A stretch of 64,000 nucleotides of DNA from contig NZ_MLJI01000001.1 in assembly GCF_002095535.1 (NCBI RefSeq), positions 62,001 through 126,000 of the forward strand, read 5' to 3'. This DNA is from Pantoea cypripedii. GTDB lineage: Bacteria > Pseudomonadota > Gammaproteobacteria > Enterobacterales > Enterobacteriaceae. This document shows positions 1-64,000 of this stretch, one piece after another. Every line of letters starts with the position of its first letter. Position 1 is the stretch's first letter. The notes under the pieces were generated by a model, which saw only the letters and a list, made by a program, of their open reading frames with translations, did not search any database and was not told the DNA's origin. The position numbers and the translations under genes were made by a program.

Positions 1-215
1 GCGCTCAGGTGCGGCTGCGTTTCGCCATGGACACCCTGGTGCTGCTGCATACCTGCCCGCATCCGCTCACGCCCGCCGGTGATTATCCGCGACCGCCGGT
101 GGAATTGCAGATCGATGCGCAGCGCGCGCCGCTGCCGGAGATTTGCCTGCAACGCGCCGAGAACCAGCGCGGCCTGCGTAATAACGCCCTTTATCAATTG
201 CAGGGAGAATTGTGA
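1..215 (+). CDS. DUF1989 urea carboxylase-associated protein 1 (UAAP1), C-terminal end
   Basis: This is the 3' end of a gene that begins before the window; the frame is open from base 3 and stops with TGA at 213-215. The visible residues run through a hydrophobic [11 protein letters not shown] stretch and a PRPPVELQI segment, as expected for the C-terminus of the first of the paired DUF1989 proteins that precede urea carboxylase genes. The next gene, a second DUF1989 protein, starts inside this stop codon (ATGA overlap), so the two are translationally coupled. In characterised systems the paired DUF1989 proteins form carboxyguanidine deiminase (CgdAB), although databases still call them urea amidolyase-associated. 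The assignment depends mainly on position and length, because only about 70 residues are visible. Confidence 0.75.
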
Positions 216-850
216 TGATCAAAGAAAGTTTACTGAATCCTGCCGGGGCGCATTTTCAGCAGCAGATTGGTGCCGGTGATTACTGGCTGCACCGCATCGA
301 AAAAGGCGCAACGCTGCGCATCACCGATCTGGAAGGCAATCAGGCGGCGGATACGTTGTTCTTCAACGCTGACGACACCGCTGAACGCTACAGCATGACT
401 GACACGCTGCGCGGCCAGCAAAATGTGTTTCTGACGGCGGGCAGCGTGCTGCGGTCCAATGACGATCGTCCAATGCTGACCATCGTCGCCGATACCTGTG
501 GCCGCCACGACACCCTCGGCGGTGCCTGCGCCACCGAGAGCAACACCGTGCGTTATGACCTGGAGAAACGGCATATGCACGCCTGCCGCGACAGCTGGAT
601 GCTGGCGGTGGCGGAACATCCTGAATATGGCCTGACGCGCCGCGATATCACCCACAACATCAACTTTTTTATGAACGTACCGGTGACGCACGAAGGCGGG
701 CTGACCTTTGCCGATGGGATTTCTGCGCCGGGTAAATATGTCGAGATGGTGGCAGAGATGAACATCCTGGTGCTGATCTCCAACTGCCCGCAGCTCAACA
801 ACCCCTGTAACGGTTACAACCCGACGCCGATTTTAGTCAGCGTGTGGTGA
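215..850 (+). CDS. DUF1989 urea carboxylase-associated protein 2 (UAAP2; probable carboxyguanidine deiminase subunit)
   Basis: A 211-residue DUF1989 protein. The ATG at 215 overlaps the previous stop; an in-frame GTG at 212 is possible but less likely. The family signature is visible: [16 protein letters not shown] near residue 38, several conserved Cys and His residues in [20 protein letters not shown] and HACRDSW (likely metal ligands), then [13 protein letters not shown] and a C-terminal [19 protein letters not shown]. Its position directly before a urea carboxylase-type gene is the standard arrangement. In studied bacteria the two DUF1989 subunits together remove ammonia from carboxyguanidine, the product of guanidine carboxylase, giving allophanate. 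I infer the same role here; the alternative is an accessory factor of a true urea carboxylase. It is probably co-transcribed with the carboxylase 79 bases downstream. Confidence 0.85.
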
Positions 851-929
851 TCTCCTGACGCAACGGGACGACCCGTTATTTGCCGTCAAGGCCAGCGCAG
901 GACGACCTGCCGGAAAGAGAGTAGAAGTC

Positions 930-3900
930 ATGATTGAGCGTGTATTGATTGCCAACCGTGGCGCAATTGCGGTGCGTATTATCCGCACCTTGCAGGCGAT
1001 GAATATCCGGGCGATTGCGGTGTATGCCGAAGCCGATCGCCACGCGCGCCATGTGCGACTGGCGGATGAAGCCTGGTCGCTGGGCGAAGGCCAGGTGCGC
1101 GATACTTATCTGAACCAGGACAAGCTGCTGGCGATTGCCGCGCAGAGCGGCGCACAGGCGCTGCATCCTGGTTACGGTTTCCTCAGTGAAAACCCCGAAT
1201 TTGTGAACCGCTGCGAGGCGGCGGGCCTGCATTTTCTTGGGCCGAATGCGCAGCAGATGGCGGCGTTTGGCCTGAAGCACCGTGCCCGCGCGCTGGCGCA
1301 GGACAATAATGTCCCGCTGCTGCCCGGCAGCGGCCTGCTGACGTCGCTGGAGCAGGCACAGGCTGCCGCACTCGACATCGGCTATCCGGTGATGCTGAAA
1401 AGCACCGCAGGCGGTGGCGGCATTGGCATGCAGCGTTGCGATGATGCGCAGCAGCTGGCCGATGCCTTTACCCGCGTAAAACGCCTCGCAGGCAATAATT
1501 TCGCCGACGATGGCGTCTTTTTAGAGAAATTTATCGCCAGGGCGCGCCATATCGAAGTACAGATCTTTGGTGATGGGGCGGGTGAGGTGATTGCGCTCGG
1601 CGAGCGTGATTGCTCGGCGCAGCGCCGTAATCAGAAAGTGATGGAAGAAACCCCGGCACCGGGCCTGAGTGACGCGGTACGCGCCGAATTGCAGGCGACA
1701 GCGGTGCGCCTGGGACGCGCGGTGCAGTATCGCAGCGCCGGGACGGTGGAATATGTCTATGACGAGGGCAGCCAGCAATTCTGGTTCCTCGAAGTCAACA
1801 CCCGTTTGCAGGTGGAACACGGCGTGACCGAAATGGTGTACGGCGTGGATTTAGTGCGCTGGATGGTGGAGCTGGCACAGCAGACGTTGCCGCCGCTCGC
1901 CAGCTTGCCGCGGGTGGCAACCGGCCATGCGATTCAGGTGCGTTTGTATGCGGAAGATCCGGCGAAGCAGTTCCAGCCGAGTGCCGGTCTGCTCAGTCAT
2001 GTCGCCTTTCCTGAGGAACTGACAGCCACCACTTTGCGGGTCGATAGCAGCGTTGAGAGCGGCATGGAGGTTTCTCCGTTTTACGATCCGATGCTGGCGA
2101 AAGTGATTGTGCATGGGGCGGACCGCGACCAGGCGCTGGCCGGGCTGGCACAGGCGCTGGACGCCACGGTGTTGTACGGCATCGAAACCAATCTGCTGTG
2201 GCTGCGCCATTTGCTGACTCAGGCGGCAGTGCAGCAGGGACGCATTATCACCGCCACCCTCGGGGGCGTGCAGTGGCAACCGCCGACGCTGGATATTATC
2301 AGTGGTGGCACCCTGACCACGGTGCAGGATGCACCGGGCCGTACCGGTTACTGGCATGTCGGCGTGCCGCCCTCCGGGCCATTCGACAGCCGCGCCTTCC
2401 AACTGGGTAACCGACTGCTGGGGAATGACCCTCAGGCGGCGGGACTGGAAATTACCTTGCGTGGCCCGACCTTACGTTTTAATCAGGCCTGTAGCTTTGT
2501 GCTGACCGGCGCACCGCTGGTGGCGCAGCTCGATCAAAAACCGTTGGCGATGAACCAGATTATCAGCGCTGAGGCCGGGCAAACCCTGACGCTCGGGGAA
2601 GTTCACGACGGCAGCCGCAGCTACCTGCTGCTGGCGGGCGGGCTGGATACGCCGCGCTACCTCGGCAGCCGCAGTACCTTTACGCTGGGCAAATTTGGTG
2701 GCCATGCCGGACGGGCGCTGCGCGCCGGGGATGTGCTGCACCTCGCCGCTCCTGCGCAGTTACCGCAGGCGGCGTTGCCAGAGGCGTTGCTGCCGGAACT
2801 CAACGGAAGCTGGCAGCTGCGGGTGATTTATGGGCCGCATGGCGCGCCCACTTTCTTTACCGATAACGACATCAGCGAATTCTTCGCCGCCGAGTGGCAG
2901 GTGCATTACAACTCCAGCCGCACCGGCATTCGCTTAATTGGGCCGAAACCCACCTGGGCGCGTAGCGATGGCGGCGAAGCGGGGATGCATCCCTCCAATA
3001 TCCATGACAACGCCTACGCATTCGGCACCGTCGATTTTACCGGCGACATGCCGGTGATCCTGGGTCCGGATGGGCCGTCGCTCGGCGGTTTTGTTTGTCC
3101 GGCCACGGTGATCGAGGCCGATCTGTGGAAGCTCGGCCAGCTGAAAGCGGGCGATCGAGTGCAGTTTGTGCCGATCGATCTGACCAGTGCCGATCAACTG
3201 GCGCAGGCGCAACGGGCAGAGATCGCCACACTCCAGGCACAGCCGCTGAACGTAAGCGTAGCGCTGCCCCTGATTGATCCGGTGTTGCACCAACATGCAG
3301 CAACCGGGGGGTTGCCGTCGTTGTGCGTACGCGCCGCCGGTGACCGTTTTCTGTTGGTGGAATATGGCGATCTTCTGTTAGATATCGCGCTGCGTTTTCG
3401 TGTCCATGCGCTGATGCAATGGCTGGAGGCGCATCCGCTGCCGGGTCAGCTGGAACTCACCCCTGGGATCCGCTCGTTGCAGATTCATTATGACGCGCAG
3501 ACCTGTGCAAGAAGTGAGCTCCTGGCGCAGATATTGCACGCTGATAACTTACTGGGAACCTTAGCAGATGCGGCTGTTCCTTCACGCACCTTGTGGCTGC
3601 CGCTCAGCTGGGATGATGAAGCCTGCCGTGTGGCGATTCAACGTTACAGCCAGTCTGTCCGCCCCAATGCACCCTGGTGTCCGAGCAATATCGAATTTAT
3701 CCGTCGTATCAACGGGCTGGAAAGCGTTGAGGCGGTGAAAGACATTCTGTTCAGCGCCGCGTATCTGGTGATGGGGCTGGGCGATGTCTATCTCGGTGCA
3801 CCGGTTGCCACACCGCTCGACCCACGTCATCGCTTAGTGACCACCAAATATAATCCGGCGCGTACCTGGACGGCGGAGAACTCGGTGGGGATCGGTGGAG

Positions 3901-4523
3901 CCTATCTGTGCGTGTACGGCATGGAAGGGCCGGGCGGTTATCAGTTTGTCGGACGTACCCTACAGATGTGGAACCGTGACCGTCAGACGTCAGTGTTCAC
4001 CCAACCCTGGCTGCTGCGTTTCTTCGACCAGATCCGATTTTATCCGGTCAGCGCCGACGAGCTGCTACAGATTCGGGAACGTTTTCCGTGGGGGGATTAT
4101 CCGCTGCGGATTGAGGAGGGAGAATTCCGTCTCGCCGATTATCAGGCGCTACTGACGCAGCAGGCCGACGAGATTTCTCACTTCCAGCAGCAGCGTCAGC
4201 AGGCGTTCGACAGCGAACTGGCGCGCTGGCGTGCCGAGGGGCAGTTTACCTTTGACAGCCAGCTGCCGGAGCAGAGTAGTGAAGAGACCAGCATCCCGGC
4301 CGATTGTTGTGGCGTGGAGAGCCAGGTGGCAGGCAGCGTCTGGCAGTGGCTGGTGGCAGCAGGCAGTGACATTGAAGCGGGAGCTACAGTTGGCATTCTC
4401 GAATCAATGAAGATGGAAATCCCGATCGTCGCGCCAGTCAGCGGAAAAATCCATAGTCTGCAACGACAGGTCGGGCAGCAAGTGCAGGCAGGACAGCTAC
4501 TTATGGTGATTCAACCTGTTTAG
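930..4523 (+). CDS. uca: urea carboxylase-type biotin enzyme (urea or guanidine carboxylase)
   Basis: A 1197-residue single-chain biotin carboxylase. Residues 1 to about 450 form the biotin carboxylase part, with the ATP-grasp glycine loop KSTAGGGGIGMQ and the catalytic EVNTRLQVEHGVTE. Residues about 455-760 form the first carboxyltransferase part (GGTLTTVQDAPGRTGYWHVG), and about 785-1000 the second (LRFRVHALMQWL). The biotinyl domain ends the protein, with ESMKME placing the biotinylated lysine at K1161. It carboxylates urea to allophanate, or guanidine to carboxyguanidine, using ATP and bicarbonate. The two DUF1989 genes immediately upstream favour guanidine. No allophanate hydrolase follows: the next gene is yiaG, preceded by a 250-base leader. 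The product is full length and its key motifs are intact. The substrate is not settled by inspection; the specificity residue in the carboxyltransferase pocket would have to be aligned. Confidence 0.9.
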   Translation: MIERVLIANRGAIAVRIIRTLQAMNIRAIAVYAEADRHARHVRLADEAWSLGEGQVRDTYLNQDKLLAIAAQSGAQALHPGYGFLSENPEFVNRCEAAGLHFLGPNAQQMAAFGLKHRARALAQDNNVPLLPGSGLLTSLEQAQAAALDIGYPVMLKSTAGGGGIGMQRCDDAQQLADAFTRVKRLAGNNFADDGVFLEKFIARARHIEVQIFGDGAGEVIALGERDCSAQRRNQKVMEETPAPGLSDAVRAELQATAVRLGRAVQYRSAGTVEYVYDEGSQQFWFLEVNTRLQVEHGVTEMVYGVDLVRWMVELAQQTLPPLASLPRVATGHAIQVRLYAEDPAKQFQPSAGLLSHVAFPEELTATTLRVDSSVESGMEVSPFYDPMLAKVIVHGADRDQALAGLAQALDATVLYGIETNLLWLRHLLTQAAVQQGRIITATLGGVQWQPPTLDIISGGTLTTVQDAPGRTGYWHVGVPPSGPFDSRAFQLGNRLLGNDPQAAGLEITLRGPTLRFNQACSFVLTGAPLVAQLDQKPLAMNQIISAEAGQTLTLGEVHDGSRSYLLLAGGLDTPRYLGSRSTFTLGKFGGHAGRALRAGDVLHLAAPAQLPQAALPEALLPELNGSWQLRVIYGPHGAPTFFTDNDISEFFAAEWQVHYNSSRTGIRLIGPKPTWARSDGGEAGMHPSNIHDNAYAFGTVDFTGDMPVILGPDGPSLGGFVCPATVIEADLWKLGQLKAGDRVQFVPIDLTSADQLAQAQRAEIATLQAQPLNVSVALPLIDPVLHQHAATGGLPSLCVRAAGDRFLLVEYGDLLLDIALRFRVHALMQWLEAHPLPGQLELTPGIRSLQIHYDAQTCARSELLAQILHADNLLGTLADAAVPSRTLWLPLSWDDEACRVAIQRYSQSVRPNAPWCPSNIEFIRRINGLESVEAVKDILFSAAYLVMGLGDVYLGAPVATPLDPRHRLVTTKYNPARTWTAENSVGIGGAYLCVYGMEGPGGYQFVGRTLQMWNRDRQTSVFTQPWLLRFFDQIRFYPVSADELLQIRERFPWGDYPLRIEEGEFRLADYQALLTQQADEISHFQQQRQQAFDSELARWRAEGQFTFDSQLPEQSSEETSIPADCCGVESQVAGSVWQWLVAAGSDIEAGATVGILESMKMEIPIVAPVSGKIHSLQRQVGQQVQAGQLLMVIQPV

Positions 4524-4566
4524 CTATAATTAAGATTAAAAAATAATCAGGAATATGGCAGCAAAG

Positions 4567-4730
4567 CCGGGGTTCTGACCCATACTTAGAAACCCGGTCA
4601 ATTGTTGCATTGCCCTGGCATCTTTTGCAGTGTGCACCCAGGCTGTGTCCCGTAACGGTTTCAAAAAAATTCTTCTTAAACCGTTGCGGGATGCAGCCTG
4701 AACTGGCCGGTTTCAGCGTCTGCGGACGCT
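4567..4730 (+). promoter_or_regulatory. structured leader upstream of yiaG (three successive hairpins)
   Basis: Three inverted repeats lie in a row. The first pairs 4567-4576 with 4588-4597 (CCGGGGTTCT / AGAAACCCGG) with one mismatch. The second and main one pairs 4641-4661 with 4678-4698 around a 16-base A/T-rich loop: of 21 pairs, 18 are Watson-Crick and the other three are G-U on the + strand RNA. On the opposite strand those three would be A-C mismatches, so the structure is strand-specific. The third is AGCGTC-TGCG-GACGCT at 4715-4730. The yiaG ATG follows 50 bases later. It could be a 5' leader controlling yiaG, the end of the carboxylase operon, or a small RNA. I do not recognise it as a known family. 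Confidence 0.6.
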
Positions 4731-4779
4731 TTACCTCTCTACTTTCACGTGATTCATAGTGAGTTTTAAGGAGTTCTCT

Positions 4780-5076
4780 ATGGAAATAAAAGATCCAATG
4801 GTCGAGTTACTTAGTAGTCTTGAGCAGATTGTTTTGACACGTGATGCACAGCCTTCTGTATCTGAAATCGCCCTTCACAAGGCGTCAGTTCCCGAGCCGC
4901 AGCGTTTACGAGAGATGACCGGCATGCAGGTTGATGAATTCGCCCGCGTGATGGGGGTGAGCGTCTCTTCAGTGAAAAGCTGGGAGGCGCAACGCACGCG
5001 CCCTTCCGCTACGGCACGTAAATTGATGAAGCTGTTGCAGGCCAATCCCTATCTGGGTCGACAATTACTTGAGTAA
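4780..5076 (+). CDS. yiaG: YiaG-like XRE/HTH transcriptional regulator
   Basis: A 98-residue protein resembling E. coli YiaG along its length. The N-terminus MEIKDPMVELLSSLEQIV is shared, and a helix-turn-helix follows at about residues 45-85 (MTGMQVDEFARVMGVSVSSVKSWEAQRTRPS). The C-terminus ANPYLGRQLLE also matches. I chose ATG 4780 because AAGGAG at 4768-4773 is well spaced; the frame also opens earlier at GTG 4759. The fold resembles HigA/NadS antitoxins, but no toxin gene is adjacent, so it is a stand-alone regulator, as in E. coli. Its target is unknown. The gene is preceded by the hairpin-rich leader and followed by a strong terminator, so it is probably a single transcription unit. Confidence 0.85.
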   Translation: MEIKDPMVELLSSLEQIVLTRDAQPSVSEIALHKASVPEPQRLREMTGMQVDEFARVMGVSVSSVKSWEAQRTRPSATARKLMKLLQANPYLGRQLLE

Positions 5077-5096
5077 CACCGACTATTCGGTTCTGA

Positions 5097-5121
5097 CCCG
5101 CCATCACGGCGGGTTTTTTTT
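5097..5121 (+). terminator. rho-independent terminator of yiaG
   Basis: CCCGCC at 5097-5102 pairs with GGCGGG at 5108-5113, followed by eight T. It overlaps the stop codon of the convergent HD-domain gene. Confidence 0.9.
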
Positions 5122-5713
5122 AACTTAAACCGCCGTATTTGGCCGCCTGTTTGACAAACCAACTCTCCGGTACGCTGTGCGGTGGCTGCGCCAGCTGGGC
5201 AATGCCCTGACGAATAATGCTATCCGCCTGCCGCCATAAACGCTTGTCTCCTTCATTTAACAGCTGAATCTGCACCTGCTTCTCCACCAGGTAAACACGG
5301 GCGAAACTGGGATCAAATTGCACGATGGCACGGGTGTTATCGATGATGTCGGCCAGTTTGATGGTCTGCGCCTCGGGGGAGGCCTGTGCGGTATGGCGGA
5401 AGTGCGCCAGCTTACGGGCGGTGCGGTTTTTTGCCTGCGGCTGGGCGCTGTCAGTCAACATATCCACCAGTTCAGCCACGCGCGGGCCAAAGTGGCTTTC
5501 AATATCCTGTAATGTGCTGGGTGTATCTTCTACCGTGTCATGCAGCCAGGCGGCAGCCAGCATCGCTTCGTCATCCGTGACGCTGCGCACCAGCTCAGCG
5601 ACCGCTGCCGGATGGACGATATAAGGCTCATCGGTATATTTACGACGCTGTCCGGCGGCAGCATGGGCCTGGGTGGCATAGCGGCGCGCCTGATCTTCCA
5701 GTGAATCCCGCAT
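5120..5713 (-). CDS. HD-domain phosphohydrolase, SpoT/MESH1-like
   Basis: A 197-residue HD_4-type protein resembling the stand-alone hydrolase half of SpoT. Metal-site residues are visible: H34 in [13 protein letters not shown]58-D59 in WLHDTVEDT with E62-D63, and the [13 protein letters not shown] segment that corresponds to the KLADRTHN region of SpoT. Small proteins of this type can remove pyrophosphate from (p)ppGpp or similar nucleotides; the actual substrate here is inferred. I chose the ATG at 5713 because GGAGAA lies just upstream, although the frame extends to 5797 and would overlap the divergent ohrR start. It is transcribed divergently from ohrR across about 60 bases and convergently with yiaG. 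Confidence 0.75.
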
Positions 5714-5740
5714 ATTGTGTTCTCCGGGAAAAAGTAGCTT

Positions 5741-5760
5741 GCAATTGTCTAGCGCGCTAT
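5741..5760. promoter_or_regulatory. palindrome in the divergent HD-hydrolase/ohrR promoter region
   Basis: The 61-base gap between the two divergent starts contains GCAATTG (5741-5747) and the perfect palindrome TAGCGCGCTA (5750-5759). MarR-family repressors such as OhrR bind palindromes close to their own start, so this is the natural candidate operator for ohrR. The exact OhrR consensus for this genus is not known to me. Confidence 0.4.
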
Positions 5761-5774
5761 CTATATTAAATCGC

Positions 5775-6239
5775 ATGAACAGTAACCAAGATGACAAAAA
5801 AGTGTCGCAGACGCCACTCCAGCTCGATCAGCATCTCTGTTTCGCTCTGTATTCGGCGAACCTGGCGATGCATAAAGTGTATCGGCAACTGCTGGCGCAG
5901 CTGGAAATCACCTACCCGCAATATCTGGTGATGCTGGTGCTGTGGACGCAGGACGACCTGACGGTGTCTGAGATTGGCGAGCAGCTTTTCCTCGATTCCG
6001 CCACCCTGACGCCGTTGCTGAAACGGCTGGAAAGCGCCGGGCTGTTGCGTCGTGCACGTTCGCGTCAGGATGAACGCCAGGTGGTGGTCACGCTGACGGA
6101 TGAGGGACGCGCCTTACGCCAGAAAGCGGAATCCATCCCGGAAGCGATCAAATGTGCCTCAGCCTGTGATGATGACACGTTGCTGGCGCTGAAAAATCAG
6201 CTGGACGATTTGCGCGATAATCTGAATCGCGCTAAGTAA
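5775..6239 (+). CDS. ohrR: OhrR, organic-peroxide-sensing MarR-family repressor
   Basis: A 154-residue MarR-family regulator. The hallmark sensing cysteine is C22 in [18 protein letters not shown], which in studied OhrR proteins is oxidised by organic hydroperoxides and releases DNA. The winged helix spans about residues 55-105 ([22 protein letters not shown], then the wing [17 protein letters not shown]). ATG 5775 gives the usual length; the frame is open to 5715 but that would run into the divergent gene's start. Its target ohr lies 91 bases downstream on the same strand, so it probably represses both itself and ohr. A stem, CGGGTGC-GAT-GCACCCG at 6247-6263, follows its stop codon. Confidence 0.93.
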
Positions 6240-6246
6240 AAAAGGG

Positions 6247-6300
6247 CGGGTGCGATGCACCCGTGTCATGTGTATCAGGACAGTGCTAAATAAGTAGCAC
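6247..6300 (+). promoter_or_regulatory. ohrR-ohr intergenic hairpin and inverted repeat
   Basis: Two symmetric elements lie between ohrR and ohr. The first is a stem, CGGGTGC-GAT-GCACCCG (6247-6263), without a T-run; it may mark the ohrR 3' end or reduce read-through. The second is the inverted repeat GTGCTA-N6-TAGCAC at 6283-6300, about 30 bases before the ohr ATG, placed where a repressor would block the ohr promoter. OhrR binding is an inference from position. Confidence 0.4.
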
Positions 6301-6330
6301 GCGATCATATAGCGAATTAGTGAGGTTATC

Positions 6331-6759
6331 ATGTCTTTAGAGAAAGTTGTTTATACCGCAAAAGCCAAAGCCACCGGTGGCCGTGATGGTCGTGCCACCT
6401 CTTCTGATGGTGTGCTGGATGTGAAACTCGGCGTACCAAAAGAAATGGGTGGCGCAGGCGGTGAAGTGACCAACCCGGAGCAGCTGTTCGCAGCAGGTTA
6501 TTCCGCTTGTTTCCTCGGCGCGATGAAGTTTGTCGCCGCGCGCGACAAATTCGCCATTGCTAAAGATGCGTTTATTGAAGGTGAAGTGGGTATCGGTCCG
6601 ATCCCGAACGGCTTCGGCATTCAGGTGACCCTGAATATTAATCTGCCGGGTATGGACGCGGCTGAAGCACAGAAACTGGTGGATGCTGCGCATATCGTTT
6701 GCCCGTATTCTAATGCTACACGCGGCAATATTGACGTGACACTGAATATCATTAATTAA
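6331..6759 (+). CDS. ohr: Ohr, organic hydroperoxide resistance thiol peroxidase
   Basis: A 142-residue OsmC/Ohr-family protein of normal length. The two redox cysteines are C60 (FAAGYSACFLGAMKF) and C124 (AAHIVCPYSNATRGN), and the assisting R21 and E50 are present. Ohr reduces fatty-acid and other organic hydroperoxides, recycled by lipoylated proteins in the bacteria studied. ATG 6331 follows the ribosome site GAGG. It sits downstream of its repressor gene ohrR, and a terminator follows within 30 bases, so the pair forms a compact peroxide response unit. Confidence 0.96.
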   Translation: MSLEKVVYTAKAKATGGRDGRATSSDGVLDVKLGVPKEMGGAGGEVTNPEQLFAAGYSACFLGAMKFVAARDKFAIAKDAFIEGEVGIGPIPNGFGIQVTLNINLPGMDAAEAQKLVDAAHIVCPYSNATRGNIDVTLNIIN

Positions 6760-6785
6760 TGACTCTTTTTAGTTATTCAGGCCAT

Positions 6786-6816
6786 AAAAAAGACTCCTTG
6801 CGGGGTCTTTTTATTT
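6786..6816 (+). terminator. rho-independent terminator of ohr
   Basis: AAAAGAC-TCC and GG-GGTCTTTT pair around a TTGC loop (about 6787-6810), followed by TTTATTTTT. The A-rich left arm would also let it act on the other strand. Confidence 0.85.
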
Positions 6817-6916
6817 TTGGGGATTTCATTTCCTGGGGTTTGATCAATTTTTTCTGTTGGGGAACACGATTTAATAGCCAGCATCATGGACAGCCGGTTA
6901 CAGGGAGTAACTCCGC

Positions 6917-7759
6917 ATGGCAATGGCAACCTTTCCGCAAACGATTTATACCACGCAACGTTCTTTTAATGACTATGGCGCAGATGATATGCGTTATGGC
7001 GATATGTGTGAAAAGCGTTTAAAGCATGAGTTTGGCCTTATTCATCTATCCAGCCAGGTCGATCCTTATACCCTGACACGGCTGACAACCTTCCATAATC
7101 CCCAGTCACGTTTCCATGGTGTTTACGGCGGCAAACGTGGAGCAGCGGTCAGCGTGCAGGAATGCGCCCGTATATTGTTTGAGGAGATGCAGGTGACTTC
7201 GCTACCCTATGCCTGTGTGGGGCCATATAAACACCTGATCAATAAAATGCTCAGGCATTTCCAGCAATCGACCGGAGCCCCGTTTCGCGATATGCAACTG
7301 GATATGGCGTACAGGGAGAGGATTCTGAGGGATAATTCTGACAGCAGTTCCAGGCTTGCTATCATTACAGGATTAAATACCTGTATTGATTATACTAATA
7401 AAGTACTTACTAAACAGAGTGTTGATGGTTTGGGTTTCTATATTCGAGACAGCATTTTGCCCAAGTTCGATTCATTGATACTCGATAAAATTAATGGAAT
7501 GGGTATTACTGTACATGATGTTCATTCGACACGAATTGAGCTTTTGAACCTGGAAATTGATGGAAATCACTGGCGTGCAAAAGTGAAATATCTGGGGCAG
7601 GATCATTTTGGCCTGGATGTAAATGATATTCGAAAGAAAAAATTTAATCAGTTCCAATTTTTTCGCATTTGGTTCATCCTTCAACGTTTTGACAGGTTCG
7701 GTTTTCGTCCATTTTTAACAAATATGGAAGCAGTCATAGATATTGAAGGAGGACGTTGA
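6917..7759 (+). CDS. DUF3289 family protein
   Basis: A 280-residue protein recognised as DUF3289 from the N-terminal FPQTIYTTQRSFNDYGADDMR, then PYTLTRLTTFHNPQS, FNQFQFFRIWFILQR and the C-terminal GFRPFLTNMEAVIDI. The function is not established. Members occur in Enterobacterales, and in my recollection often near type VI secretion or toxin loci, which suggests a secreted effector, but nothing here proves that. No signal peptide or membrane segment is visible. The second half (about 7300-7750) is clearly more AT-rich than the neighbouring genes, a sign of transfer. The stop codon overlaps the start of the DUF943 gene by one base and AGGAGG lies just before it, so the two form a coupled pair. 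Confidence 0.8.
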   Translation: MAMATFPQTIYTTQRSFNDYGADDMRYGDMCEKRLKHEFGLIHLSSQVDPYTLTRLTTFHNPQSRFHGVYGGKRGAAVSVQECARILFEEMQVTSLPYACVGPYKHLINKMLRHFQQSTGAPFRDMQLDMAYRERILRDNSDSSSRLAIITGLNTCIDYTNKVLTKQSVDGLGFYIRDSILPKFDSLILDKINGMGITVHDVHSTRIELLNLEIDGNHWRAKVKYLGQDHFGLDVNDIRKKKFNQFQFFRIWFILQRFDRFGFRPFLTNMEAVIDIEGGR

Positions 7760-8205
7760 TGAGAAGAAGGTTTTTTCTATTAGCTGGTGTCGCCGCAGCT
7801 ATCGCCGGATTCTTGTTATACCTGAACAATCGGGATGTCAGCATTATGGGGGGACATCATAATCAATACACTGCGGAAATTCTCGTAGATCACTTGCCTT
7901 TGTCGGAAGCGGCAAGCATTCAATGGTGGATGAAGAATCAGCGTGAAATTCGGTCAAAATATCAAATCGTTCCTGAAGATGAAGGGGGGCCAAGATTAAT
8001 TTCAATTTTTGCATTTGGTGATGGTTATAAAGAATTGGGTAAAGAAGATCGTTTATGCTTCGATGATGTGCAGCCGCCTAAAAATTGTATTGATAAAAAA
8101 AGGCTTATGGCCGTTTATTTCACAAGAGATGGCATGACGCAGTTTAGATTTGATTATTCAACCTACCAGCTCACAGATGATGGCAGGATCATCAAAGTGA
8201 AGTAG
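7759..8205 (+). CDS. DUF943 family protein, membrane-anchored
   Basis: A 148-residue protein of the enterobacterial DUF943 family. It begins with a positive MRRRF, a single hydrophobic segment (about residues 5-23, FFLLAGVAAAIAGFLLYL), then an outward-facing domain with the typical INWW-like IQWWMKNQREIRSKY, FGDGYKELGKEDRLCFDDV and a C-terminal DDGRIIKVK. The function is unknown. The ATG overlaps the DUF3289 stop, with AGGAGG at 7747-7752. A membrane-anchored partner directly coupled to a possible effector is the layout of an immunity protein; this is inference only. The gene is AT-rich like its partner. The 232 bases between it and eptB show no further gene. Confidence 0.8.
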   Translation: MRRRFFLLAGVAAAIAGFLLYLNNRDVSIMGGHHNQYTAEILVDHLPLSEAASIQWWMKNQREIRSKYQIVPEDEGGPRLISIFAFGDGYKELGKEDRLCFDDVQPPKNCIDKKRLMAVYFTRDGMTQFRFDYSTYQLTDDGRIIKVK

Positions 8206-8437
8206 GCACTCCCCCATAAATTAAAATTATCCAGGCCACGGTCAAAAAAATTCTCTGGTCTTACCTGTGGTGAAATGTTCTACTGCCTGGCTTCGCATCA
8301 TCGTGTTTTCTCCGTTCAGATTCGTCCCGATCCTGCACGTTTCATCACGTTTTTAGCAAACTGTGCGAACTCTACTCTCTTTACATAGTCACATTTAGGG
8401 TTATAGCTCCGACACCAGGCCGGGAATAAGTAAATTC

Positions 8438-10132
8438 ATGAATTATATTAAAACCTTAACGCAGCAGAAGCTGTCATTGCTGCTCGCGCTGTATATCGGC
8501 ATCCTGTTGAATTTGCCGATTTTTTATCGACGTTTTGACAGTTATCTGACGAAATTCACACTAACCGAATGGGCCTCTGCTGTGGTAGAAGTGGTGGCGG
8601 CAGTGCTGCTGACCTTCTTCCTGATGCGGTTGTTGTCGCTGGGCGGTAAATGGGTTTATCGCGTGCTCGCCAGCCTGCTGGTGGTCATTTCCGTCGCCTC
8701 TGCCTATTACATGGCGTTTTTTAACGTGGTGATCGGCTACGGCATCGTCGCTTCGGTGATGACTACCGATGTTGATTTGTCGAAAGAAGTGATTGGCCTG
8801 CATTTTGTGCTGTGGATGGTGCTGGTCAGCGCCTTACCGCTGCTGATGATCTGGCGTAATAACCTGAGCCAGACACTGATTAATCAGTTGAAAACGCCGG
8901 GCCAGCGTCTCAAACCCACGGTGATTCTGCTGCTGAGCGTGGCGCTGGTGTGGCTGCCGATTCGCTATTTCGACAGGCTGCAAAAAGCCAATGAAGAGAT
9001 CACCAATATCGATTTACCCAGCTATGGTGGCGTGGTGGCGCATTCTTATCTGCCTTCCAACTGGATTGCCGCGCTTGGATTGTTTGCCTGGACCAAAGTG
9101 GATGAGCAGTTGGATAGCCAGGAACTGCTCGACCCGGCAAAGCAGTTTACCTACGTAGCCCCTCCCGGCATTGATGATACCTACGTGGTGTTTGTGATTG
9201 GTGAGACCACGCGCTGGGATCATATGGGCATGCTGGGTTATTCACGCGATACCACGCCGAAGTTATCGAAAGAGAAGAACCTGGTGGCGTTCCGTGGCGA
9301 GTCCTGCGATACCGCGACCAAATTGTCACTACGCTGCATGTTCGTGCGCGAAGGTGGCACCATGGATAATCCGGGGCGCACCCTGAAAGAACAGAATGTT
9401 TTCGCGGTGATGAAAGAGCTGGGTTTCACATCGGAACTGTTCGCCATGCAGAGTGAAGTCTGGTTCTACGATAACGCCGATGTGAATAACTTCTCGTTCC
9501 GTGAGCAGATTGGTTCTGAGAAGCGTAACCAGGGCAAGGCGGTGGACGATATGCTGCTGGTGCCGGAGTTACAGGCGTCGCTGGAGCGTTTCCCGAAAGG
9601 TAAGCATTTGGTGGTGCTGCATACCAAAGGTTCGCACTACCTTTATTCGCAGCGTTATCCGCGCAGTTTCGCCCGTTATCAGCCGGAGTGCATGGGCGTC
9701 GATGAAACCTGTAGCAAAGCACAACTGATCAATGCTTATGACAACTCGATTCTTTATGTCGATACCATGTTGGATAGCGTGTTAGACCAGCTGCGCGACA
9801 AGAAGGCGATTGTGTTCTATGCCGCCGATCATGGTGAGTCAATTAGCGAGAATATGCATTTGCACGGTACGCCGCGCGAAATGGCACCGCCGGAGCAGTT
9901 CCGCGTCCCAATGATGGTCTGGGCCTCGGATAAGTATCTGGCTGACCCCACCAATCGCAGTAATTTCGAACGCTTGCAGGCGCAACAGCGCGTCGGCAAA
10001 ACGCATCGTCATGTTGAGTTGTTCGACACCATCCTCGGCTGCCTCGGTTACAGCTCGCCGAACGGCGGGATTAAAGCGGTGAATAACTGGTGTCAGGCTC
10101 CGGCGACGACGACAGAAGCCAAAACGCTGTAA
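8438..10132 (+). CDS. eptB: EptB, Kdo2-lipid A phosphoethanolamine 7''-transferase
   Basis: A 564-residue inner-membrane enzyme, the same length as E. coli EptB. The first 200 residues carry the five membrane helices of the YhjW/YjdB/CptA family, and the rest is the periplasmic sulfatase-like domain. The catalytic region [13 protein letters not shown] places the nucleophile threonine at about T257; metal-binding motifs [11 protein letters not shown] and [17 protein letters not shown] follow. It transfers phosphoethanolamine to the outer Kdo of lipopolysaccharide, lowering surface charge and sensitivity to cationic peptides. In E. coli the gene is repressed by the small RNA MgrR; no such gene is in this window. 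It lies beside proK and dppA, as in E. coli. Confidence 0.95.
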
Positions 10133-10138
10133 TTTTTG

Positions 10139-10190
10139 CCTGGAATTTATTGAGCAGCAGAGGCTTTTTCCCTGCTGCCTGCTTTCCAGG
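10139..10190 (+). terminator. nested hairpin after eptB
   Basis: CCTGGAA (10139-10145) pairs with TTCCAGG (10184-10190), enclosing a second stem GCAGCAG (10154-10160) with CTGCTGC (10172-10178). No long T-run follows, so it may protect or mark the eptB mRNA end rather than terminate strictly. Confidence 0.45.
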
Positions 10191-10218
10191 CGATCGCGTG
10201 GATTTGCACAAAAAGGGA

Positions 10219-10255
10219 TTGACGCTCCAGAAGTGGCGCAGTAAGATGCGCCCCC
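10219..10255 (+). promoter_or_regulatory. proK tRNA promoter
   Basis: TTGACG (10219-10224), a 17-base spacer and TAAGAT (10242-10247) form a sigma70 promoter that ends about ten bases before the mature tRNA. The following GCGCCCCC is a GC-rich discriminator, as found in stable-RNA promoters under stringent control. Confidence 0.8.
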
Positions 10256-10257
10256 AT

Positions 10258-10334
<77 letters not shown>

Positions 10335-10342
10335 GATTTAAG

Positions 10343-10371
10343 AAACCTGCTTGTAAAAGCAGGTTTTTTTT
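10343..10371 (+). terminator. rho-independent terminator of proK
   Basis: AAACCTGCTT (10343-10352) pairs with AAGCAGGTTT (10357-10366) around GTAA, followed by a T-run. Confidence 0.92.
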
Positions 10372-10385
10372 CGTCTGTCATTATC

Positions 10386-10459
10386 CGTAGCGGCGCGATT
10401 TATCGCGCGGTTTTTCCCGGTGCCGTACACAAAATTGCGCGATAAATCGCGCCGCTACG
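10386..10459. repeat. inverted pair of REP-like palindromes
   Basis: Two 23-base copies in opposite orientation: 10386-10408, reading CGTAGCGGCGCGATTTATCG then CGC, and its exact reverse complement at 10437-10459, separated by 28 bases. Each copy contains the near-palindrome GCGCGAT-WW-ATCGCGC. The same core recurs at 28879, 28915, 42205 and 55406 in this window, always between genes. This is the behaviour of REP/BIME elements; no RAYT transposase gene is in the window. Confidence 0.85.
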
Positions 10460-11088
10460 ACCAGGTCGTGGCGAATGATGAAAGATCAAAAGTCCATAAT
10501 TCACCCTTTACGTCCGCCATTTACAAAATAGTCGTCATTATTCCTGCTCACGGCTATCAATCCCTTGCCGTTACTTAGCTGTCTGCTTAATTCGCGACAC
10601 ATTCTTCTTATGACCGCTTTTTGCTTTTTGCTGATTTCTTATGCCAATAGTCCAGCATATTTCGCTGCCTGAACGTCATAACGCACGGGGAATCGTTCAT
10701 ATATTCAACATTTACTGGCAATATTTGTATGTTTTTTAGCGGTGATAATCACTGTCATTTGGCTATATATCCAGATAATCGCTCGGTGTAGATGGCTTTA
10801 TCACCTTTTTAAATATTGGCTTACCGGTTGAAGGGTATTTTTTATCGTTGCTTGCGGTTACTCACACTCTCTGTAAATAACCCCACCTTGTATTGACGTT
10901 CTTTGCAACTGTTGACAAATTGATGCGTCAATAGATGCAGAGTCCGACGCATCTGGCAGATTCCACGGTGCCAGTGCAACAACAACAACGGCTCGCATTT
11001 TGGTCACAAACGTGACTTGCCTGAACCGCATAAAAAAATCAGAGGTCAGGCGCAACGCACACAACATCACATCACAATGGAGCAAAAC
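10460..11088 (+). promoter_or_regulatory. dppA upstream region and structured, CA-rich mRNA leader
   Basis: No gene is visible in these 629 bases. 10500-10860 is AT-rich and featureless to my reading. From 10913 there is TTGACA, then stems GATGCGTC/GACGCATC (10922-10929 with 10946-10953), CTGGCA/TGCCAG (10953-10958 with 10969-10974) and GTCAC-AAAC-GTGAC (11003-11016). CA-rich tracts lie at 10977-10989 (four CAA repeats) and 11056-11077 (ACACAACATCACATCACAA), directly before the ribosome site. In E. coli and Salmonella the GU-rich small RNA GcvB binds CA-rich sequence in the dppA leader and represses it, so the second tract is the likely GcvB target. The precise promoter is unclear. Confidence 0.55.
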
Positions 11089-12699
11089 ATGATCAACTCC
11101 CTGGCTAAATCCAGGATGCTGAAGGTCGGTCTAAGCCTGATTGCTATGACCGTTGCCGCAGGTGTTCAGGCGAAAACCCTCGTTTACTGTTCAGAAGGTT
11201 CGCCGGAAGGCTTTAACCCTCAGCTGTTCACCTCTGGTACCACCTACGATGCCAGCTCCGTACCGATCTACAACCGTCTGGTTGAATTCAAAATCGGCAC
11301 CACAGAAGTGGAACCGGGCCTGGCCGAAAAGTGGGATGTGAGCGCTGACGGCAAAACCTATACCTTCCATCTGCGCAAAGGCGTGAAGTGGCAAACCACC
11401 AAAGACTTCAAACCGACGCGTAACTTCAATGCTGATGACGTGATTTTCTCCTTCGAGCGTCAGCTCGATAAAAACAACAAGTACCACGGCGTCTCTGGCG
11501 GCAGCTACGAGTACTTCGAAGGCATGGACATGCCGAACTTGATCAGCAAAATCGAGAAAGTGGACGACAACACCGTGCGCTTCGTGCTGACACGTCCGGA
11601 ATCACCGTTCCTCGCTGACCTCGGTATGGACTTCGCTTCTATCCTGTCCAAAGAGTACGCTGACAACATGCTGAAAGCCGGTACGCCGGAAAAAGTGGAC
11701 CTCAACCCGGTCGGTACCGGTCCGTTCCAGCTGCTGCAATACCAGAAAGACTCACGCATCCTCTACAAAGCTAACCCGGATTACTGGGGCACCAAGCCGA
11801 AGATCGATCGCTTAGTCTTCTCCATCACGCCGGATGCTTCTGTGCGTTATGCCAAGTTGCAGAAAGGCGAGTGCCAGGTGATGCCGTACCCGAACCCGGC
11901 TGATATCGCCAGCATGAAGAAAGACAAAAACATCAATCTGATGGAGCAACCGGGTCTGAACGTCGGTTACCTGTCGTTCAACACCGAGAAAAAACCGCTG
12001 GATAACGTGAAAGTGCGTCAGGCACTGACCATGGCGGTGAATAAACAAGCCATCATTGATGCGGTGTACCAGGGCGCAGGCCAGGCGGCGAAGAACCTGA
12101 TTCCGCCGACCATGTGGGGCTACAACGATGCGGTTAAAGATTATCCGTATGACCCGGCTAAAGCGAAAGAACTGCTGAAAGAAGCAGGCATGCCGAATGG
12201 CTTCACCATCGACCTGTGGGCGATGCCGGTTCAGCGTCCTTACAACCCGAACGCCCGTCGTATGGCGGAAATGGTTCAGGCTGACTGGGCGAAGATTGGC
12301 GTGAAAGCCAACATCGTGACCTACGAGTGGGGCGAGTACCTGAAGCGCGCCAAAGCGGGTGAACACCAGACAGTAATGATGGGCTGGACCGGTGACAACG
12401 GGGATCCGGACAACTTCTTCGCCACCCTGTTCAGCTGTGCAGCGGCGAAAGACGGTTCGAACTACTCACGCTGGTGCTACAAGCCGTTTGAAGATCAGAT
12501 TCAGCCTGCACGCGCTGAAGCCGATCACAACAAACGTATTGAATACTACAAACAGGCACAGGTGATCATGCATGACCAGGCTCCGGCGCTGATCATTGCT
12601 CACTCGACTGTGTATGAGCCTGTCAGCAAGAAAGTGACCGGCTATGTGGTTGACCCGTTAGGTAAACATCACTTCGAAAACGTCGATATCCAGGAATAA
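11089..12699 (+). CDS. dppA: DppA, periplasmic dipeptide-binding protein
   Basis: A 536-residue solute-binding protein (SBP_bac_5) close to E. coli DppA. ATG 11089 gives a normal signal peptide (MINSLAKSRMLKVGLSLIAM then TVAAGVQA, cleavage before KTLVYCSEGS). Upstream in-frame starts at 11017 and 11077 would only lengthen the signal sequence. Conserved stretches include GSPEGFNPQLFTSGTTYDAS, SITPDASVRYAKLQKGE and MGWTGDNGDPDNFFATLFSC. It delivers dipeptides, and in E. coli also haem and 5-aminolevulinate, to the DppBCDF transporter and takes part in peptide taxis. It is the first gene of dppABCDF; a pair of hairpins separates it from dppB, which probably lets the binding protein be made in excess. 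Confidence 0.98.
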   Translation: MINSLAKSRMLKVGLSLIAMTVAAGVQAKTLVYCSEGSPEGFNPQLFTSGTTYDASSVPIYNRLVEFKIGTTEVEPGLAEKWDVSADGKTYTFHLRKGVKWQTTKDFKPTRNFNADDVIFSFERQLDKNNKYHGVSGGSYEYFEGMDMPNLISKIEKVDDNTVRFVLTRPESPFLADLGMDFASILSKEYADNMLKAGTPEKVDLNPVGTGPFQLLQYQKDSRILYKANPDYWGTKPKIDRLVFSITPDASVRYAKLQKGECQVMPYPNPADIASMKKDKNINLMEQPGLNVGYLSFNTEKKPLDNVKVRQALTMAVNKQAIIDAVYQGAGQAAKNLIPPTMWGYNDAVKDYPYDPAKAKELLKEAGMPNGFTIDLWAMPVQRPYNPNARRMAEMVQADWAKIGVKANIVTYEWGEYLKRAKAGEHQTVMMGWTGDNGDPDNFFATLFSCAAAKDGSNYSRWCYKPFEDQIQPARAEADHNKRIEYYKQAQVIMHDQAPALIIAHSTVYEPVSKKVTGYVVDPLGKHHFENVDIQE

Positions 12700-12719
12700 C
12701 CTTTCGGATTATGGCGGTC

Positions 12720-12762
12720 AGGGCCGACGCCGTCGGCCCTCGGGCGGTATCTTTACCGCCCG
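12720..12762 (+). terminator. tandem hairpins between dppA and dppB
   Basis: Two perfect 9-bp stems sit one base or less apart: AGGGCCGAC-GCC-GTCGGCCCT (12720-12740) and CGGGCGGTA-TCTT-TACCGCCCG (12741-12762). There is a T-run only further on (12773-12779). Such elements commonly stabilise the upstream message and cut read-through, which would explain the higher level of binding protein than of membrane components. Confidence 0.7.
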
Positions 12763-12900
12763 CACTCCGCACTTTTTTTCCGGCTAAATTTCTTATATTG
12801 AAGCGCTTCTGGCGTCGCGTTCGGCTATGTGCCGGATGCTTGTTTTGAGCAATGTAGTCCCCGGCGGCAACGCTGTGGGAAATGACTGAGAGTCCGGCTT

Positions 12901-13920
12901 ATGCTGCAGTTCATACTCCGACGTCTGGGACTTGTCATCCCGACATTTATCGGTATTACCCTGTTGACCTTCGCATTTGTCCATCTGATCCCCGGTGACC
13001 CGGTGCTGATCATGGCGGGCGAACGCGGTATCTCGCCAGAACGCCATGCGCAGTTGATGGCGATGTTTGGTCTTGACCAACCCCTGTGGAAACAATATCT
13101 CACCTACATCAACGGTGTGTTGCACGGCGATTTAGGTATTTCATTGAAAAGCCGCATCCCGGTGTGGGACGAATTCGTGCCGCGCTTTAAAGCCACACTG
13201 GAGCTGGGCATCTGCGCGATGATTTTCGCCATTGCCGTCGGTATCCCGGTGGGCGTGCTGGCTGCGGTGAAACGCGGTTCGGTGTTCGATCACACCGCCG
13301 TTGGCATCTCACTCACCGGTTATTCGATGCCGATTTTCTGGTGGGGCATCATGCTGATCATGCTGGTGTCGGTGCAACTCAACCTGACACCGGTTTCCGG
13401 GCGCGTCAGTGACACCATCTTCCTCGACGATAGTCATCCGCTCACCGGCTTTATGCTGATTGACACCCTGTTGTGGGGTGAACCGGGTGACTTCAAAGAT
13501 GCGGTGATGCACATGATTCTGCCCGCCATCGTGTTAGGCACCATCCCGCTGGCGGTGATTGTGCGTATGACGCGCTCCTCGATGCTGGAAGTGCTGGGCG
13601 AAGACTACATCCGCACCGCGCGCGCCAAAGGGCTGACGCGGATGCGCGTGATTGTGGTGCACGCGCTGCGCAACGCCATGTTGCCGGTGGTGACCGTCAT
13701 CGGTTTGCAGGTGGGTACCTTGCTGGCGGGCGCGATTCTGACAGAAACCATCTTCTCCTGGCCGGGCCTTGGGCGCTGGCTGATTGAAGCGCTGCAACGC
13801 CGTGACTATCCGGTGGTGCAGGGCGGCGTGCTGCTGGTGGCGATTCTGATCATCCTGGTCAACCTGCTGGTTGATCTGTTGTACGGCGTGGTGAATCCAC
13901 GTATCCGTCATAAGAAATAA
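12901..13920 (+). CDS. dppB: DppB, dipeptide ABC transporter permease
   Basis: A 339-residue inner-membrane permease, the same length as E. coli DppB and nearly identical in places (MLQFILRRLGLVIPTFIGIT at the start and VNLLVDLLYGVVNPRIRHKK at the end). The ABC-permease coupling loop is at about residues 228-262 (EVLGEDYIRTARAKGLTRMR), which contacts the ATPases DppD/DppF. With DppC it forms the channel for dipeptides. It is separated from dppC by nine bases, in one operon. A 200-base gap with two stem-loops lies between it and dppA. Confidence 0.98.
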   Translation: MLQFILRRLGLVIPTFIGITLLTFAFVHLIPGDPVLIMAGERGISPERHAQLMAMFGLDQPLWKQYLTYINGVLHGDLGISLKSRIPVWDEFVPRFKATLELGICAMIFAIAVGIPVGVLAAVKRGSVFDHTAVGISLTGYSMPIFWWGIMLIMLVSVQLNLTPVSGRVSDTIFLDDSHPLTGFMLIDTLLWGEPGDFKDAVMHMILPAIVLGTIPLAVIVRMTRSSMLEVLGEDYIRTARAKGLTRMRVIVVHALRNAMLPVVTVIGLQVGTLLAGAILTETIFSWPGLGRWLIEALQRRDYPVVQGGVLLVAILIILVNLLVDLLYGVVNPRIRHKK

Positions 13921-13929
13921 GGGGGCATC

Positions 13930-14832
13930 ATGTCTGCTGTTGATCCCGCAAGCGTAAGCGCTGCACCCAAGCCGATGACCCCGATTCAGGAATTCTGGCA
14001 CTACTTCAAACGTAACAAAGGCGCGGTGATTGGCCTGGTCTACATCGTACTGATGCTGCTGATCGCCATCTTTGCTGAGTTTCTGGCTCCGCATGCACCT
14101 GCTGAACAGTTCCGTGATGCACTGCTGCATCCGCCGGTCTGGCAGGACGGCGGCAGCTGGAAATTTATCCTCGGCACCGATGACGTTGGTCGCGATATCC
14201 TGTCGCGCCTGATGTATGGTGCGCGCCTGTCGCTGCTGGTCGGCTGCCTGGTGGTGGTGCTGTCGCTGATCCTCGGGGTGGTGTTTGGTCTGATGGCCGG
14301 TTACCTCGGTGGGGTGGTTGACGCCATCATCATGCGCCTGGTCGATATCATGCTGGCGTTGCCGAGCCTGTTGCTGGCGCTGGTGCTGGTGGCGATTTTT
14401 GGCCCGTCGATTGTTAACGCCGGACTGGCGCTGACCTTCGTGGCGCTGCCGCACTATATCCGTCTGACGCGCGCCGCAGTGCTGGTGGAAGTGCACCGTG
14501 ATTACGTCACCGCGTCCAGCGTGGCGGGTGCCGGTACGCTGCGCCAGATGTTCGTCAATATTCTGCCTAACTGCCTGGCACCGCTGATCGTGCAGGCATC
14601 ATTAGGTTTCTCCAACGCCATCCTCGATATGGCGGCGTTGGGCTTTCTCGGTATGGGGGCGCAACCGCCGACGCCGGAGTGGGGCACCATGCTCTCCGAC
14701 GTGTTGCAGTACGCGCAAAGTGCCTGGTGGGTGGTGACCTTCCCCGGAGTGATCATCCTGCTGACGGTTCTGGCATTCAACCTCATGGGCGATGGTTTGC
14801 GTGATGCACTCGACCCGAAACTCAAGCAGTAA
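13930..14832 (+). CDS. dppC: DppC, dipeptide ABC transporter permease
   Basis: A 300-residue permease matching E. coli DppC in length and features. An N-terminal cytoplasmic tail (PMTPIQEFWHYFKRNKGAVIG) precedes the first membrane helix. The oligopeptide-permease extension includes LGTDDVGRDILSRLMYGARLS, and the coupling loop is near VHRDYVTASSVAGAGTLRQM. The C-terminus FNLMGDGLRDALDPKLKQ is typical. It pairs with DppB. The start ATG 13930 is preceded by AAGGGGG. The next gene, dppD, begins 12 bases after its stop with GAGGCA before it. Confidence 0.98.
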   Translation: MSAVDPASVSAAPKPMTPIQEFWHYFKRNKGAVIGLVYIVLMLLIAIFAEFLAPHAPAEQFRDALLHPPVWQDGGSWKFILGTDDVGRDILSRLMYGARLSLLVGCLVVVLSLILGVVFGLMAGYLGGVVDAIIMRLVDIMLALPSLLLALVLVAIFGPSIVNAGLALTFVALPHYIRLTRAAVLVEVHRDYVTASSVAGAGTLRQMFVNILPNCLAPLIVQASLGFSNAILDMAALGFLGMGAQPPTPEWGTMLSDVLQYAQSAWWVVTFPGVIILLTVLAFNLMGDGLRDALDPKLKQ

Positions 14833-14844
14833 AGAGGCACCGAG

Positions 14845-15831
14845 ATGGCGTTATTAAATGTAGAAAAACTGTCGGTGCATTTTGGCGACGAAAAAACACC
14901 GTTCCGTGCGGTTGACCGCATCAGTTATCAGGTTGAGCAGGGCCAGGTGGTCGGGATTGTGGGTGAGTCCGGTTCCGGCAAATCCGTCAGCTCACTGGCG
15001 ATTATGGGCCTGATTGATTATCCCGGTCGGGTGATGGCAGAGAAGCTGGAGTTTAATCAGCGCGATCTGCAACGCATCTCCGAAAAAGAGCGTCGTCAGC
15101 TGGTGGGGGCGGAAGTAGCGATGATCTTCCAGGACCCGATGACCAGCCTCAATCCGTGTTACACCGTGGGCTTCCAGATTATGGAAGCGCTGAAAGTGCA
15201 TCAGGGCGGCAGCCGTAGCACCCGCCGTCAGCGGGCAATTGATCTGCTGGAGCAGGTGGGGATTCCCGATCCGGCCTCGCGTCTGGATGTGTATCCGCAT
15301 CAGCTGTCCGGTGGTATGAGCCAGCGCGTGATGATCGCCATGGCGATTGCCTGCAAACCGAAGCTGCTGATCGCCGATGAGCCGACCACCGCGCTTGACG
15401 TGACCATCCAGGCGCAGATCATTGAACTGCTGCTGGAGTTGCAGAAGCAGGAGAACATGGCGCTGATCCTCATCACCCATGATTTGGCATTGGTGGCCGA
15501 AGCGGCTCAGCACATCATCGTGATGTATGCCGGCCAGGTGGTGGAAAGCGGCAAAGCGGTGGATATCTTCAAAGCACCGCGTCATCCCTACACCCAGGCG
15601 CTGCTGCGTGCGCTGCCGGAGTTCGCGGCAGATAAAGCGCGTCTGGCGTCATTGCCGGGTGTGGTGCCGGGCAAATATGACCGCCCGACCGGCTGCCTGC
15701 TGAATCCGCGCTGCCCCTATGTGACTGACCGTTGCCGTCGCGAAGAACCTGAGCTGCGCGATATTCCGGGCCGCCAGTCCAAATGTCACTTCCCACTGGA
15801 TGATGCCGGGAGACCGACTTATGAGTCATGA
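14845..15831 (+). CDS. dppD: DppD, dipeptide ABC transporter ATP-binding protein
   Basis: A 328-residue ABC ATPase. Walker A is GESGSGKS (about residues 40-47), the signature [14 protein letters not shown], and Walker [16 protein letters not shown] followed by the switch histidine in [11 protein letters not shown]. The C-terminal oligopeptide/dipeptide extension contains the Cys-rich segment [22 protein letters not shown], which in this subfamily can carry an iron-sulfur cluster. With DppF it powers dipeptide import. It overlaps the dppF start by 11 bases, so the two ATPases are translationally coupled. Confidence 0.97.
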
Positions 15832-16831
15832 AAATTCACAGCAGGATTACCTGCTGCAGGCGATTGACCTGAAAAAACACTACCCGGTGAAGAAAGGTTT
15901 GTTCGGCCAGGAACGTCTGGTGAAAGCGCTCGATGGCGTGTCGTTCAATCTGGAACGCGGTAAAACGCTGGCAGTGGTCGGGGAGTCGGGCTGTGGTAAA
16001 TCCACCCTTGGCCGCCTGCTGACCATGATTGAAACCCCGACGGAAGGGCAGCTGTACTGGCACGGTCAGGATCTGCTGAAGCACGATCCTCAGGCGCAGA
16101 AACTGCGTCGCCAGAAAATTCAGATCGTGTTCCAGAACCCCTATGGCTCACTCAATCCACGCAAGAAAATCAGCCAGATTCTGGAAGAGCCGCTGGTGAT
16201 CAACACCACGTTGACCAAAGCGGAACGTCGCGAGAAAACGCTGGAGATGATGGCGAAGGTCGGCCTGAAAACCGAACATTACGACCGTTACCCGCATATG
16301 TTTTCTGGCGGCCAGCGTCAGCGTATCGCCATTGCGCGTGGTCTGATGCTTGACCCGGATGTGCTGATCGCCGATGAGCCGGTATCGGCGCTTGACGTGT
16401 CGGTGCGTGCGCAGGTGCTGAACCTGATGATGGACCTGCAACAGGACCTCGGCCTGTCGTATGTGTTTATTTCCCACGATTTGTCGGTGGTGGAACATAT
16501 CGCCGATGAAGTGATGGTGATGTACCTCGGTCGCTGTGTGGAAAAAGGCAGCAAAGAGGCGATCTTCAGCAACCCGCGTCATCCGTATACCCAGGCGCTG
16601 CTGTCGGCAACGCCGCGTCTCAATCCGGATGAGCGTCGTGAACGTATTAAACTGACCGGCGAGCTGCCCAGCCCGTTAAACCCACCGCCAGGCTGTGCTT
16701 TCAATGCGCGCTGTCGCCGCCGTTTTGGTACCTGCGTGCAATTGCAGCCGAAACTGAAAACCTATGGTGAACAGCAGATTGCCTGCTTCGCTGTCGATCA
16801 GGATGAGAACCAGCCCCTCACGGGCGCATAA
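15821..16831 (+). CDS. dppF: DppF, dipeptide ABC transporter ATP-binding protein
   Basis: A 336-residue ABC ATPase, second of the Dpp pair. Walker A is [14 protein letters not shown], the signature [14 protein letters not shown], and Walker [18 protein letters not shown] with [16 protein letters not shown]. The C-terminal [14 protein letters not shown] segment is the oligopeptide-family extension. I chose ATG 15821 ([13 protein letters not shown]), which matches family length; the frame also opens at 15800 inside dppD. It is the last gene of dppABCDF, and a strong terminator follows 20 bases after its stop. Confidence 0.97.
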
Positions 16832-16851
16832 CAGCAGTATGATGATTGTTT

Positions 16852-16875
16852 AAGGCCCCGAATGGGGCCTTTTTC
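16852..16875 (+). terminator. rho-independent terminator of dppABCDF
   Basis: AAGGCCCC (16852-16859) pairs with GGGGCCTT (16864-16871) around GAAT, followed by TTTTT. Confidence 0.93.
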
Positions 16876-17305
16876 ATTTGCTCGTCTATACTTCAAAAAA
16901 ATTAACGGGCGAAGCATTCATTATGGAAAATCAGAAAAATTCATTACAGCATTTCATTCGTCTTCGGCTGGCCTTAAAAATTCTTTTCAGTGTTAAGACA
17001 CATTCTGAATTTTATCAGGATTGTGTGAGGCGTATCACATTGGTGAAAAATCGGTAAATTGCAGAGGGTTGGTGATTTTTCAGTGAGTTATGAAAAGATT
17101 ATCACCGTGATTATTTCAGTTAACCGATATTAATTAATTCCGGATAATAAGCTTATGGATCGTTATATTGCTACCTTTTTTTCAATCAGAAAGATAAAAC
17201 TCTTTTATTGAATTCGACGTTTTAATAATCAGAATTCTCTCACTGTGTTTTAAGGTATGTGATATATTCGCGAAAATTTACCCCCTCCTTAACAGGCTCC
17301 CGGTC
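16876..17305 (+). promoter_or_regulatory. control region of cellulose operon I
   Basis: These 430 bases are AT-rich and hold no convincing gene. They contain a perfect CRP-type site (listed separately), an extended -10 element TGA-TATATT (17260-17268) about 40 bases before the bcsO ATG, and a ribosome-site-like CCTCC/AACAGG stretch next to it. A 44-codon frame at 16923-17057 has no ribosome site and contains the CRP site, so I do not call it. The -10 is a plausible but unproven start for bcsOQABCDZ. Confidence 0.4.
17024..17039. promoter_or_regulatory. consensus CRP (cAMP receptor protein) binding site
   Basis: TGTGA-GGCGTA-TCACA matches both conserved half-sites of the CRP consensus with the exact six-base spacer, and continues as TT in place of the consensus TTT. 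It lies about 280 bases before bcsO and 149 bases after the dppF terminator, so the cellulose operon is the natural target. Binding is inferred. Confidence 0.75.
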
Positions 17306-18028
17306 ATGAAGAACTACGACGATTTGCAGCGTTTTAAGGAAAAAACGCAGACGCTGGATATCGCTTTTAAGGATATGTCTGGGCAAACGCAGGAAGCCGA
17401 CCAAAGTCAGTGGGCGATTATCCGTCAGCTGGCTGCGGACGAAGAACAGGAAACCTTAGGTGGCGGCCAGCGTATTGATTTACCGCAGCCGCAGCCGATT
17501 CGTGGCAACGAATTTAGCGCGCCGCAGCCGTCGCCGCAGGTAACGCCTGTCGCCAGCAGCGTGCGGGGTTCAATTCTCGATAGCCTGGCAGCCACCCCGG
17601 TAGTGACAGCTGCGCCTGCGGTGGCTGAGCCTCAGCCAGCATCATCGCTATTTCCACCTGAAACATCCCGGCCTGCGCCATCGATCACACCCGTGGCACC
17701 CAAAGCGACCCATGTTGAGCGCCAGGCGACCACCTCGCTGTTTCCGCCTCCGCCAGCCAAACCGGCTGAAGCCCCGGCGGCTCCAGCTCCGGTTCAGGCT
17801 GTTGCGCCTGAACCTGCACCCTGGACGGCACCTGCTCCCGTTGTATCAGCCCCGGCTGCCGTTGCGCCTGTGCCAGCCTTTGTATCACCGGCCGCGCCTG
17901 CACCTCAGCCTGCTGCGGCACCGTCACGTTTTGGCGCGCTATTCCGTTCACGGCCAGCTGCGCCCGCGAACCTGTCGAAAGATACACCACTGAAACCGTT
18001 ACTGGAGAAGATTGCGCTATGCCGTTAG
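17306..18028 (+). CDS. bcsO: BcsO, proline-rich cellulose biosynthesis protein
   Basis: A 240-residue protein typical of BcsO at the head of type I enterobacterial cellulose operons. The conserved N-terminus (MKNYDDLQRFKEKTQTLDIA) carries FKDMSGQ and SQWAIIRQLA soon after. The middle (about 55-210) is a long Pro/Ala-rich, probably disordered linker with SLFPPE and SLFPPP repeats. A short conserved end follows (SRFGALFRSRPAA, then KPLLEKIALCR). No enzymatic domain is visible. It is thought to help organise the synthase complex in the cell; the molecular role is not settled. The last ten bases overlap bcsQ, showing translational coupling. Confidence 0.88.
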   Translation: MKNYDDLQRFKEKTQTLDIAFKDMSGQTQEADQSQWAIIRQLAADEEQETLGGGQRIDLPQPQPIRGNEFSAPQPSPQVTPVASSVRGSILDSLAATPVVTAAPAVAEPQPASSLFPPETSRPAPSITPVAPKATHVERQATTSLFPPPPAKPAEAPAAPAPVQAVAPEPAPWTAPAPVVSAPAAVAPVPAFVSPAAPAPQPAAAPSRFGALFRSRPAAPANLSKDTPLKPLLEKIALCR

Positions 18029-18819
18029 TTTGTGTGTGCTCGCCTAAAGGGGGAGTAGGGAAAACCACAATGGCAGCCAACCTGGCCTGGAGTCTGGCCC
18101 GCGCAGGCAGCAAAGTTTTGGCAATCGATTTTGACGTACAAAATGCACTGCGTCTGCATTTTGGTGTGCCGCTGCATGATGGTCGCGGCTTTGTGGCGCG
18201 CTCGGATGAGCAGGCCGACTGGAGTCAGTCGATTCTCACCACCGGCGGCAATATTTTTGTCATGCCCTATGGTGACGTGACCGAAGAACAGCGTGAGCGT
18301 TTTGAAGAAAGGCTGGCAAAAGATCCGCATTTCCTGCGGCGTGGTCTGGATACCGTGCTGAATTATCCGGGACTGGTGATCATTGCTGATTTTCCGCCTG
18401 GTCCGGGTCCGGCATTAAAGGCAATGACGGCACTGGCCGATATGCATTTAGTGGTGATGCTGGCAGATACCGCATCCGTCTCGTTGCTGCCGCAAATTGA
18501 AAACGACCGCATGATTGGTCAGCCACTGAATAATAAACGTGGGCACTATTTTGTTCTCAACCAGAGCGATAACCGCCGCAATATAAGCCGTGATGTCACT
18601 GCTTTTATGCAGCAGCGTCTGGGGGACAATTTACTGGGTGTGGTGCACCGTGACGAAAGTGTCGCGGAGGCCAATGCGTCGCAGCAATCTGTTTTTGATT
18701 TCAGCCCTGCATCTGCGGCAGCGTTTGATATTGAGCTGGTTGCCAGACGTGTCTCCAATATTCTGAATATCACCGTGGGTAACGGCGAAGTTCAGGCACC
18801 CATTCGCAGCCATTATTAA
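18019..18819 (+). CDS. bcsQ: BcsQ-like ParA/MinD ATPase of cellulose operon I
   Basis: A 266-residue ParA/MinD-family ATPase. The deviant Walker A KGGVGKTT is intact at residues 10-17, with the signature lysine K10, followed by VLAIDFDVQNALRLHFG and the Walker-B-like LVIIADFPPGPGPALKAM. In cellulose systems BcsQ (YhjQ) is needed for polar placement of the synthase and interacts with BcsR and BcsE in E. coli. It overlaps bcsO by ten bases and precedes bcsA by 54 bases. Unlike the BcsQ of operon II in this window, its nucleotide-binding loop is canonical, so the two copies are unlikely to be equivalent. Confidence 0.9.
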   Translation: MPLVCVCSPKGGVGKTTMAANLAWSLARAGSKVLAIDFDVQNALRLHFGVPLHDGRGFVARSDEQADWSQSILTTGGNIFVMPYGDVTEEQRERFEERLAKDPHFLRRGLDTVLNYPGLVIIADFPPGPGPALKAMTALADMHLVVMLADTASVSLLPQIENDRMIGQPLNNKRGHYFVLNQSDNRRNISRDVTAFMQQRLGDNLLGVVHRDESVAEANASQQSVFDFSPASAAAFDIELVARRVSNILNITVGNGEVQAPIRSHY

Positions 18820-18873
18820 TAGCCTGACATTGTCAGGACGCGAATAAAAACAACACAGCTCCGCAGGTGAATC

Positions 18874-20979
18874 ATGAGAAAACTCGGGTTTTACCTGCTG
18901 CTGCTGGTGCTTGCACCGGTCGCAGCGGTAATCATCATTACGCCGATGGATAGCCAGAAACAATATATCTTTGGCTTAATCAGCATCGCTATGATGTTTT
19001 TAATGGGCTTCAGTAAAAGCCGCAAAATAACGGTGGTGATGGTCATTCTCTCCGCGCTCATGTCAACCCGATATATCTGGTGGCGCACCACGGAGACTCT
19101 GCAATTTAATTCAGAGGTTGAAGCCATTCTTGGCATCGGCTTATATCTTGCCGAGCTTTATGTCTGGCTGATCTTAATTCTCGGTTTCCTGCAAACCACC
19201 TGGCCATTAAAACGCACCATCGAACCGCTGCCCGATGACACCAGCCTGTGGCCGACAGTGGACGTTTATGTGCCTTCGTACAACGAAAGTCTCGATGTGG
19301 TTCGCGATACGGTGCTGGCGGCACAATGTATTGATTACCCGCGCGACAAACTCAAAATCTATTTACTGGATGATGGCAAACGCAGCGAATTTGCCATGTT
19401 TGCTGCGGATGTTGGTGTCGGCTATATCACCCGTGACGACAACCGCCACGCTAAAGCCGGTAACCTTAACCACGCGATGAAAATCACCAAAGGTGAGCTG
19501 ATTTGCGTATTTGACTGTGACCACGTTGCCACCCGCACCTTCCTGCAAGCGACGGTCGGCCCGTTCCTGAAAGATCCGAAACTGGCGCTGTTGCAGACGC
19601 CGCACTACTTCTACTCGCCGGACCCATTCGAGCGTAACCTGCGCGCTGCGCGCAGCATCCCGAACGAAGGTTCGCTGTTCTACGGCCCGGTGCAGCAGGG
19701 TAACGATAACTGGAACGCCACCTTCTTCTGCGGCTCCTGTGCGGTGATTCGCCGTAGCGCGCTGGAACAGATTGGGGGTTTTGCGGTAGAAACCGTGACC
19801 GAAGATGCGCACACCGCGCTGAAGATGCAGCGTCTGGGCTGGGGCTCCGCGTTCCTGTCGATTCCGCTGGCCGCCGGTCTGGCCACCGAGCGTCTTGGTT
19901 TGCACGTTATTCAGCGTACCCGCTGGGCGCGCGGTATGACGCAGATTTTCCGCGTCGATAATCCGCTGCTGGGCCGTGGTCTGAAATGGCAGCAACGTCT
20001 GTGCTACCTCAACGCCATGCTGCATTTCCAGTTTGGTCTGCCGCGTGTCGCGTTCCTGACCGCGCCGCTGGCGTACCTGCTGTTTAACCTGAACATCATT
20101 CATTCGTCGGCATCGCTGATCTTTGCCTACGTATTGCCGCATCTGGTGATGTCGTTGTACGTCAACTCCCGCATGAATGGCCGTTTCCGCTACACCTTCT
20201 GGGGTGAGATTTACGAAACGGTGATGTGTTTCCACCTGGTTATCCCGACCATCCTGACCATGTTTTCGCCGAAACACGGCAAGTTCAACGTTACGGATAA
20301 AGGCGGGGTACTGGATCAGGGCTTCTTCGATTTCCACATCGTGCGTCCCCATGTGATTGTGGCGACACTGCTGACGGTGGGCATCGTGGCAGGCGTGGTG
20401 CGTGCCACCATGCACAACTATTTTGGCGTGGACCCTTACGTTATCGCCCTGAACGTTGGCTGGGCGGTGTTCAGCCTGATTATCCTGATGGCGGCGATTG
20501 CGGTGGCGCGCGAAACCAAACAGGTGCGTAAAACCATTCGTATTGAGGTAGAAATCCCGGCGATTATTCACTACGCCAGCGGTATCTCATCGCGCACCAT
20601 GACCAGCAACCTGTCGATGGGCGGCGCGCAGCTCGATGCCCCGGATGGTCGCCATGAATTTGATGAAATTGAAGAGATTGATCTGCTGCTGAAATCGGGT
20701 GCCATCACCATTCCGGTGAGCAAAATTTCCGGTGATGAAGAAACCATTCGTCTGCGTTTCGAAGCCATGCCGCTGTCGCGTCGCCGCGAACTGGTGCGCG
20801 TGGTGCTGGCGCGCGCCGATGCGTGGATTCAGCCGCAGTACAAGCAAGACAACCCGCTGCTGTCGATCGGCACCATTGTGCGTACCGTTTTTGAGCTGTT
20901 CTGGCTGACATGGAAAGATCGTCGCAACAAAGGCAAGCAGGACGCTCAGCCTGCCGTGAAAGAGGACAGCGCAGCATGA
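18874..20979 (+). CDS. bcsA: BcsA, cellulose synthase catalytic subunit (UDP-forming), operon I
   Basis: A 701-residue inner-membrane GT2 synthase. Catalytic motifs are all visible: D166-D167-G168 (LLDDGKRSEF), D214-x-D216 (FDCDH), T309-E310-D311 and Q347-RTRW. FFCGSCAVIRR and the FNVTDKGG gating loop are also present. A C-terminal PilZ domain carries R552-KTI-R556 and NLSMGG, the RxxxR and (D/N)xSxxG c-di-GMP motifs. It polymerises UDP-glucose to beta-1,4-glucan while secreting it, activated by c-di-GMP. It lacks the roughly 150-residue N-terminal extension of the operon II synthase. It overlaps bcsB by four bases (ATGA), in the order bcsO-Q-A-B-C-D-Z. Confidence 0.97.
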   Translation: MRKLGFYLLLLVLAPVAAVIIITPMDSQKQYIFGLISIAMMFLMGFSKSRKITVVMVILSALMSTRYIWWRTTETLQFNSEVEAILGIGLYLAELYVWLILILGFLQTTWPLKRTIEPLPDDTSLWPTVDVYVPSYNESLDVVRDTVLAAQCIDYPRDKLKIYLLDDGKRSEFAMFAADVGVGYITRDDNRHAKAGNLNHAMKITKGELICVFDCDHVATRTFLQATVGPFLKDPKLALLQTPHYFYSPDPFERNLRAARSIPNEGSLFYGPVQQGNDNWNATFFCGSCAVIRRSALEQIGGFAVETVTEDAHTALKMQRLGWGSAFLSIPLAAGLATERLGLHVIQRTRWARGMTQIFRVDNPLLGRGLKWQQRLCYLNAMLHFQFGLPRVAFLTAPLAYLLFNLNIIHSSASLIFAYVLPHLVMSLYVNSRMNGRFRYTFWGEIYETVMCFHLVIPTILTMFSPKHGKFNVTDKGGVLDQGFFDFHIVRPHVIVATLLTVGIVAGVVRATMHNYFGVDPYVIALNVGWAVFSLIILMAAIAVARETKQVRKTIRIEVEIPAIIHYASGISSRTMTSNLSMGGAQLDAPDGRHEFDEIEEIDLLLKSGAITIPVSKISGDEETIRLRFEAMPLSRRRELVRVVLARADAWIQPQYKQDNPLLSIGTIVRTVFELFWLTWKDRRNKGKQDAQPAVKEDSAA

Positions 20980-23468
20980 AGAATCTGACGCAAACGTTGC
21001 TGGCAAGTTCGCTGGCAACCGCGCTGTTGCTGGTGCCTGCCTGGGCGGATACCCCGGCAACGGTGACGCAGGATAGCTCTGCCCTGGGACAGGTGCCCCC
21101 GCCACAGGGGCTGGATAGCAACGCGGATGCCCAGCTGAAAGCGGCGGCAGGCAGCGCCCCTTACGCCCCGGCAGAAAATGCCCCGGCGACGGAAAACGAT
21201 GCGCCTGCGGCAGCCAGCGGGGCACCGGCAGCGGATATCGTATTGCCGACCCCCGCGCCGCTTCCCGCTCCGGTAGCGGTACCGGAGGTGGTGGCGGCAC
21301 CGCTGAATCAGCCGGTAAGTACGATGATTTCCGTGGCGCAGATGGGCCAGCCGCAGGGCATTGTGCTGACCGGTGGTCAGCTGCAATCCGGTATCGTCTT
21401 CACCCTGCCGGGTGATGAAGTGATCACCAATGCGCGCCTCAACCTGTCGCTGCGTGTCTCTGCGGCGCTGGCGTCACGTAATACCTCGCTGCAACTGATG
21501 CTTAACGGCCAGCCGCTGGGTACGCTGCCGCTCGGCTCCAGCGACAGCGATGTCAGTGATTATCAGCTCGATATCCCGGCAGCAATGGTGGTGTCCAGCA
21601 ACAACCTGAGCTTCAAGATTAACGACGCCGACAAATTGCTGTGCGAGAAAGATAGCGCCCGCCAGTATCAGGTGACGATTCTGCCGAAAACCACCCTGAG
21701 TATGGAAGGGCAGCAGCTGAACATCGGCACCGCCCTGCGTAACTTCCCACGTCCGTTTCTTGATCCGCTGCGCATGACCCCTGCCACTGTCACCATTGGC
21801 TTTGCCAATGATGTGGCTCCGGATACCGTCAGTGCGGCGGCGCTGGTGGCTTCGTGGCTGGGTATTCAGTCAGATTACCGTGGCATTCGTTTCCCGGTGG
21901 TGCGCGGCGATCTGCCGGAGCACAACGGCATCCTGTTTGGCCATCCGGGCGATAAAATTGGCTCGCTGACCTTCCCGGCCGCCAACGGTCCGACCCTGCA
22001 AATGGTCGATAACCCGAACAACCCGGTGTACAAACTGCTGCTGGTGAGTGGCGCGGATGACGCGCAGCTGCGTCAGGCGGCGAACCGTCTCACCACGCAT
22101 CCATTGACCACTGACGCCAGCAGCATGAATGTGCAGACGCAGCCAATTGCTTTGCGTAAGCCTTATGATGCGCCGCGCTGGATCAACACCAGCCGTCCGG
22201 TGCGTCTGAGCGAGCTGCTGCGTAAAGATCAGAGCCTGACCACCACCGGCATCTGGCACGACGCGCTGAGCGTGAACTTCCGCGCCGCGCCAGACCTGTT
22301 TATGTGGGACGGCGATACCATTCCGGTGAACCTGCACTATCGTTTCCCGTCAGAAAGCTGGATCGACGAGAACAACTCGTTCCTCAACGTGATGCTGAAC
22401 GGCACCTTCCTGCGTAACCTGACGGTGAATAAAGTCGGCCTGCTGGAGAGCGCATGGCACCGCCTGGGTGGCGATGCGCGCCAGGAAAACTACACGCTGA
22501 AGCTCGATCCCTATCTGATTTACGGCGATAACCAGCTGGCGCTGTACTTCAACATCAAGCCGAAAGCGGATGCCCCGTGCGGCGTGTTGCTGAACAACAA
22601 CATCAAGAGCCGCATTGAAGATGACTCGTCGATCGACCTGAGCCATACGCGTCACTTCACCATGCTGCCGAACCTGTCGTACTTCGTTGGTGCATCCTTC
22701 CCGTTCTCGCGTCTGGCCGATTTCTCCCAGACCACGCTGATGCTGCCGGAAAAACCGAGCGACGCGGAGATCTCGACCCTGCTGGATATGGCTGCCCGTG
22801 CCGGTAACGCCACTGGCGTACCGCTGGCGCAAAACCAGGTGTTGTTCGGCATGCCGAATGGCGGCACCAACCTGACACGTCTGGAGCATAGCGATCTGCT
22901 GGCAGTAAGCACCACGCAAAACAGCGCCTTTAACCAGGCGATGCTGGCGGGGACACCTTATGAGACCAGCGGCAATACGCTGGGGGTGAAAGAGCCGACC
23001 ACCTGGGACAAGCTGCGTGGCTGGCTGACCGGCGACTGGTATCGCCAGCAGCTGGATGCCGATCGTTACTTCTCTTCGAATGAAGCCTGGCGCGGCTTTC
23101 TCAGCTATCGCTCACCGTGGAACCCGGATCGCCTGGTGGTGATGACGGTCGCCACCAGCGATGACCAGCTGACACGTCTGCATAACGACCTCAGCTCGGC
23201 ACGGATTAACGCGGGTATTCGCGGCGATACCGCCATCATCACCGATGAGAACGGCATCCGCAGTTTCCGCGTCGGACCCCAGTTCCCGAGCGGTGAAATG
23301 CCCTGGTACATGATGGTGGTGTGGTATGCCAACCAACACTCGGTGCTGATGGCACTGGCCGCGCTGCTGGTATCGGCACTGGTGGGGGGAAGCGCCTGGG
23401 CGATGCTGAAACGTCATGCCTGGCGACGTCTCAATCCGCAGGGTGATAGCAAGTCCGGCAAGAAGTAA
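20976..23468 (+). CDS. bcsB: BcsB, periplasmic cellulose synthase subunit, operon I
   Basis: An 830-residue protein anchored by one C-terminal helix. It begins with a signal peptide (MKNLTQTLLASSLATALLLV, cleavage near PAWA-DTP), then a Pro/Ala-rich linker to about residue 110. Two repeats of carbohydrate-binding and flavodoxin-like domains follow (for example QLQSGIVFTLPGDEVITNAR, DKLLCEKDSARQYQ, LMWDGDTIPVNLHYRFPSES). The C-terminal anchor is near residues 785-815 (VLMALAALLVSALVGGSAWA). BcsB guides the glucan chain through the periplasm and is essential for BcsA activity. I chose the ATG at 20976, which overlaps the bcsA stop; the frame is open upstream only inside bcsA. The next gene is bcsC after 11 bases. 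Confidence 0.96.
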   Translation: MKNLTQTLLASSLATALLLVPAWADTPATVTQDSSALGQVPPPQGLDSNADAQLKAAAGSAPYAPAENAPATENDAPAAASGAPAADIVLPTPAPLPAPVAVPEVVAAPLNQPVSTMISVAQMGQPQGIVLTGGQLQSGIVFTLPGDEVITNARLNLSLRVSAALASRNTSLQLMLNGQPLGTLPLGSSDSDVSDYQLDIPAAMVVSSNNLSFKINDADKLLCEKDSARQYQVTILPKTTLSMEGQQLNIGTALRNFPRPFLDPLRMTPATVTIGFANDVAPDTVSAAALVASWLGIQSDYRGIRFPVVRGDLPEHNGILFGHPGDKIGSLTFPAANGPTLQMVDNPNNPVYKLLLVSGADDAQLRQAANRLTTHPLTTDASSMNVQTQPIALRKPYDAPRWINTSRPVRLSELLRKDQSLTTTGIWHDALSVNFRAAPDLFMWDGDTIPVNLHYRFPSESWIDENNSFLNVMLNGTFLRNLTVNKVGLLESAWHRLGGDARQENYTLKLDPYLIYGDNQLALYFNIKPKADAPCGVLLNNNIKSRIEDDSSIDLSHTRHFTMLPNLSYFVGASFPFSRLADFSQTTLMLPEKPSDAEISTLLDMAARAGNATGVPLAQNQVLFGMPNGGTNLTRLEHSDLLAVSTTQNSAFNQAMLAGTPYETSGNTLGVKEPTTWDKLRGWLTGDWYRQQLDADRYFSSNEAWRGFLSYRSPWNPDRLVVMTVATSDDQLTRLHNDLSSARINAGIRGDTAIITDENGIRSFRVGPQFPSGEMPWYMMVVWYANQHSVLMALAALLVSALVGGSAWAMLKRHAWRRLNPQGDSKSGKK

Positions 23469-23479
23469 GGATAAAAACA

Positions 23480-26400
23480 ATGAAAAAACATCTGATTAGC
23501 GCCGGTATTCGCCACGCCCTGATTCTCGGCGGGGCACTGACACTCTCTCAGCCGCTGCTGGCGGCCGAGAGCACCAATCCTGCGTTACAGGCGCTGTTCG
23601 ATCAGGCGGCTTACTGGCATCAGAAAGCGCATGACGACCTGGCGCAGGCTTCGCTACAGAAAGTGCTGATGGTGGAACCGAATAACACCCAGGCACTGTA
23701 TCTGCTGGCGCTTTACGCACAACAAAGCGGTGATAACGTGGCGGCTTCACAATGGCGCGCGCGCCTGAGCCAGGTGTCACCAAACGATAGCCATCTCACC
23801 GAGCTGGACAACGCGCGTCAGCTGCAAAGCATTCCGCAGTCGCAGCTGTCACTGGCGCGTCAGCAGGCGCGCAGCGGCAATATCGCCGCCGCGTTACAGA
23901 CCTGGCGCAACACCTTCAGCGGCAACGAGCCACCGCCGAGCGTAGCAGCCGAATATTATCTGACCATGGCGGGTGACCGCACGCTGCTGCCGCAGGCGGT
24001 TGAAGCGCTGCGTCAGTTCGCGGCCGCGCATCCGCAGGATACCGGGGCCAAACTGGCGCTGGGCAAGGCGATGACGTATCAGGAGTCCACCCGTCGCGAA
24101 GGGATCGATGTGCTGGCAAGTATGGCGGATGGCAACAAAGATGCCGACCGTTCGCTGCGTCAGGCATTGTTGTGGCTGGGGCCGCAGGCATCTGATGCTT
24201 CTCTGTATCAGACCTGGCAGCAACGTCACCCGCAGGACAACGCGGTGCTGGATTACTACCGTAAAAATGTCGGCGGTGCCGAGAAAGGCGCAGGCTTTAC
24301 CGCCCTCAACAGCGGTGATGTCAGCAGCGCCCAGAACAACTTCGAAAAAGTGTTGCAGGCGAACCCGCAGGATGCCGATGCGCTGGCCGGTATGGGTTAC
24401 GTGGCGCAGCGTGCCGGACGTTATTCCGAGGCCGCCGATTACCTGACGCGCGCGGCGCAAATGGGCGGCGACCAGAGCGCAGAACGACAGAAGCAGGCTA
24501 CCGATGCGCGTTTCTACGCGCAACTGGCAACCGCACAGCAGGCACTGAAAAATGGCGACAGCGCCCAGGCGCTGGCACTGAGTGAACCGCTGACTCAGGC
24601 CGCGGGTGAGCAGGGCACCTCGGCCAAACTGTTCCGTGCGGATGTGCTGCGCCGTACCAATCAACTGCCACAGGCAGAGCAGACTTACCGTTCGATCCTG
24701 CAAGGTGACCCGGATAACCGTAACGCCAAAGAAGGGTTGTTCTACGTGCTGCGCCAGCAAAACCGCAGCGCCGAGGCCAACACCCTGCTGGGATCGCTGC
24801 CGGAGAGCGTGCGTCAGAGCGTGGCACCGCGTGGCAGCAGCACCGACCCAATCCGTCAGCAGGCGAAGCGGGAGCTGGCGGCAGGCAACAACGCGGCGGC
24901 GATTGCCACTCTGCAACAGGGCATTGCCCGTTTCCCTAACGATGGCTGGCTGCGTCTCGACTTAGCGCGCATTTATCGTGGCCAGGGCGACAGCATGATG
25001 GCGGCAAATATTATGCAGCCAGCGATGCGTACCGGTGCCAGCACCAATGAACTCTACGCCGGTGCTTTGAATGCCAGCGAAAGCGGTGCCTGGCAACAGG
25101 CCAGCCTGTTGTTGTCGCGTATTCCCAACAGCAGCAAAAGCAGCGATATGCGTGAGCTGGCGCAACGCGTCAACTTCAACCTGCAAATGAACACCGCCGA
25201 TCAATATCTGGCGCAGGGTTCCAACGCGGCGGCAGCCAATACGCTGCGCGCGCTGGCCTCCAGTCCGCCTGCTAACCCGGTGGATGCCGGTAATCTGGCG
25301 CAGAAACTGGCGAAAGCCGGGGACCTCACCACCGCAGTTTCCGTGGTGCGCAGCAATATGCAGCGTGGCGTGCAGGGCAATGCCGGTGATTATGCCGCCC
25401 AGGTGGCGGTACTGAATCAGGCTGGTCTGACTACCGAAGCGCAGAGCTTCCTCAGCAGCCCGGAATTGCAGGCGCGCAGTACGCCAACCCAGCTGGCCGG
25501 TATTCGTAACGGCTACGTTATCAACGAAGTGGATCGCCTGCGCGAGCAGAAACAGTACGCTGCCGCCTATGACAAGCTGGTGGGTGCGCTGCAACATGAT
25601 CCGCAGAACCGCGATCTGATGTTTGCCATGGCGCGTCTTTATCAGTCCGGCAAGATGAATAAAGAAGCGGGCGTGGTGTATGACTACCTGATGACTCAGG
25701 ACACCCCGACTCAGGATGCACGCGAAGGGGCTATCAACGTGGCGCTGGCGCAGAACGACGTGCAGCGCGCCAATACCCTGTCGCGTGGCCTGCGTAATGA
25801 ACAGTCGCCGGATCGCCTGCTGTTGCTGGCGCGAGTGGCGGAAGCCAACGGCGAGCATAGTCAGGCGATGAGCTATCTGCGTAGCGCGCGCGGCCAGCTG
25901 ATTGGCTTGCAGGGCGCGCAATCCGGCAGCGTACCGACCGTGGGTGGTCTGGCGCTGGCCGACAACCCGTTTATCAACCGCAGCACTTCACCGGTGGGGC
26001 GCACCCCGTCCAGCTATGGTGCGGTGATGCCGTGGCAATCCGCCCCGGATGCGACCAGCAGCGCCAGTGGCGTGACGCTGGCGAGCAATACTCCGGCGGT
26101 GCAGCAGAGCCGCACGCTGCGCCAGATCGACGATATGATGGACGATTTGCAGGAGAAAACCGGTACCTGGACGCAGGGTGCCGTGCAGGTTCGTGGGCGT
26201 GATGGCGAATCGGGTCTGAGTAAGCTGACCGAAGCCAAAGCACCGCTGACCTTCTCCACCGTACCGTTCGGCGATTCACGCTTCGACTTCACCATGACGC
26301 CAATTTCGCTGTCGGCAGGCAGTGCGGCGGGCGATGCATGGCGTCGCTTTGGTACTAACTCGCTGATTCAGGGCGCGGTGGTGGCGGCGGGTGATGCCGA

Positions 26401-27283
26401 AGTTACCGATGTGCCGTCCTCCTCGACCAATTCGCAGAAAGGCAACGGGGTTGAGCTGAATCTGGCACTGAAAGGCGACAGCTATAAAATTGACCTTGGC
26501 AGTACGCCGCTCGGCCAGGATCTGAGTACCATGGTAGGTGGCGTGCAATGGTCGCCGAAACTGACGGATTTCCTGACGCTGATCCTGACCGGTGAGCGTC
26601 GTGCGGTGACCGATAGCCTGCTGTCGTACGTGGGAGCAGAAGATACCGCCACCGGCAAGAAATGGGGTCAGGTGACCAAGAACGGCGGCAACGCGCTGCT
26701 GAGCTACGACAATGGCGACGCCGGTTTTTATGTTGGCGGCGGTGCCTACAGCTATCTGGGTGAGAACGTCGCCAGCAACAACAGCGTGCAGGCCACGGCG
26801 GGTGCTTATGTGCGTCCGTTCCACTACGATGACCGCGAACTGAAAGTGGGGATGAGTCTGTCGTGGATGGATTTCTCGAAAAACCTCAGCTACTTCAGCT
26901 ATGGTCAGGGGGGTTACTTCAGCCCGCAGAATTACGCGTCGATCTCGTTCCCTATCGACTTCTCGCGTAAGTTTGACGACCTGAAGGTGAATATTGGTGG
27001 CTCGATTGGTTACCAGTCTTACAGCCAGGACCGGAGCGCTTACTTCCCGAACGATCCGACATTGCAGGCCGAGCTACAGGCCCTGGCGGATGCGGGAGAC
27101 GTGAAAAGCGCTTACTACGATGGCGACAGCAAGAATGGTATTGGTTATAACCTGCACGCCGGTGCCGATTATAAGATCAATAGAGATCTCACCGTGGGTG
27201 GTCAGTTAGGTTATGACACCTTCGGCGATTACAACGAGACCACCGCGAATCTGTACTTCCGTTACATGTTCGGAGACAACTAA
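23480..27283 (+). CDS. bcsC: BcsC, outer-membrane cellulose export protein, operon I
   Basis: A 1267-residue protein. A signal peptide (cleaved near LLAAEST, residue 28) is followed by some 800 residues of TPR-type helical repeats (for example LQKVLMVEPNNTQALYLLALYAQ, FEKVLQANPQDADALAGMGYV). A roughly 300-residue outer-membrane barrel ends the protein (VELNLALKGDSYKIDLGSTP to TANLYFRYMFGDN, with a terminal aromatic motif). It forms the periplasmic scaffold and pore through which cellulose leaves the cell. It is about 165 residues longer than the operon II BcsC because of a longer TPR part and linker. Ribosome site AAGGA lies before ATG 23480, and its stop overlaps bcsD by one base. Confidence 0.95.
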   Translation: MKKHLISAGIRHALILGGALTLSQPLLAAESTNPALQALFDQAAYWHQKAHDDLAQASLQKVLMVEPNNTQALYLLALYAQQSGDNVAASQWRARLSQVSPNDSHLTELDNARQLQSIPQSQLSLARQQARSGNIAAALQTWRNTFSGNEPPPSVAAEYYLTMAGDRTLLPQAVEALRQFAAAHPQDTGAKLALGKAMTYQESTRREGIDVLASMADGNKDADRSLRQALLWLGPQASDASLYQTWQQRHPQDNAVLDYYRKNVGGAEKGAGFTALNSGDVSSAQNNFEKVLQANPQDADALAGMGYVAQRAGRYSEAADYLTRAAQMGGDQSAERQKQATDARFYAQLATAQQALKNGDSAQALALSEPLTQAAGEQGTSAKLFRADVLRRTNQLPQAEQTYRSILQGDPDNRNAKEGLFYVLRQQNRSAEANTLLGSLPESVRQSVAPRGSSTDPIRQQAKRELAAGNNAAAIATLQQGIARFPNDGWLRLDLARIYRGQGDSMMAANIMQPAMRTGASTNELYAGALNASESGAWQQASLLLSRIPNSSKSSDMRELAQRVNFNLQMNTADQYLAQGSNAAAANTLRALASSPPANPVDAGNLAQKLAKAGDLTTAVSVVRSNMQRGVQGNAGDYAAQVAVLNQAGLTTEAQSFLSSPELQARSTPTQLAGIRNGYVINEVDRLREQKQYAAAYDKLVGALQHDPQNRDLMFAMARLYQSGKMNKEAGVVYDYLMTQDTPTQDAREGAINVALAQNDVQRANTLSRGLRNEQSPDRLLLLARVAEANGEHSQAMSYLRSARGQLIGLQGAQSGSVPTVGGLALADNPFINRSTSPVGRTPSSYGAVMPWQSAPDATSSASGVTLASNTPAVQQSRTLRQIDDMMDDLQEKTGTWTQGAVQVRGRDGESGLSKLTEAKAPLTFSTVPFGDSRFDFTMTPISLSAGSAAGDAWRRFGTNSLIQGAVVAAGDAEVTDVPSSSTNSQKGNGVELNLALKGDSYKIDLGSTPLGQDLSTMVGGVQWSPKLTDFLTLILTGERRAVTDSLLSYVGAEDTATGKKWGQVTKNGGNALLSYDNGDAGFYVGGGAYSYLGENVASNNSVQATAGAYVRPFHYDDRELKVGMSLSWMDFSKNLSYFSYGQGGYFSPQNYASISFPIDFSRKFDDLKVNIGGSIGYQSYSQDRSAYFPNDPTLQAELQALADAGDVKSAYYDGDSKNGIGYNLHAGADYKINRDLTVGGQLGYDTFGDYNETTANLYFRYMFGDN

Positions 27284-27729
27284 TGAGTGAGCAATTGGCA
27301 GCGCGCGTCAGCCACCCGCATCAGCCGGGTTGGTTTGATCTGGTTAGCGTGATGATTGAAGGCATGCTGGATAATGCCGGTGAGGAAGCCGAAGGTTTCC
27401 TGAACCAGATGGGCGAATCGCTGGCTGCGCGCTATCCTTTGCCGGAGGCGCGCACCGTGCAGGATCTGGAGCGCGAAATCAATTTGCAGCTGGCGCGTTT
27501 TAGCTGGGGCTTTGCCCAGTTACAACCGATGGAAAACGCCATTCTGATTCAGCACCATGCGTTACCGGCGGGTGACAACCTGGTGGAAGCGGAACGCTGG
27601 CAGCTGGCTTTTAGCGCGGTACTGGCGGGTGTCTATGCCCAATGGTTACAGGCGCAGGGTGGCAGCGCAGCCGTTCCGGTTACCCTGGAAAAACTGGATG
27701 GCGGCACGCTGCACTACCGATATCAATAG
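27283..27729 (+). CDS. bcsD: BcsD, cellulose synthase subunit D
   Basis: A 148-residue BcsD-family protein, the marker of type I operons such as those of Komagataeibacter and Dickeya. In Komagataeibacter BcsD forms a periplasmic octameric ring that aligns glucan chains into crystalline ribbons; in enterobacteria it is thought to act in the cytoplasm with BcsO, so the site of action here is open. No signal peptide is visible (MSEQLAARVSHPHQPGWFDL). Recognisable segments are GEEAEGFLNQMGESLAARYPLP and LEREINLQLARFSWG. The start overlaps the bcsC stop (TAATG), and bcsZ begins nine bases after its end. Confidence 0.9.
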   Translation: MSEQLAARVSHPHQPGWFDLVSVMIEGMLDNAGEEAEGFLNQMGESLAARYPLPEARTVQDLEREINLQLARFSWGFAQLQPMENAILIQHHALPAGDNLVEAERWQLAFSAVLAGVYAQWLQAQGGSAAVPVTLEKLDGGTLHYRYQ

Positions 27730-27738
27730 GATGCTGAG

Positions 27739-28743
27739 ATGAGAGTTAAGCCGTTCTGGCGTCAATGGATGCTGTGTTTGATGGTGATGTTTTTTAGCGC
27801 CCAGGCGGCCGCCAATGGCTGGAGTACCTTCAAGAGTCGCTTTATGAGCAGTGATGGCCGCATCATCGATACGGCCAACAACAATGTCAGCCATACCGAA
27901 GGCCAGGGCTACGGCATGTTACTGGCGGTGGCGAATGATGATCGCGCCACCTTTGATAAGCTGTGGCAGTGGACGCAGCGTCATCTGCGTAATCCGCAAA
28001 ACGATTTGTTTTACTGGCGTTACACGCCGGGTGCTGCCGATCCGGTTGCCGATAAAAATAATGCCTCCGATGGCGATGTGTTGATTGCCTGGGCGTTGCA
28101 GCGTGCGGCGCAGAAGTGGGGCGGCAATTATCAGCAGGCCTCGGACCGCATCCAGCGCGCCATCGTGAAGGACAACGTGATCACCTATGCCGGGCATACC
28201 GTGATGTTGCCGGGCGCGCAGGGTTTCAATAAAACCAGCTTTGTCGTGCTCAATCCCTCCTATTTCCTGTTCCCCGCCTGGCGTGAGTTTGCCGAGCACA
28301 GTCATCTGCGCGTGTGGAACCAGTTGATTGATGGCGGCATGGATTTGCTGGGAAATATGCATTTTGGCAAAAGTGGTTTACCGCTCGACTGGGTGGCGCT
28401 GAATGCTGATGGTTCGGTGGCACCGGCGGTGGGGTATTCCAATCGCTTTAGCTACGACGCGATCCGTATCCCGCTCAATATCTGGTGGTACGACCCGCAG
28501 AGCCTGCATCTGGTGCCGTTCCAGCGCGTCTGGCAGGGCTATGGTCGCTTAACCACGCCAGCGTGGTTTGATGTGCTGGCGAACACGCCTGCGCCTTATA
28601 ACCTTGATGGTGGTTTGCTGGCGATTCGTGATTTGACCCTGAGCGAAACCGGGTATCTCAGCGACCAGCTGGCCGCGGATCAGAATTACTTTTCGGCGAG
28701 TTTGCAGTTGCTGACGTGGATGGCGTATCAGGAGAGGCGCTGA
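27739..28743 (+). CDS. bcsZ: BcsZ, periplasmic endo-1,4-beta-glucanase (GH8)
   Basis: A 334-residue secreted cellulase of glycoside hydrolase family 8. It has a signal peptide (about residues 1-25, [15 protein letters not shown]), a catalytic acid E54 in [14 protein letters not shown], and an active-site aspartate D240 in [25 protein letters not shown] and the typical [20 protein letters not shown] end follow. BcsZ trims stray glucan during synthesis and is usually required for normal cellulose output. It ends operon I. The type II operon downstream lacks its own bcsZ between bcsB and bcsC, so this is the only copy in the window and may serve both synthases. Confidence 0.96.
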
Positions 28744-28878
28744 CGCTTAGGGTTTTTTTCGGATCGAGATAGTTTCGTTCGCTATAGGCACTGGCAGTTT
28801 CAGCTCGCCAGTGCGGCGACCGAGCAAAGGGGACCTGGCCGTCCCCTTTGCATTCCCCGGCCCTGCGCCGCCTTTTTT
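28744..28878 (+). other. hairpins after cellulose operon I
   Basis: No gene. Two stems follow bcsZ: CACTGGC (28789-28795) with GCCAGTG (28807-28813), and AAAGGGGAC (28826-28834) with GTCCCCTTT (28841-28849). An earlier T7 run (28754-28760) has no stem before it. The stems lack a T-tail, so termination of operon I is uncertain. Confidence 0.45.
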
Positions 28879-28936
28879 GCGCGATAAATCGCGCCGCTAC
28901 ACACTGGCTTTTTCGCGCGATAAATCGCGCCGCTAC
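28879..28936. repeat. two direct REP-like palindromes
   Basis: Two identical 22-base units (28879-28900 and 28915-28936) carry GCGCGATAAATCGCGC followed by CGCTAC, in the same orientation 14 bases apart. They are identical to the right-hand copy of the pair at 10437-10459. This places the family in the junction between the two cellulose operons. Confidence 0.85.
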
Positions 28937-29050
28937 ACGCCGCCTTTCGCCGCATCCTTGCGGCTCATCCTGGAATCGCTCCCGCGCTCAGCGAGTTCGG
29001 ATGGCGCTCACACCCCCGCTGCACCACCGATGACTTTCTGGTTTTTTTCC

Positions 29051-29128
<78 letters not shown>

Positions 29129-29407
29129 TTTTTCTTTTTTCTTCGGGCTTGCAGACGGGGGGTGTGGGCGGCATTCGCAGCGCCGAGTGCAGAGGGAAGG
29201 CCAGGACGAGTCGCATGGATGCGACGAGAGCGCGGCATGAGCCAGGACGGCGAATCCGCGCGGTCCGTCAGGCCTGAGTGATAAGCGAGGGAACAGCGCG
29301 AAGCGCTGCGCGAGGACGCCGCAGGGCGCGGATTGCAAAGGTCCGCGCCCTCGGACCTTTGCCCGTCCGCCTGTACAGGTGGTCCTGAAACTGCCTAAAG
29401 CCTGGCG

Positions 29408-29476
29408 GGCGGAACCCCTGCGGAGCCAAACCGCTGCTGGCAGGCGGAACCCCTGCGGAGCCAGACTGCTGCATCG
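29408..29476. repeat. tandem 35-base repeat before the bcsC (operon II) stop
   Basis: GGCGGAACCCCTGCGGAGCC begins at 29408 and again at 29443, a period of 35 bases. The second copy differs at a few bases and ends where the stop codon of operon II bcsC is reached (29477). Confidence 0.85.
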
Positions 29477-32400
29477 TTACTTAAAGTCCGCATAAGGGAT
29501 CAACGGCTGTGGCGGCATATCCATATCACCGTTCCAGCCCGCCATCGAATACCTTACATACAACAACCCATGACTTGGGGTGTAATCCTTCGCCTGCTGA
29601 ATATCCATCGCTACCCCGACAAACCAGTGCGGCGTTAAACGACGCTCAACAATCGCCTGCAAGGTATAACCAAAACCGCTGCCGGAGCTGCTGTCCGACA
29701 TCGGGTTCGATGCCAGCACAAAGCCGGGATTGACCGGGTAGCGTTGCTGCGCGTCGGTCTGCGAATGCGACCACGACAGCGATCCGCCCAAATCAAATGA
29801 CCAGTTTTCGGTGCGCTGACGCCAGGTGACCGGCACCGAAAACGACAAATATTGCTGCGGGCTATAGTAACCACCCTGACCAAAGGTGTAATCGCTTAAA
29901 TCCTTCTGGTAGTGCCACAGCATCGTGTTCAGGCCAACCGTGGCGCGGCGATTGTCTTCGTTAATCAGCTTGTAGTAATAACCGGCCATCAAACGTTCAC
30001 GGGTGTTATCCGCGACGTTTTCACCGGTGAGCTGATGCGCACTGAGATCGGCCCATACCCCGTTTGCGCCGCCCTGATCGTAACTCAGACCGAGCGAACC
30101 GCCGGTGGCGACCACGCCGCCCCAGGTTTTGCCGCCGTTGGTGGCCGGATCGCGCGCACCGGCATATGCCAGCAGCGAACTGGAAATCGGACGACGTGAA
30201 GCCGTCAGCGTCACGCCGATATCATCGACATCGGTTTTCCAGCTCAGGCCGCCAACCCAGTTGGTCACCTCAAAGCCGAGCGGGGTGGTGCCCAGGTCAG
30301 CTGACCAGCGATCGTTATGCCAGCCAACACCCAGTGCGGTGCCTTCGTCGCGCTGGGTAAAGTCACGGCGACAGCCGCCGGAGTTGTCATCGTTACAGCT
30401 GCCGAAACGATCGGTGTGGCTGCCGTTCTCTGTAGCGAAAGTGCCAGCCGAAACCAGCACATGATCGACGCGCACAAAGCTGCGACCATCGGCGAGCGGT
30501 GTTTCTGCCTGCATCATGGTGGTGTGGGCGGTGAAGTCTGAGCGTCCGCCGCTGCCTTTATCGCGCGAGTAATCCTGTTCCAGCGTGAAGGTGGTGTCCT
30601 GCTGGCGATAAAGATCGGCGGCGTCGCTGCGGATACCGCGCTTCAGCCAGTCATCGTCCGGCTGGTTACGGGTTAGCCGGGTGTAGCTGTCGTTATCTGT
30701 GGGGACGACATCGCTGATGCCGCTGGCGGCCATCGCCAGTCGATAGTCCTGCTGCGCCTGGGCGGGTTGCTGCAACTGCGTTTCCAGCCGTGCGGCATCG
30801 CGATACACCAGCGCTTTCCCCTGCGATGGCGCTTCGTTGGCCGCGCGGGTTTTCAGCTCGCTAAACAACTGCTGTGCTCGTGCGCTGTCGCCGCTGTTCT
30901 GCCAGGCAAGTGCCACGCGACGGCCGCTGTTGAGGCTTTCCTGCGCCACGCTGGGCGGTAATTGCTGCAACGCCTGACGCGCTTCCTGTGGGCGATGCAG
31001 TGCCAGCAAGGCTTCGATGCGTCCCAGCGCAGCGTCAGTGTTGTGTGCATCCTGTTGCAGCACCTGCTGATAAGCTGTCAGCGCACTGCGCGCATCGCCG
31101 CGCTCCAGCGCCCGGTCGGCGCGGGCGAGGACTTTCTGCTGATGAAGGCGCTCAGCCAGCCCACGCATATTGTCATCCCAGCGCGCCTGCGGCAGACGGT
31201 TGAGCGCCGCCAGTGCGGCGTCATCCTCATCACCGGAGGACAGCCACAGCGCCTGCGCGTAGGCAGCGCCGGGGTCCTGCGGATGCTGGCGCACCATATT
31301 GTCGATGACTGCGCGGCCCTGGGCAGTTTCCCCGCTGTTGCGCAGCGCCCCCGCCAGCCGGTACGACAGCCAGATGTCATCAGGATTGTCCTGCACTGCC
31401 TGGCGATATTTCACCACCGCCTGATGCCACTGACCCTGCTGCGCCAGTGCATCCGCTGCGGCGAGCAAGCGGTCGTTACGTAGCGTCGTCAGGCGGCGTT
31501 GCGCTGTGCTGTTGCTGCGATCGACCCGCAGCGCCTGCTGCCAGTATTGTTCCGCCAGCGCATCGTTGTGCCGTGCCTGCGCCACATCACCCAGGCCAAT
31601 CAGCGCCCAGCTGTCTCGACTGTCGATGGCCTGGGCGTAGCGATATTGGCGCTCCGCCCCGGCGATATCGCCTTTCTTCAGGGCGTTATCCCCGTTGTTG
31701 ATCGCCAGCCAGTAACGGTTGGTTTGCAGCAACGATTGCCATTTGCCGACCTGAGTACTGGACTGGCCGTTTTTGATCGCTTTTTCCAGCCAGCTAATAG
31801 CGGCGGCGCGGTTGTTGGCGCGTGCCTGGGCCTGGCCCATCGCACCCATCAGTTCGGCATCGTCAGGTGTGGCTTTCAGCGCTGCGCTCAATGAGGCAAT
31901 CGCCCCTGCGCCACCGCCAGCATCGACCAGCGCCAGCCCACGCATGCGCTGACGGTACGCCGGATCGGCCAGCAGTTTTTGCTGCCGTGCCAGCTCCTGC
32001 TGTCCGCGCTGTTGCGCATCGCCGGAGGTAAAGATGCTGAGATATTGTTGCAGGCTGGCGACGCTGCGATCGCTGACCGGCTGATTCTGAATCTGTTGCA
32101 GCCAAAGCTCGGAAGCGGCATCACGGCCACCGTCGCGTTTGGCGAGGCTACGCAGCTGCGTCAGTGCTTCGCCTGGCTGATTGTTATCAAACGCCATGCG
32201 CGCCAGTTGCAGTTCCAAGCCAATATTGCCGGGGTAACGCTGCTCCAGCGCCTGCAATTGACGGTAGGCCGTCATCTGCTGGCCGGGCAGACGCGCCACC
32301 AGTTGCCAGTACTCCAGCTCGGTGGTGACATCCGGGAAGACGCCGTGAAAAAGCGCGTCCCAGGCGGCTTTGGCTTCAGGCAGGCGGCCCGCAGCGGCCA

Positions 32401-32785
32401 GCAGTCGTGCCTGTTGCAGCTGCTGGCGGCCAACGCTGGTGGTCAGCGCCAGACCGGCTGCGGATTCCCGGGCGGCAGCGGATTGTGGTGCCACGCGTTG
32501 CAGTTCATCCAGCAACTGCCGGGCTTTGGTTTGATCCCCCTGACGCAGCGCCATACGGATCTGCGCCGCTAATACCTGGGGATTATCCGGGTCGATTTTT
32601 TCCAGCCGGTACAGCGACTGCTGTACCAGGTCGTACTTGTTGGTCGATTCGCCGGTGCGAATCTGCATCAGCAGCCATTCGACCGGCGACACCTGCGGGC
32701 CAGCCGGGGCGGCGAGCGCACCTGCCAGCATGCCCAGCGTGCTGCTCAGCAGCAAGCTGACCCGCAACGCGCGTGTTTTATTCAT
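29477..32785 (-). CDS. bcsC: BcsC, outer-membrane cellulose export protein, operon II
   Basis: An 1102-residue counterpart of E. coli BcsC. A signal peptide (MNKTRALRVSLLLSSTLGML, cleavage near LAAPAG) is followed by about 700 residues of TPR repeats (for example LDNYDAL-like units, DALAQQGQWHQAVVKYRQAV). A C-terminal barrel runs from about residue 770 (FTLEQDYSRDKGSGGRSDFT) to the last strand LLYVRYSMAG. It exports the glucan chain made by the type II synthase. The ATG at 32785 overlaps the bcsB stop by eight bases. In E. coli bcsZ sits between bcsB and bcsC; here it is missing. It is the last gene of this operon and faces the tail of operon I. Confidence 0.95.
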   Translation of the reverse strand: MNKTRALRVSLLLSSTLGMLAGALAAPAGPQVSPVEWLLMQIRTGESTNKYDLVQQSLYRLEKIDPDNPQVLAAQIRMALRQGDQTKARQLLDELQRVAPQSAAARESAAGLALTTSVGRQQLQQARLLAAAGRLPEAKAAWDALFHGVFPDVTTELEYWQLVARLPGQQMTAYRQLQALEQRYPGNIGLELQLARMAFDNNQPGEALTQLRSLAKRDGGRDAASELWLQQIQNQPVSDRSVASLQQYLSIFTSGDAQQRGQQELARQQKLLADPAYRQRMRGLALVDAGGGAGAIASLSAALKATPDDAELMGAMGQAQARANNRAAAISWLEKAIKNGQSSTQVGKWQSLLQTNRYWLAINNGDNALKKGDIAGAERQYRYAQAIDSRDSWALIGLGDVAQARHNDALAEQYWQQALRVDRSNSTAQRRLTTLRNDRLLAAADALAQQGQWHQAVVKYRQAVQDNPDDIWLSYRLAGALRNSGETAQGRAVIDNMVRQHPQDPGAAYAQALWLSSGDEDDAALAALNRLPQARWDDNMRGLAERLHQQKVLARADRALERGDARSALTAYQQVLQQDAHNTDAALGRIEALLALHRPQEARQALQQLPPSVAQESLNSGRRVALAWQNSGDSARAQQLFSELKTRAANEAPSQGKALVYRDAARLETQLQQPAQAQQDYRLAMAASGISDVVPTDNDSYTRLTRNQPDDDWLKRGIRSDAADLYRQQDTTFTLEQDYSRDKGSGGRSDFTAHTTMMQAETPLADGRSFVRVDHVLVSAGTFATENGSHTDRFGSCNDDNSGGCRRDFTQRDEGTALGVGWHNDRWSADLGTTPLGFEVTNWVGGLSWKTDVDDIGVTLTASRRPISSSLLAYAGARDPATNGGKTWGGVVATGGSLGLSYDQGGANGVWADLSAHQLTGENVADNTRERLMAGYYYKLINEDNRRATVGLNTMLWHYQKDLSDYTFGQGGYYSPQQYLSFSVPVTWRQRTENWSFDLGGSLSWSHSQTDAQQRYPVNPGFVLASNPMSDSSSGSGFGYTLQAIVERRLTPHWFVGVAMDIQQAKDYTPSHGLLYVRYSMAGWNGDMDMPPQPLIPYADFK

Positions 32786-35081
32786 CGTCTTCGTCTTCAG
32801 CCAGACGACGGCGACTCACCATGCGCATCAGACGCCATGTCATCAGCGCAAACAACAGCACAACCAGGGTCGCGCACACCGCCAGCCACACCGGATGGGT
32901 CGCCAGCATATTCCACAGACGCTCCCACCATGGCAGATGGCCGACGTAGTAGGTATCGCCGACGCGCAGGCTGTAAACGCCCGATTCACGGATGATCGAG
33001 GCGGCACCAAAAATGGCGGCGCGCTTGCCGCTATCCTGCATCGCGTTGTTGAGCAAATCCCAGCCGCGCGGGCTGTCGGCCAGCAGCGCCACCACGCTGC
33101 GCTGATCAAAGAACGGAGACTGGAAGCCGACAATCACCCCCATTGGCCCACGTGAGCTGATGGTGGTCTGGCTTTCGACTGCGCGGTCAGCGGCGGAGGC
33201 ACGAATATTCGGTGCGCTGACCTGGCGGGTTGGCATATTGATCCAACTGCGGGCAGCAGCGACCAGCGCGTTGATCTTGCGGTCGTCCTGGAGATCGTCC
33301 GGGATGCTGCCGATCATCAGTAGATCGGCATCGGTGTTTTTCGCTTTGCTCCAGTCATCGCTGACCTGCACGCGCAGCGCCGGATAACCGGTTTGCGCAC
33401 CGATGCTGCCAATCGCATTCAGCAGGGTAGTGACTTCGCTGTTGTTCGGTTTCGGCTGCACCAGTACCAGCGTTTGCGCCAGATCGGCATAGCGGCTGTA
33501 CGGGAAACCCGCGTTGGCCCAGGCACGCAGCGACGGCATTTCGATGTAATGACGATAGCCGGAGAAATCGATGCTGGAGTGATCGTCAATCACCACATGA
33601 TGGTCAACGGCGGTGACGGTTTCGCAGCGGCCATCGGCGGTGCCGCCAATAAAGGTATTGGCGTAGTCGAAGTTGAAACGCAGCTGGTTGACCACGCCAA
33701 GGCGCAACGCCGGGATGGTCAGCTGGCGGCTGCTATCCTGCAATCCCTGAATCAGCGGAATGTGCAGCATCTGTTTCGCCGCAGTGTCTTTCGGCGTCAG
33801 CGGGTAATCCTGCATAAACTGGTTGTTCAGATAGACGGCCAGACGCGAGCCATCCTGCTGAATCGGCGAGGTGTAGCGGTAAATCAGGTCCATATCGATA
33901 CCGCGCGCCCGCACCAGGAACAAATCCGGCGGCAGGTTGAGCGTCAGGGCGATCGGGTTCGGTTGCAGGCCGTCTGCCTGGAGCTGGTTCTGGTACTGCG
34001 TCAGTTCGCCAAAGGTGGTACGACGGTCGGTGCGTACCCAGTTCGGCGCATCGTAGGCCTGGCGCGGTGCCAGCAGTTTGACGTTATCCACCGTCGAGCT
34101 ATCGCCGCGCAGCAGCAGTTCACCCTGGGAAATACCTTCCACCGCCGTCAGCAAATCTTTGTCATCACGGCCAAGGATCAGCAACATTTTCTCATACGGA
34201 TTATCCGGCTGGCTGACCATCATCACCGTGGGTTTATCCACCGGCGGCATATCCTTCAGGAAATCGGGGCGCTGATCGTTGGTGGCGAACACCACCGCGT
34301 GCTGTTCCTTCGGCAGCTGGTTATACAGCACCGGGAAGGTCTGGCCGCGCCATTGCGCTTTGCTGCCAAAGTAAGAGGCGAGGATGGCGGCGGCGCGCTG
34401 TTGTTGCAGGTCTGGTGCGCTGCTGAACACCATCGGCAGCTGCAACGGTCGGCTGTCGCGGCTATCAAAGAAGGGTTCCGGGAAATGCGACAGATCGTTT
34501 TTCAACGGCAGTTTTTGCAGCGTCAGGTCGAGCTTGCTCTCTTTACCTATATCCAGCCAGATGGTGCTGTTGGCCGGGTTTTCACACACGTTGGCGTAAT
34601 GGCCGACCAGTTCCAGTCGTATGCGGTTAAAGTCGCCGATAAAGCGCGGATCAATCGCCAGCTGAGCCTGGTTCTCTTTGCCCAGCTGATCGGCGGTGAG
34701 GGTGATCAGGCTGACCAGTTCATCGTTGAGATAGACCTTAAGCTGCGACAGCGTCGGGATTAACGCCGGTGACGGACGATAGTTGAGGGTCAGCAGGGCG
34801 CGCGTCACCACTTCATCACTGCGCACGCCAAATTCTATCTGACCGGTCGGCCCTGTGCCGCGTAACGTCATGCTGCCCGGTGGTGGCGCAACCTGATTGA
34901 ACAGCAACTGGCTGGCACGCAGCGGCGCATTCGGCATCAGCAGGTCATTTGCCACTGGCAGCGCGGTCTGAACGGCGGCCTGGGGCGCAACCGGGGCGGC
35001 GGGCTGCGGTACGGCCTGCGCCACAGTGGCGGTGCCCAGCAGCAAGGCGGTGAACCAACTCAGTTTTCTCGTCATGGTCAT
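32778..35081 (-). CDS. bcsB: BcsB, periplasmic cellulose synthase subunit, operon II
   Basis: A 767-residue BcsB close to the E. coli length (779). It has a signal peptide (TRKLSWFTALLLGTATVAQA), a short linker, and two carbohydrate-binding/flavodoxin-like repeats (SMTLRGTGPTGQIEFGVRSD, DLFLVRARGIDMDLIYRYTS, CETVTAVDHHVVIDDHSSID). A C-terminal membrane helix (VWLAVCATLVVLLFALMTW) precedes an acidic tail AEDEDDE. Two adjacent ATGs, at 35081 and 35075, could start it. It begins five bases after the bcsA stop and overlaps bcsC. In E. coli several BcsB copies assemble around one BcsA. Confidence 0.95.
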   Translation of the reverse strand: MTMTRKLSWFTALLLGTATVAQAVPQPAAPVAPQAAVQTALPVANDLLMPNAPLRASQLLFNQVAPPPGSMTLRGTGPTGQIEFGVRSDEVVTRALLTLNYRPSPALIPTLSQLKVYLNDELVSLITLTADQLGKENQAQLAIDPRFIGDFNRIRLELVGHYANVCENPANSTIWLDIGKESKLDLTLQKLPLKNDLSHFPEPFFDSRDSRPLQLPMVFSSAPDLQQQRAAAILASYFGSKAQWRGQTFPVLYNQLPKEQHAVVFATNDQRPDFLKDMPPVDKPTVMMVSQPDNPYEKMLLILGRDDKDLLTAVEGISQGELLLRGDSSTVDNVKLLAPRQAYDAPNWVRTDRRTTFGELTQYQNQLQADGLQPNPIALTLNLPPDLFLVRARGIDMDLIYRYTSPIQQDGSRLAVYLNNQFMQDYPLTPKDTAAKQMLHIPLIQGLQDSSRQLTIPALRLGVVNQLRFNFDYANTFIGGTADGRCETVTAVDHHVVIDDHSSIDFSGYRHYIEMPSLRAWANAGFPYSRYADLAQTLVLVQPKPNNSEVTTLLNAIGSIGAQTGYPALRVQVSDDWSKAKNTDADLLMIGSIPDDLQDDRKINALVAAARSWINMPTRQVSAPNIRASAADRAVESQTTISSRGPMGVIVGFQSPFFDQRSVVALLADSPRGWDLLNNAMQDSGKRAAIFGAASIIRESGVYSLRVGDTYYVGHLPWWERLWNMLATHPVWLAVCATLVVLLFALMTWRLMRMVSRRRLAEDEDDE

Positions 35082-35086
35082 ATCAC

Positions 35087-37693
35087 TTAATGAGTGTTTT
35101 CTGTTTTCACGCGGCCAATACCCTGCGGCAGCAGTGATGCCAGCCAGCCCAGAAGTCGGGTGAGCAGGCTGAATAAACGACGCAGCGGCGGTGGCCCATA
35201 CTCCGCCAGACGCAGATAGCCTTTAAAGCCCAGTACCATAATGTCGGCGAGGCTTTGCACCGGTTTGTCTTCCGGGAATCCGTCCTGCCACAGCGCCCAG
35301 GTATCGGCGCGGGCAAAGGTACATTGAATAAATTCAATGTGTTGTTCGGTGGTGAGTTGATGCAGGCGGATACCGGCGCGGCGACCGAATACGCGTTGCA
35401 CCTGGCAGGGGAAGCTGAACTCCTGCTGACCGCGACGCAGCAGCAGCCATACCGGTTCCTCTTCCTGCAAGGCATCAGGCTCGCGTAGCTCGACGCCGAC
35501 GCCACCGTCTGAATAGTCGCGCAGCGTGCACGGCACCATATGACCATCTTCACGCGCAATGGCGGCGGGCATGGCAATTTCGACGCGATGGGCTTCGCGA
35601 ATCTGCCGGGCTTCAACCGATACCGCCACCGCCCCCCCAAGGATGATCATGTTGTAAATCACCCAAACCAGGCTGACCCAGATGGTGAGGATTTCGTTGG
35701 ACGGGCCGTAAGCCATACGCCAGAAGGCCATCACGATGCCCGCCAGATTCAGCAGCACCAGAATCATGTAGGGTTTGGTGATCACCCAGTCGAGATGGCG
35801 TTTTTCCACCAGGCCACCCTTGGCGGTGACATTGAATTTACCTTTGTGTGGATTGAACAGCGCCACCGTGGTGGGGCGGGCGATATACCAGGCCAGCACC
35901 GTTTCATACACTTCACTCCAGAAGGAATGTCGCCAGCGTCCCTGAATGCGCGAGTTGGTCAGGCTGGTGTGCAGCATATGTGGCAGCACGTAGATAGCGA
36001 TTGCCAGCGCCGGGGCGTAGATGATGTAGGCGTGACACAGCAGGAATGCCAGCGGGGCCAGCAGAAAGATCAAGCGCGGAATACCGGCGAGAAAATGCAG
36101 CATGGCGTTGGCGTAGCACAGGCGCTGCACCAGTTTTAACCCTTTGCCGAACAGCGGGTTATCCAGACGGAAAATCTGCACCATGCCGCGCGCCCAGCGA
36201 ATGCGCTGACCGATATGCGCCGACAGGCTTTCGGTTGCCAACCCGGCAGCCTGCGGGATGCGGATATACGCCGAGGTATAACCGCGCCGGTGCAGGCGCA
36301 GCGAGGTATGCGCATCTTCGGTGACGGTTTCCACTGCGATGCCGCCAATCTCATCCAGCGCGCTACGACGCAGCACCGCACAGGAGCCGCAGAAAAACGC
36401 CGCGTCCCAGGTATCGTTACCATCCTGCACCAGACCATAAAACAGCGAACCTTCATTCGGTGTCTGACGGAAGCGTCCGAGGTTGCGCTCAAAAGGGTCG
36501 GGGGAGAAGAAGTGGTGCGGCGTCTGCAACATCGCCAGCTGGTGATCTTGCAGGAACCAGCCCATAGAAAGTTGCAGAAACGAACGGGTCGGCACATGGT
36601 CGCAGTCAAATATCGCCACGTAGTCGCCCCGGCAGCGGGTTTTCAGCGCATGGTTGATGTTGCCCGCTTTGGCATGTTCATGGGTCGGGCGTACCACGTA
36701 TTGCACGCCGACCGTGGCGGCAAACTCGCGGAACTCGTCACGCGTACCGTCATCGAGAATATAGATATTCAGCTTATCGCGCGGCCAGTCGATGCCCATG
36801 GCGGCATAGATGGTCGGTTTCACCACGCTGAGCGGCTCGTTATAGGTCGGCACAAGGATATCGACGCTCGGCCAGCTGGAAATATCCGCAGGCATCGAAA
36901 GCGGCTGGCGATTGAGCGGCCATAATGTCTGGAAATAACCCAGCACCAGTACCGTCCAGGAGTAGGTCTCTGCGCCAATCAGCAGCAGGCCGAACGCCAG
37001 GCTGAGGGGATCATCCCAGTTAAGGGTTTCGGTATAGCGCCACCACAGATAGCGGCAGGAGACGGTGAGCGACAGCACAATCAGCATGATGGTCGACAGT
37101 CGCCCCGGTACGCGTCGCACCAGCATCGCCAGGCTCCACAGCAGCAGCACGAAAACAAACTGCGTCATGATGCCGAATGGCTGCGAAATACACAGCAGCG
37201 CCAGCAGGCTGGCAGCCATCGCGGCGGTAATAAACAGCAGCTGGCGCAGGCGCGGCGGCAAACGTTGCAGGCGCTGTTCGCAACGCAGGGTCAGGCGATG
37301 CTGCTCCAGCCTGGTCGGCAGCGCGCCAAGCCAGCGGTACAACTGCTGACGCCAGCGGAACAGCGGCCGAAACGCGTTGAAGCGCTGACGTTCGCTGCGT
37401 GGGTTGTCATCCAGCGGCAGTACCAGCAGCAGCCACAGGCTTTGCAACAGATAACGCAGGAAATCGAGCGGACGCGGGCGTTGTGGCGAAATCTGCGGAT
37501 AGTAACGCTGACGCTGTTGCAAAATACGCTGCCAACCCGGCGTTTCCAGGCGCAGCAGCGACCAGGCCAGCACGCACCACATCAGATGTAAAATGATGGT
37601 CGGCCAGCTGGCACCCTGCTGGCGTGCGGAGCGGGCGCGCCGTTGCAGCGCCTGCCACGCCTGTGGCACCAGCAACCAACGCAGCGGATTCAT
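35087..37693 (-). CDS. bcsA: BcsA, cellulose synthase catalytic subunit (UDP-forming), operon II
   Basis: An 868-residue synthase like E. coli BcsA (872). It has an N-terminal extension of about 150 residues not found in the operon I copy. Catalytic motifs are D314-D315-G316 (ILDDGTRDEF), D363-C-D365, T458-E459-D460 and Q496-RIRW; the gating loop FNVTAKGG follows. The C-terminal PilZ domain keeps both c-di-GMP motifs, REAHR and DYSDGG. In E. coli the N-terminal region interacts with the accessory BcsE/F/G module and BcsRQ, which fits the presence of bcsE, F, G and R only beside this operon. The start overlaps the bcsQ stop by four bases. Confidence 0.97.
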   Translation of the reverse strand: MNPLRWLLVPQAWQALQRRARSARQQGASWPTIILHLMWCVLAWSLLRLETPGWQRILQQRQRYYPQISPQRPRPLDFLRYLLQSLWLLLVLPLDDNPRSERQRFNAFRPLFRWRQQLYRWLGALPTRLEQHRLTLRCEQRLQRLPPRLRQLLFITAAMAASLLALLCISQPFGIMTQFVFVLLLWSLAMLVRRVPGRLSTIMLIVLSLTVSCRYLWWRYTETLNWDDPLSLAFGLLLIGAETYSWTVLVLGYFQTLWPLNRQPLSMPADISSWPSVDILVPTYNEPLSVVKPTIYAAMGIDWPRDKLNIYILDDGTRDEFREFAATVGVQYVVRPTHEHAKAGNINHALKTRCRGDYVAIFDCDHVPTRSFLQLSMGWFLQDHQLAMLQTPHHFFSPDPFERNLGRFRQTPNEGSLFYGLVQDGNDTWDAAFFCGSCAVLRRSALDEIGGIAVETVTEDAHTSLRLHRRGYTSAYIRIPQAAGLATESLSAHIGQRIRWARGMVQIFRLDNPLFGKGLKLVQRLCYANAMLHFLAGIPRLIFLLAPLAFLLCHAYIIYAPALAIAIYVLPHMLHTSLTNSRIQGRWRHSFWSEVYETVLAWYIARPTTVALFNPHKGKFNVTAKGGLVEKRHLDWVITKPYMILVLLNLAGIVMAFWRMAYGPSNEILTIWVSLVWVIYNMIILGGAVAVSVEARQIREAHRVEIAMPAAIAREDGHMVPCTLRDYSDGGVGVELREPDALQEEEPVWLLLRRGQQEFSFPCQVQRVFGRRAGIRLHQLTTEQHIEFIQCTFARADTWALWQDGFPEDKPVQSLADIMVLGFKGYLRLAEYGPPPLRRLFSLLTRLLGWLASLLPQGIGRVKTENTH

Positions 37694-38421
37694 TTATCCG
37701 TTCCCGCCACGTTGAGCAGCAGCCAGTTGGCCAGAGTGTTGATCTCTTCGCTGGCGAGGGCGTGCGGGCGATATTCACCCACCGGCTGCTTCATCATCAG
37801 CGCTTCTGCCAGCGCCTCATCCCGATGGATCACCTGGGGAATCAGGTTGTTTAGCGAACTGATCCACAGCTGATGCAGATCCTGCTGTAGCCTGCTATTG
37901 GCATTGAACTGGTTGATTAAAAACAGGGTGTGCGGCAAAAAATGTGGATGATGCAGACGCAGCTGGCAGTTGGCATCCGGGGTCAATACCTGCACCAGCC
38001 GGTCAGCGGCAGGCAAAAAAGGCAGATGCCAGAGCGACACATCCGCCGGGATATCCATAATCAACCAGCGGTATTGTGATTGCAGTGGCGGTAAAGCATT
38101 AAGCAACGGTTCAGCAAATTTCTCTCCGGCCGTGCGAATGCTTAACCCCTGCTGATGGGTTAATGCGCCGAATGGCAGAAAATCCAGCCCTGGCAGGTAA
38201 CGCTGTGCCTGGTGTTGCCACGGCTGATTAGCGAGCCGTGCGGGTGCCCAGCCAGCCGGTTCTGTGACGGGAAGATTAAAGTGAGTAGCCAGTTGATTTG
38301 CAGGGGAAAGATCGATGACCAGCACCGATTCCTGCAATGCGTTCAGCGCCCAGCCGAGCGCGGCGCAGAGCGCAGTGGCACCGCAGCCGCCGCGCAGTCC
38401 CTGGAGAGCAATCACCGGCAT
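37690..38421 (-). CDS. bcsQ: BcsQ, MinD/ParA-like cellulose synthase regulator, operon II
   Basis: A 243-residue BcsQ resembling E. coli BcsQ along its length, including the C-terminus HRDEALAEALMMKQPVGEYRPH. The nucleotide-binding loop is degenerate: LRGGCGATALC (R10 to A17) instead of KGGVGKTT. E. coli BcsQ also lacks the first lysine but keeps threonines (RGGVGTTT); here the final one is alanine. BcsQ pairs with BcsR to bind BcsE and the synthase. Whether it still hydrolyses ATP is doubtful. The start overlaps the bcsR stop by one base and its stop overlaps bcsA. Confidence 0.93.
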   Translation of the reverse strand: MPVIALQGLRGGCGATALCAALGWALNALQESVLVIDLSPANQLATHFNLPVTEPAGWAPARLANQPWQHQAQRYLPGLDFLPFGALTHQQGLSIRTAGEKFAEPLLNALPPLQSQYRWLIMDIPADVSLWHLPFLPAADRLVQVLTPDANCQLRLHHPHFLPHTLFLINQFNANSRLQQDLHQLWISSLNNLIPQVIHRDEALAEALMMKQPVGEYRPHALASEEINTLANWLLLNVAGTDK

Positions 38422-38615
38422 TAGCGTTCAGGCTCCTGTGCGGCGGTTAATTCCTGAAGTAGCGGCCAGCATGACACCAGGGTATTCAGACGCTCTGCGC
38501 GGGCAATATCAATGTAGCGAAATGCCTTTAAAGAAAAGGCCTCACTCAGGGCATTTATGTCATCCTGCTCGCCACTGGTATGTGATACCAGCGAAAAGGC
38601 ATTTTCTGTTTTCAT
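38421..38615 (-). CDS. bcsR: BcsR, small cellulose biosynthesis regulator
   Basis: A 64-residue protein equivalent to E. coli BcsR (62 residues). The conserved part runs from DINALSEAFSLKAFRYIDIA through SCWPLLQEL. BcsR binds BcsQ and is needed for cellulose production and for stable BcsA in E. coli. It is the first gene of the minus-strand operon bcsR-Q-A-B-C. It is divergent from bcsE over 199 bases; a -10-like TATAAT on the minus strand lies at 38657-38662. Confidence 0.9.
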   Translation of the reverse strand: MKTENAFSLVSHTSGEQDDINALSEAFSLKAFRYIDIARAERLNTLVSCWPLLQELTAAQEPER

Positions 38616-38656
38616 TACTTTTTTGCCACCGGAAAAACGACAACGGATGAAAAATG

Positions 38657-38779
38657 ATTATATTTATTTGAGATAAGTTTAGCGTTGACAAAAACGTTAA
38701 ACACCCACACAGATCAATGTGATTTGAGTTAGTGCGCTTATTTTTTATTTCAACAGTTCCAATCGCTGCCGTCTATAAT
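38657..38779. promoter_or_regulatory. divergent bcsR / bcsE promoter region with a palindrome
   Basis: The bcsE side shows TATAAT at 38774-38779, about 35 bases before its ATG. The bcsR side shows TATAAT on the minus strand at 38662-38657. Between them is an imperfect 26-base palindrome GTTTAGCGTT-N6-AACGTTAAAC (38677-38702, one mismatch), a candidate operator able to control both operons. The -35 elements are weak, which would suit an activator. The regulator is not identifiable. Confidence 0.5.
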
Positions 38780-38814
38780 AAACTAGCCTGGATTGTACAG
38801 ATCGCGAATCAAAT

Positions 38815-40362
38815 ATGAAAAATCTCTATGCGCTCGGCCTGCAACAGGTTCAGCAGGAATTAATTACGCTGCAAACGCCAGGGCTTTACTGGATAACCTG
38901 CCAAAGGCCGGAGGATGCGCGATCGTTGCTGCGTCAGGTGGTTAGTCACCAGCAGACGGTAACCCTGATAAGCTCGGGTGAGAAACCTCGTGCGTTGCTG
39001 ACCCCGGACCCGTTAAGCGGACCGGCACGCATTCCGTTATTTTCGCTGCCGTCGAATAAATCCAGCTTGTTACAATTGGTTAATGATTTTGCGCGCGTGT
39101 TGAATAGAAAAAACGGGCTGCTGCTGTTTTTTAGTAATACTGCGCAATGGGAAAAATTATCGTCAGAGGAGTTGACGTTCTGGCTCAAACGTATGCGTCG
39201 TCTTTTAATGGAAAAACAAATGACGCTGCTGGTAATAACTTCCGGCACATCAATAATTAACCTGCGCAATCATTTGCAGCGTTATTTTCGCCAGATTGAT
39301 GGTGTCGCGCATTTAGAGTATGAACAGGATAGCTGGCAATATCGAATTAACTGGTGGTATTCCGCCGATCGTTTGTTAGCCGACCGCGCTATCCGGCTCA
39401 ATTTCGTCGATCAGCAATTTATTGCTGCCAGCGAGTCAGAACAAAATATTCCGCTGAGCCTCAATGATGAGAATCAATTTCTCGCCGAGGAGAGCGTGCT
39501 GGAAGGTGCGCCACCGCTGTCCGCCCAGTGGCGATTGTTTAGCAATAATGATGGGGTGTATACCCGTGCGCAGCAGGCCAATGCGGCCACGGTGATCTTC
39601 AGCCTCGCCAATAACCACGACATCAATACGCTGGCGAAGATGGTCCATAGTTTGCGTCGTTCACGCGGTAACGCCCTGAAAATTGTGGTGCGCGAGATGA
39701 ACACTAGCCTGCGCTACAGCGATGAACGCCTGCTGCTGGCGTGCGGCATCAATGCCATTGTGCCGACAGCGGCAACCCTGTCGCGTTTTCTCACTACGCT
39801 GGAAGGCATTCAGGGCCAGCAATTTACACGCCATGTCCCGGCAGATCTCCCGGCGCTGATGCAGGCGTTGCAACCGTTACAGCAACGCGGTTATCTGCCG
39901 CTGGAAGTTTTTTGCGGTGCCGTGCAGAAACTGATGAAAAATACGCTGCTGCCGGAAAACGATAAAGGTTTGATGGTGGCGCTACGCCCGGTACCACAGC
40001 TGAAGCCGGAACAGGTCCTGACCCTGTGCAAACCACGTCGCTTTGGCGACCTGGTGACGCAGCGTGAGGATCGTATTTACCTGTTTCTTTCTTCCTGTCG
40101 CTTTAACGATTTGGATATTGCGCTGAAATCTATTTTTTCTCTGCCCCATGACGAGTTGTTCAGCAACCGTATGGTGTGGTTTGAGGACAACCAGATTGTG
40201 TCGGAAGTCCACAAAATGCGGCAGCTGACGCCGGTGACGCAGCATGATCTGCCTGCCGTGCCGGTGGCGGTAAACCCGGATCCGTCCCCCTCTGCGCCCC
40301 ATGCACGCGCGGCGCAGGTTCCCCAGCCGATTAGCCTGAATATTGAGGGAGCGCCGCGCTGA
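38815..40362 (+). CDS. bcsE: BcsE, c-di-GMP-binding cellulose synthase regulator
   Basis: A 515-residue BcsE. Its C-terminal GIL domain carries the c-di-GMP I-site R409-F-G-D412 (KPRRFGDLVTQREDRIYLF), matching the RxGD motif of E. coli BcsE. The N-terminal part (LYALGLQQVQQELITLQTPG, LLLFFSNTAQWEKLSSEEL) is a degenerate receiver/NTPase-like region that contacts BcsRQ. The last 40 residues are Pro/Ala-rich. BcsE boosts synthase activity by delivering c-di-GMP and partners with BcsF at the membrane. It is the first gene of bcsEFG, and its stop overlaps the bcsF ATG (ATGA). Confidence 0.95.
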   Translation: MKNLYALGLQQVQQELITLQTPGLYWITCQRPEDARSLLRQVVSHQQTVTLISSGEKPRALLTPDPLSGPARIPLFSLPSNKSSLLQLVNDFARVLNRKNGLLLFFSNTAQWEKLSSEELTFWLKRMRRLLMEKQMTLLVITSGTSIINLRNHLQRYFRQIDGVAHLEYEQDSWQYRINWWYSADRLLADRAIRLNFVDQQFIAASESEQNIPLSLNDENQFLAEESVLEGAPPLSAQWRLFSNNDGVYTRAQQANAATVIFSLANNHDINTLAKMVHSLRRSRGNALKIVVREMNTSLRYSDERLLLACGINAIVPTAATLSRFLTTLEGIQGQQFTRHVPADLPALMQALQPLQQRGYLPLEVFCGAVQKLMKNTLLPENDKGLMVALRPVPQLKPEQVLTLCKPRRFGDLVTQREDRIYLFLSSCRFNDLDIALKSIFSLPHDELFSNRMVWFEDNQIVSEVHKMRQLTPVTQHDLPAVPVAVNPDPSPSAPHARAAQVPQPISLNIEGAPR

Positions 40363-40550
40363 TGACACTAATGGACTGGGTGCAGGTCATCATCCTGCTG
40401 TTATTGATTCTGCTGTTTCTTAAATCCCTGTTGGCCCGCTGGCTGCCGCGCAGCAGCAATAGCCTGCTGATGCGCCTGCTGCCTGCTCGTGCGCTCAAGT
40501 CGGAAGGGGTCTGGCAACGGAATACGACGAAAACGGATACCAAACCGTAA
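40362..40550 (+). CDS. bcsF: BcsF, small membrane protein of the cellulose complex
   Basis: A 62-residue protein with one membrane helix (about residues 7-25, VQVIILLLLILLFLKSLLA) and a basic C-terminal tail. It corresponds to E. coli BcsF (63 residues), which recruits BcsE to the membrane and links it to BcsG. Two in-frame ATGs (40362 and 40371) are possible; the first overlaps the bcsE stop and is favoured by coupling. The stop overlaps the bcsG ATG by one base. Confidence 0.9.
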   Translation: MTLMDWVQVIILLLLILLFLKSLLARWLPRSSNSLLMRLLPARALKSEGVWQRNTTKTDTKP

Positions 40551-42187
40551 TGAGTGATAAAAAATCTTTGGCAAGCAGCGGGTGGCGTGGACTTGGCGGC
40601 TGGAATTTCTATTTTCTGCTTAAGTTTGGTCTGCTGTGGTATGGCTACCTGAACTTTCATGCGCTGAGCAACCTGGTGTTTCTCGCCTGGCTGCTGTTTC
40701 CGCTGCCGTCGCTGCGCTGGCACCGGCTGCGCAACTGGGTATCGATACCGATTGGCTTTGGCCTGTTCTGGCACGATACCTGGCTGCCGGGTCTGAGTTC
40801 GATTCTCAGCCAGGGTGATCAGGTAGCGGGGTTCTCCACCGCTTACCTGCTGGATCTGCTCGACCGCTTTATCAATTGGGAGATGATTGGTGCAGCCTTT
40901 GTGCTGCTGGTGCTGTATCTGTTTGTAGCCCAATGGATCCGTATCACGGTGCTGGTGGCGGTGGCGCTGATTTGGCTGAACGTGATCAACATTGCCGGTC
41001 CCTCTTTCAATCTGCTGCCCGGTAAAGCGGCGACGCCAGAAGTGGTGCTGAATAACCCACCCGCTGCTGGCGGTAAAACGCCGGATGCACTCGATCAATC
41101 TGCGCCGCCGACCAGCGCCAATCTTACCGCCTGGCTCAATCGTTTCTACGACAGCGAACGGCAGCGCGTTACCCATTTCCCGGACAGCCTGCCTGCGGAT
41201 TCGCAGCCGTTCGATATTCTGGTGATCAACATTTGTTCGCTGTCGTGGTCCGATCTGGATGTGGCGCAGCTGCGCAATCATCCGCTGTGGCACCACTTCG
41301 ACATCATGCTGGATAATTACAACTCGGCCACCGGCTATAGCGGCCCGGCGGGGATTCGTTTGCTGCGCGCCAGCTGCGGACAGACCTCGCACAGCAACCT
41401 GTATAAAGCCACCGATCAGCGTTGCTACCTGTTTGATAACCTGGCAAAACTCGGTTTCAAGCAGGAACTGATGATGGACCATACCGGCGTGTTCGGTAAC
41501 TATCTGCAAGAGCTGCGTGATTATGGTGATATGCAGGCTCCGCTGATGTCGCAAAACGGCATCGCGCCGGAGCTGACCTCGTTTGACGGCTCGACGGTGT
41601 TTAATGATGGTCAGCTGATGCAGCGCTGGCTGGATGAACGCAGCAAGAGTAACGATGCGCGCAGCGCCACCTTCTATAACCTGATCCCGCTGCATGATGG
41701 CACACGCGAACTGGGCAGCACCCGCACCGCGCCCTGGCAACCGCGCGCCAAGGTGTTGTTTGACCAGCTCGACACCTTCCTGACCAATCTGGAGAAATCC
41801 GGGCGGCGTGTGATGGTGCTGGTGGTGCCGGAGCACGGTGCAGCGTTGCAGGGCGATAAGATGCAGATGTCCGGTTTGCGTGATATCCCCAGCCCGTCAA
41901 TTACCCATGTGCCGGTGGGGATCAGCTTTGTGGGAATGAAGGCACCGCATCAGGGCCAGCCATTGACCATTAATACGCCCACCAGCATGCTGGCCCTTTC
42001 GGAGCTTATTTCCCGCGTGGTGGATGGTCAGGTATTTAATGCGCCGAATGTGAATATGTCAGCGCTGACCGATAATCTGCCGCAAACGCCGGTGGTATCG
42101 GAAAATGATAATGCGGTGGTGATGATGTATCAGGGCAAACCCTGGATTCGTCTTAATGGCGGTGATTGGGTAGCGTACCCGCAATAA
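40550..42187 (+). CDS. bcsG: BcsG, cellulose phosphoethanolamine transferase
   Basis: A 545-residue inner-membrane enzyme (E. coli BcsG has 559). Four or five N-terminal helices span residues about 20-170. A periplasmic alkaline-phosphatase-fold domain follows, with NICSLSWSDLD, the nucleophile-serine segment GYSGPAGIRLLRASCGQTSH, and the metal ligands in VVPEHGAALQGDK. It adds phosphoethanolamine to secreted cellulose, the modification that gives E. coli and Salmonella biofilms their strength. It ends the bcsEFG operon. A long perfect stem-loop follows nine bases after its stop. Confidence 0.95.
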   Translation: MSDKKSLASSGWRGLGGWNFYFLLKFGLLWYGYLNFHALSNLVFLAWLLFPLPSLRWHRLRNWVSIPIGFGLFWHDTWLPGLSSILSQGDQVAGFSTAYLLDLLDRFINWEMIGAAFVLLVLYLFVAQWIRITVLVAVALIWLNVINIAGPSFNLLPGKAATPEVVLNNPPAAGGKTPDALDQSAPPTSANLTAWLNRFYDSERQRVTHFPDSLPADSQPFDILVINICSLSWSDLDVAQLRNHPLWHHFDIMLDNYNSATGYSGPAGIRLLRASCGQTSHSNLYKATDQRCYLFDNLAKLGFKQELMMDHTGVFGNYLQELRDYGDMQAPLMSQNGIAPELTSFDGSTVFNDGQLMQRWLDERSKSNDARSATFYNLIPLHDGTRELGSTRTAPWQPRAKVLFDQLDTFLTNLEKSGRRVMVLVVPEHGAALQGDKMQMSGLRDIPSPSITHVPVGISFVGMKAPHQGQPLTINTPTSMLALSELISRVVDGQVFNAPNVNMSALTDNLPQTPVVSENDNAVVMMYQGKPWIRLNGGDWVAYPQ

Positions 42188-42195
42188 ATATATAA

Positions 42196-42233
42196 CGGCA
42201 CAACCAGCGCGATTTATCGCGCTGGTTGTGCCG
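42196..42233. repeat. 18-bp perfect stem-loop built on the REP core, after bcsG
   Basis: 42196-42213 (CGGCACAACCAGCGCGAT) pairs with 42216-42233 around TT. Its centre GCGCGATTTATCGCGC is the REP core seen at 10386, 28879, 28915 and 55406, extended here by symmetrical flanks. It may act as the 3' end of bcsEFG; no T-run follows. Confidence 0.85.
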
Positions 42234-42383
42234 GTACGTTAATTAGTCCGAATAATGTCTTTTATCCCCTCTCCAGCCGATTTTGCGACTTTCTCCCGGC
42301 GAAAAAAAACCGTGATCTGGGATATACTTGCTGCGCATTTTCCTGTCTGATAACACGGCTAAGAGTTGCCGGGAGAGATTTTG

Positions 42384-44396
42384 TTGCGCGTCAGTCGTTC
42401 CTTAACGATTAAGCAGATGGCCACAGTCTCCACCGTGGCGTTGGTTACCATCTGTATTTTCATCGTCATCCAGTTATTTCATTTTGTGCAGCAGCGCAGG
42501 ATTGACTACGCCCAGCAGATGGAGAATGTGGCGCATACCGTGCGTCAGCCGCTGTCCGAAGCGGTGTTAAAAGCCGATATCCCCCAGGCAGAACGCATAC
42601 TGAATACCCTGAAACCCTCCGGCATTCTGTCACGCGCCGATGTGGTGCTGCCCAATGCGTTTCAGGCGCTACACGCGGATTTTGAAGTTGAGAAACCAAT
42701 TCCACGACTGGTGGCGCGTTTGTTTGAGTTGCCAGTACAAATTACGCTGCCACTGTATTCGGTAGAACGGACCGGGCTGCCGAAGCCGATTGCCTACCTG
42801 GTATTACAGGCAGATTCATCCCGGGTGTATCAGTTCATCCTCAGTACTCTGGCAACAATGATCACCACGTATCTGCTGCTGGCACTGATTTTGTCGGTAT
42901 CCATCAGCTGGTGTATCAACCGGTTGGTGGTGCACCCGCTACGTAATATTTCGCGTGATTTGCAGGAGCTGCCGCCGCAGTCAATCCTGACGCATAAGTT
43001 GCCGCTGCCCAACAACCATCGCGACGACGAAATTGGTATGTTGATCCGCAGTTATAATCGCAACCAGCAGGTACTGGAGTCGATTCACGATGAAATGAGC
43101 CGACTGACGACGCACTTTGCCGTCACCGATTTACCGAATCGCGCGCTGTTTCTGGCGCTGCTTGATCAGCACCTCAGCCATCCGCATCGTCATAACCCCT
43201 GGGGGGTGATGGTGATCCGCATCGAAACCTTGCAGGATGCGAACGGGGTGTTGAGCGATGAGCAGCGCGATATCCTGATGCTGACACTGGTGGAGAAAAT
43301 CCGCAGCACTATCGATGATCATACGCTGCTGGCACAAACCGGACCCAGCGACTTCGCGCTGCTGATGAAGCGCGCGCACAATCCTTTTCGATCGATGCGA
43401 CTGGCGCGCAATCTGATGCTGCGCATCAACCAGCCGGTCAATCTGCAACAATTGCAGCTGCGGCCTAACGCCAGCATCGGTCTCGCGTTGCATGACGACA
43501 CGCCCATTTCCGCCAGTGAACAACTTGATCGTGCCACTTCCGCGATGATGTCGGCGCGCCATCAGGGTAAAAACCAGATCCTGTTCTTCGACCCGGCACT
43601 GACTGAGCGGGCGCAGAAGCGCCTGACGCAGGAGCATGACATTTTGCAGGGGTTGCAGGATGAAGAGTTTGCGCTGTATCTGCAGCCGCAAATCAATATG
43701 GCGACCGGGGAGCTGGCCGGAGCGGAAGCGCTGTTGCGCATGCGTCAGCCAGATGGCAGCTGGGGGTTATCGGAAGAGTTTATCGCCAGCGCCGAGGAGA
43801 TTGGCGTGATTGCGTCCATTGGCCGCTGGGTGTTTGAAGAATCCTGCCGCATTATCGCTGCGTGGCAGAAGCAGGGCATTAATATCCCGCTCAGTGTCAA
43901 TATCTCGGCGGTGCAACTGCGCGACCCCAGCGTGGTCAGCCATTTGCAGGGGCTGCTGGCGCGTCATCGTATTACGCCGGGCAACTTTGTGCTGGAAATT
44001 ACCGAAACCGCGCAGATTGGCGATGCTGAACAGGCGATGGCGTTGCTGCGCATGTTGCAGCAGACCGGGGTGGCCGTGGCACTGGATGATTTCGGTATGG
44101 GCTACTCCAACCTCAACTATCTGCATCAGTTTAAGGCGTTGCCGGTCAATAAGTTAAAGATGGACCGCAGCTTTGTCGCCGTCCTGCCGGATGATGACAC
44201 CATGGTACGCATCGTGGCCGCCATCGCGGACATTATCCATCTGGATGTGATTGCCGAAGGGGTGGAAACCGCCGAACAACGTGACTGGCTGCTGGCACGC
44301 GGTATCACCATTGGGCAGGGCTATCTCTATGCCGAGGCGCTGCCGCTGAATGTCTTCAACCAACGCTGGCTTGACAAGTTATCACCCGCCGAATAA
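42384..44396 (+). CDS. hmsP: HmsP/PdeK-type phosphodiesterase (degenerate GGDEF, intact EAL)
   Basis: A 670-residue inner-membrane protein like E. coli YhjK/PdeK and Yersinia HmsP. The start is a TTG (42384, or 42381) with GGGAGAG at 42371-42377; it matches the RVSRSLTIKQMA N-terminus of the E. coli protein, and no ATG is available. Two helices flank a periplasmic sensor (about 30-150), followed by a HAMP-like linker. The GGDEF-domain site is degraded (TGPSDFALL in place of GGDEF). The EAL domain is complete, with GAEALLRM, NISAVQL, EITETAQI, DDFGMGYSNL and EGVETAEQ. It lowers c-di-GMP and so limits biofilm polysaccharide. It sits between bcsG and dctA, as pdeK does beside bcs in E. coli. Confidence 0.93.
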   Translation: MRVSRSLTIKQMATVSTVALVTICIFIVIQLFHFVQQRRIDYAQQMENVAHTVRQPLSEAVLKADIPQAERILNTLKPSGILSRADVVLPNAFQALHADFEVEKPIPRLVARLFELPVQITLPLYSVERTGLPKPIAYLVLQADSSRVYQFILSTLATMITTYLLLALILSVSISWCINRLVVHPLRNISRDLQELPPQSILTHKLPLPNNHRDDEIGMLIRSYNRNQQVLESIHDEMSRLTTHFAVTDLPNRALFLALLDQHLSHPHRHNPWGVMVIRIETLQDANGVLSDEQRDILMLTLVEKIRSTIDDHTLLAQTGPSDFALLMKRAHNPFRSMRLARNLMLRINQPVNLQQLQLRPNASIGLALHDDTPISASEQLDRATSAMMSARHQGKNQILFFDPALTERAQKRLTQEHDILQGLQDEEFALYLQPQINMATGELAGAEALLRMRQPDGSWGLSEEFIASAEEIGVIASIGRWVFEESCRIIAAWQKQGINIPLSVNISAVQLRDPSVVSHLQGLLARHRITPGNFVLEITETAQIGDAEQAMALLRMLQQTGVAVALDDFGMGYSNLNYLHQFKALPVNKLKMDRSFVAVLPDDDTMVRIVAAIADIIHLDVIAEGVETAEQRDWLLARGITIGQGYLYAEALPLNVFNQRWLDKLSPAE

Positions 44397-44625
44397 TCAC
44401 CTGATTTATTGATTTTCCTTGCGAAATTGCATAACTCTCGCTTGCTGAAGCGTTTCAGTTCATAGTTAGAGTTTTGTAACTTTTGTAAGGAATGTAACCC
44501 TATATTAATCCTGTTAACCGGATGTTATTTTCCCTGAGGTCGGCAGGGTCTTCCCGGACCCCGCAACGACCTCATCAAATTATTAAATAAATGACGGTGA
44601 AATCCGTCTTCACTGGACACCTGTT

Positions 44626-45912
44626 ATGAAAACCTCGCTGTTTAAAAGCCTCTATTTTCAGGTGCTGGTTGCCATAGGCATCGGCGTTCTGTTAGGCCAT
44701 TTTTATCCTGAGTTAGGCGCGCAGATGAAGCCGCTCGGAGATGGCTTTGTTAAGTTGATCAAGATGATCATCGCCCCCGTGATTTTCTGTACGGTGGTGA
44801 CCGGTATTGCCGGCATGGAGAGCATGAAAGCAGTTGGGCGGACTGGCGCGGTTGCGCTGCTCTATTTTGAAATTGTCAGCACCATCGCGCTGATTATCGG
44901 CCTGATTGTGGTCAACGTGCTTCAGCCGGGTGCGGGAATGAACATTGACCCTGCCACGCTGGATGCCAAAGCGGTTGCGATGTATGCCCAGCAGGCGGAA
45001 CAGCAGGGTGTGATTGCCTTCCTGCTGGATGTGATCCCGAACAGCGTGATCGGTGCCTTTGCCAGCGGCAACATCCTGCAGGTGCTGTTGTTTGCGATTT
45101 TGTTCGGTTTTGCCCTGCATCGTCTGGGAGATAAAGGCACGCTGATTTTTAACGTGATTGAAAGCTTCTCCAAAGTCATCTTCGGCATCATCAATATGAT
45201 TATGCGTCTGGCCCCGATTGGTGCTTTCGGCGCGATGGCGTTCACCATCGGTAAATACGGTGTCGGCTCGCTGGTGCAGCTCGGCCAGCTGATTATTTGC
45301 TTCTATATCACCTGTATTTTGTTCGTGGTGGTGGTGCTGGGGCTGATTGCCCGCGTTGCGGGTTTCAACATCCTTAAATTCGTGGCTTACATCAAAGAAG
45401 AGTTGCTGATCGTGCTGGGCACCTCTTCTTCAGAATCTGCGCTGCCGCGTATGCTGGATAAGATGGAACGCCTCGGGTGTAAGAAGTCGGTGGTGGGGCT
45501 GGTGATCCCAACGGGTTACTCATTTAACCTCGATGGCACCTCGATTTATCTGACGATGGCCGCCGTGTTTATCGCTCAGGCGACCAACGCGCATATGGAC
45601 GTCTTTCATCAGATCACCCTGCTGGTGGTGCTGCTGCTGTCATCGAAAGGGGCAGCGGGTGTGACCGGCAGTGGCTTTATCGTGCTGGCCGCCACCTTGT
45701 CGGCGGTGGGGCATCTGCCGGTGGCCGGTCTGGCGTTGATTCTCGGCATTGACCGTTTTATGTCCGAAGCCCGTGCATTAACTAACCTCGTCGGTAATGG
45801 TGTGGCGACGGTGGTGGTGGCGAAGTGGGTCGGTCAGCTGGATGAGAAGCAATTGCAGGAGACGCTTTCTTCAGCGAAAAAGGTAAAAAACGCGCCAGAA
45901 TCTTCACTGTAA
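44626..45912 (+). CDS. dctA: DctA, C4-dicarboxylate:cation symporter
   Basis: A 428-residue transporter of the DAACS family, the same length as E. coli DctA. It begins [20 protein letters not shown]. The re-entrant serine-rich loop [14 protein letters not shown] and the substrate/cation motif [23 protein letters not shown] are intact, with [11 protein letters not shown] near the end. It imports succinate, fumarate, malate and aspartate aerobically. In E. coli it is induced by DcuSR and CRP; no clear CRP site is visible in the 229-base region upstream. A long stem-loop follows the gene. Confidence 0.97.
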
Positions 45913-45938
45913 AGCAGCAATTGCGTTAATTTGCCGGG

Positions 45939-45975
45939 AAATGCCCGCTGTGACTTGCCCTCACAGCGGGCATTT
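45939..45975 (+). terminator. stem-loop after dctA
   Basis: AAATGCCCGCTGTGA (45939-45953) pairs perfectly with TCACAGCGGGCATTT (45961-45975) around CTTGCCC. The A/T ends give a short T-run on either strand, so it is probably the dctA terminator. Confidence 0.8.
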
Positions 45976-46157
45976 GCATAATAAACCCCATTGATTTTTT
46001 TCCCGGTTTTTCACCTCGTTGCGCGACTTCCTGGCCATCTTGTGGTCAAAGAGTCAGTTGAAGAATAAACGTGGCGGTAAACTGCCGCACCGGTCGCGGT
46101 TATGTGCGACCGAACGTGCCGTGATAACGAGTGTTGATCTGTTTGATAGGGGTTCAC

Positions 46158-47666
46158 ATGCAGGGCACCAGAATTCGGCTTTTGGTTGGCGGATGGCTGC
46201 TGGCGGCATCCGGTTTCAGCGTACACGCCGAAACGCTCCAGCCTGATCCCGCCTGGCAGGAAGGCAAACTGGACAATGGTTTTAGCTGGCAGCTGCTGAC
46301 TACGCCGCAGCGTCCCAGTGACCGTATTGAGCTACGCCTGATCGTTAATACCGGTTCGCTGGTGGAGAGTGCACAGCAAACCGGTTTCAGCCATTTGTTA
46401 CCACGTCTGGCGTTGGTGCATAACACCGCGCTCGACACCAATCAGCAACGTGCGCTGTGGCAGCAGGCGATGGATCCCCATAGTCCATTGCCACCGGCGA
46501 TTTCGTCGTATGATTTCACCCAATACAATCTGAGCCTGCCCAATAACCGGCCGGAATTGCTGAAAGAAGCGCTGAGCTGGCTGTCGGCAACCGCAGGCAA
46601 AATGACGCTGAATGAACAGGTGGTGGCAAGCGCTCTGAGCGCGTCCGATCCCATCGCCACCTGGCCACCCAATACCCAGGATGTCTGGTGGCGCTATCGT
46701 CTGAAAGGCTCCGCGCTGCTGGCGCACGACCCTGGCCAGCAGCCGCGTGCGCCGGTGGACATTGCGCAGCTGAAAACGTTTTATCAACAGTGGTACACGC
46801 CTGATGCTATGACGCTGTACGTGGTCGGTAATGTCGATAGCCGCGGTCTGGCGGAGCAGATTAATAAAGCGTTCTCGGCCTTACAGGGCAAACGGCTGTC
46901 ACCGGCGGCGATGCCGACGCTGTCGCCGCTGCCGCATCAGCCAGTGAACCTGGTGAATGGTGGGATGAGTCAGGATCGCTTATCGCTGGTGTGGGACACC
47001 GCGTGGCAGCCGATTCGTGATTCGCAAAACCTGGAACATTACTGGCAGAGCGACCTGGCGCGTGAAGCGTTGTTCTGGCATGTGCAGCGTGCGCTGGGCG
47101 ATAGCAAAGCGCAAAGCGTGCAGGTCGGCTTTGATTGCCGTGTGCTGTATCAGCGTGCGCAGTGCGCCATCAATATGGATAGCCCTAACGCCTCGCTGCA
47201 ACAGAATATGAATCTGGTGGCGAAAGAGCTGGCGGCGGTACGTGATAAAGGCTTACCGCAGGACGAATTTGATGCGCTGATGGCGCAGAAACTGCTGGAG
47301 CTGAACAAGCTGTTCGCTACCTACGCGCGCACCGACACGGATATTCTGATGGGGCAGCGTCTGCGCTCGCAGCAAAATGCGGTGGTAGATATCGCGCCAG
47401 AGCAGTATCAGAAGCTGCGCCAGGCGTTTCTCGGCGGTTTAACCCGTGACCAGCTCAATCAGGAATTGCGTCAGCAACTGTCGCAGGAACTGACCATGGT
47501 GCTGATTCAGCCGGAAGGTGAAGCGGAAACCAATGTGAAGATGTTGCAGGAAGGCTGGGATAAAGTGATGGCCCCGCCAGCTACCCCGGCAACGCCTGTT
47601 AGCCCGGATGATGGCAAAAGCGACGGCAATGCCAGCGGTAGTGAACTGGCCCCGCCGTCGTCATAA
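46158..47666 (+). CDS. yhjJ: YhjJ, M16-like periplasmic protein without the zinc motif
   Basis: A 502-residue protein matching E. coli YhjJ from MQGTRIRLLVGGWLLAASGF through the C-terminal Pro/Ser tail. A signal peptide ends near VHAETLQ. The M16 peptidase fold is visible (LDNGFSWQLLTTPQRPSDRI, YTPDAMTLYVVGNVD). The zinc-binding HxxEH is replaced by SHLLPRL, so it cannot be a normal metallopeptidase; this also holds in E. coli. I chose ATG 46158 to match E. coli rather than the earlier frame opening at 46131. A stem CGGTCGC/GCGACCG lies 45 bases before it (46091-46112). It converges with the esterase gene, four bases apart. Confidence 0.93.
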   Translation: MQGTRIRLLVGGWLLAASGFSVHAETLQPDPAWQEGKLDNGFSWQLLTTPQRPSDRIELRLIVNTGSLVESAQQTGFSHLLPRLALVHNTALDTNQQRALWQQAMDPHSPLPPAISSYDFTQYNLSLPNNRPELLKEALSWLSATAGKMTLNEQVVASALSASDPIATWPPNTQDVWWRYRLKGSALLAHDPGQQPRAPVDIAQLKTFYQQWYTPDAMTLYVVGNVDSRGLAEQINKAFSALQGKRLSPAAMPTLSPLPHQPVNLVNGGMSQDRLSLVWDTAWQPIRDSQNLEHYWQSDLAREALFWHVQRALGDSKAQSVQVGFDCRVLYQRAQCAINMDSPNASLQQNMNLVAKELAAVRDKGLPQDEFDALMAQKLLELNKLFATYARTDTDILMGQRLRSQQNAVVDIAPEQYQKLRQAFLGGLTRDQLNQELRQQLSQELTMVLIQPEGEAETNVKMLQEGWDKVMAPPATPATPVSPDDGKSDGNASGSELAPPSS

Positions 47667-47669
47667 GTT

Positions 47670-48542
47670 TCAGGTTTTGGCCCGCAGCCACTCGGTCACC
47701 AGCATTGGCCAGCTGGCTAACGGCAAATCAGCGACGCCACGGATGCCAAATCCGTGGCCGCCTTTCTGATAGAAATGAATTTCTGCCGGAACCTGGTTTT
47801 CGCGCAGCGCGCTAAAGAACACCATGCTGTTATTGACCGATACCGTCTCATCGTCCGCCGCGTGGATCAGCAACGTCGGTGGCGTCTGGTTGTGCACCCT
47901 GGTTTCCAGCGAATAAGCCTCAATGGTTTTCTCATCCGGCCAGGCGCCCAGCAGGCGGGTGCGCGAACTCTCGTGCGCCAGACCATCACGCATGCTGATC
48001 ACCGGGTAAATCAGTACCATCGCGTCGGGCCGTGGGGAAAAGCTGTCCGCCTGATCCTGCACCGGATAAATCTTCTCGGCGAACCGCGTGCCGAGGCTGG
48101 CGGCGACATGTCCGCCTGCGGAGAAGCCCATCATCACAATATATTTGCCGTTCATCCCACGCTGCGCGCGTTCGCGCAATACCCGCACCGCCCGTTGCGC
48201 ATCTGCCAGTGGGGCGTCGGGGCCTTCATGATGGCCGTCATAGGGTAAACGGTAGGTCATCACCGCCAGCGTATATCCCATCGAGGTGAAGAAGGTTGCC
48301 AGTGCGCTACCTTCCCGATCGATAAGTACCCGCTGATAACCGCCACCCGGTGCGACCAGCAGCGTGATGCCGTTGGAGTCCTGTGGATGCCAGATCGCCA
48401 TTTCCGGGCAGCGTACGCCCGTGGCGGCGCGATCGTAGGGTTCATATTCTTTGGCGAGATCGACAATTTGCGGCTGTGCGCGTGAGTCGCTGGCACCGGG
48501 GGCATCACCGTGCGGCCAGATATTAATAATTTCTGTGTGCAT
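47670..48542 (-). CDS. alpha/beta-hydrolase, BD-FAE-like esterase
   Basis: A 290-residue alpha/beta-hydrolase. The nucleophile elbow GFSAGG is present (about residues 137-142), with the oxyanion loop VAPGGGYQRV, an acid in IHAADDETVSVNNSM and the catalytic His in KGGHGFG. These are the features of BD-FAE/acetyl-xylan esterase-type enzymes. There is no signal peptide, so it is cytoplasmic; the substrate is unknown, possibly an acylated sugar. In E. coli kdgK and yhjJ are neighbours and no such gene lies between them, so it is an insertion relative to K-12. Proximity to kdgK may hint at sugar-acid metabolism, but this is weak. Confidence 0.85.
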   Translation of the reverse strand: MHTEIINIWPHGDAPGASDSRAQPQIVDLAKEYEPYDRAATGVRCPEMAIWHPQDSNGITLLVAPGGGYQRVLIDREGSALATFFTSMGYTLAVMTYRLPYDGHHEGPDAPLADAQRAVRVLRERAQRGMNGKYIVMMGFSAGGHVAASLGTRFAEKIYPVQDQADSFSPRPDAMVLIYPVISMRDGLAHESSRTRLLGAWPDEKTIEAYSLETRVHNQTPPTLLIHAADDETVSVNNSMVFFSALRENQVPAEIHFYQKGGHGFGIRGVADLPLASWPMLVTEWLRAKT

Positions 48543-48874
48543 AAATCAGTCCTGAGCGAGTTATGTTGTCTTTCTTGTTGTCGCGGCCGGATCAACAGCC
48601 TCCTGCTGTTGTTGATTAAAACATGGTCTTTTTTACGGCGATCGTCCAGCCGAAAACCGGCGATCAGCAGAGATTCGGACAAAACCTGGCGCACATTTTT
48701 TTTGCCATAACTCGTTGAATTTAAAATTAGATCTTAAGTATGGCTAAAGTGCTGTTACCCGTTCTGGCGGGGTTTTGGATTGCATCAGGCAATAAGCAAA
48801 ATTTACCGGGATAAATGCGGATTTAAGGGAAATTTTCAGGGCGGTGTTGTTAGCCGGGATGATGATTGGTTGGC
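48543..48874. other. intergenic region between the esterase and kdgK
   Basis: No gene is supported in these 332 bases. They should contain the minus-strand promoter of the esterase near 48543-48700. A 24-codon frame at 48740-48814 (MAKVLLPVLAGFWIAS...) has no ribosome site. I see no strong palindrome. Confidence 0.4.
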
Positions 48875-48901
48875 GAAAAAACGCCCTGGCTGGCAGGGCG
48901 T
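48875..48901 (-). terminator. rho-independent terminator of kdgK
   Basis: On the minus strand ACGCCCTG (48901-48894) pairs with CAGGGCGT (48888-48881) around CCAGC, followed by a T-run. It begins eight bases after the kdgK stop. Confidence 0.9.
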
Positions 48902-48908
48902 GGTCCTG

Positions 48909-49841
48909 TTACTGCGGCATGGCACTTAGCGGGATAATTGCGCCACGATGCTGAATCACCGTGCTGGCGGTAAGATGGCCGCGCGCGGCAGCCGCATCCG
49001 GGTCGGCACCCTGCAGGCGCAGCGCCAGATACCCCGCGCTAAATGAATCCCCAGCGGCAGTGGTATCGATCACTTTTTCTTTCGCCAGTTTAATGGCGGG
49101 CACATCAACCAGCGGCGCATCACCCACCGCCACCAGGCAGGATTCCGCCCCACGTTTGATGACGATTTCCGCGACACCCGCCGCGCGCGTGCGGGCAATC
49201 ACTGTTTCCAGCGGCTGCTCGCCCCACAGCAGATGCTCATCATCCAGCGTCAGGAAGGCGATATCGGTGTTTTGCAGCATGGCGGCATAGGCCTGCTGCG
49301 CGCTGGCCTTATCTGCCCACAAGCGCGGACGATAGTTATTATCGAAAATCACTTTGCCGCCGTTGCGGCGACAGGCACTGAGCAGTGCCATTAACTTCTC
49401 GCGGCTGGCGGCAGGTAAAATCGCCAGACTGATGCCGCTCAGATAGAGGTAATCGTAATGTGCCAGCTGCTGGCAAATCGCGTCAGATTGCGGGCTATCG
49501 AGCCAGTAGCGTGCGGCGGCATCGCTGCGCCAGTACCAGAAGGTACGCTCGCCGTGTTCATCGGTTTCGATGAAGTACAGGCCGGGCATTTTATTGTCGA
49601 GCCGCTGGATTAAATCGGTCTGCACCTGTTCCTGTTGCCAGGCGGCAATCATCTGGTCACTGAAGCTGTCGGTGCCGAGTGCGGTAACGTAATCCACGCG
49701 CAGCTGCTCTGTGGCAGACTGGCGCGCCAGATATACCGCGGTGTTCAGCGTATCGCCGCCAAAACCGCGTTTGATGTTCTCACCTTTTTCGGACAGCTCA
49801 ATCATGCATTCGCCAATGATGGCGATTTTCTTCTGCGTCAT
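48909..49841 (-). CDS. kdgK: KdgK, 2-keto-3-deoxygluconate kinase
   Basis: A 310-residue PfkB/ribokinase-family kinase close to E. coli KdgK (309). The first signature is KRGFGGDTLNTAVYLARQ, and the second, with the catalytic aspartate, is DTTAAGDSFSAGYLALRL. Substrate-binding YFIETDEHGERTFWYWRSDAA is present. It phosphorylates 2-keto-3-deoxygluconate to KDPG in pectin and hexuronate breakdown. I chose ATG 49841 (MTQKKIAIIGECM). The divergent gene is pdeH. The 13-base palindrome AAAACGGCGTTTT (49909-49921) and a half-site GGTTTCAAAG lie in the promoter region; KdgR control is likely from other species but the site is not certain. Confidence 0.95.
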   Translation of the reverse strand: MTQKKIAIIGECMIELSEKGENIKRGFGGDTLNTAVYLARQSATEQLRVDYVTALGTDSFSDQMIAAWQQEQVQTDLIQRLDNKMPGLYFIETDEHGERTFWYWRSDAAARYWLDSPQSDAICQQLAHYDYLYLSGISLAILPAASREKLMALLSACRRNGGKVIFDNNYRPRLWADKASAQQAYAAMLQNTDIAFLTLDDEHLLWGEQPLETVIARTRAAGVAEIVIKRGAESCLVAVGDAPLVDVPAIKLAKEKVIDTTAAGDSFSAGYLALRLQGADPDAAAARGHLTASTVIQHRGAIIPLSAMPQ

Positions 49842-50045
49842 GGTCTTCGGCCTGTAGTGAATTCTGCCTCTAGTCTCGCGTCTGGTATGGCAGTCGTCAA
49901 TGTTTTTCAAAACGGCGTTTTAATTCCACTTAAGGTTTCAAAGTGGGGTTTCTGCGGTGATTTAGCGGTCAAACCGCCGTTTGTTTTACCGATTAAGCGC
50001 GACATGCGCTGTTACACTCAAGAGCTCGTGTGGCTGCTCGGTTGA

Positions 50046-50072
50046 TAAAGTTATCCAGGTGATCGCCGATAA
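50046..50072 (+). promoter_or_regulatory. FliA (sigma28) flagellar promoter of pdeH
   Basis: TAAAGTTA (50046-50053), an 11-base spacer, then GCCGATAA (50065-50072) matches the sigma28 consensus TAAAGTTT-N11-GCCGATAA at all but one position. It ends 51 bases before the pdeH ATG, in the right orientation. E. coli pdeH (yhjH) is known to be a class III flagellar gene. Confidence 0.92.
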
Positions 50073-50123
50073 TTGCCGCTGAGATGCTATTTGCAGGCAC
50101 TCACCACCTACCAGGAAAAAACC

Positions 50124-50897
50124 ATGGTGATGAAGAAATTAAGTCATCGGCTGCCTTCTTCAATTGAACTGGAGCAACAACAGGAAACGCGTCTCTTCTG
50201 GCAGCAGTGCCAACGATTCTATACTTTCCAGCCGATCTACCAGGTCTCAGGCCGCTTGCTGGCTATTGAATTACTGACTGCGGTGACACACCCATCCGCA
50301 CCAGAAAAAAGGCTTTCGCCGGAAATCTATTTTGACGCGCTGGATATTGCGCAGCGTCTCGACGTGGTGCAGGAACAGCTTGAGTTGCTGATGCAGTGGT
50401 CGGTGCTTTTTAGCCAGCGTCAGCTGGTGGCATCGGTCAATATTGATGGCCCGACGCTGCTGGCAATTCAGCAACATCCACAGATCCGCAGCCTGATTGC
50501 CCAACTGCCATGGGTACGTTTTGAACTCACCGAACACCATGTGTTGCCGCAGGAAGAGATGATCGCGCAAATGCCAGAACTTGGCCCGTTGTGGCTGGAT
50601 GATTTCGGCTCCGGTATGGCGAACTTTTCAGCACTGACTGAACTGCGTTACGACTATATCAAGCTATCGCGTGAGCTGTTTATCCTGCTGCGTTCTACCG
50701 AAGAAGGGCGCACGCTGTTTTCCATGTTGCTGGCGCTGATCAATCGTTATTGCAACGGCGTCATCGTCGAGGGCGTGGAAACCGAGGAAGAGTGGCAGCA
50801 GGTGCGCAGTTCGCCCGCGATGGCTGCGCAAGGTTATTTCTTCTCCCGCCCGGTTCCGTTTAGCGAGCTGGAAAACATGGCCTTAGCGCTTCCCTGA
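50124..50897 (+). CDS. pdeH: PdeH, c-di-GMP phosphodiesterase (EAL)
   Basis: A 257-residue stand-alone EAL-domain enzyme like E. coli PdeH/YhjH (255). The signature reads AIELL rather than EAL, as in E. coli (VELL). The metal and catalytic residues are present in SVNIDGPTL, RFELTEHHVL, LWLDDFGSGMANFSAL, IKLSRELF and VIVEGVETEEEW. There is no membrane segment. It keeps c-di-GMP low in flagellated cells so that the motor runs and cellulose is not made. ATG 50124 follows CAGGAAA; ATG 50130 is the alternative. Its sigma28 promoter lies just upstream. It is divergent from kdgK. Confidence 0.95.
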   Translation: MVMKKLSHRLPSSIELEQQQETRLFWQQCQRFYTFQPIYQVSGRLLAIELLTAVTHPSAPEKRLSPEIYFDALDIAQRLDVVQEQLELLMQWSVLFSQRQLVASVNIDGPTLLAIQQHPQIRSLIAQLPWVRFELTEHHVLPQEEMIAQMPELGPLWLDDFGSGMANFSALTELRYDYIKLSRELFILLRSTEEGRTLFSMLLALINRYCNGVIVEGVETEEEWQQVRSSPAMAAQGYFFSRPVPFSELENMALALP

Positions 50898-50958
50898 TGC
50901 GTTCCTTAACGTCTCGACTATCTTTAAATGAGACGTGGAAGGGCAAGGAGGAAGCAGC

Positions 50959-53019
50959 ATGTCTCGAACAGGAAAAGTCCTGAGCTGGGTTATCGGGATT
51001 TTTTTGTTGCTGGTTGTGGTGGTCGTGGTTGTGATTACAACCTTTGACTGGAACCGCCTGAAGCCAACCATCAACCAGAAAGTCTCGGCAGAACTGAATC
51101 GACCTTTCGCCATTCGCGGCGATTTAGGTGTCAGCTGGGTGCGCAATCGCGCAGAACCCGGCTGGCGCAGCTGGGTGCCATGGCCGCAGGTCCATGCCGA
51201 TGACATCATGCTGGGCAATCCCCCGGCGATTGCGGATGTCACCATGGTGCATTTACAGCGGGCCGAAGCGACCTTAGCGCCGCTGGCGTTGCTGCATAAG
51301 CAGGTTTATCTGCCGTGGATCAAACTGCAACAACCGGATGCCCGCCTGGTTCAAACCGCCGACAAACAAAACAACTGGACTTTCAACCTCGCCAGCAGCA
51401 GCAACAGCGATGCCAATGCTGCTCCTTCGGCGTGGTCGTTCCGCCTCGATAATATCCTGTTCGATCAGGGGCAGATTCGTTACCTCGATGCCATCAACAA
51501 AGCCGATGTCAGCGTCACCATCAACCCGCTGGGTAAACCGGTGCCTTACGCGCAGGTGGCGGGCGGCAATGATCAGCAGCAGGGTGCGGGTGACTTTGTG
51601 TTTGGCTGGAAAGCCAGCGGCACTTACAACAATCAACGCCTCGATGGTGAGGGCAAAATCGGTGGCATGCTGTCGCTGCGCAGCCAGACCACGCCATTCC
51701 CGTTGCAGGTTGATGTGCGTAATGGCACCACGCGGGTACGCGTCGATGGCACTTTGCAGGACCCGCTCAATCTCGGCGGGCTGGATGTGCGCCTGCGCTT
51801 CGCGGGCGACACGCTGGCGAATTTGTATGGTTTAACCGGCGTGTTGTTGCCGGATACGCCGCCGTATGAAACCGATGGGCACCTGATCGCGCGCTTCAAC
51901 GAGGACAAAGGACCATCGTTCCGCTATGAAAACTTTAACGGTCATATCGGTGACAGCGATATTCATGGTTCGCTGGTTTATCGCCAGCAAAAAACGCGTC
52001 CGATGCTGACCGGCGAACTGTCCTCAAATCAGCTGCGCATGGCCGATTTGGGGCCGCTGATTGGCGTCAACTCTGGTAAGGGCAGCGAGAAAACGCAACA
52101 GGCGAAAGCGCAGCGTGGCGAAGCCTCTACGCAACCCGCCGATCGCGTGCTGCCGCATGACAAGTTTGCCACCAAAAGCTGGAACGCTATGGATGCCGAT
52201 GTGAAGTTCAGCGGCAAACGCATCGAACACAGCAATTCGCTGCCGTTAAGCGATCTTTATACCCATTTGCAGCTGAATAACGGCGATTTACGTCTTGATC
52301 CGCTGCGCTTCGGTATGGCCGGAGGGACGCTTAACTCCACCATCCATCTGGAGGGCGATCGCACGCCGATGCGCGGTCGCGCGGATTTGCATGTACGCAA
52401 ACTGAAGCTGCGCCAGCTATTTCCTGGCGTGCAGGCGATGCAGAAAAGCCTCGGCCAGTTAAATGGCGACGCGACGCTGAGCGGCACCGGTAATTCGGTG
52501 GCGGATTTGCTGGCAACCAGCAACGGTGAGCTGAAGCTGCTGATGAACGACGGGCTGATCAGCCGTAGCCTGATGGAAATCGCCGGGTTGAATGTCGGCA
52601 ACTATGTGGTCGGTAAGATTTTTGGCGATGATGAAGTGCGTATCAACTGCGCTGCCACCGATCTCAACATCCGTAACGGGCTGGCGACGCCGCAGCTGTT
52701 TGTGTTTGATACCGAGAATGCGGTGATTAATGTGTCAGGCAGTGCCAACTTCGCCAATGAACGCCTCGATTTAACCATCGATCCTGAGAGTAAAGGCGTG
52801 CGTATCATTACGCTGCGTTCACCGCTTTACGTGCGCGGCACCTTTAAAAACCCCGACGCCGGAGTGAAAGCCGGGCCGCTGATTGCCCGTGGTGCCGCTG
52901 CCGTGGCGCTGGGTACGGTGCTGGCACCGGCTGCGGCATTGCTGGCGCTGGTTTCGCCGAGCGACACCGATAGCAATCAATGCAGCAATGTATTGCAGCA
53001 GATGAAGCAGAAGAAATGA
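50959..53019 (+). CDS. yhjG: YhjG, AsmA-family protein
   Basis: A 686-residue member of the AsmA/TamB-like family, comparable to E. coli YhjG (691). One N-terminal membrane helix (about residues 8-30, VLSWVIGIFLLLVVVVVVVI) anchors a long beta-rich periplasmic domain. The AsmA N-terminal block reads FDWNRLKPTINQKVSAELNRPFAIRGDLG and the C-terminal block LATSNGELKLLMNDGLISRSLMEIAGLN. Such proteins are thought to form lipid-transfer bridges to the outer membrane; the role of YhjG is unproven. AAGGAGG (50945-50951) fixes the ATG at 50959, although the frame opens at 50935. Its stop abuts the convergent ppiC stop. Confidence 0.92.
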   Translation: MSRTGKVLSWVIGIFLLLVVVVVVVITTFDWNRLKPTINQKVSAELNRPFAIRGDLGVSWVRNRAEPGWRSWVPWPQVHADDIMLGNPPAIADVTMVHLQRAEATLAPLALLHKQVYLPWIKLQQPDARLVQTADKQNNWTFNLASSSNSDANAAPSAWSFRLDNILFDQGQIRYLDAINKADVSVTINPLGKPVPYAQVAGGNDQQQGAGDFVFGWKASGTYNNQRLDGEGKIGGMLSLRSQTTPFPLQVDVRNGTTRVRVDGTLQDPLNLGGLDVRLRFAGDTLANLYGLTGVLLPDTPPYETDGHLIARFNEDKGPSFRYENFNGHIGDSDIHGSLVYRQQKTRPMLTGELSSNQLRMADLGPLIGVNSGKGSEKTQQAKAQRGEASTQPADRVLPHDKFATKSWNAMDADVKFSGKRIEHSNSLPLSDLYTHLQLNNGDLRLDPLRFGMAGGTLNSTIHLEGDRTPMRGRADLHVRKLKLRQLFPGVQAMQKSLGQLNGDATLSGTGNSVADLLATSNGELKLLMNDGLISRSLMEIAGLNVGNYVVGKIFGDDEVRINCAATDLNIRNGLATPQLFVFDTENAVINVSGSANFANERLDLTIDPESKGVRIITLRSPLYVRGTFKNPDAGVKAGPLIARGAAAVALGTVLAPAAALLALVSPSDTDSNQCSNVLQQMKQKK

Positions 53020-53301
53020 TCAGTTACGCCACAGCACCTTGATGATGTGGTAACCAAAGGCGGTTTTCACCGGTCCGTAAGGTTGCAGTAACGGGCAGCT
53101 GAACACCGCCTTATCAAAGGCTGGCACCATCTGGCCTTTGCGGAATTCGCCCAAATCGCCGCCGTTACGTCCGGAGGGGCAGGTGGAGTGTTTTTTTGCC
53201 AGCTGCTGGAAGTTTGCGCCTTTTTCCAGCTGGGCCAGCAGCGCTTTTGCCTGTGCTTCATCCTTCACCAGGATGTGTAAAGCCGCTGCAGTTTTCGCCA
53301 T
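53020..53301 (-). CDS. ppiC: PpiC, parvulin-type peptidyl-prolyl isomerase
   Basis: A 93-residue single-domain parvulin, the same size as E. coli PpiC. Residues [36 protein letters not shown] and [14 protein letters not shown] cover the active-site histidines and the family fold. It is cytoplasmic and speeds proline cis-trans isomerisation. It is divergent from rep, with which it shares a 75-base promoter region, as in E. coli where ppiC lies beside rep. Its stop directly meets that of yhjG, marking the boundary between two blocks that are far apart in E. coli. Confidence 0.96.
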
Positions 53302-53319
53302 GATTCGGTCTCAGTTGTG

Positions 53320-53339
53320 TATAATCGTCGCGCATTATA
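53320..53339. promoter_or_regulatory. overlapping -10 elements of the divergent rep and ppiC genes
   Basis: TATAAT on the plus strand (53320-53325, preceded by TGTG) points to rep; TATAAT on the minus strand (53339-53334) points to ppiC. The -35 elements are not convincing. Confidence 0.5.
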
Positions 53340-53376
53340 CCCGCCTCCTTCTGATTTAACTGAGTGAAATTCCGCT

Positions 53377-55401
53377 ATGCGTTTAAACCCCGGCCAACAA
53401 CGTGCTGTCGAATTTGTCACCGGTCCCTGCCTGGTGCTGGCCGGTGCTGGCTCGGGTAAAACCCGTGTAATCACCAATAAAATTGCCCATCTGATCCGCG
53501 AGTGCGGCTATCAGGCGCGCCATATCGCCGCCGTGACCTTTACCAACAAGGCCTCGCGTGAGATGAAAGAGCGTGTGGCGCAGACGCTGGGGCGCAAAGA
53601 GGCGCGCGGTCTGATGATCTCCACCTTCCATACCCTGGGGCTGGAAATCATTAAGCGCGAATATGCCGCGCTGGGCATGAAATCCACCTTTTCGTTGTTC
53701 GACGATCAGGATCAGCTGGCACTGCTGAAAGACCTGACCAAACAATGGCTGGAAGAAGACAAGACGCTGTTGCAGCAACTGATTTCCACCATTTCCAACT
53801 GGAAAAATGACCTGGTGGATCCGCAGGGTGCGGCAGGGCTGGCGAAGTCACAGCGTGACCAGATTTTTGCCCATTGCTACCAACTGTACGATCAACATCT
53901 GAAAGCCTGTAACGTGCTGGATTTTGACGATTTGATCCTGCTGCCGACGCTGCTGCTGAAACGTAATCAGGAAGTCCGCGAGCGCTGGCAGCAGCGCATT
54001 CGTTACCTGCTGGTGGATGAATATCAGGACACCAACACCAGCCAGTACGAATTGGTCAAACTGCTGGTGGGCGCCCGCGCGCGTTTTACCGTGGTGGGCG
54101 ATGATGATCAGTCGATCTATTCCTGGCGTGGTGCGCGTCCGCAAAACCTGGTGCTGCTGAAAGAAGATTTTCCGGCGCTGGAGGTGGTGAAGCTGGAGCA
54201 GAACTACCGTTCCTCGCAGCGCATCCTCAAAGCCGCCAATATCCTGATCGCCAATAATCCCCATGTGTTTGAGAAGCGCCTGTTCTCCGAGCTGGGCGTC
54301 GGTAGCGAGCTGAAAGTGCTGATGGCCAATCATGAAGATCATGAGGCGGAGCGCGTGGCGGGAGAGTTGATTGCCCATCACTTTATCAATAAGACGCAAT
54401 ACAAGGATTACGCCATTCTCTACCGCGGTAACCATCAGTCGCGGGTTTTCGAGAAGCAGCTGATGCAGAACCGTATTCCCTATCGGATTTCGGGCGGCAC
54501 CTCGTTCTTCTCGCGACCGGAGATTAAAGATCTGCTGGCCTACCTGCGTGTACTGACCAATCCCGAAGATGACAGTGCCTTTCAGCGTATTGTGAATACG
54601 CCGCGCCGCGAGATCGGACCGGCTACCCTGCAAAAACTCGGCGAGTGGGCCACGCTGCGTAACAAAAGTATGTTCAACGCCAGCTTTGATATGGGGCTGG
54701 GGCAAACCCTGAGCGGGCGCGGGCTGGAGCATCTGCAACGTTTTACCGGCTGGCTGAATGAGATGATTCAGCTGACGGAGCGCGAGCCGGTGAATGCGGT
54801 TCGTGACCTGATTCGCGGCATCGACTACGAAAGCTGGCTGTTCGAAACCTCTCCCAGCCCGAAAGCGGCTGAAATGCGCATGAAAAACGTCAATATGCTG
54901 TTCCAGTGGATGACGGAAATGCTGGAAGGAAACGAGCTGGATGAGCCAATGACGCTGGCGCAGGTGGTCACACGCTTTACCCTGCGCGACATGATGGAAC
55001 GCGGGGAAAGCGACGAGGATGTCGATCAGGTACAGCTGATGACGTTGCATGCCTCTAAGGGGCTGGAGTTCCCTTATGTCTATCTGGTGGGAATGGAGGA
55101 AGGTTTGTTGCCGCACCAGAGCAGCATCGATGAAAACAATATCGAAGAGGAGCGTCGTCTGGCGTACGTGGGGATTACCCGTGCCCAGAAGGAGCTGACC
55201 TTCACGTTGTGCCGCGAGCGACGTCAGTATGGCGAGCTGGTACGCCCGGAGCCGAGCCGTTTTCTGCTGGAATTGCCGCAGGATGATGTGGTGTGGGAAC
55301 GCGAGAAAAAAGTGGTCAGTGCCGAGGAACGGATGAAAACCGGGCAGACGCGTGTTGCCGGGTTACGGGCGATGCTGGAGAACGCGAAGAAGGGGTCGTA
55401 A
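53377..55401 (+). CDS. rep: Rep, ATP-dependent DNA helicase
   Basis: A 674-residue superfamily 1A 3'-5' helicase, one residue longer than E. coli Rep. Motif I is [11 protein letters not shown] (about 22-32), motif Ia is [11 protein letters not shown], motif II is LVDEYQDTN and motif III is [14 protein letters not shown]. Motif IV is [11 protein letters not shown], motif V is [14 protein letters not shown] and motif VI is [11 protein letters not shown]. Rep clears proteins ahead of the replication fork with DnaB. It is preceded by ppiC (divergent) and converges with gppA; a REP-like stem-loop fills the 37-base gap between their stops. Confidence 0.98.
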
Positions 55402-55403
55402 TG

Positions 55404-55430
55404 TCGCGACGCGATAAATCGCGTCGCTAC
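55404..55430. repeat. REP-like stem-loop between rep and gppA stops
   Basis: GCGACGCGAT (55406-55415) pairs with ATCGCGTCGC (55418-55427) around AA, with TCGCTAC at its right end. It is a variant of the GCGCGATAAATCGCGC core with one compensatory change in each arm (C to T and G to A on opposite arms). Lying between converging genes, it can form on either transcript. Confidence 0.8.
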
Positions 55431-55438
55431 GGGGTACA

Positions 55439-56923
55439 TCAGGACAGGGTTAATAACCAATGTACATACGACTGATAATGACTCTCCTGCTCCAGCAACT
55501 CCGCTCTTAACGGATGCGCCTGCAGCCAGCCCGCTGGCAGCGTCAGATGCAATGCATCATCATCCGCCTGCAAACGTACCGCCGGTAAGGTGTCATCGCG
55601 ACGACGGCTGGAGAAGATAATCGCCAGACGCAACAAACGGCACAGACGCTCAGCCAGGCGCGGTGGCACGGCATTTTGCTGCGTCAGTAGCGCGAGATCG
55701 ATGCTGCCGCTCTGGTTCTGTAACAGGCAGGCCAGTAGTTTTTTCTGGGCGGGGGTAAAACCGGGAAGATCGAGGTGGCGAATCAGGTAAGCGGCGTGCT
55801 GTGAAGCCTGGCGGAAATCGACGCTCAGGCCAATTTCATGGATAGAGCAGGCACTGAGCAGGAGATCGCGACATCGATGATCCAGTTTCCAGCTGGTGCT
55901 CACCTGGCGAATAAAACTTTCCGCTAATTGCCGGACACGTTCGGCCTGATCAACATCGATGGCAAAACGACGCTGCACGTTTTGCAGGGTACGGCTGCGG
56001 ATATCGCGATCAATCGGCAGATGAAGCATGCCATAGACCAGGCCCTCGCGCAGTGCGCCACCGGCCAGTGTCATGCTCTCGATACCGAGTTCCTGAAAGA
56101 TAGCGATCAGGATCGACAGGCCGCTGGGGAAAACCAACGCGCGTTCCAGCGTCAGTCCCTCAATTTCCAGCTCTTCCAGCTTGCCGCACTGAATGGCGCG
56201 CTGTTTCAGCTGTTGCAGTTTGCTCAGGGTGATACGTTCATCCATCCCCTGCGCCACCATAATTTCCTGTAGCGCCTGCACGGTGCCCGAGGCACCCACA
56301 CAAATCTGCCAACCTTTTTCGCGCAGAGACGCCACCACCGGACGAATCATTTCGCGCGCAGCCTGCTCGGCCTGGGCGAAATTCTCCTTTGCCAGATGAC
56401 GATCGCTGAAGTAACGCTCCAGCCAGGTCACGCAACCCATCGACAGACTAAACAACGTCGTGGCATGGGAGCCAACGCCGGTGACCAGCTCCGTGCTGCC
56501 GCCGCCAATATCCACCACCAGACGTTGATCGGAACCGCCAGTGGTATGCGCCACGCCCTGATAAATCAGTCGGGCTTCTTCTTCGCCGCTGATCACATTG
56601 ACCGGGCAACCGAGAATCTGCTCCGCGGTGGCGAGAAAATCCTGCGCGTTCGCGGCAAGACGCAGCGTGGCAGTCGCGACCACGCGGATCTGCTCAGCAG
56701 GAATATCCTGCAGTTGTTCGGAGAAAAGTTTCAGGCACTGCCAGCCGCGCTGCATCGCTTCTGCCGAGAGCTGGCTTTCTTTGTCCAGACCCGCAGCCAG
56801 GCGCACTTTGCGTTTAATACGCGCGACCGTCTGAATGCTGCCTGAGACTTCGCGCACCACCAACATATGAAAGCTGTTGGAACCCAGATCAATCGCAGCA
56901 TAAAGTGACGATGCGCTTAGCAT
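55439..56923 (-). CDS. gppA: GppA, pppGpp 5'-phosphohydrolase / exopolyphosphatase
   Basis: A 494-residue Ppx/GppA-family enzyme of the usual length. The ASKHA fold begins [18 protein letters not shown]; the catalytic region includes [14 protein letters not shown] and [12 protein letters not shown], and the C-terminal HD-like domain has [14 protein letters not shown]. It converts pppGpp to ppGpp during the stringent response. I chose ATG 56923 ([12 protein letters not shown]); the frame is open further up into rhlB. It begins seven bases after the rhlB stop, so rhlB-gppA is an operon, as in E. coli. Confidence 0.97.
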
Positions 56924-56930
56924 GGTGTGC

Positions 56931-58226
56931 TTAACCCGAACGTTTACGGTTGTTATTACGCGGTGCGCCACTGCGACGGTTGGCATTGTTGCCACCACGA
57001 CGCGGGCCATTGCCAGAGCGGTTACGGGTCAAACGTTTCGGTGGCGGCAGATCGCTCAGCAGGGCTTCGCTGTTGTATTTGCTCACCGGAATACCGTGAC
57101 CGATATACTCCTCAATGGCTGGCAGGTTCAGTGCATACTCTTCACACGCCAGGCTGATGGAGTGACCGCTGGCACCCGCGCGGCCAGTACGGCCAATGCG
57201 GTGCACGTAATCTTCACGATCGTCGGGCAAATCGTAGTTAAACACGTGGGTAACCGCAGGAATATGCAGACCACGCGCGGCGACATCGGTTGCCACCAGG
57301 ATATCAACGTCACCTTTGGTGAAATCGTCGAGAATGCGCAGACGTTTTTTCTGTGCCACATCACCGGTCAGCAAACCGACGCGATGACCATCGGCAGCCA
57401 GGTGGCCCCAGATGTCTTCACAACGATGCTTGGTGTTGGCGAAGACGATGGCGCGATCTGGCCACTCTTCTTCCAGCAGGGTCTGCAGCAGACGCATTTT
57501 CTCTTCGTTAGAAGGATAGAAAAGCTCTTCTTTGATGCGATGGCCGGTTTTCTGCTCCGGTTCCACTTCCACGTATTCAGCGTTGTTCATATGCTCGAAC
57601 GCCAGTTCGCGCACACGGTACGACAGCGTGGCGGAGAACAGCATGCTCAGACGCTGTGTTGCAGGGGGAATGCGGCGGAACACCCAGCGGATGTCTTTGA
57701 TAAAACCGAGATCGAACATGCGGTCGGCTTCATCCAGTACCACCACCTGAATCGCGCCCAGGTTGATGTGGTTCTGTTTGGCGTAATCAATCAGGCGTCC
57801 GGTGGTACCCACCAGAATATCCACGCCCTGTTCCAGCACTTTCAGCTGTTTATCGTAACCGTCGCCACCATAGGCAAGACCCAGCTTCAGGCCGGTGGCG
57901 GCTGCCAGCGGTTCTGCATCAGCATGGATCTGCACTGCGAGTTCACGCGTCGGCGCCATGATCAACGCGCGCGGCTGATTAACCTGACGGCCTTCAGCAG
58001 CAGGGTGAGTAAGAAGATGATGAAACGTTGACGTCAGGAACGCCATCGTTTTGCCGGTACCGGTTTGCGCCTGACCCGCGACGTCACGCCCTGAAAGCGT
58101 AAGAGGCAACGCGAGCGCCTGAATGGGCGTGCAGTTATGAAAGCCTTTCTTATCAAGGGCTTCCACTACCTTTGGGTGCAGGGCGAAGTCGGAAAACTTC
58201 TGTTCTGTTAAGTGTGTTTTGCTCAT
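56931..58226 (-). CDS. rhlB: RhlB, DEAD-box RNA helicase of the degradosome
   Basis: A 431-residue DEAD-box helicase, near the E. coli length (421). Motifs are the Q-motif region [21 protein letters not shown] (I), PTRELAVQ (Ia) and [13 protein letters not shown] (II). SATLS (III) and the C-terminal [12 protein letters not shown] (VI) follow. The basic, Gly/Asn-rich tail ([18 protein letters not shown]) binds RNA. In E. coli it is part of the RNase E degradosome. It is divergent from trxA over 117 bases and precedes gppA by seven bases. Confidence 0.97.
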
Positions 58227-58343
58227 AGTGTGGTAGAATATCAGCTTACTATCGCTTTACGAAAGCGTATCCTATGAAATAAAGTCAACCTACGTTGGTA
58301 AATTTTACGCCAATTCGCCAGGCATAATCTTGTGGAGTAATAC

Positions 58344-58676
58344 ATGAGCAGCGATAAAATCGTTCACCTGACCGATGACAGTTTCGACACTGACGTGCTG
58401 AAAGCAGAAGGTGTGACACTGGTAGATTTCTGGGCTGAATGGTGTGGTCCTTGCAAAATGATCGCGCCGATCCTTGATGAAGTCGCAGAAGAGTACGACG
58501 GTAAGCTCACCATCGCCAAGTTGAACATTGACGACAACCCAGGCACCGCGCCGAAGTATGGCATTCGCGGCATTCCGACCCTGCTGCTGTTTAAGAACGG
58601 CGAGGTGGCGGCTACCAAAGTTGGCGCACTGTCAAAAGGCCAGCTGAAAGAGTTCCTGAACGCTAACCTGGGCTAA
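58344..58676 (+). CDS. trxA: TrxA, thioredoxin 1
   Basis: A 110-residue thioredoxin with the redox pair C34-GP-C37 in [16 protein letters not shown], the buried D28, and the conserved cis-proline region [13 protein letters not shown]. It is nearly identical to E. coli TrxA apart from the N-terminus ([14 protein letters not shown]). It reduces ribonucleotide reductase, methionine sulfoxide reductase and many disulfides. GGAG precedes the ATG. It lies between rhlB (divergent) and rho, the E. coli order. Confidence 0.98.
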
Positions 58677-59023
58677 GCCCAGCGCGGTGTTTCGTCCGCA
58701 GTGGCGAATTTTTTCTCCACTGCTGGACGTCTCCGTTTTAGCGTGATAAGTTGTCAATACTGCATTACGCACTTACCTTGTAGTTTGCATCTAAAGATTT
58801 CCCTTGTCAGACCCTATTCGCATTGAACGTTTTCGTGGTTTGGCAATCTGACGGCTAGTACCCCTGGCAACATTATCGACCGTCTCCTCGCTCCCTTATC
58901 GCCATCCCTGACGATATCCGTCGAGCAGAGTCGAATAAAGAGCCATTAAACAGGCATGGAATATTCGCCATACCATTCACGACAAACATTTCGAGAATTA
59001 CCCCGAGTTTAAGAACCCATCAT
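58677..59023 (+). promoter_or_regulatory. trxA-rho intergenic region and rho mRNA leader
   Basis: No gene is supported in these 347 bases. A stem CGTCC-G-CAGTGG with CCACTGC-T-GGACG (58693-58704 with 58717-58729, one bulge) follows trxA; its loop carries TTTTTT. The rest is C/T-rich and poorly structured, the type of sequence Rho binds. In E. coli rho is autoregulated by Rho-dependent attenuation in its long leader, so the same is likely here. A short frame [18 protein letters not shown] at 58956-59012 lies close to the rho start but has only a weak ribosome site and does not resemble the E. coli rhoL peptide. Confidence 0.55.
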
Positions 59024-60283
59024 ATGAATCTTACCGAATTAAAGAATACGCCGGTTTCTGAGCTGATTACTCTCGGCGAAAATATGGGGCTGGAAAACCT
59101 GGCGCGTATGCGCAAGCAGGATATTATTTTCGCCATTCTGAAGCAGCACGCCAAGAGTGGTGAAGACATCTTCGGTGATGGTGTGCTGGAGATACTGCAG
59201 GATGGATTTGGTTTCCTCCGCTCTGCAGACAGCTCCTACCTCGCCGGTCCCGACGATATCTACGTTTCTCCCAGCCAAATCCGCCGCTTCAACCTCCGCA
59301 CAGGTGACACCATCTCCGGTAAAATCCGTCCGCCGAAAGAAGGTGAGCGTTATTTTGCCCTGCTGAAGGTTAATGAAGTTAACTACGATAAGCCGGAAAA
59401 CGCCCGTAGTAAGATTCTGTTCGAAAACCTCACGCCGCTGCACGCCAACAGCCGTCTGCGTATGGAGCGGGGTAATGGCTCAACTGAAGATCTGACCGCA
59501 CGCGTGCTGGATCTGGCTTCACCGATTGGCCGTGGCCAGCGTGGTCTGATCGTTGCACCGCCGAAAGCCGGTAAAACCATGCTGCTGCAGAACATTGCTC
59601 AGAGCATCGCCTACAATCACCCGGATTGCGTGCTGATGGTGCTGCTGATTGACGAACGTCCGGAAGAAGTGACCGAGATGCAGCGTCTGGTGAAAGGCGA
59701 AGTTATCGCATCAACCTTCGACGAACCGGCTTCCCGTCACGTGCAGGTTGCGGAAATGGTGATCGAGAAGGCCAAGCGCCTGGTTGAGCACAAAAAAGAC
59801 GTCATCATCCTGCTCGACTCCATCACCCGTCTGGCGCGTGCCTACAACACCGTTGTTCCGGCTTCCGGTAAAGTGTTGACCGGTGGTGTGGACGCTAACG
59901 CCCTGCATCGTCCGAAGCGTTTCTTCGGTGCGGCACGTAACGTGGAAGAGGGCGGCAGCCTGACCATCATCGCGACTGCGCTGGTTGATACCGGTTCGAA
60001 GATGGATGAAGTCATCTACGAAGAATTTAAAGGTACAGGCAACATGGAACTGCACCTTTCCCGTAAAATTGCGGAAAAACGTGTGTTCCCGGCGATTGAC
60101 TACAACCGCTCCGGTACACGTAAAGAAGAGCTGCTGACTTCTTCTGAAGAACTGCAGAAGATGTGGATCCTGCGCAAAATCATCCATCCGATGGGTGAGA
60201 TCGATGCGATGGAGTTCCTCATCAACAAACTGGCGATGACCAAAACCAACGACGAATTCTTCGATATGATGAAGCGTTCCTGA
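59024..60283 (+). CDS. rho: Rho, transcription termination factor
   Basis: A 419-residue hexameric RNA/DNA helicase, the same length as E. coli Rho and almost identical. The primary RNA site includes [21 protein letters not shown]; Walker A is [11 protein letters not shown] (about 175-185), Walker [18 protein letters not shown] and the Q-loop [20 protein letters not shown]. It ends transcription at C-rich unstructured RNA. A clear terminator follows 60 bases after the stop, separating it from wecA. Confidence 0.99.
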
Positions 60284-60345
60284 CGCGTCGGGTGCGGAGG
60301 GCGTCTCAGCCGTTCTTTCCGCACAAATTGCCAGGATTTATCACT

Positions 60346-60373
60346 AACGCCACGTCTTAACGTGGCGTTTTTC
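60346..60373 (+). terminator. rho-independent terminator after rho
   Basis: AACGCCACG (60346-60354) pairs with CGTGGCGTT (60361-60369) around TCTTAA, followed by TTTT. Confidence 0.92.
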
Positions 60374-60543
60374 ATTTCCGGGCATTAGGATTAGGCCTGT
60401 CGGGAGTATTTATAATGACTGTGGCAGAAGTGCTTATTTTTTAATCAAACGCACACTTCTGAGGCGGAATTAGGACTCGGGATCAACGGCAAAGGCGGAA
60501 AATTTGCTTATTGTTGTCCACGATTTTAGCTGAGAGCGTTAAT

Positions 60544-61635
60544 GTGAATTTACTCACTATGAGTACTGAACTTGGTATAGTTTTTCTGTTTTCCTTAGCG
60601 TTCCTGTTTTTTGCTCGTAAAGCGGCTAAAAAGATCGGGCTGGTTGACACACCCAACTCCAGAAAACGTCACCATGGTGCCATTCCGCTTGTCGGAGGTA
60701 TCTCCGTCTACGCGGGGATCTGCTTCGCTTTTATCATTTCCAACTACTATCTTCCCCATGCTTTGCTGTACCTCAGCTGTGCCGGTGTGCTGGTGTTTGT
60801 CGGCGCACTGGATGATCGCTTCGACATCAGCGTGAAGATTCGTGCTGCGGTACAGGCCGCGGTTGCCGTCGTGATGATGGCGGGTGCCAAGCTCTATCTG
60901 CTGAGTCTCGGCTTTATCATTGGACCGTTCGAATTGATTGTTGGCCCGTTTGGCTACGTGCTGACGCTGTTTGCCGTCTGGGCGGCGATCAACGCCTTCA
61001 ATATGGTCGATGGTATTGATGGTCTGCTGGGGGGCTTATCCTGCGTCACCTTTGGTGCGATGGGCATCATTCTGTACTTTGATGGCCAAACCAGTCTGGC
61101 GATGTGGTGCTTTGCCATGATTGCCGCCACCATCCCCTATATTCTGCTCAACCTCGGTTTACTCGGGCGGCGCTACAAAGTGTTTATGGGGGATGCCGGT
61201 AGCACAATGATCGGTTTCACCATCATCTGGATTTTGCTGGAAACCACGCAGGGTCTGAGTCACCCGATTACGCCCGTGACGGCGCTATGGCTAATTGCCA
61301 TCCCGCTGATGGATATGGTTGCCATCATGTATCGCCGTCTGCGTAAGGGGATGAGTCCGTTTTCTGCCGACCGCCAGCACATCCATCATCTGATTATGCG
61401 CGCCGGTTTTACTTCGCGGCAGGCATTCCTGTTGATTACCACGGCGGCGGCGATCCTCGCGGGTATCGGGGTATTGGGTGAGTATCTGGCCTTCATCCCG
61501 GAGTGGGTGATGTTGTTGCTGTTTCTGGTGGCGTTTTGTTTCTACGGCTATTGTCTGAAACACGCCTGGCGCGTCGCGCGTAAAGTTCGCCGTATCAAAC
61601 GCCGCTGGCAGAGCGCGAGCGAAGTTAAAAAATAA
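60544..61635 (+). CDS. wecA: WecA, undecaprenyl-phosphate GlcNAc-1-phosphate transferase
   Basis: A 363-residue polytopic inner-membrane enzyme with about 11 helices. It matches E. coli WecA from NLLTMSTEL onward. Key loops are present: GALDDRFD (catalytic DD), INAFNMVDGIDGLLGG, FMGDAGSTMIGF and the HIHH motif in SADRQHIHHLIMRAG. It starts enterobacterial common antigen, and O-antigen in some strains. I chose the GTG at 60544, as in E. coli; ATG 60559 is the alternative, and the frame is open from 60511. It heads the wec operon: wecA, wzzE, wecB, wecC. Confidence 0.96.
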   Translation: MNLLTMSTELGIVFLFSLAFLFFARKAAKKIGLVDTPNSRKRHHGAIPLVGGISVYAGICFAFIISNYYLPHALLYLSCAGVLVFVGALDDRFDISVKIRAAVQAAVAVVMMAGAKLYLLSLGFIIGPFELIVGPFGYVLTLFAVWAAINAFNMVDGIDGLLGGLSCVTFGAMGIILYFDGQTSLAMWCFAMIAATIPYILLNLGLLGRRYKVFMGDAGSTMIGFTIIWILLETTQGLSHPITPVTALWLIAIPLMDMVAIMYRRLRKGMSPFSADRQHIHHLIMRAGFTSRQAFLLITTAAAILAGIGVLGEYLAFIPEWVMLLLFLVAFCFYGYCLKHAWRVARKVRRIKRRWQSASEVKK

Positions 61636-61666
61636 TTACTAAGAACCCGAATAAGGATTCCTTGTT

Positions 61667-62716
61667 ATGACCTCTGTCGTTGTGGAGAACGAACTGGATA
61701 TTCGCGGCCTGTGCTGTGCACTGTGGCGCGGCAAACGCTGGATTGTGGGTCTGGCGCTGCTGTTTGCACTGCTGGCATGGCTGGCTTCCATGCTGATGAA
61801 ACAGGTATGGAGCACCACGGCGATTACCGATCGACCCACGGTCAACATGCTGGGCGATTATTTCGTCCAGCAACAGTTTATCAATAACCTTGATGCGCGT
61901 AACAACACGCTGAACCTGAATACACCCGCACCCACGGTGATGGACGAAGTGTATCAGGAGTTCACCATGCAACTGGCTTCATGGGATACGCGCCGCGAGT
62001 TCTGGTTACAGACTGACTATTATAAAAGCCGTAAAAGTGGCAATACCCGCAACGATGCGGCGTTGCTCGACGAGATGATCACCAATATCCAGTTCACGCC
62101 AGCTGATCCGGCGCATAACACCCTGGATAACATTAAACTGAACGCCGAAAGTGCCAGCGATGCCAATAATCTGCTGCGCCAGTACATTGCTTATGCCAGC
62201 GAACGGGCGGCACGCCACCTGGATGAGGAGTTGCAGGGAGCCTGGCAGGCGCGTAGCGAGCAGTTAAAGGCGCAGGTGAAGCGTCAGGAAGATGTGGCGC
62301 AGGCGGTATTCGAACGTCAGCGTCAGCGTATCGAGCAGGCATTGAAAATCGCCAGCCAGCAAGGCATTAAAGAAAACCGCACGGTTGCGAGTAGCGAGAA
62401 CTTACCGGACAGTGACCGCTTCCTGCTGGGTCAGCAAATGCTACAGGCCCAGCTTGATACCCTGCAGGCAAGCGGACCCGCCTACGATTTAAGCTATGAT
62501 CAAAATAGAGTGATGCTGGCGACGTTGCAGGCGGGACCCCAGCTGGATAAGCAATTCCAGACTTATCGTTACCTGCGTACACCGGAGGAACCGGTGACAC
62601 GTAATAGTCCACGTCGGGCGTTTATGATGATCATGTGGGGCGTCATCGGCGCGCTGGTGGGTGCGGGGGTGGCATTGGTGCGCCGTCCGCGTCCGATGTT
62701 ACCAACGAGTCATTAA
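61667..62716 (+). CDS. wzzE: WzzE, ECA chain-length regulator
   Basis: A 349-residue polysaccharide co-polymerase of the Wzz family. Two membrane helices frame a large periplasmic part: the first at about residues 25-48 ([20 protein letters not shown]), the second near 318-338 ([20 protein letters not shown]) with the proline-rich PRRAF entry. A long coiled helix lies in between (about 185-250). It sets the length of enterobacterial common antigen. AAGGA lies before ATG 61667, and wecB starts ten bases after its stop. Confidence 0.95.
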
Positions 62717-62726
62717 GAGAAGCCGC

Positions 62727-63851
62727 GTGAAAGTTCTGACCGTATTTGGCACTCGTCCTGAGGCGATAAAAATGGCGCCCCTGGTGCAGGCGCTGGCGCA
62801 GGATGCTGCGTTTGAGTCGCGCCTGTGCGTCACGGCGCAGCATCGCGAAATGCTTGATCAGGTGCTGCGCCTGTTCAGCCTGCAACCCGATTACGATCTC
62901 AATATCATGCGCCCGGAGCAGGGCCTGACGGAGATCACCTGCCGCATTTTGCAGGGCATGAAAACCGTGCTGGCTGACTTCAGGCCCGATGTGGTCCTGG
63001 TGCATGGCGACACCACCACCACGCTGGCCGCCAGCCTGGCGGCGTTCTATCACCAGATTCCGGTGGGGCATGTGGAAGCGGGTCTGCGCACCGGTAACCT
63101 GATGTCACCGTGGCCGGAGGAAGCGAACCGCACCCTGACCGGCCATCTGGCAAGTTATCACTTCACGCCCACCGAAAACTCGCGCCAAAACCTGCTGCAT
63201 GAAAATCTGCCGGATCAGCGTATTTTCGTCACCGGGAACACCGTCATTGATGCGTTGCTGTGGGTGCGCGATCGCGTGCTGGATGATGCCGACCTCAATG
63301 CCCGGCTGGCGGCGCGTTATCCGTTCCTCAACCCGGATAAAAAGCTGGTGCTGGTTACCGGCCACCGGCGTGAGAGTTTTGGCGGCGGTTTCGAACGTAT
63401 TTGCAGTGCGTTGGCGCACATTGCCCGCCAGCATCCGCAGGTGCAAATCGTTTATCCGGTGCACCTCAACCCCAATGTCAGCGAACCGGTGAACCGCATT
63501 CTGAGTGGCATCGAAAATATCGTGTTGATTGAGCCGCAGGAGTACCTGCCTTTTGTCTGGCTGATGAACCGGGCCTGGCTGATCCTCACCGATTCGGGCG
63601 GTATTCAGGAAGAAGCTCCCTCACTTGGTAAGCCGGTGCTGGTGATGCGTGACACCACCGAGCGTCCGGAAGCGGTGGCTGCCGGTACGGTCAGGCTGGT
63701 TGGTACCGATGTTGACAAAATTGTCGCTGAAGTCAGCCAGCTGCTGGACAACGAAGACGCCTGGCTGGCGATGAGCCATGCGCACAACCCTTATGGCGAC
63801 GGCCAGGCCTGCGCACGCATTTTGCAGGCCCTCAAAAATCACAGAGCATAA
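62727..63851 (+). CDS. wecB: WecB, UDP-GlcNAc 2-epimerase
   Basis: A 374-residue non-hydrolysing UDP-N-acetylglucosamine 2-epimerase (E. coli 376). It begins [20 protein letters not shown] from a GTG codon at 62727, preceded by AAGAGAAG. Active-site residues lie in [39 protein letters not shown] and [20 protein letters not shown]. It makes UDP-ManNAc for ECA. The frame is open further up, inside wzzE, but the GTG matches the family. Two bases separate its stop from the wecC ATG. Confidence 0.97.
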
Positions 63852-63853
63852 CC

Positions 63854-64000
63854 ATGAGTTTTCAAACCATTTCCGTTATTGGACTGGGCTATATTGGGCT
63901 GCCTACGGCAGCCGTTTTTGCTTCCCGGGGAATAAACGTGGTGGGCGTCGATATCAACGCCCGCGCGGTCGACACCATTAATCGTGGTGAAATCCACATC
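63854..64000 (+). CDS. wecC: WecC, UDP-ManNAc dehydrogenase, N-terminal part
   Basis: The first 49 residues of a gene that runs off the end of the window. They contain the NAD-binding glycine motif GLGYIG (residues 10-15) and GVDINARAVDTINRGEIHI, near-identical to E. coli WecC. The enzyme oxidises UDP-ManNAc to UDP-ManNAcA for ECA. ATG 63854 lies two bases after wecB. Confidence 0.95.
   Translation, partial: MSFQTISVIGLGYIGLPTAAVFASRGINVVGVDINARAVDTINRGEIHI

Follow-up and report, generated by a model that had tools for sequence, protein, structure and literature searches.

The 256 bases between the urea carboxylase gene (930-4523, TIGR02712) and yiaG in Pantoea cypripedii hold a long inverted repeat, and the question that this locus raises is where the repeat came from and whether it is now a working part of the yiaG mRNA. 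The window, the whole stretch of DNA that was analysed, is 64,000 nucleotides of assembly GCF_002095535.1 (contig NZ_MLJI01000001.1, positions 62,001-126,000 of the forward strand), from a Pantoea-type genome of 6.55 Mb. On the plus strand at 4780..5076, yiaG encodes an HTH regulator of 98 amino acids plus the stop codon, which matches the NF007481 equivalog at 136.8 bits (cut-off 110), and it is preceded by a Shine-Dalgarno sequence, AAGGAG, at 4768..4773. In the accessible parts of the respective papers, the E. coli yiaG promoter is described as σS-specific and as serving as a σS reporter (PMC5116933, PMC5559607), and the function of yiaG is termed unknown (PMC11980606), which is why an additional layer of control in the leader would, if true, matter for the regulation of this gene. 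Directly upstream of the urea carboxylase gene there is a guanidine-II riboswitch (860-910), which together with a tRNA accounts for everything that reaches an Rfam threshold over the whole window.

Structure of the leader

The preliminary description had paired arms 4641-4661 and 4678-4698 at all 21 positions as plus strand RNA. This pairing is present, and the stem is even longer, with C4639-G4700 and A4640-U4699 extending it to 23 consecutive pairs, 20 of them Watson-Crick and three of them wobbles (U4646-G4693, G4647-U4692, and U4653-G4686). The hairpin, called H2 here, has on the plus strand a 5' arm at 4639..4661 (from the sequence, the arm alignment, and a stem scan), an unconserved loop of 16 nt at 4662..4677 (from the arm alignment), and a 3' arm at 4678..4700 (from the arm alignment and the changes on the tree). 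In a scan allowing G-U pairs and loops of 3-40 nt, it is the second longest uninterrupted stem of the window, after one of 29 bp at 10386-10459, and in 20 simulated 64 kb sequences (Markov-1) the longest stems were of 14-18 bp, all shorter than the 23 bp of H2. The region 4524-4790 folds at -96.5 kcal/mol, with a z-score against 200 shuffles of -6.1 on the plus strand and a shuffle z-score of -3.5 on the minus strand.

The longer palindrome at 10386-10459 follows a tRNA gene (10258-10331) and has 88 matches in the genome, counting both strands, which marks it as a REP-type repeat. H2 is present in this genome in a single copy, and a REP-type origin for it was rejected on this comparison.

Upstream of H2, a σS-type -10 sequence, CCATACTTA, lies at 4580..4588 on the plus strand, with the hexamer CATACT at 4581-4586, as judged from a pattern match in the leaders and from the E. 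coli σS promoter. A loose form of this pattern, run with no shuffled control, is present 108-232 nt from the ATG in 67 of the 70 representative leaders, the misses being L089, for which the extracted leader is too short, and two distant outgroups. Given this -10 sequence and the σS specificity of the E. coli promoter, a transcription start near 4593 may be inferred, which would place H2 about 46 nt into the RNA. The -10 itself is within an inverted repeat, CCGGGGTT...AACCCGG (4567..4597, seen in the sequence, with similar repeats recognised by eye in relatives). Two further hairpins, 4567-4597 and 4715-4730, had been described as flanking H2. The second of these is real, but the first straddles the -10 and would not be a leader hairpin, since a transcript from about 4593 would be without its 5' arm and it could not form there.

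The hairpin at 4715..4730 on the plus strand, H3 (AGCGTC TGCG GACGCT), was recognised by eye, both in the alignment and among the dominant stems. Across the Erwiniaceae its stems interchange between GCGCC/GGCGC, GCGTC/GACGC, GCATC/GATGC, GAGTC/GACTC, GAACC/GGTTC, and GAGCC/GGCTC, and this variation, also assessed by eye, is compensatory and extends to leaders that are without H2. From these sequences H3 is judged to be real and older than H2. RNAalifold on the alignment of the leader tail gives 4 H3 pairs only, at -3.2 kcal/mol, and an automatic stem search returned a stem for 64 of 70 rows, 34 distinct ones in all, and none for the other 6, with some other stem picked in some rows; since the automatic searches gave such few or mixed stems, the compensatory reading is based on the alignment together with the dominant stems. 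A short inverted repeat, UUCAC...GUGAG (H4, 4744..4763, plus strand, by eye), lies shortly before the ribosome-binding site; it is recognisable from Erwinia to E. coli with a spacing of about 5 to 11 nt, that of E. coli being different, and may represent either an RNA hairpin or an operator.

Conservation of H2 and probable selection on its pairing

The region 4600-4790 is matched in 58 of 60 same-genus genomes (that of the window included), some of them only partially. A covariance model of H2, which like the alignment was made from 31 chosen hairpins with the long-loop and degraded ones left out, matches 56 of 61 same-genus genomes, again including that of the window. Among the genomes missed by the model, G044 (L089) retains fully paired arms around a 134 nt loop, G032 (L091) has a degraded H2, G018 (L098) is cleanly without it, and G041 and G051 have no leader match whatever. 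The hairpin is thus conserved well beyond this strain, in the 56 genomes and in G044. In L089 the long loop replaces the usual 15-16 nt, with both arms still paired; an isrK-like Rfam match in this leader lies outside the loop insert and was set aside.

The arms are present in 91 of 102 leaders, duplicates included, and absent from 11, with 30 distinct arm pairs and loops of 7-44 nt in the 91 copies; the loop limit in this count was 60, by which L089 is counted as being without the arms, and L089 is included in the tree analyses. An automatic start call was lacking for 9 of the 133 leaders (L018, L117, L122, L125, L127, L130, L133, L135, and L136), and the fragment L077 was left out of the 46 loci.

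There is no H2 in the leaders of Mixta (L068-L070) and Winslowiella (L071, L073), in the Erwinia-group leaders L072, L074, and L076 (L074 being deposited as Pantoea coffeiphila), or in L131 and L132, which are the G145 and G079 copies. In the E. coli yiaG leader, the locus of which was taken by accession after blastn with yiaG had found no match in E. coli genomes, no such hairpin is present (shuffle z +1.1). On the yiaG tree of 70 rows there are three changes in the presence of H2, as there are in each of 200 bootstrap trees, and the well-supported branches force at least two; these counts are approximate because the tree is of a single 294-base gene, with 18 of its 66 inner branches weak. 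The pattern is taken to reflect a single gain of H2 near the base of Pantoea, in a group that includes [Erwinia] mediterraneensis and 'Mixta' mediterraneensis, with at least two later cases of apparent loss or degradation. Given the clean loss in L098, the degradation in L091, and the erosion of H2 in P. rodasii (L045), the hairpin is dispensable.

L098 and L091, one a clean loss and the other a loss by decay, are natural comparisons for expression. On the same tree L035, L075, and L036, deposited as Enterobacter cancerogenus, Enterobacter ludwigii, and Erwinia sp. S63, are among Pantoea, and L074 groups with Erwinia; these deposited names may be wrong.

In the preliminary description the three wobbles, which on the other strand would be A-C mismatches, had been taken as a mark of selection for RNA structure. 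The wobble asymmetry on the tree, which is a direct test of selection on an RNA fold, upholds this. Single transitions from Watson-Crick pairs led 27 times to G-U and twice to A-C (p = 8e-7), or 19 times and twice when pair 8, the most changeable, is left out (p = 1e-4), against a balanced 110 to 109 in the control, made up of the same classes of transition at the third positions of yiaG. C-to-T is commoner per base than G-to-A at these third positions, and with the expectation raised to 0.62 for the per-base rates of the control the worst values are p = 2e-4 for all pairs and p = 0.004 without pair 8. Seven single transversions on the tree broke an H2 pair. Over the 690 pair cells of the 30 distinct arm pairs, 571 are Watson-Crick, 82 are G-U, 9 are A-C, and 28 are other combinations.

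The arms have also evolved slowly. Over the same 37 tips, chosen from 56 for having genes of 98 codons, parsimony steps per site were 0.65 in the 5' arm, 1.35 in the 3' arm, and 3.26 at yiaG codon position 3, such that the arms are two to five times slower than the yiaG third positions. The arms have identities of 0.92 and 0.89 and the loop one of 0.49, and 44 of the 73 single-base changes on the tree fall in the 3' arm.

Covariation within the stem, proposed earlier as a check on H2, gives a weak formal signal. Two-sided changes are seen in 4 of 23 pairs, which was equalled by 101 of 500 shuffles, and the number of two-sided cells (11; 52 of 500 shuffles), the covariation score (0.099; 64 of 500), and the number of further pair types (13; 485 of 500) are similarly unexceptional. 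Of the five measures only one stands out, the proportion of cells that are paired, which is 95.2% against 93.9% in shuffles (1 of 500 as high), and the RNAalifold covariation term for H2 is -0.3. This weakness is put down to the largely conserved sequence of the stem, which has had little chance to covary. Of the 23 pairs, 11 never vary. Among the 30 distinct arm pairs, pair 9 takes the form of a G-U in 27 and pair 15 does so in 22; the bases of pair 17 do not pair in 10, and those of pair 18 do not in 8. As judged from these comparisons, it is highly probable that H2 is under purifying selection for pairing as plus strand RNA, with the loop free to change.

An explanation that would dispense with RNA function is that H2 is the passive fossil of a mobile element, the pairing of which is maintained at the DNA level by template switching between the arms. 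Palindromes can self-correct, the two losses are without obvious consequence, and the weak covariation would also fit. Such correction would, however, remove wobbles, and those of pairs 9 and 15 persist in most of the arm pairs; the 27 to 2 preference for G-U over A-C and the slow change of the arms relative to yiaG third positions likewise speak against a passive fossil, which is considered unlikely.

A family of palindromes with shared ends

Over 198 genomes of the taxonomic family, the H2 model has matches in 12, two of them Pantoea, and it matches palindromes at other loci in other genera with E values down to 1e-9. In G079, G101, and G131, each of which has a yiaG over the cut-off, the matches are at loci other than yiaG. 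Outside Pantoea the matches are mostly palindromes, ending in sequences similar to (T/C)AGGCTGTGTCCC...GGGACACAGCCT(A/G). These ends are missing from the two weakest matches, both in small genomes (G095 and G136), and are present only in diverged form in G199 and G211. The pattern AGGCTGTGTCCC-N(12-41)-GGGACACAGCCT is found in 4 of the 198 genomes and is absent in the reversed control, and in G101 the 12-mer AGGCTGTGTCCC, with at most one mismatch, occurs 64+67 times versus 4+6 for the reversed control.

A paired unit with AGGCTGTGTCCC ends, of 267/268 bp or shorter, is present in 16 of the 20 G101 and G146 regions that were fetched, the shorter copies of the family being of 45-172 bp. The 267/268 bp repeat is seen among L205-L221 (G146, G101), where the shorter copies retain the ends; in its predicted fold the ends form a closing terminal stem, with large inner arms enclosed. 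This unit is below every Rfam threshold, and an 86-base stretch containing a 61 bp copy had no blastn match in plasmids and E. coli genomes. Some 16 consecutive bases of an H2 arm are also found in the ends of this high-copy family.

A second hairpin with such ends is present at another locus in 16 of the 61 same-genus genomes, and the 7 copies that were fetched (L191-L197) are at one common site. In L192, the one scanned, an RpsF_leader match adjoins and slightly overlaps the second hairpin, which means that the family also sits in the leader of another gene. As judged by the flanks, the same site is filled in G090 and G079. The palindromes at this shared site (L177, L180, L191-L197) have inner arms that differ between genera yet stay self-complementary. 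Among the same-genus genomes the model also has a further, weak match in G012 (E 0.045), which is without the ends.

H2 has the paired terminal inverted repeats on a short unit that are expected of a MITE, in the form of 23 bp arms with ends common to the 267/268 bp and shorter units. Dispersed copies are found for the family in G101, G146, G131, and G203, but not in the genome of the window, and there are both filled and empty orthologous sites, the outgroups being empty between the promoter and H3 and L098 being empty within Pantoea. No consistent target-site duplication was found in 29 junction rows, not all of which are independent; 8 of them have short direct repeats (3-4 bases), the offsets of which differ. 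Y1/RAYT transposases (PF01797) were considered as the autonomous partner in four genomes and provisionally rejected, there being no AGGCTGTGTCCC end pair flanking the 20 loci fetched of 29 matched, some of which end at contig ends; scattered ends with two mismatches are present in 3 of the 20. With neither a target-site duplication nor a Y1 transposase partner found, the case for mobility is built on copy number and on the sharing of ends, and H2 is probably the remnant of a mobile palindrome, rather than a proven transposon. Among the matches listed in mostly non-subscription literature on yiaG, the end motif (both orientations), Pantoea MITEs, and enterobacterial repeats, no description of H2 or of the AGGCTGTGTCCC family was found in the portions available, and neither GGCTGTG nor Pantoea or Erwinia occurs in the main text of PMC2267715, on stem-loop families in bacterial genomes.

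H2 might instead be native to the yiaG leader, for example as a hairpin bound by a small RNA or a protein, with its likeness to the dispersed palindromes being convergent. This would be consistent with arms that are conserved in sequence and not in pairing alone, nearly half of the pairs being invariant, and with the single copy in the genome of the window. The 16 or so consecutive arm bases held in common with the high-copy ends argue against convergence, as do the second such hairpin in 16 of 61 genomes, the one scanned adjoining the RpsF leader, and the outgroup leaders without H2. A native origin is accorded a distinctly low probability.

Possible role, and comparison with other palindromes

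The reading preferred here, at about an even chance, is that H2 is a mobile palindrome that inserted at yiaG in the ancestor of Pantoea and was kept as a leader RNA structure acting on the yiaG mRNA. The insertion, between the yiaG promoter and its ribosome-binding site in that ancestor, would have been of a small mobile palindrome or of a longer element's ends joined together, H2 then being retained as an RNA structure. Transcribed from the σS-type promoter and lying about 46 nt from the 5' end, the 23 bp helix would influence what becomes of the yiaG mRNA, most likely by serving as an RNase III site, as a 5' stabilising structure, or as both, and as a 5' structure it would set the transcript start apart from H3 and the ribosome-binding site.

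A transcribed helix of 23 bp near a 5' end can be cleaved by RNase III or can protect the end. Against the RNase III requirement for a helix of about 20 bp or more, H2 has a predicted 23 bp, its transcription being read from the promoter only. The accessible text of two reports describes cleavage of transcripts by RNase III at the terminal repeats of Correia elements in Neisseria (PMC10969869) and palindromic repeats as determinants of mRNA stability in Neisseria and Yersinia (PMC2267715). By analogy, a role for H2 as an RNase III site or in mRNA stability may be suggested tentatively. Its sequence is conserved beyond the needs of a generic RNase III substrate, and there may therefore be another constraint on the arms.

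The preliminary description had offered a regulatory leader or a stand-alone small RNA; the location in the leader holds, nothing was seen for a separate small RNA, and membership of the dispersed palindrome family had been missed. The strong fold would suit a small RNA or an attenuator, and early termination can occur in a structured leader. Against this, the sole terminator-like site in 4400-5200 is at 5095-5115, downstream of yiaG, and nothing terminator-like is found behind the stem, in agreement with the T-run already noted as absent. The Rfam scan of 4500-5150 also gave a best score of 32.8 bits against a threshold of 86, such that the earlier statement that H2 was not recognisable as a known family is borne out, and yiaG is unmentioned in the available main text of the P. 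ananatis small RNA paper (PMC6749038); a small RNA or attenuator is consequently very improbable. Sub-threshold miRNA-type Rfam matches to H2 were put down to chance similarity with a long hairpin. Least credible is that H2 acts as DNA to which YiaG itself, a nucleoid protein, or a transposase binds: the HTH character of YiaG and the suitability of palindromes for dimeric binding speak for it, but the strand bias of the wobbles would be meaningless for DNA binding and loops of 7 to 134 nt would shift the phasing of the half-sites.

If the preferred reading, a mobile palindrome kept as leader RNA, were extended, it could be speculated that an undescribed enterobacterial family of mobile palindromes has repeatedly become part of the leader RNAs of core genes, yiaG across Pantoea and rpsF in the P. 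agglomerans group and some relatives, and that in yiaG it is now a strand-specific RNA switch tying the mRNA processing of a σS-controlled regulator to RNase III or to another double-stranded-RNA-binding factor; this wider proposal is an unlikely one at present. To our knowledge, the recruitment of small mobile palindromes as RNA parts is often claimed, and selection on the fold that is visible across a genus is uncommon.

Comparison with the described systems is made from the accessible parts of the papers cited. In part of Pantoea the second, same-ended palindrome adjoins the RpsF leader (RF02893), and the yiaG leader itself differs from that leader in having no RF02893 match. The GTAG-tagged REP palindromes and the TIR repeats of tyrosine transposases are like H2 short, intergenic, dispersed, and able to form RNA hairpins (PMC3733652). 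Unlike them, H2 has no GTAG tag, by eye, and is unrepeated in its genome, and the AGGCTGTGTCCC ends differ in that no end pair flanks a Y1 transposase match in the 20 fetched loci. ERIC/RU-1, YPAL/RU-2, and RU-3 are, like H2, small enterobacterial palindromes, some of which are transcribed with neighbouring genes (PMC2229807, PMC2759123), whereas the termini of RU-1, RU-3, and the visible part of RU-2 are, by eye, other than AGGCTGTGTCCC.

The Correia/NEMIS elements of Neisseria are MITEs, the transcribed terminal repeats of which are cut by RNase III (PMC10969869, PMC2229807). H2 differs from them in sequence, in having an orthologous copy at yiaG in most of the genus, and in having no recognised target duplication, and its cleavage by RNase III is, unlike theirs, a proposal from analogy. 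As in H2, a small element with terminal inverted repeats pairs into a long RNA stem when it is transcribed beside a gene, and a mobile palindrome serving as an RNA element beside a gene is of a known kind.
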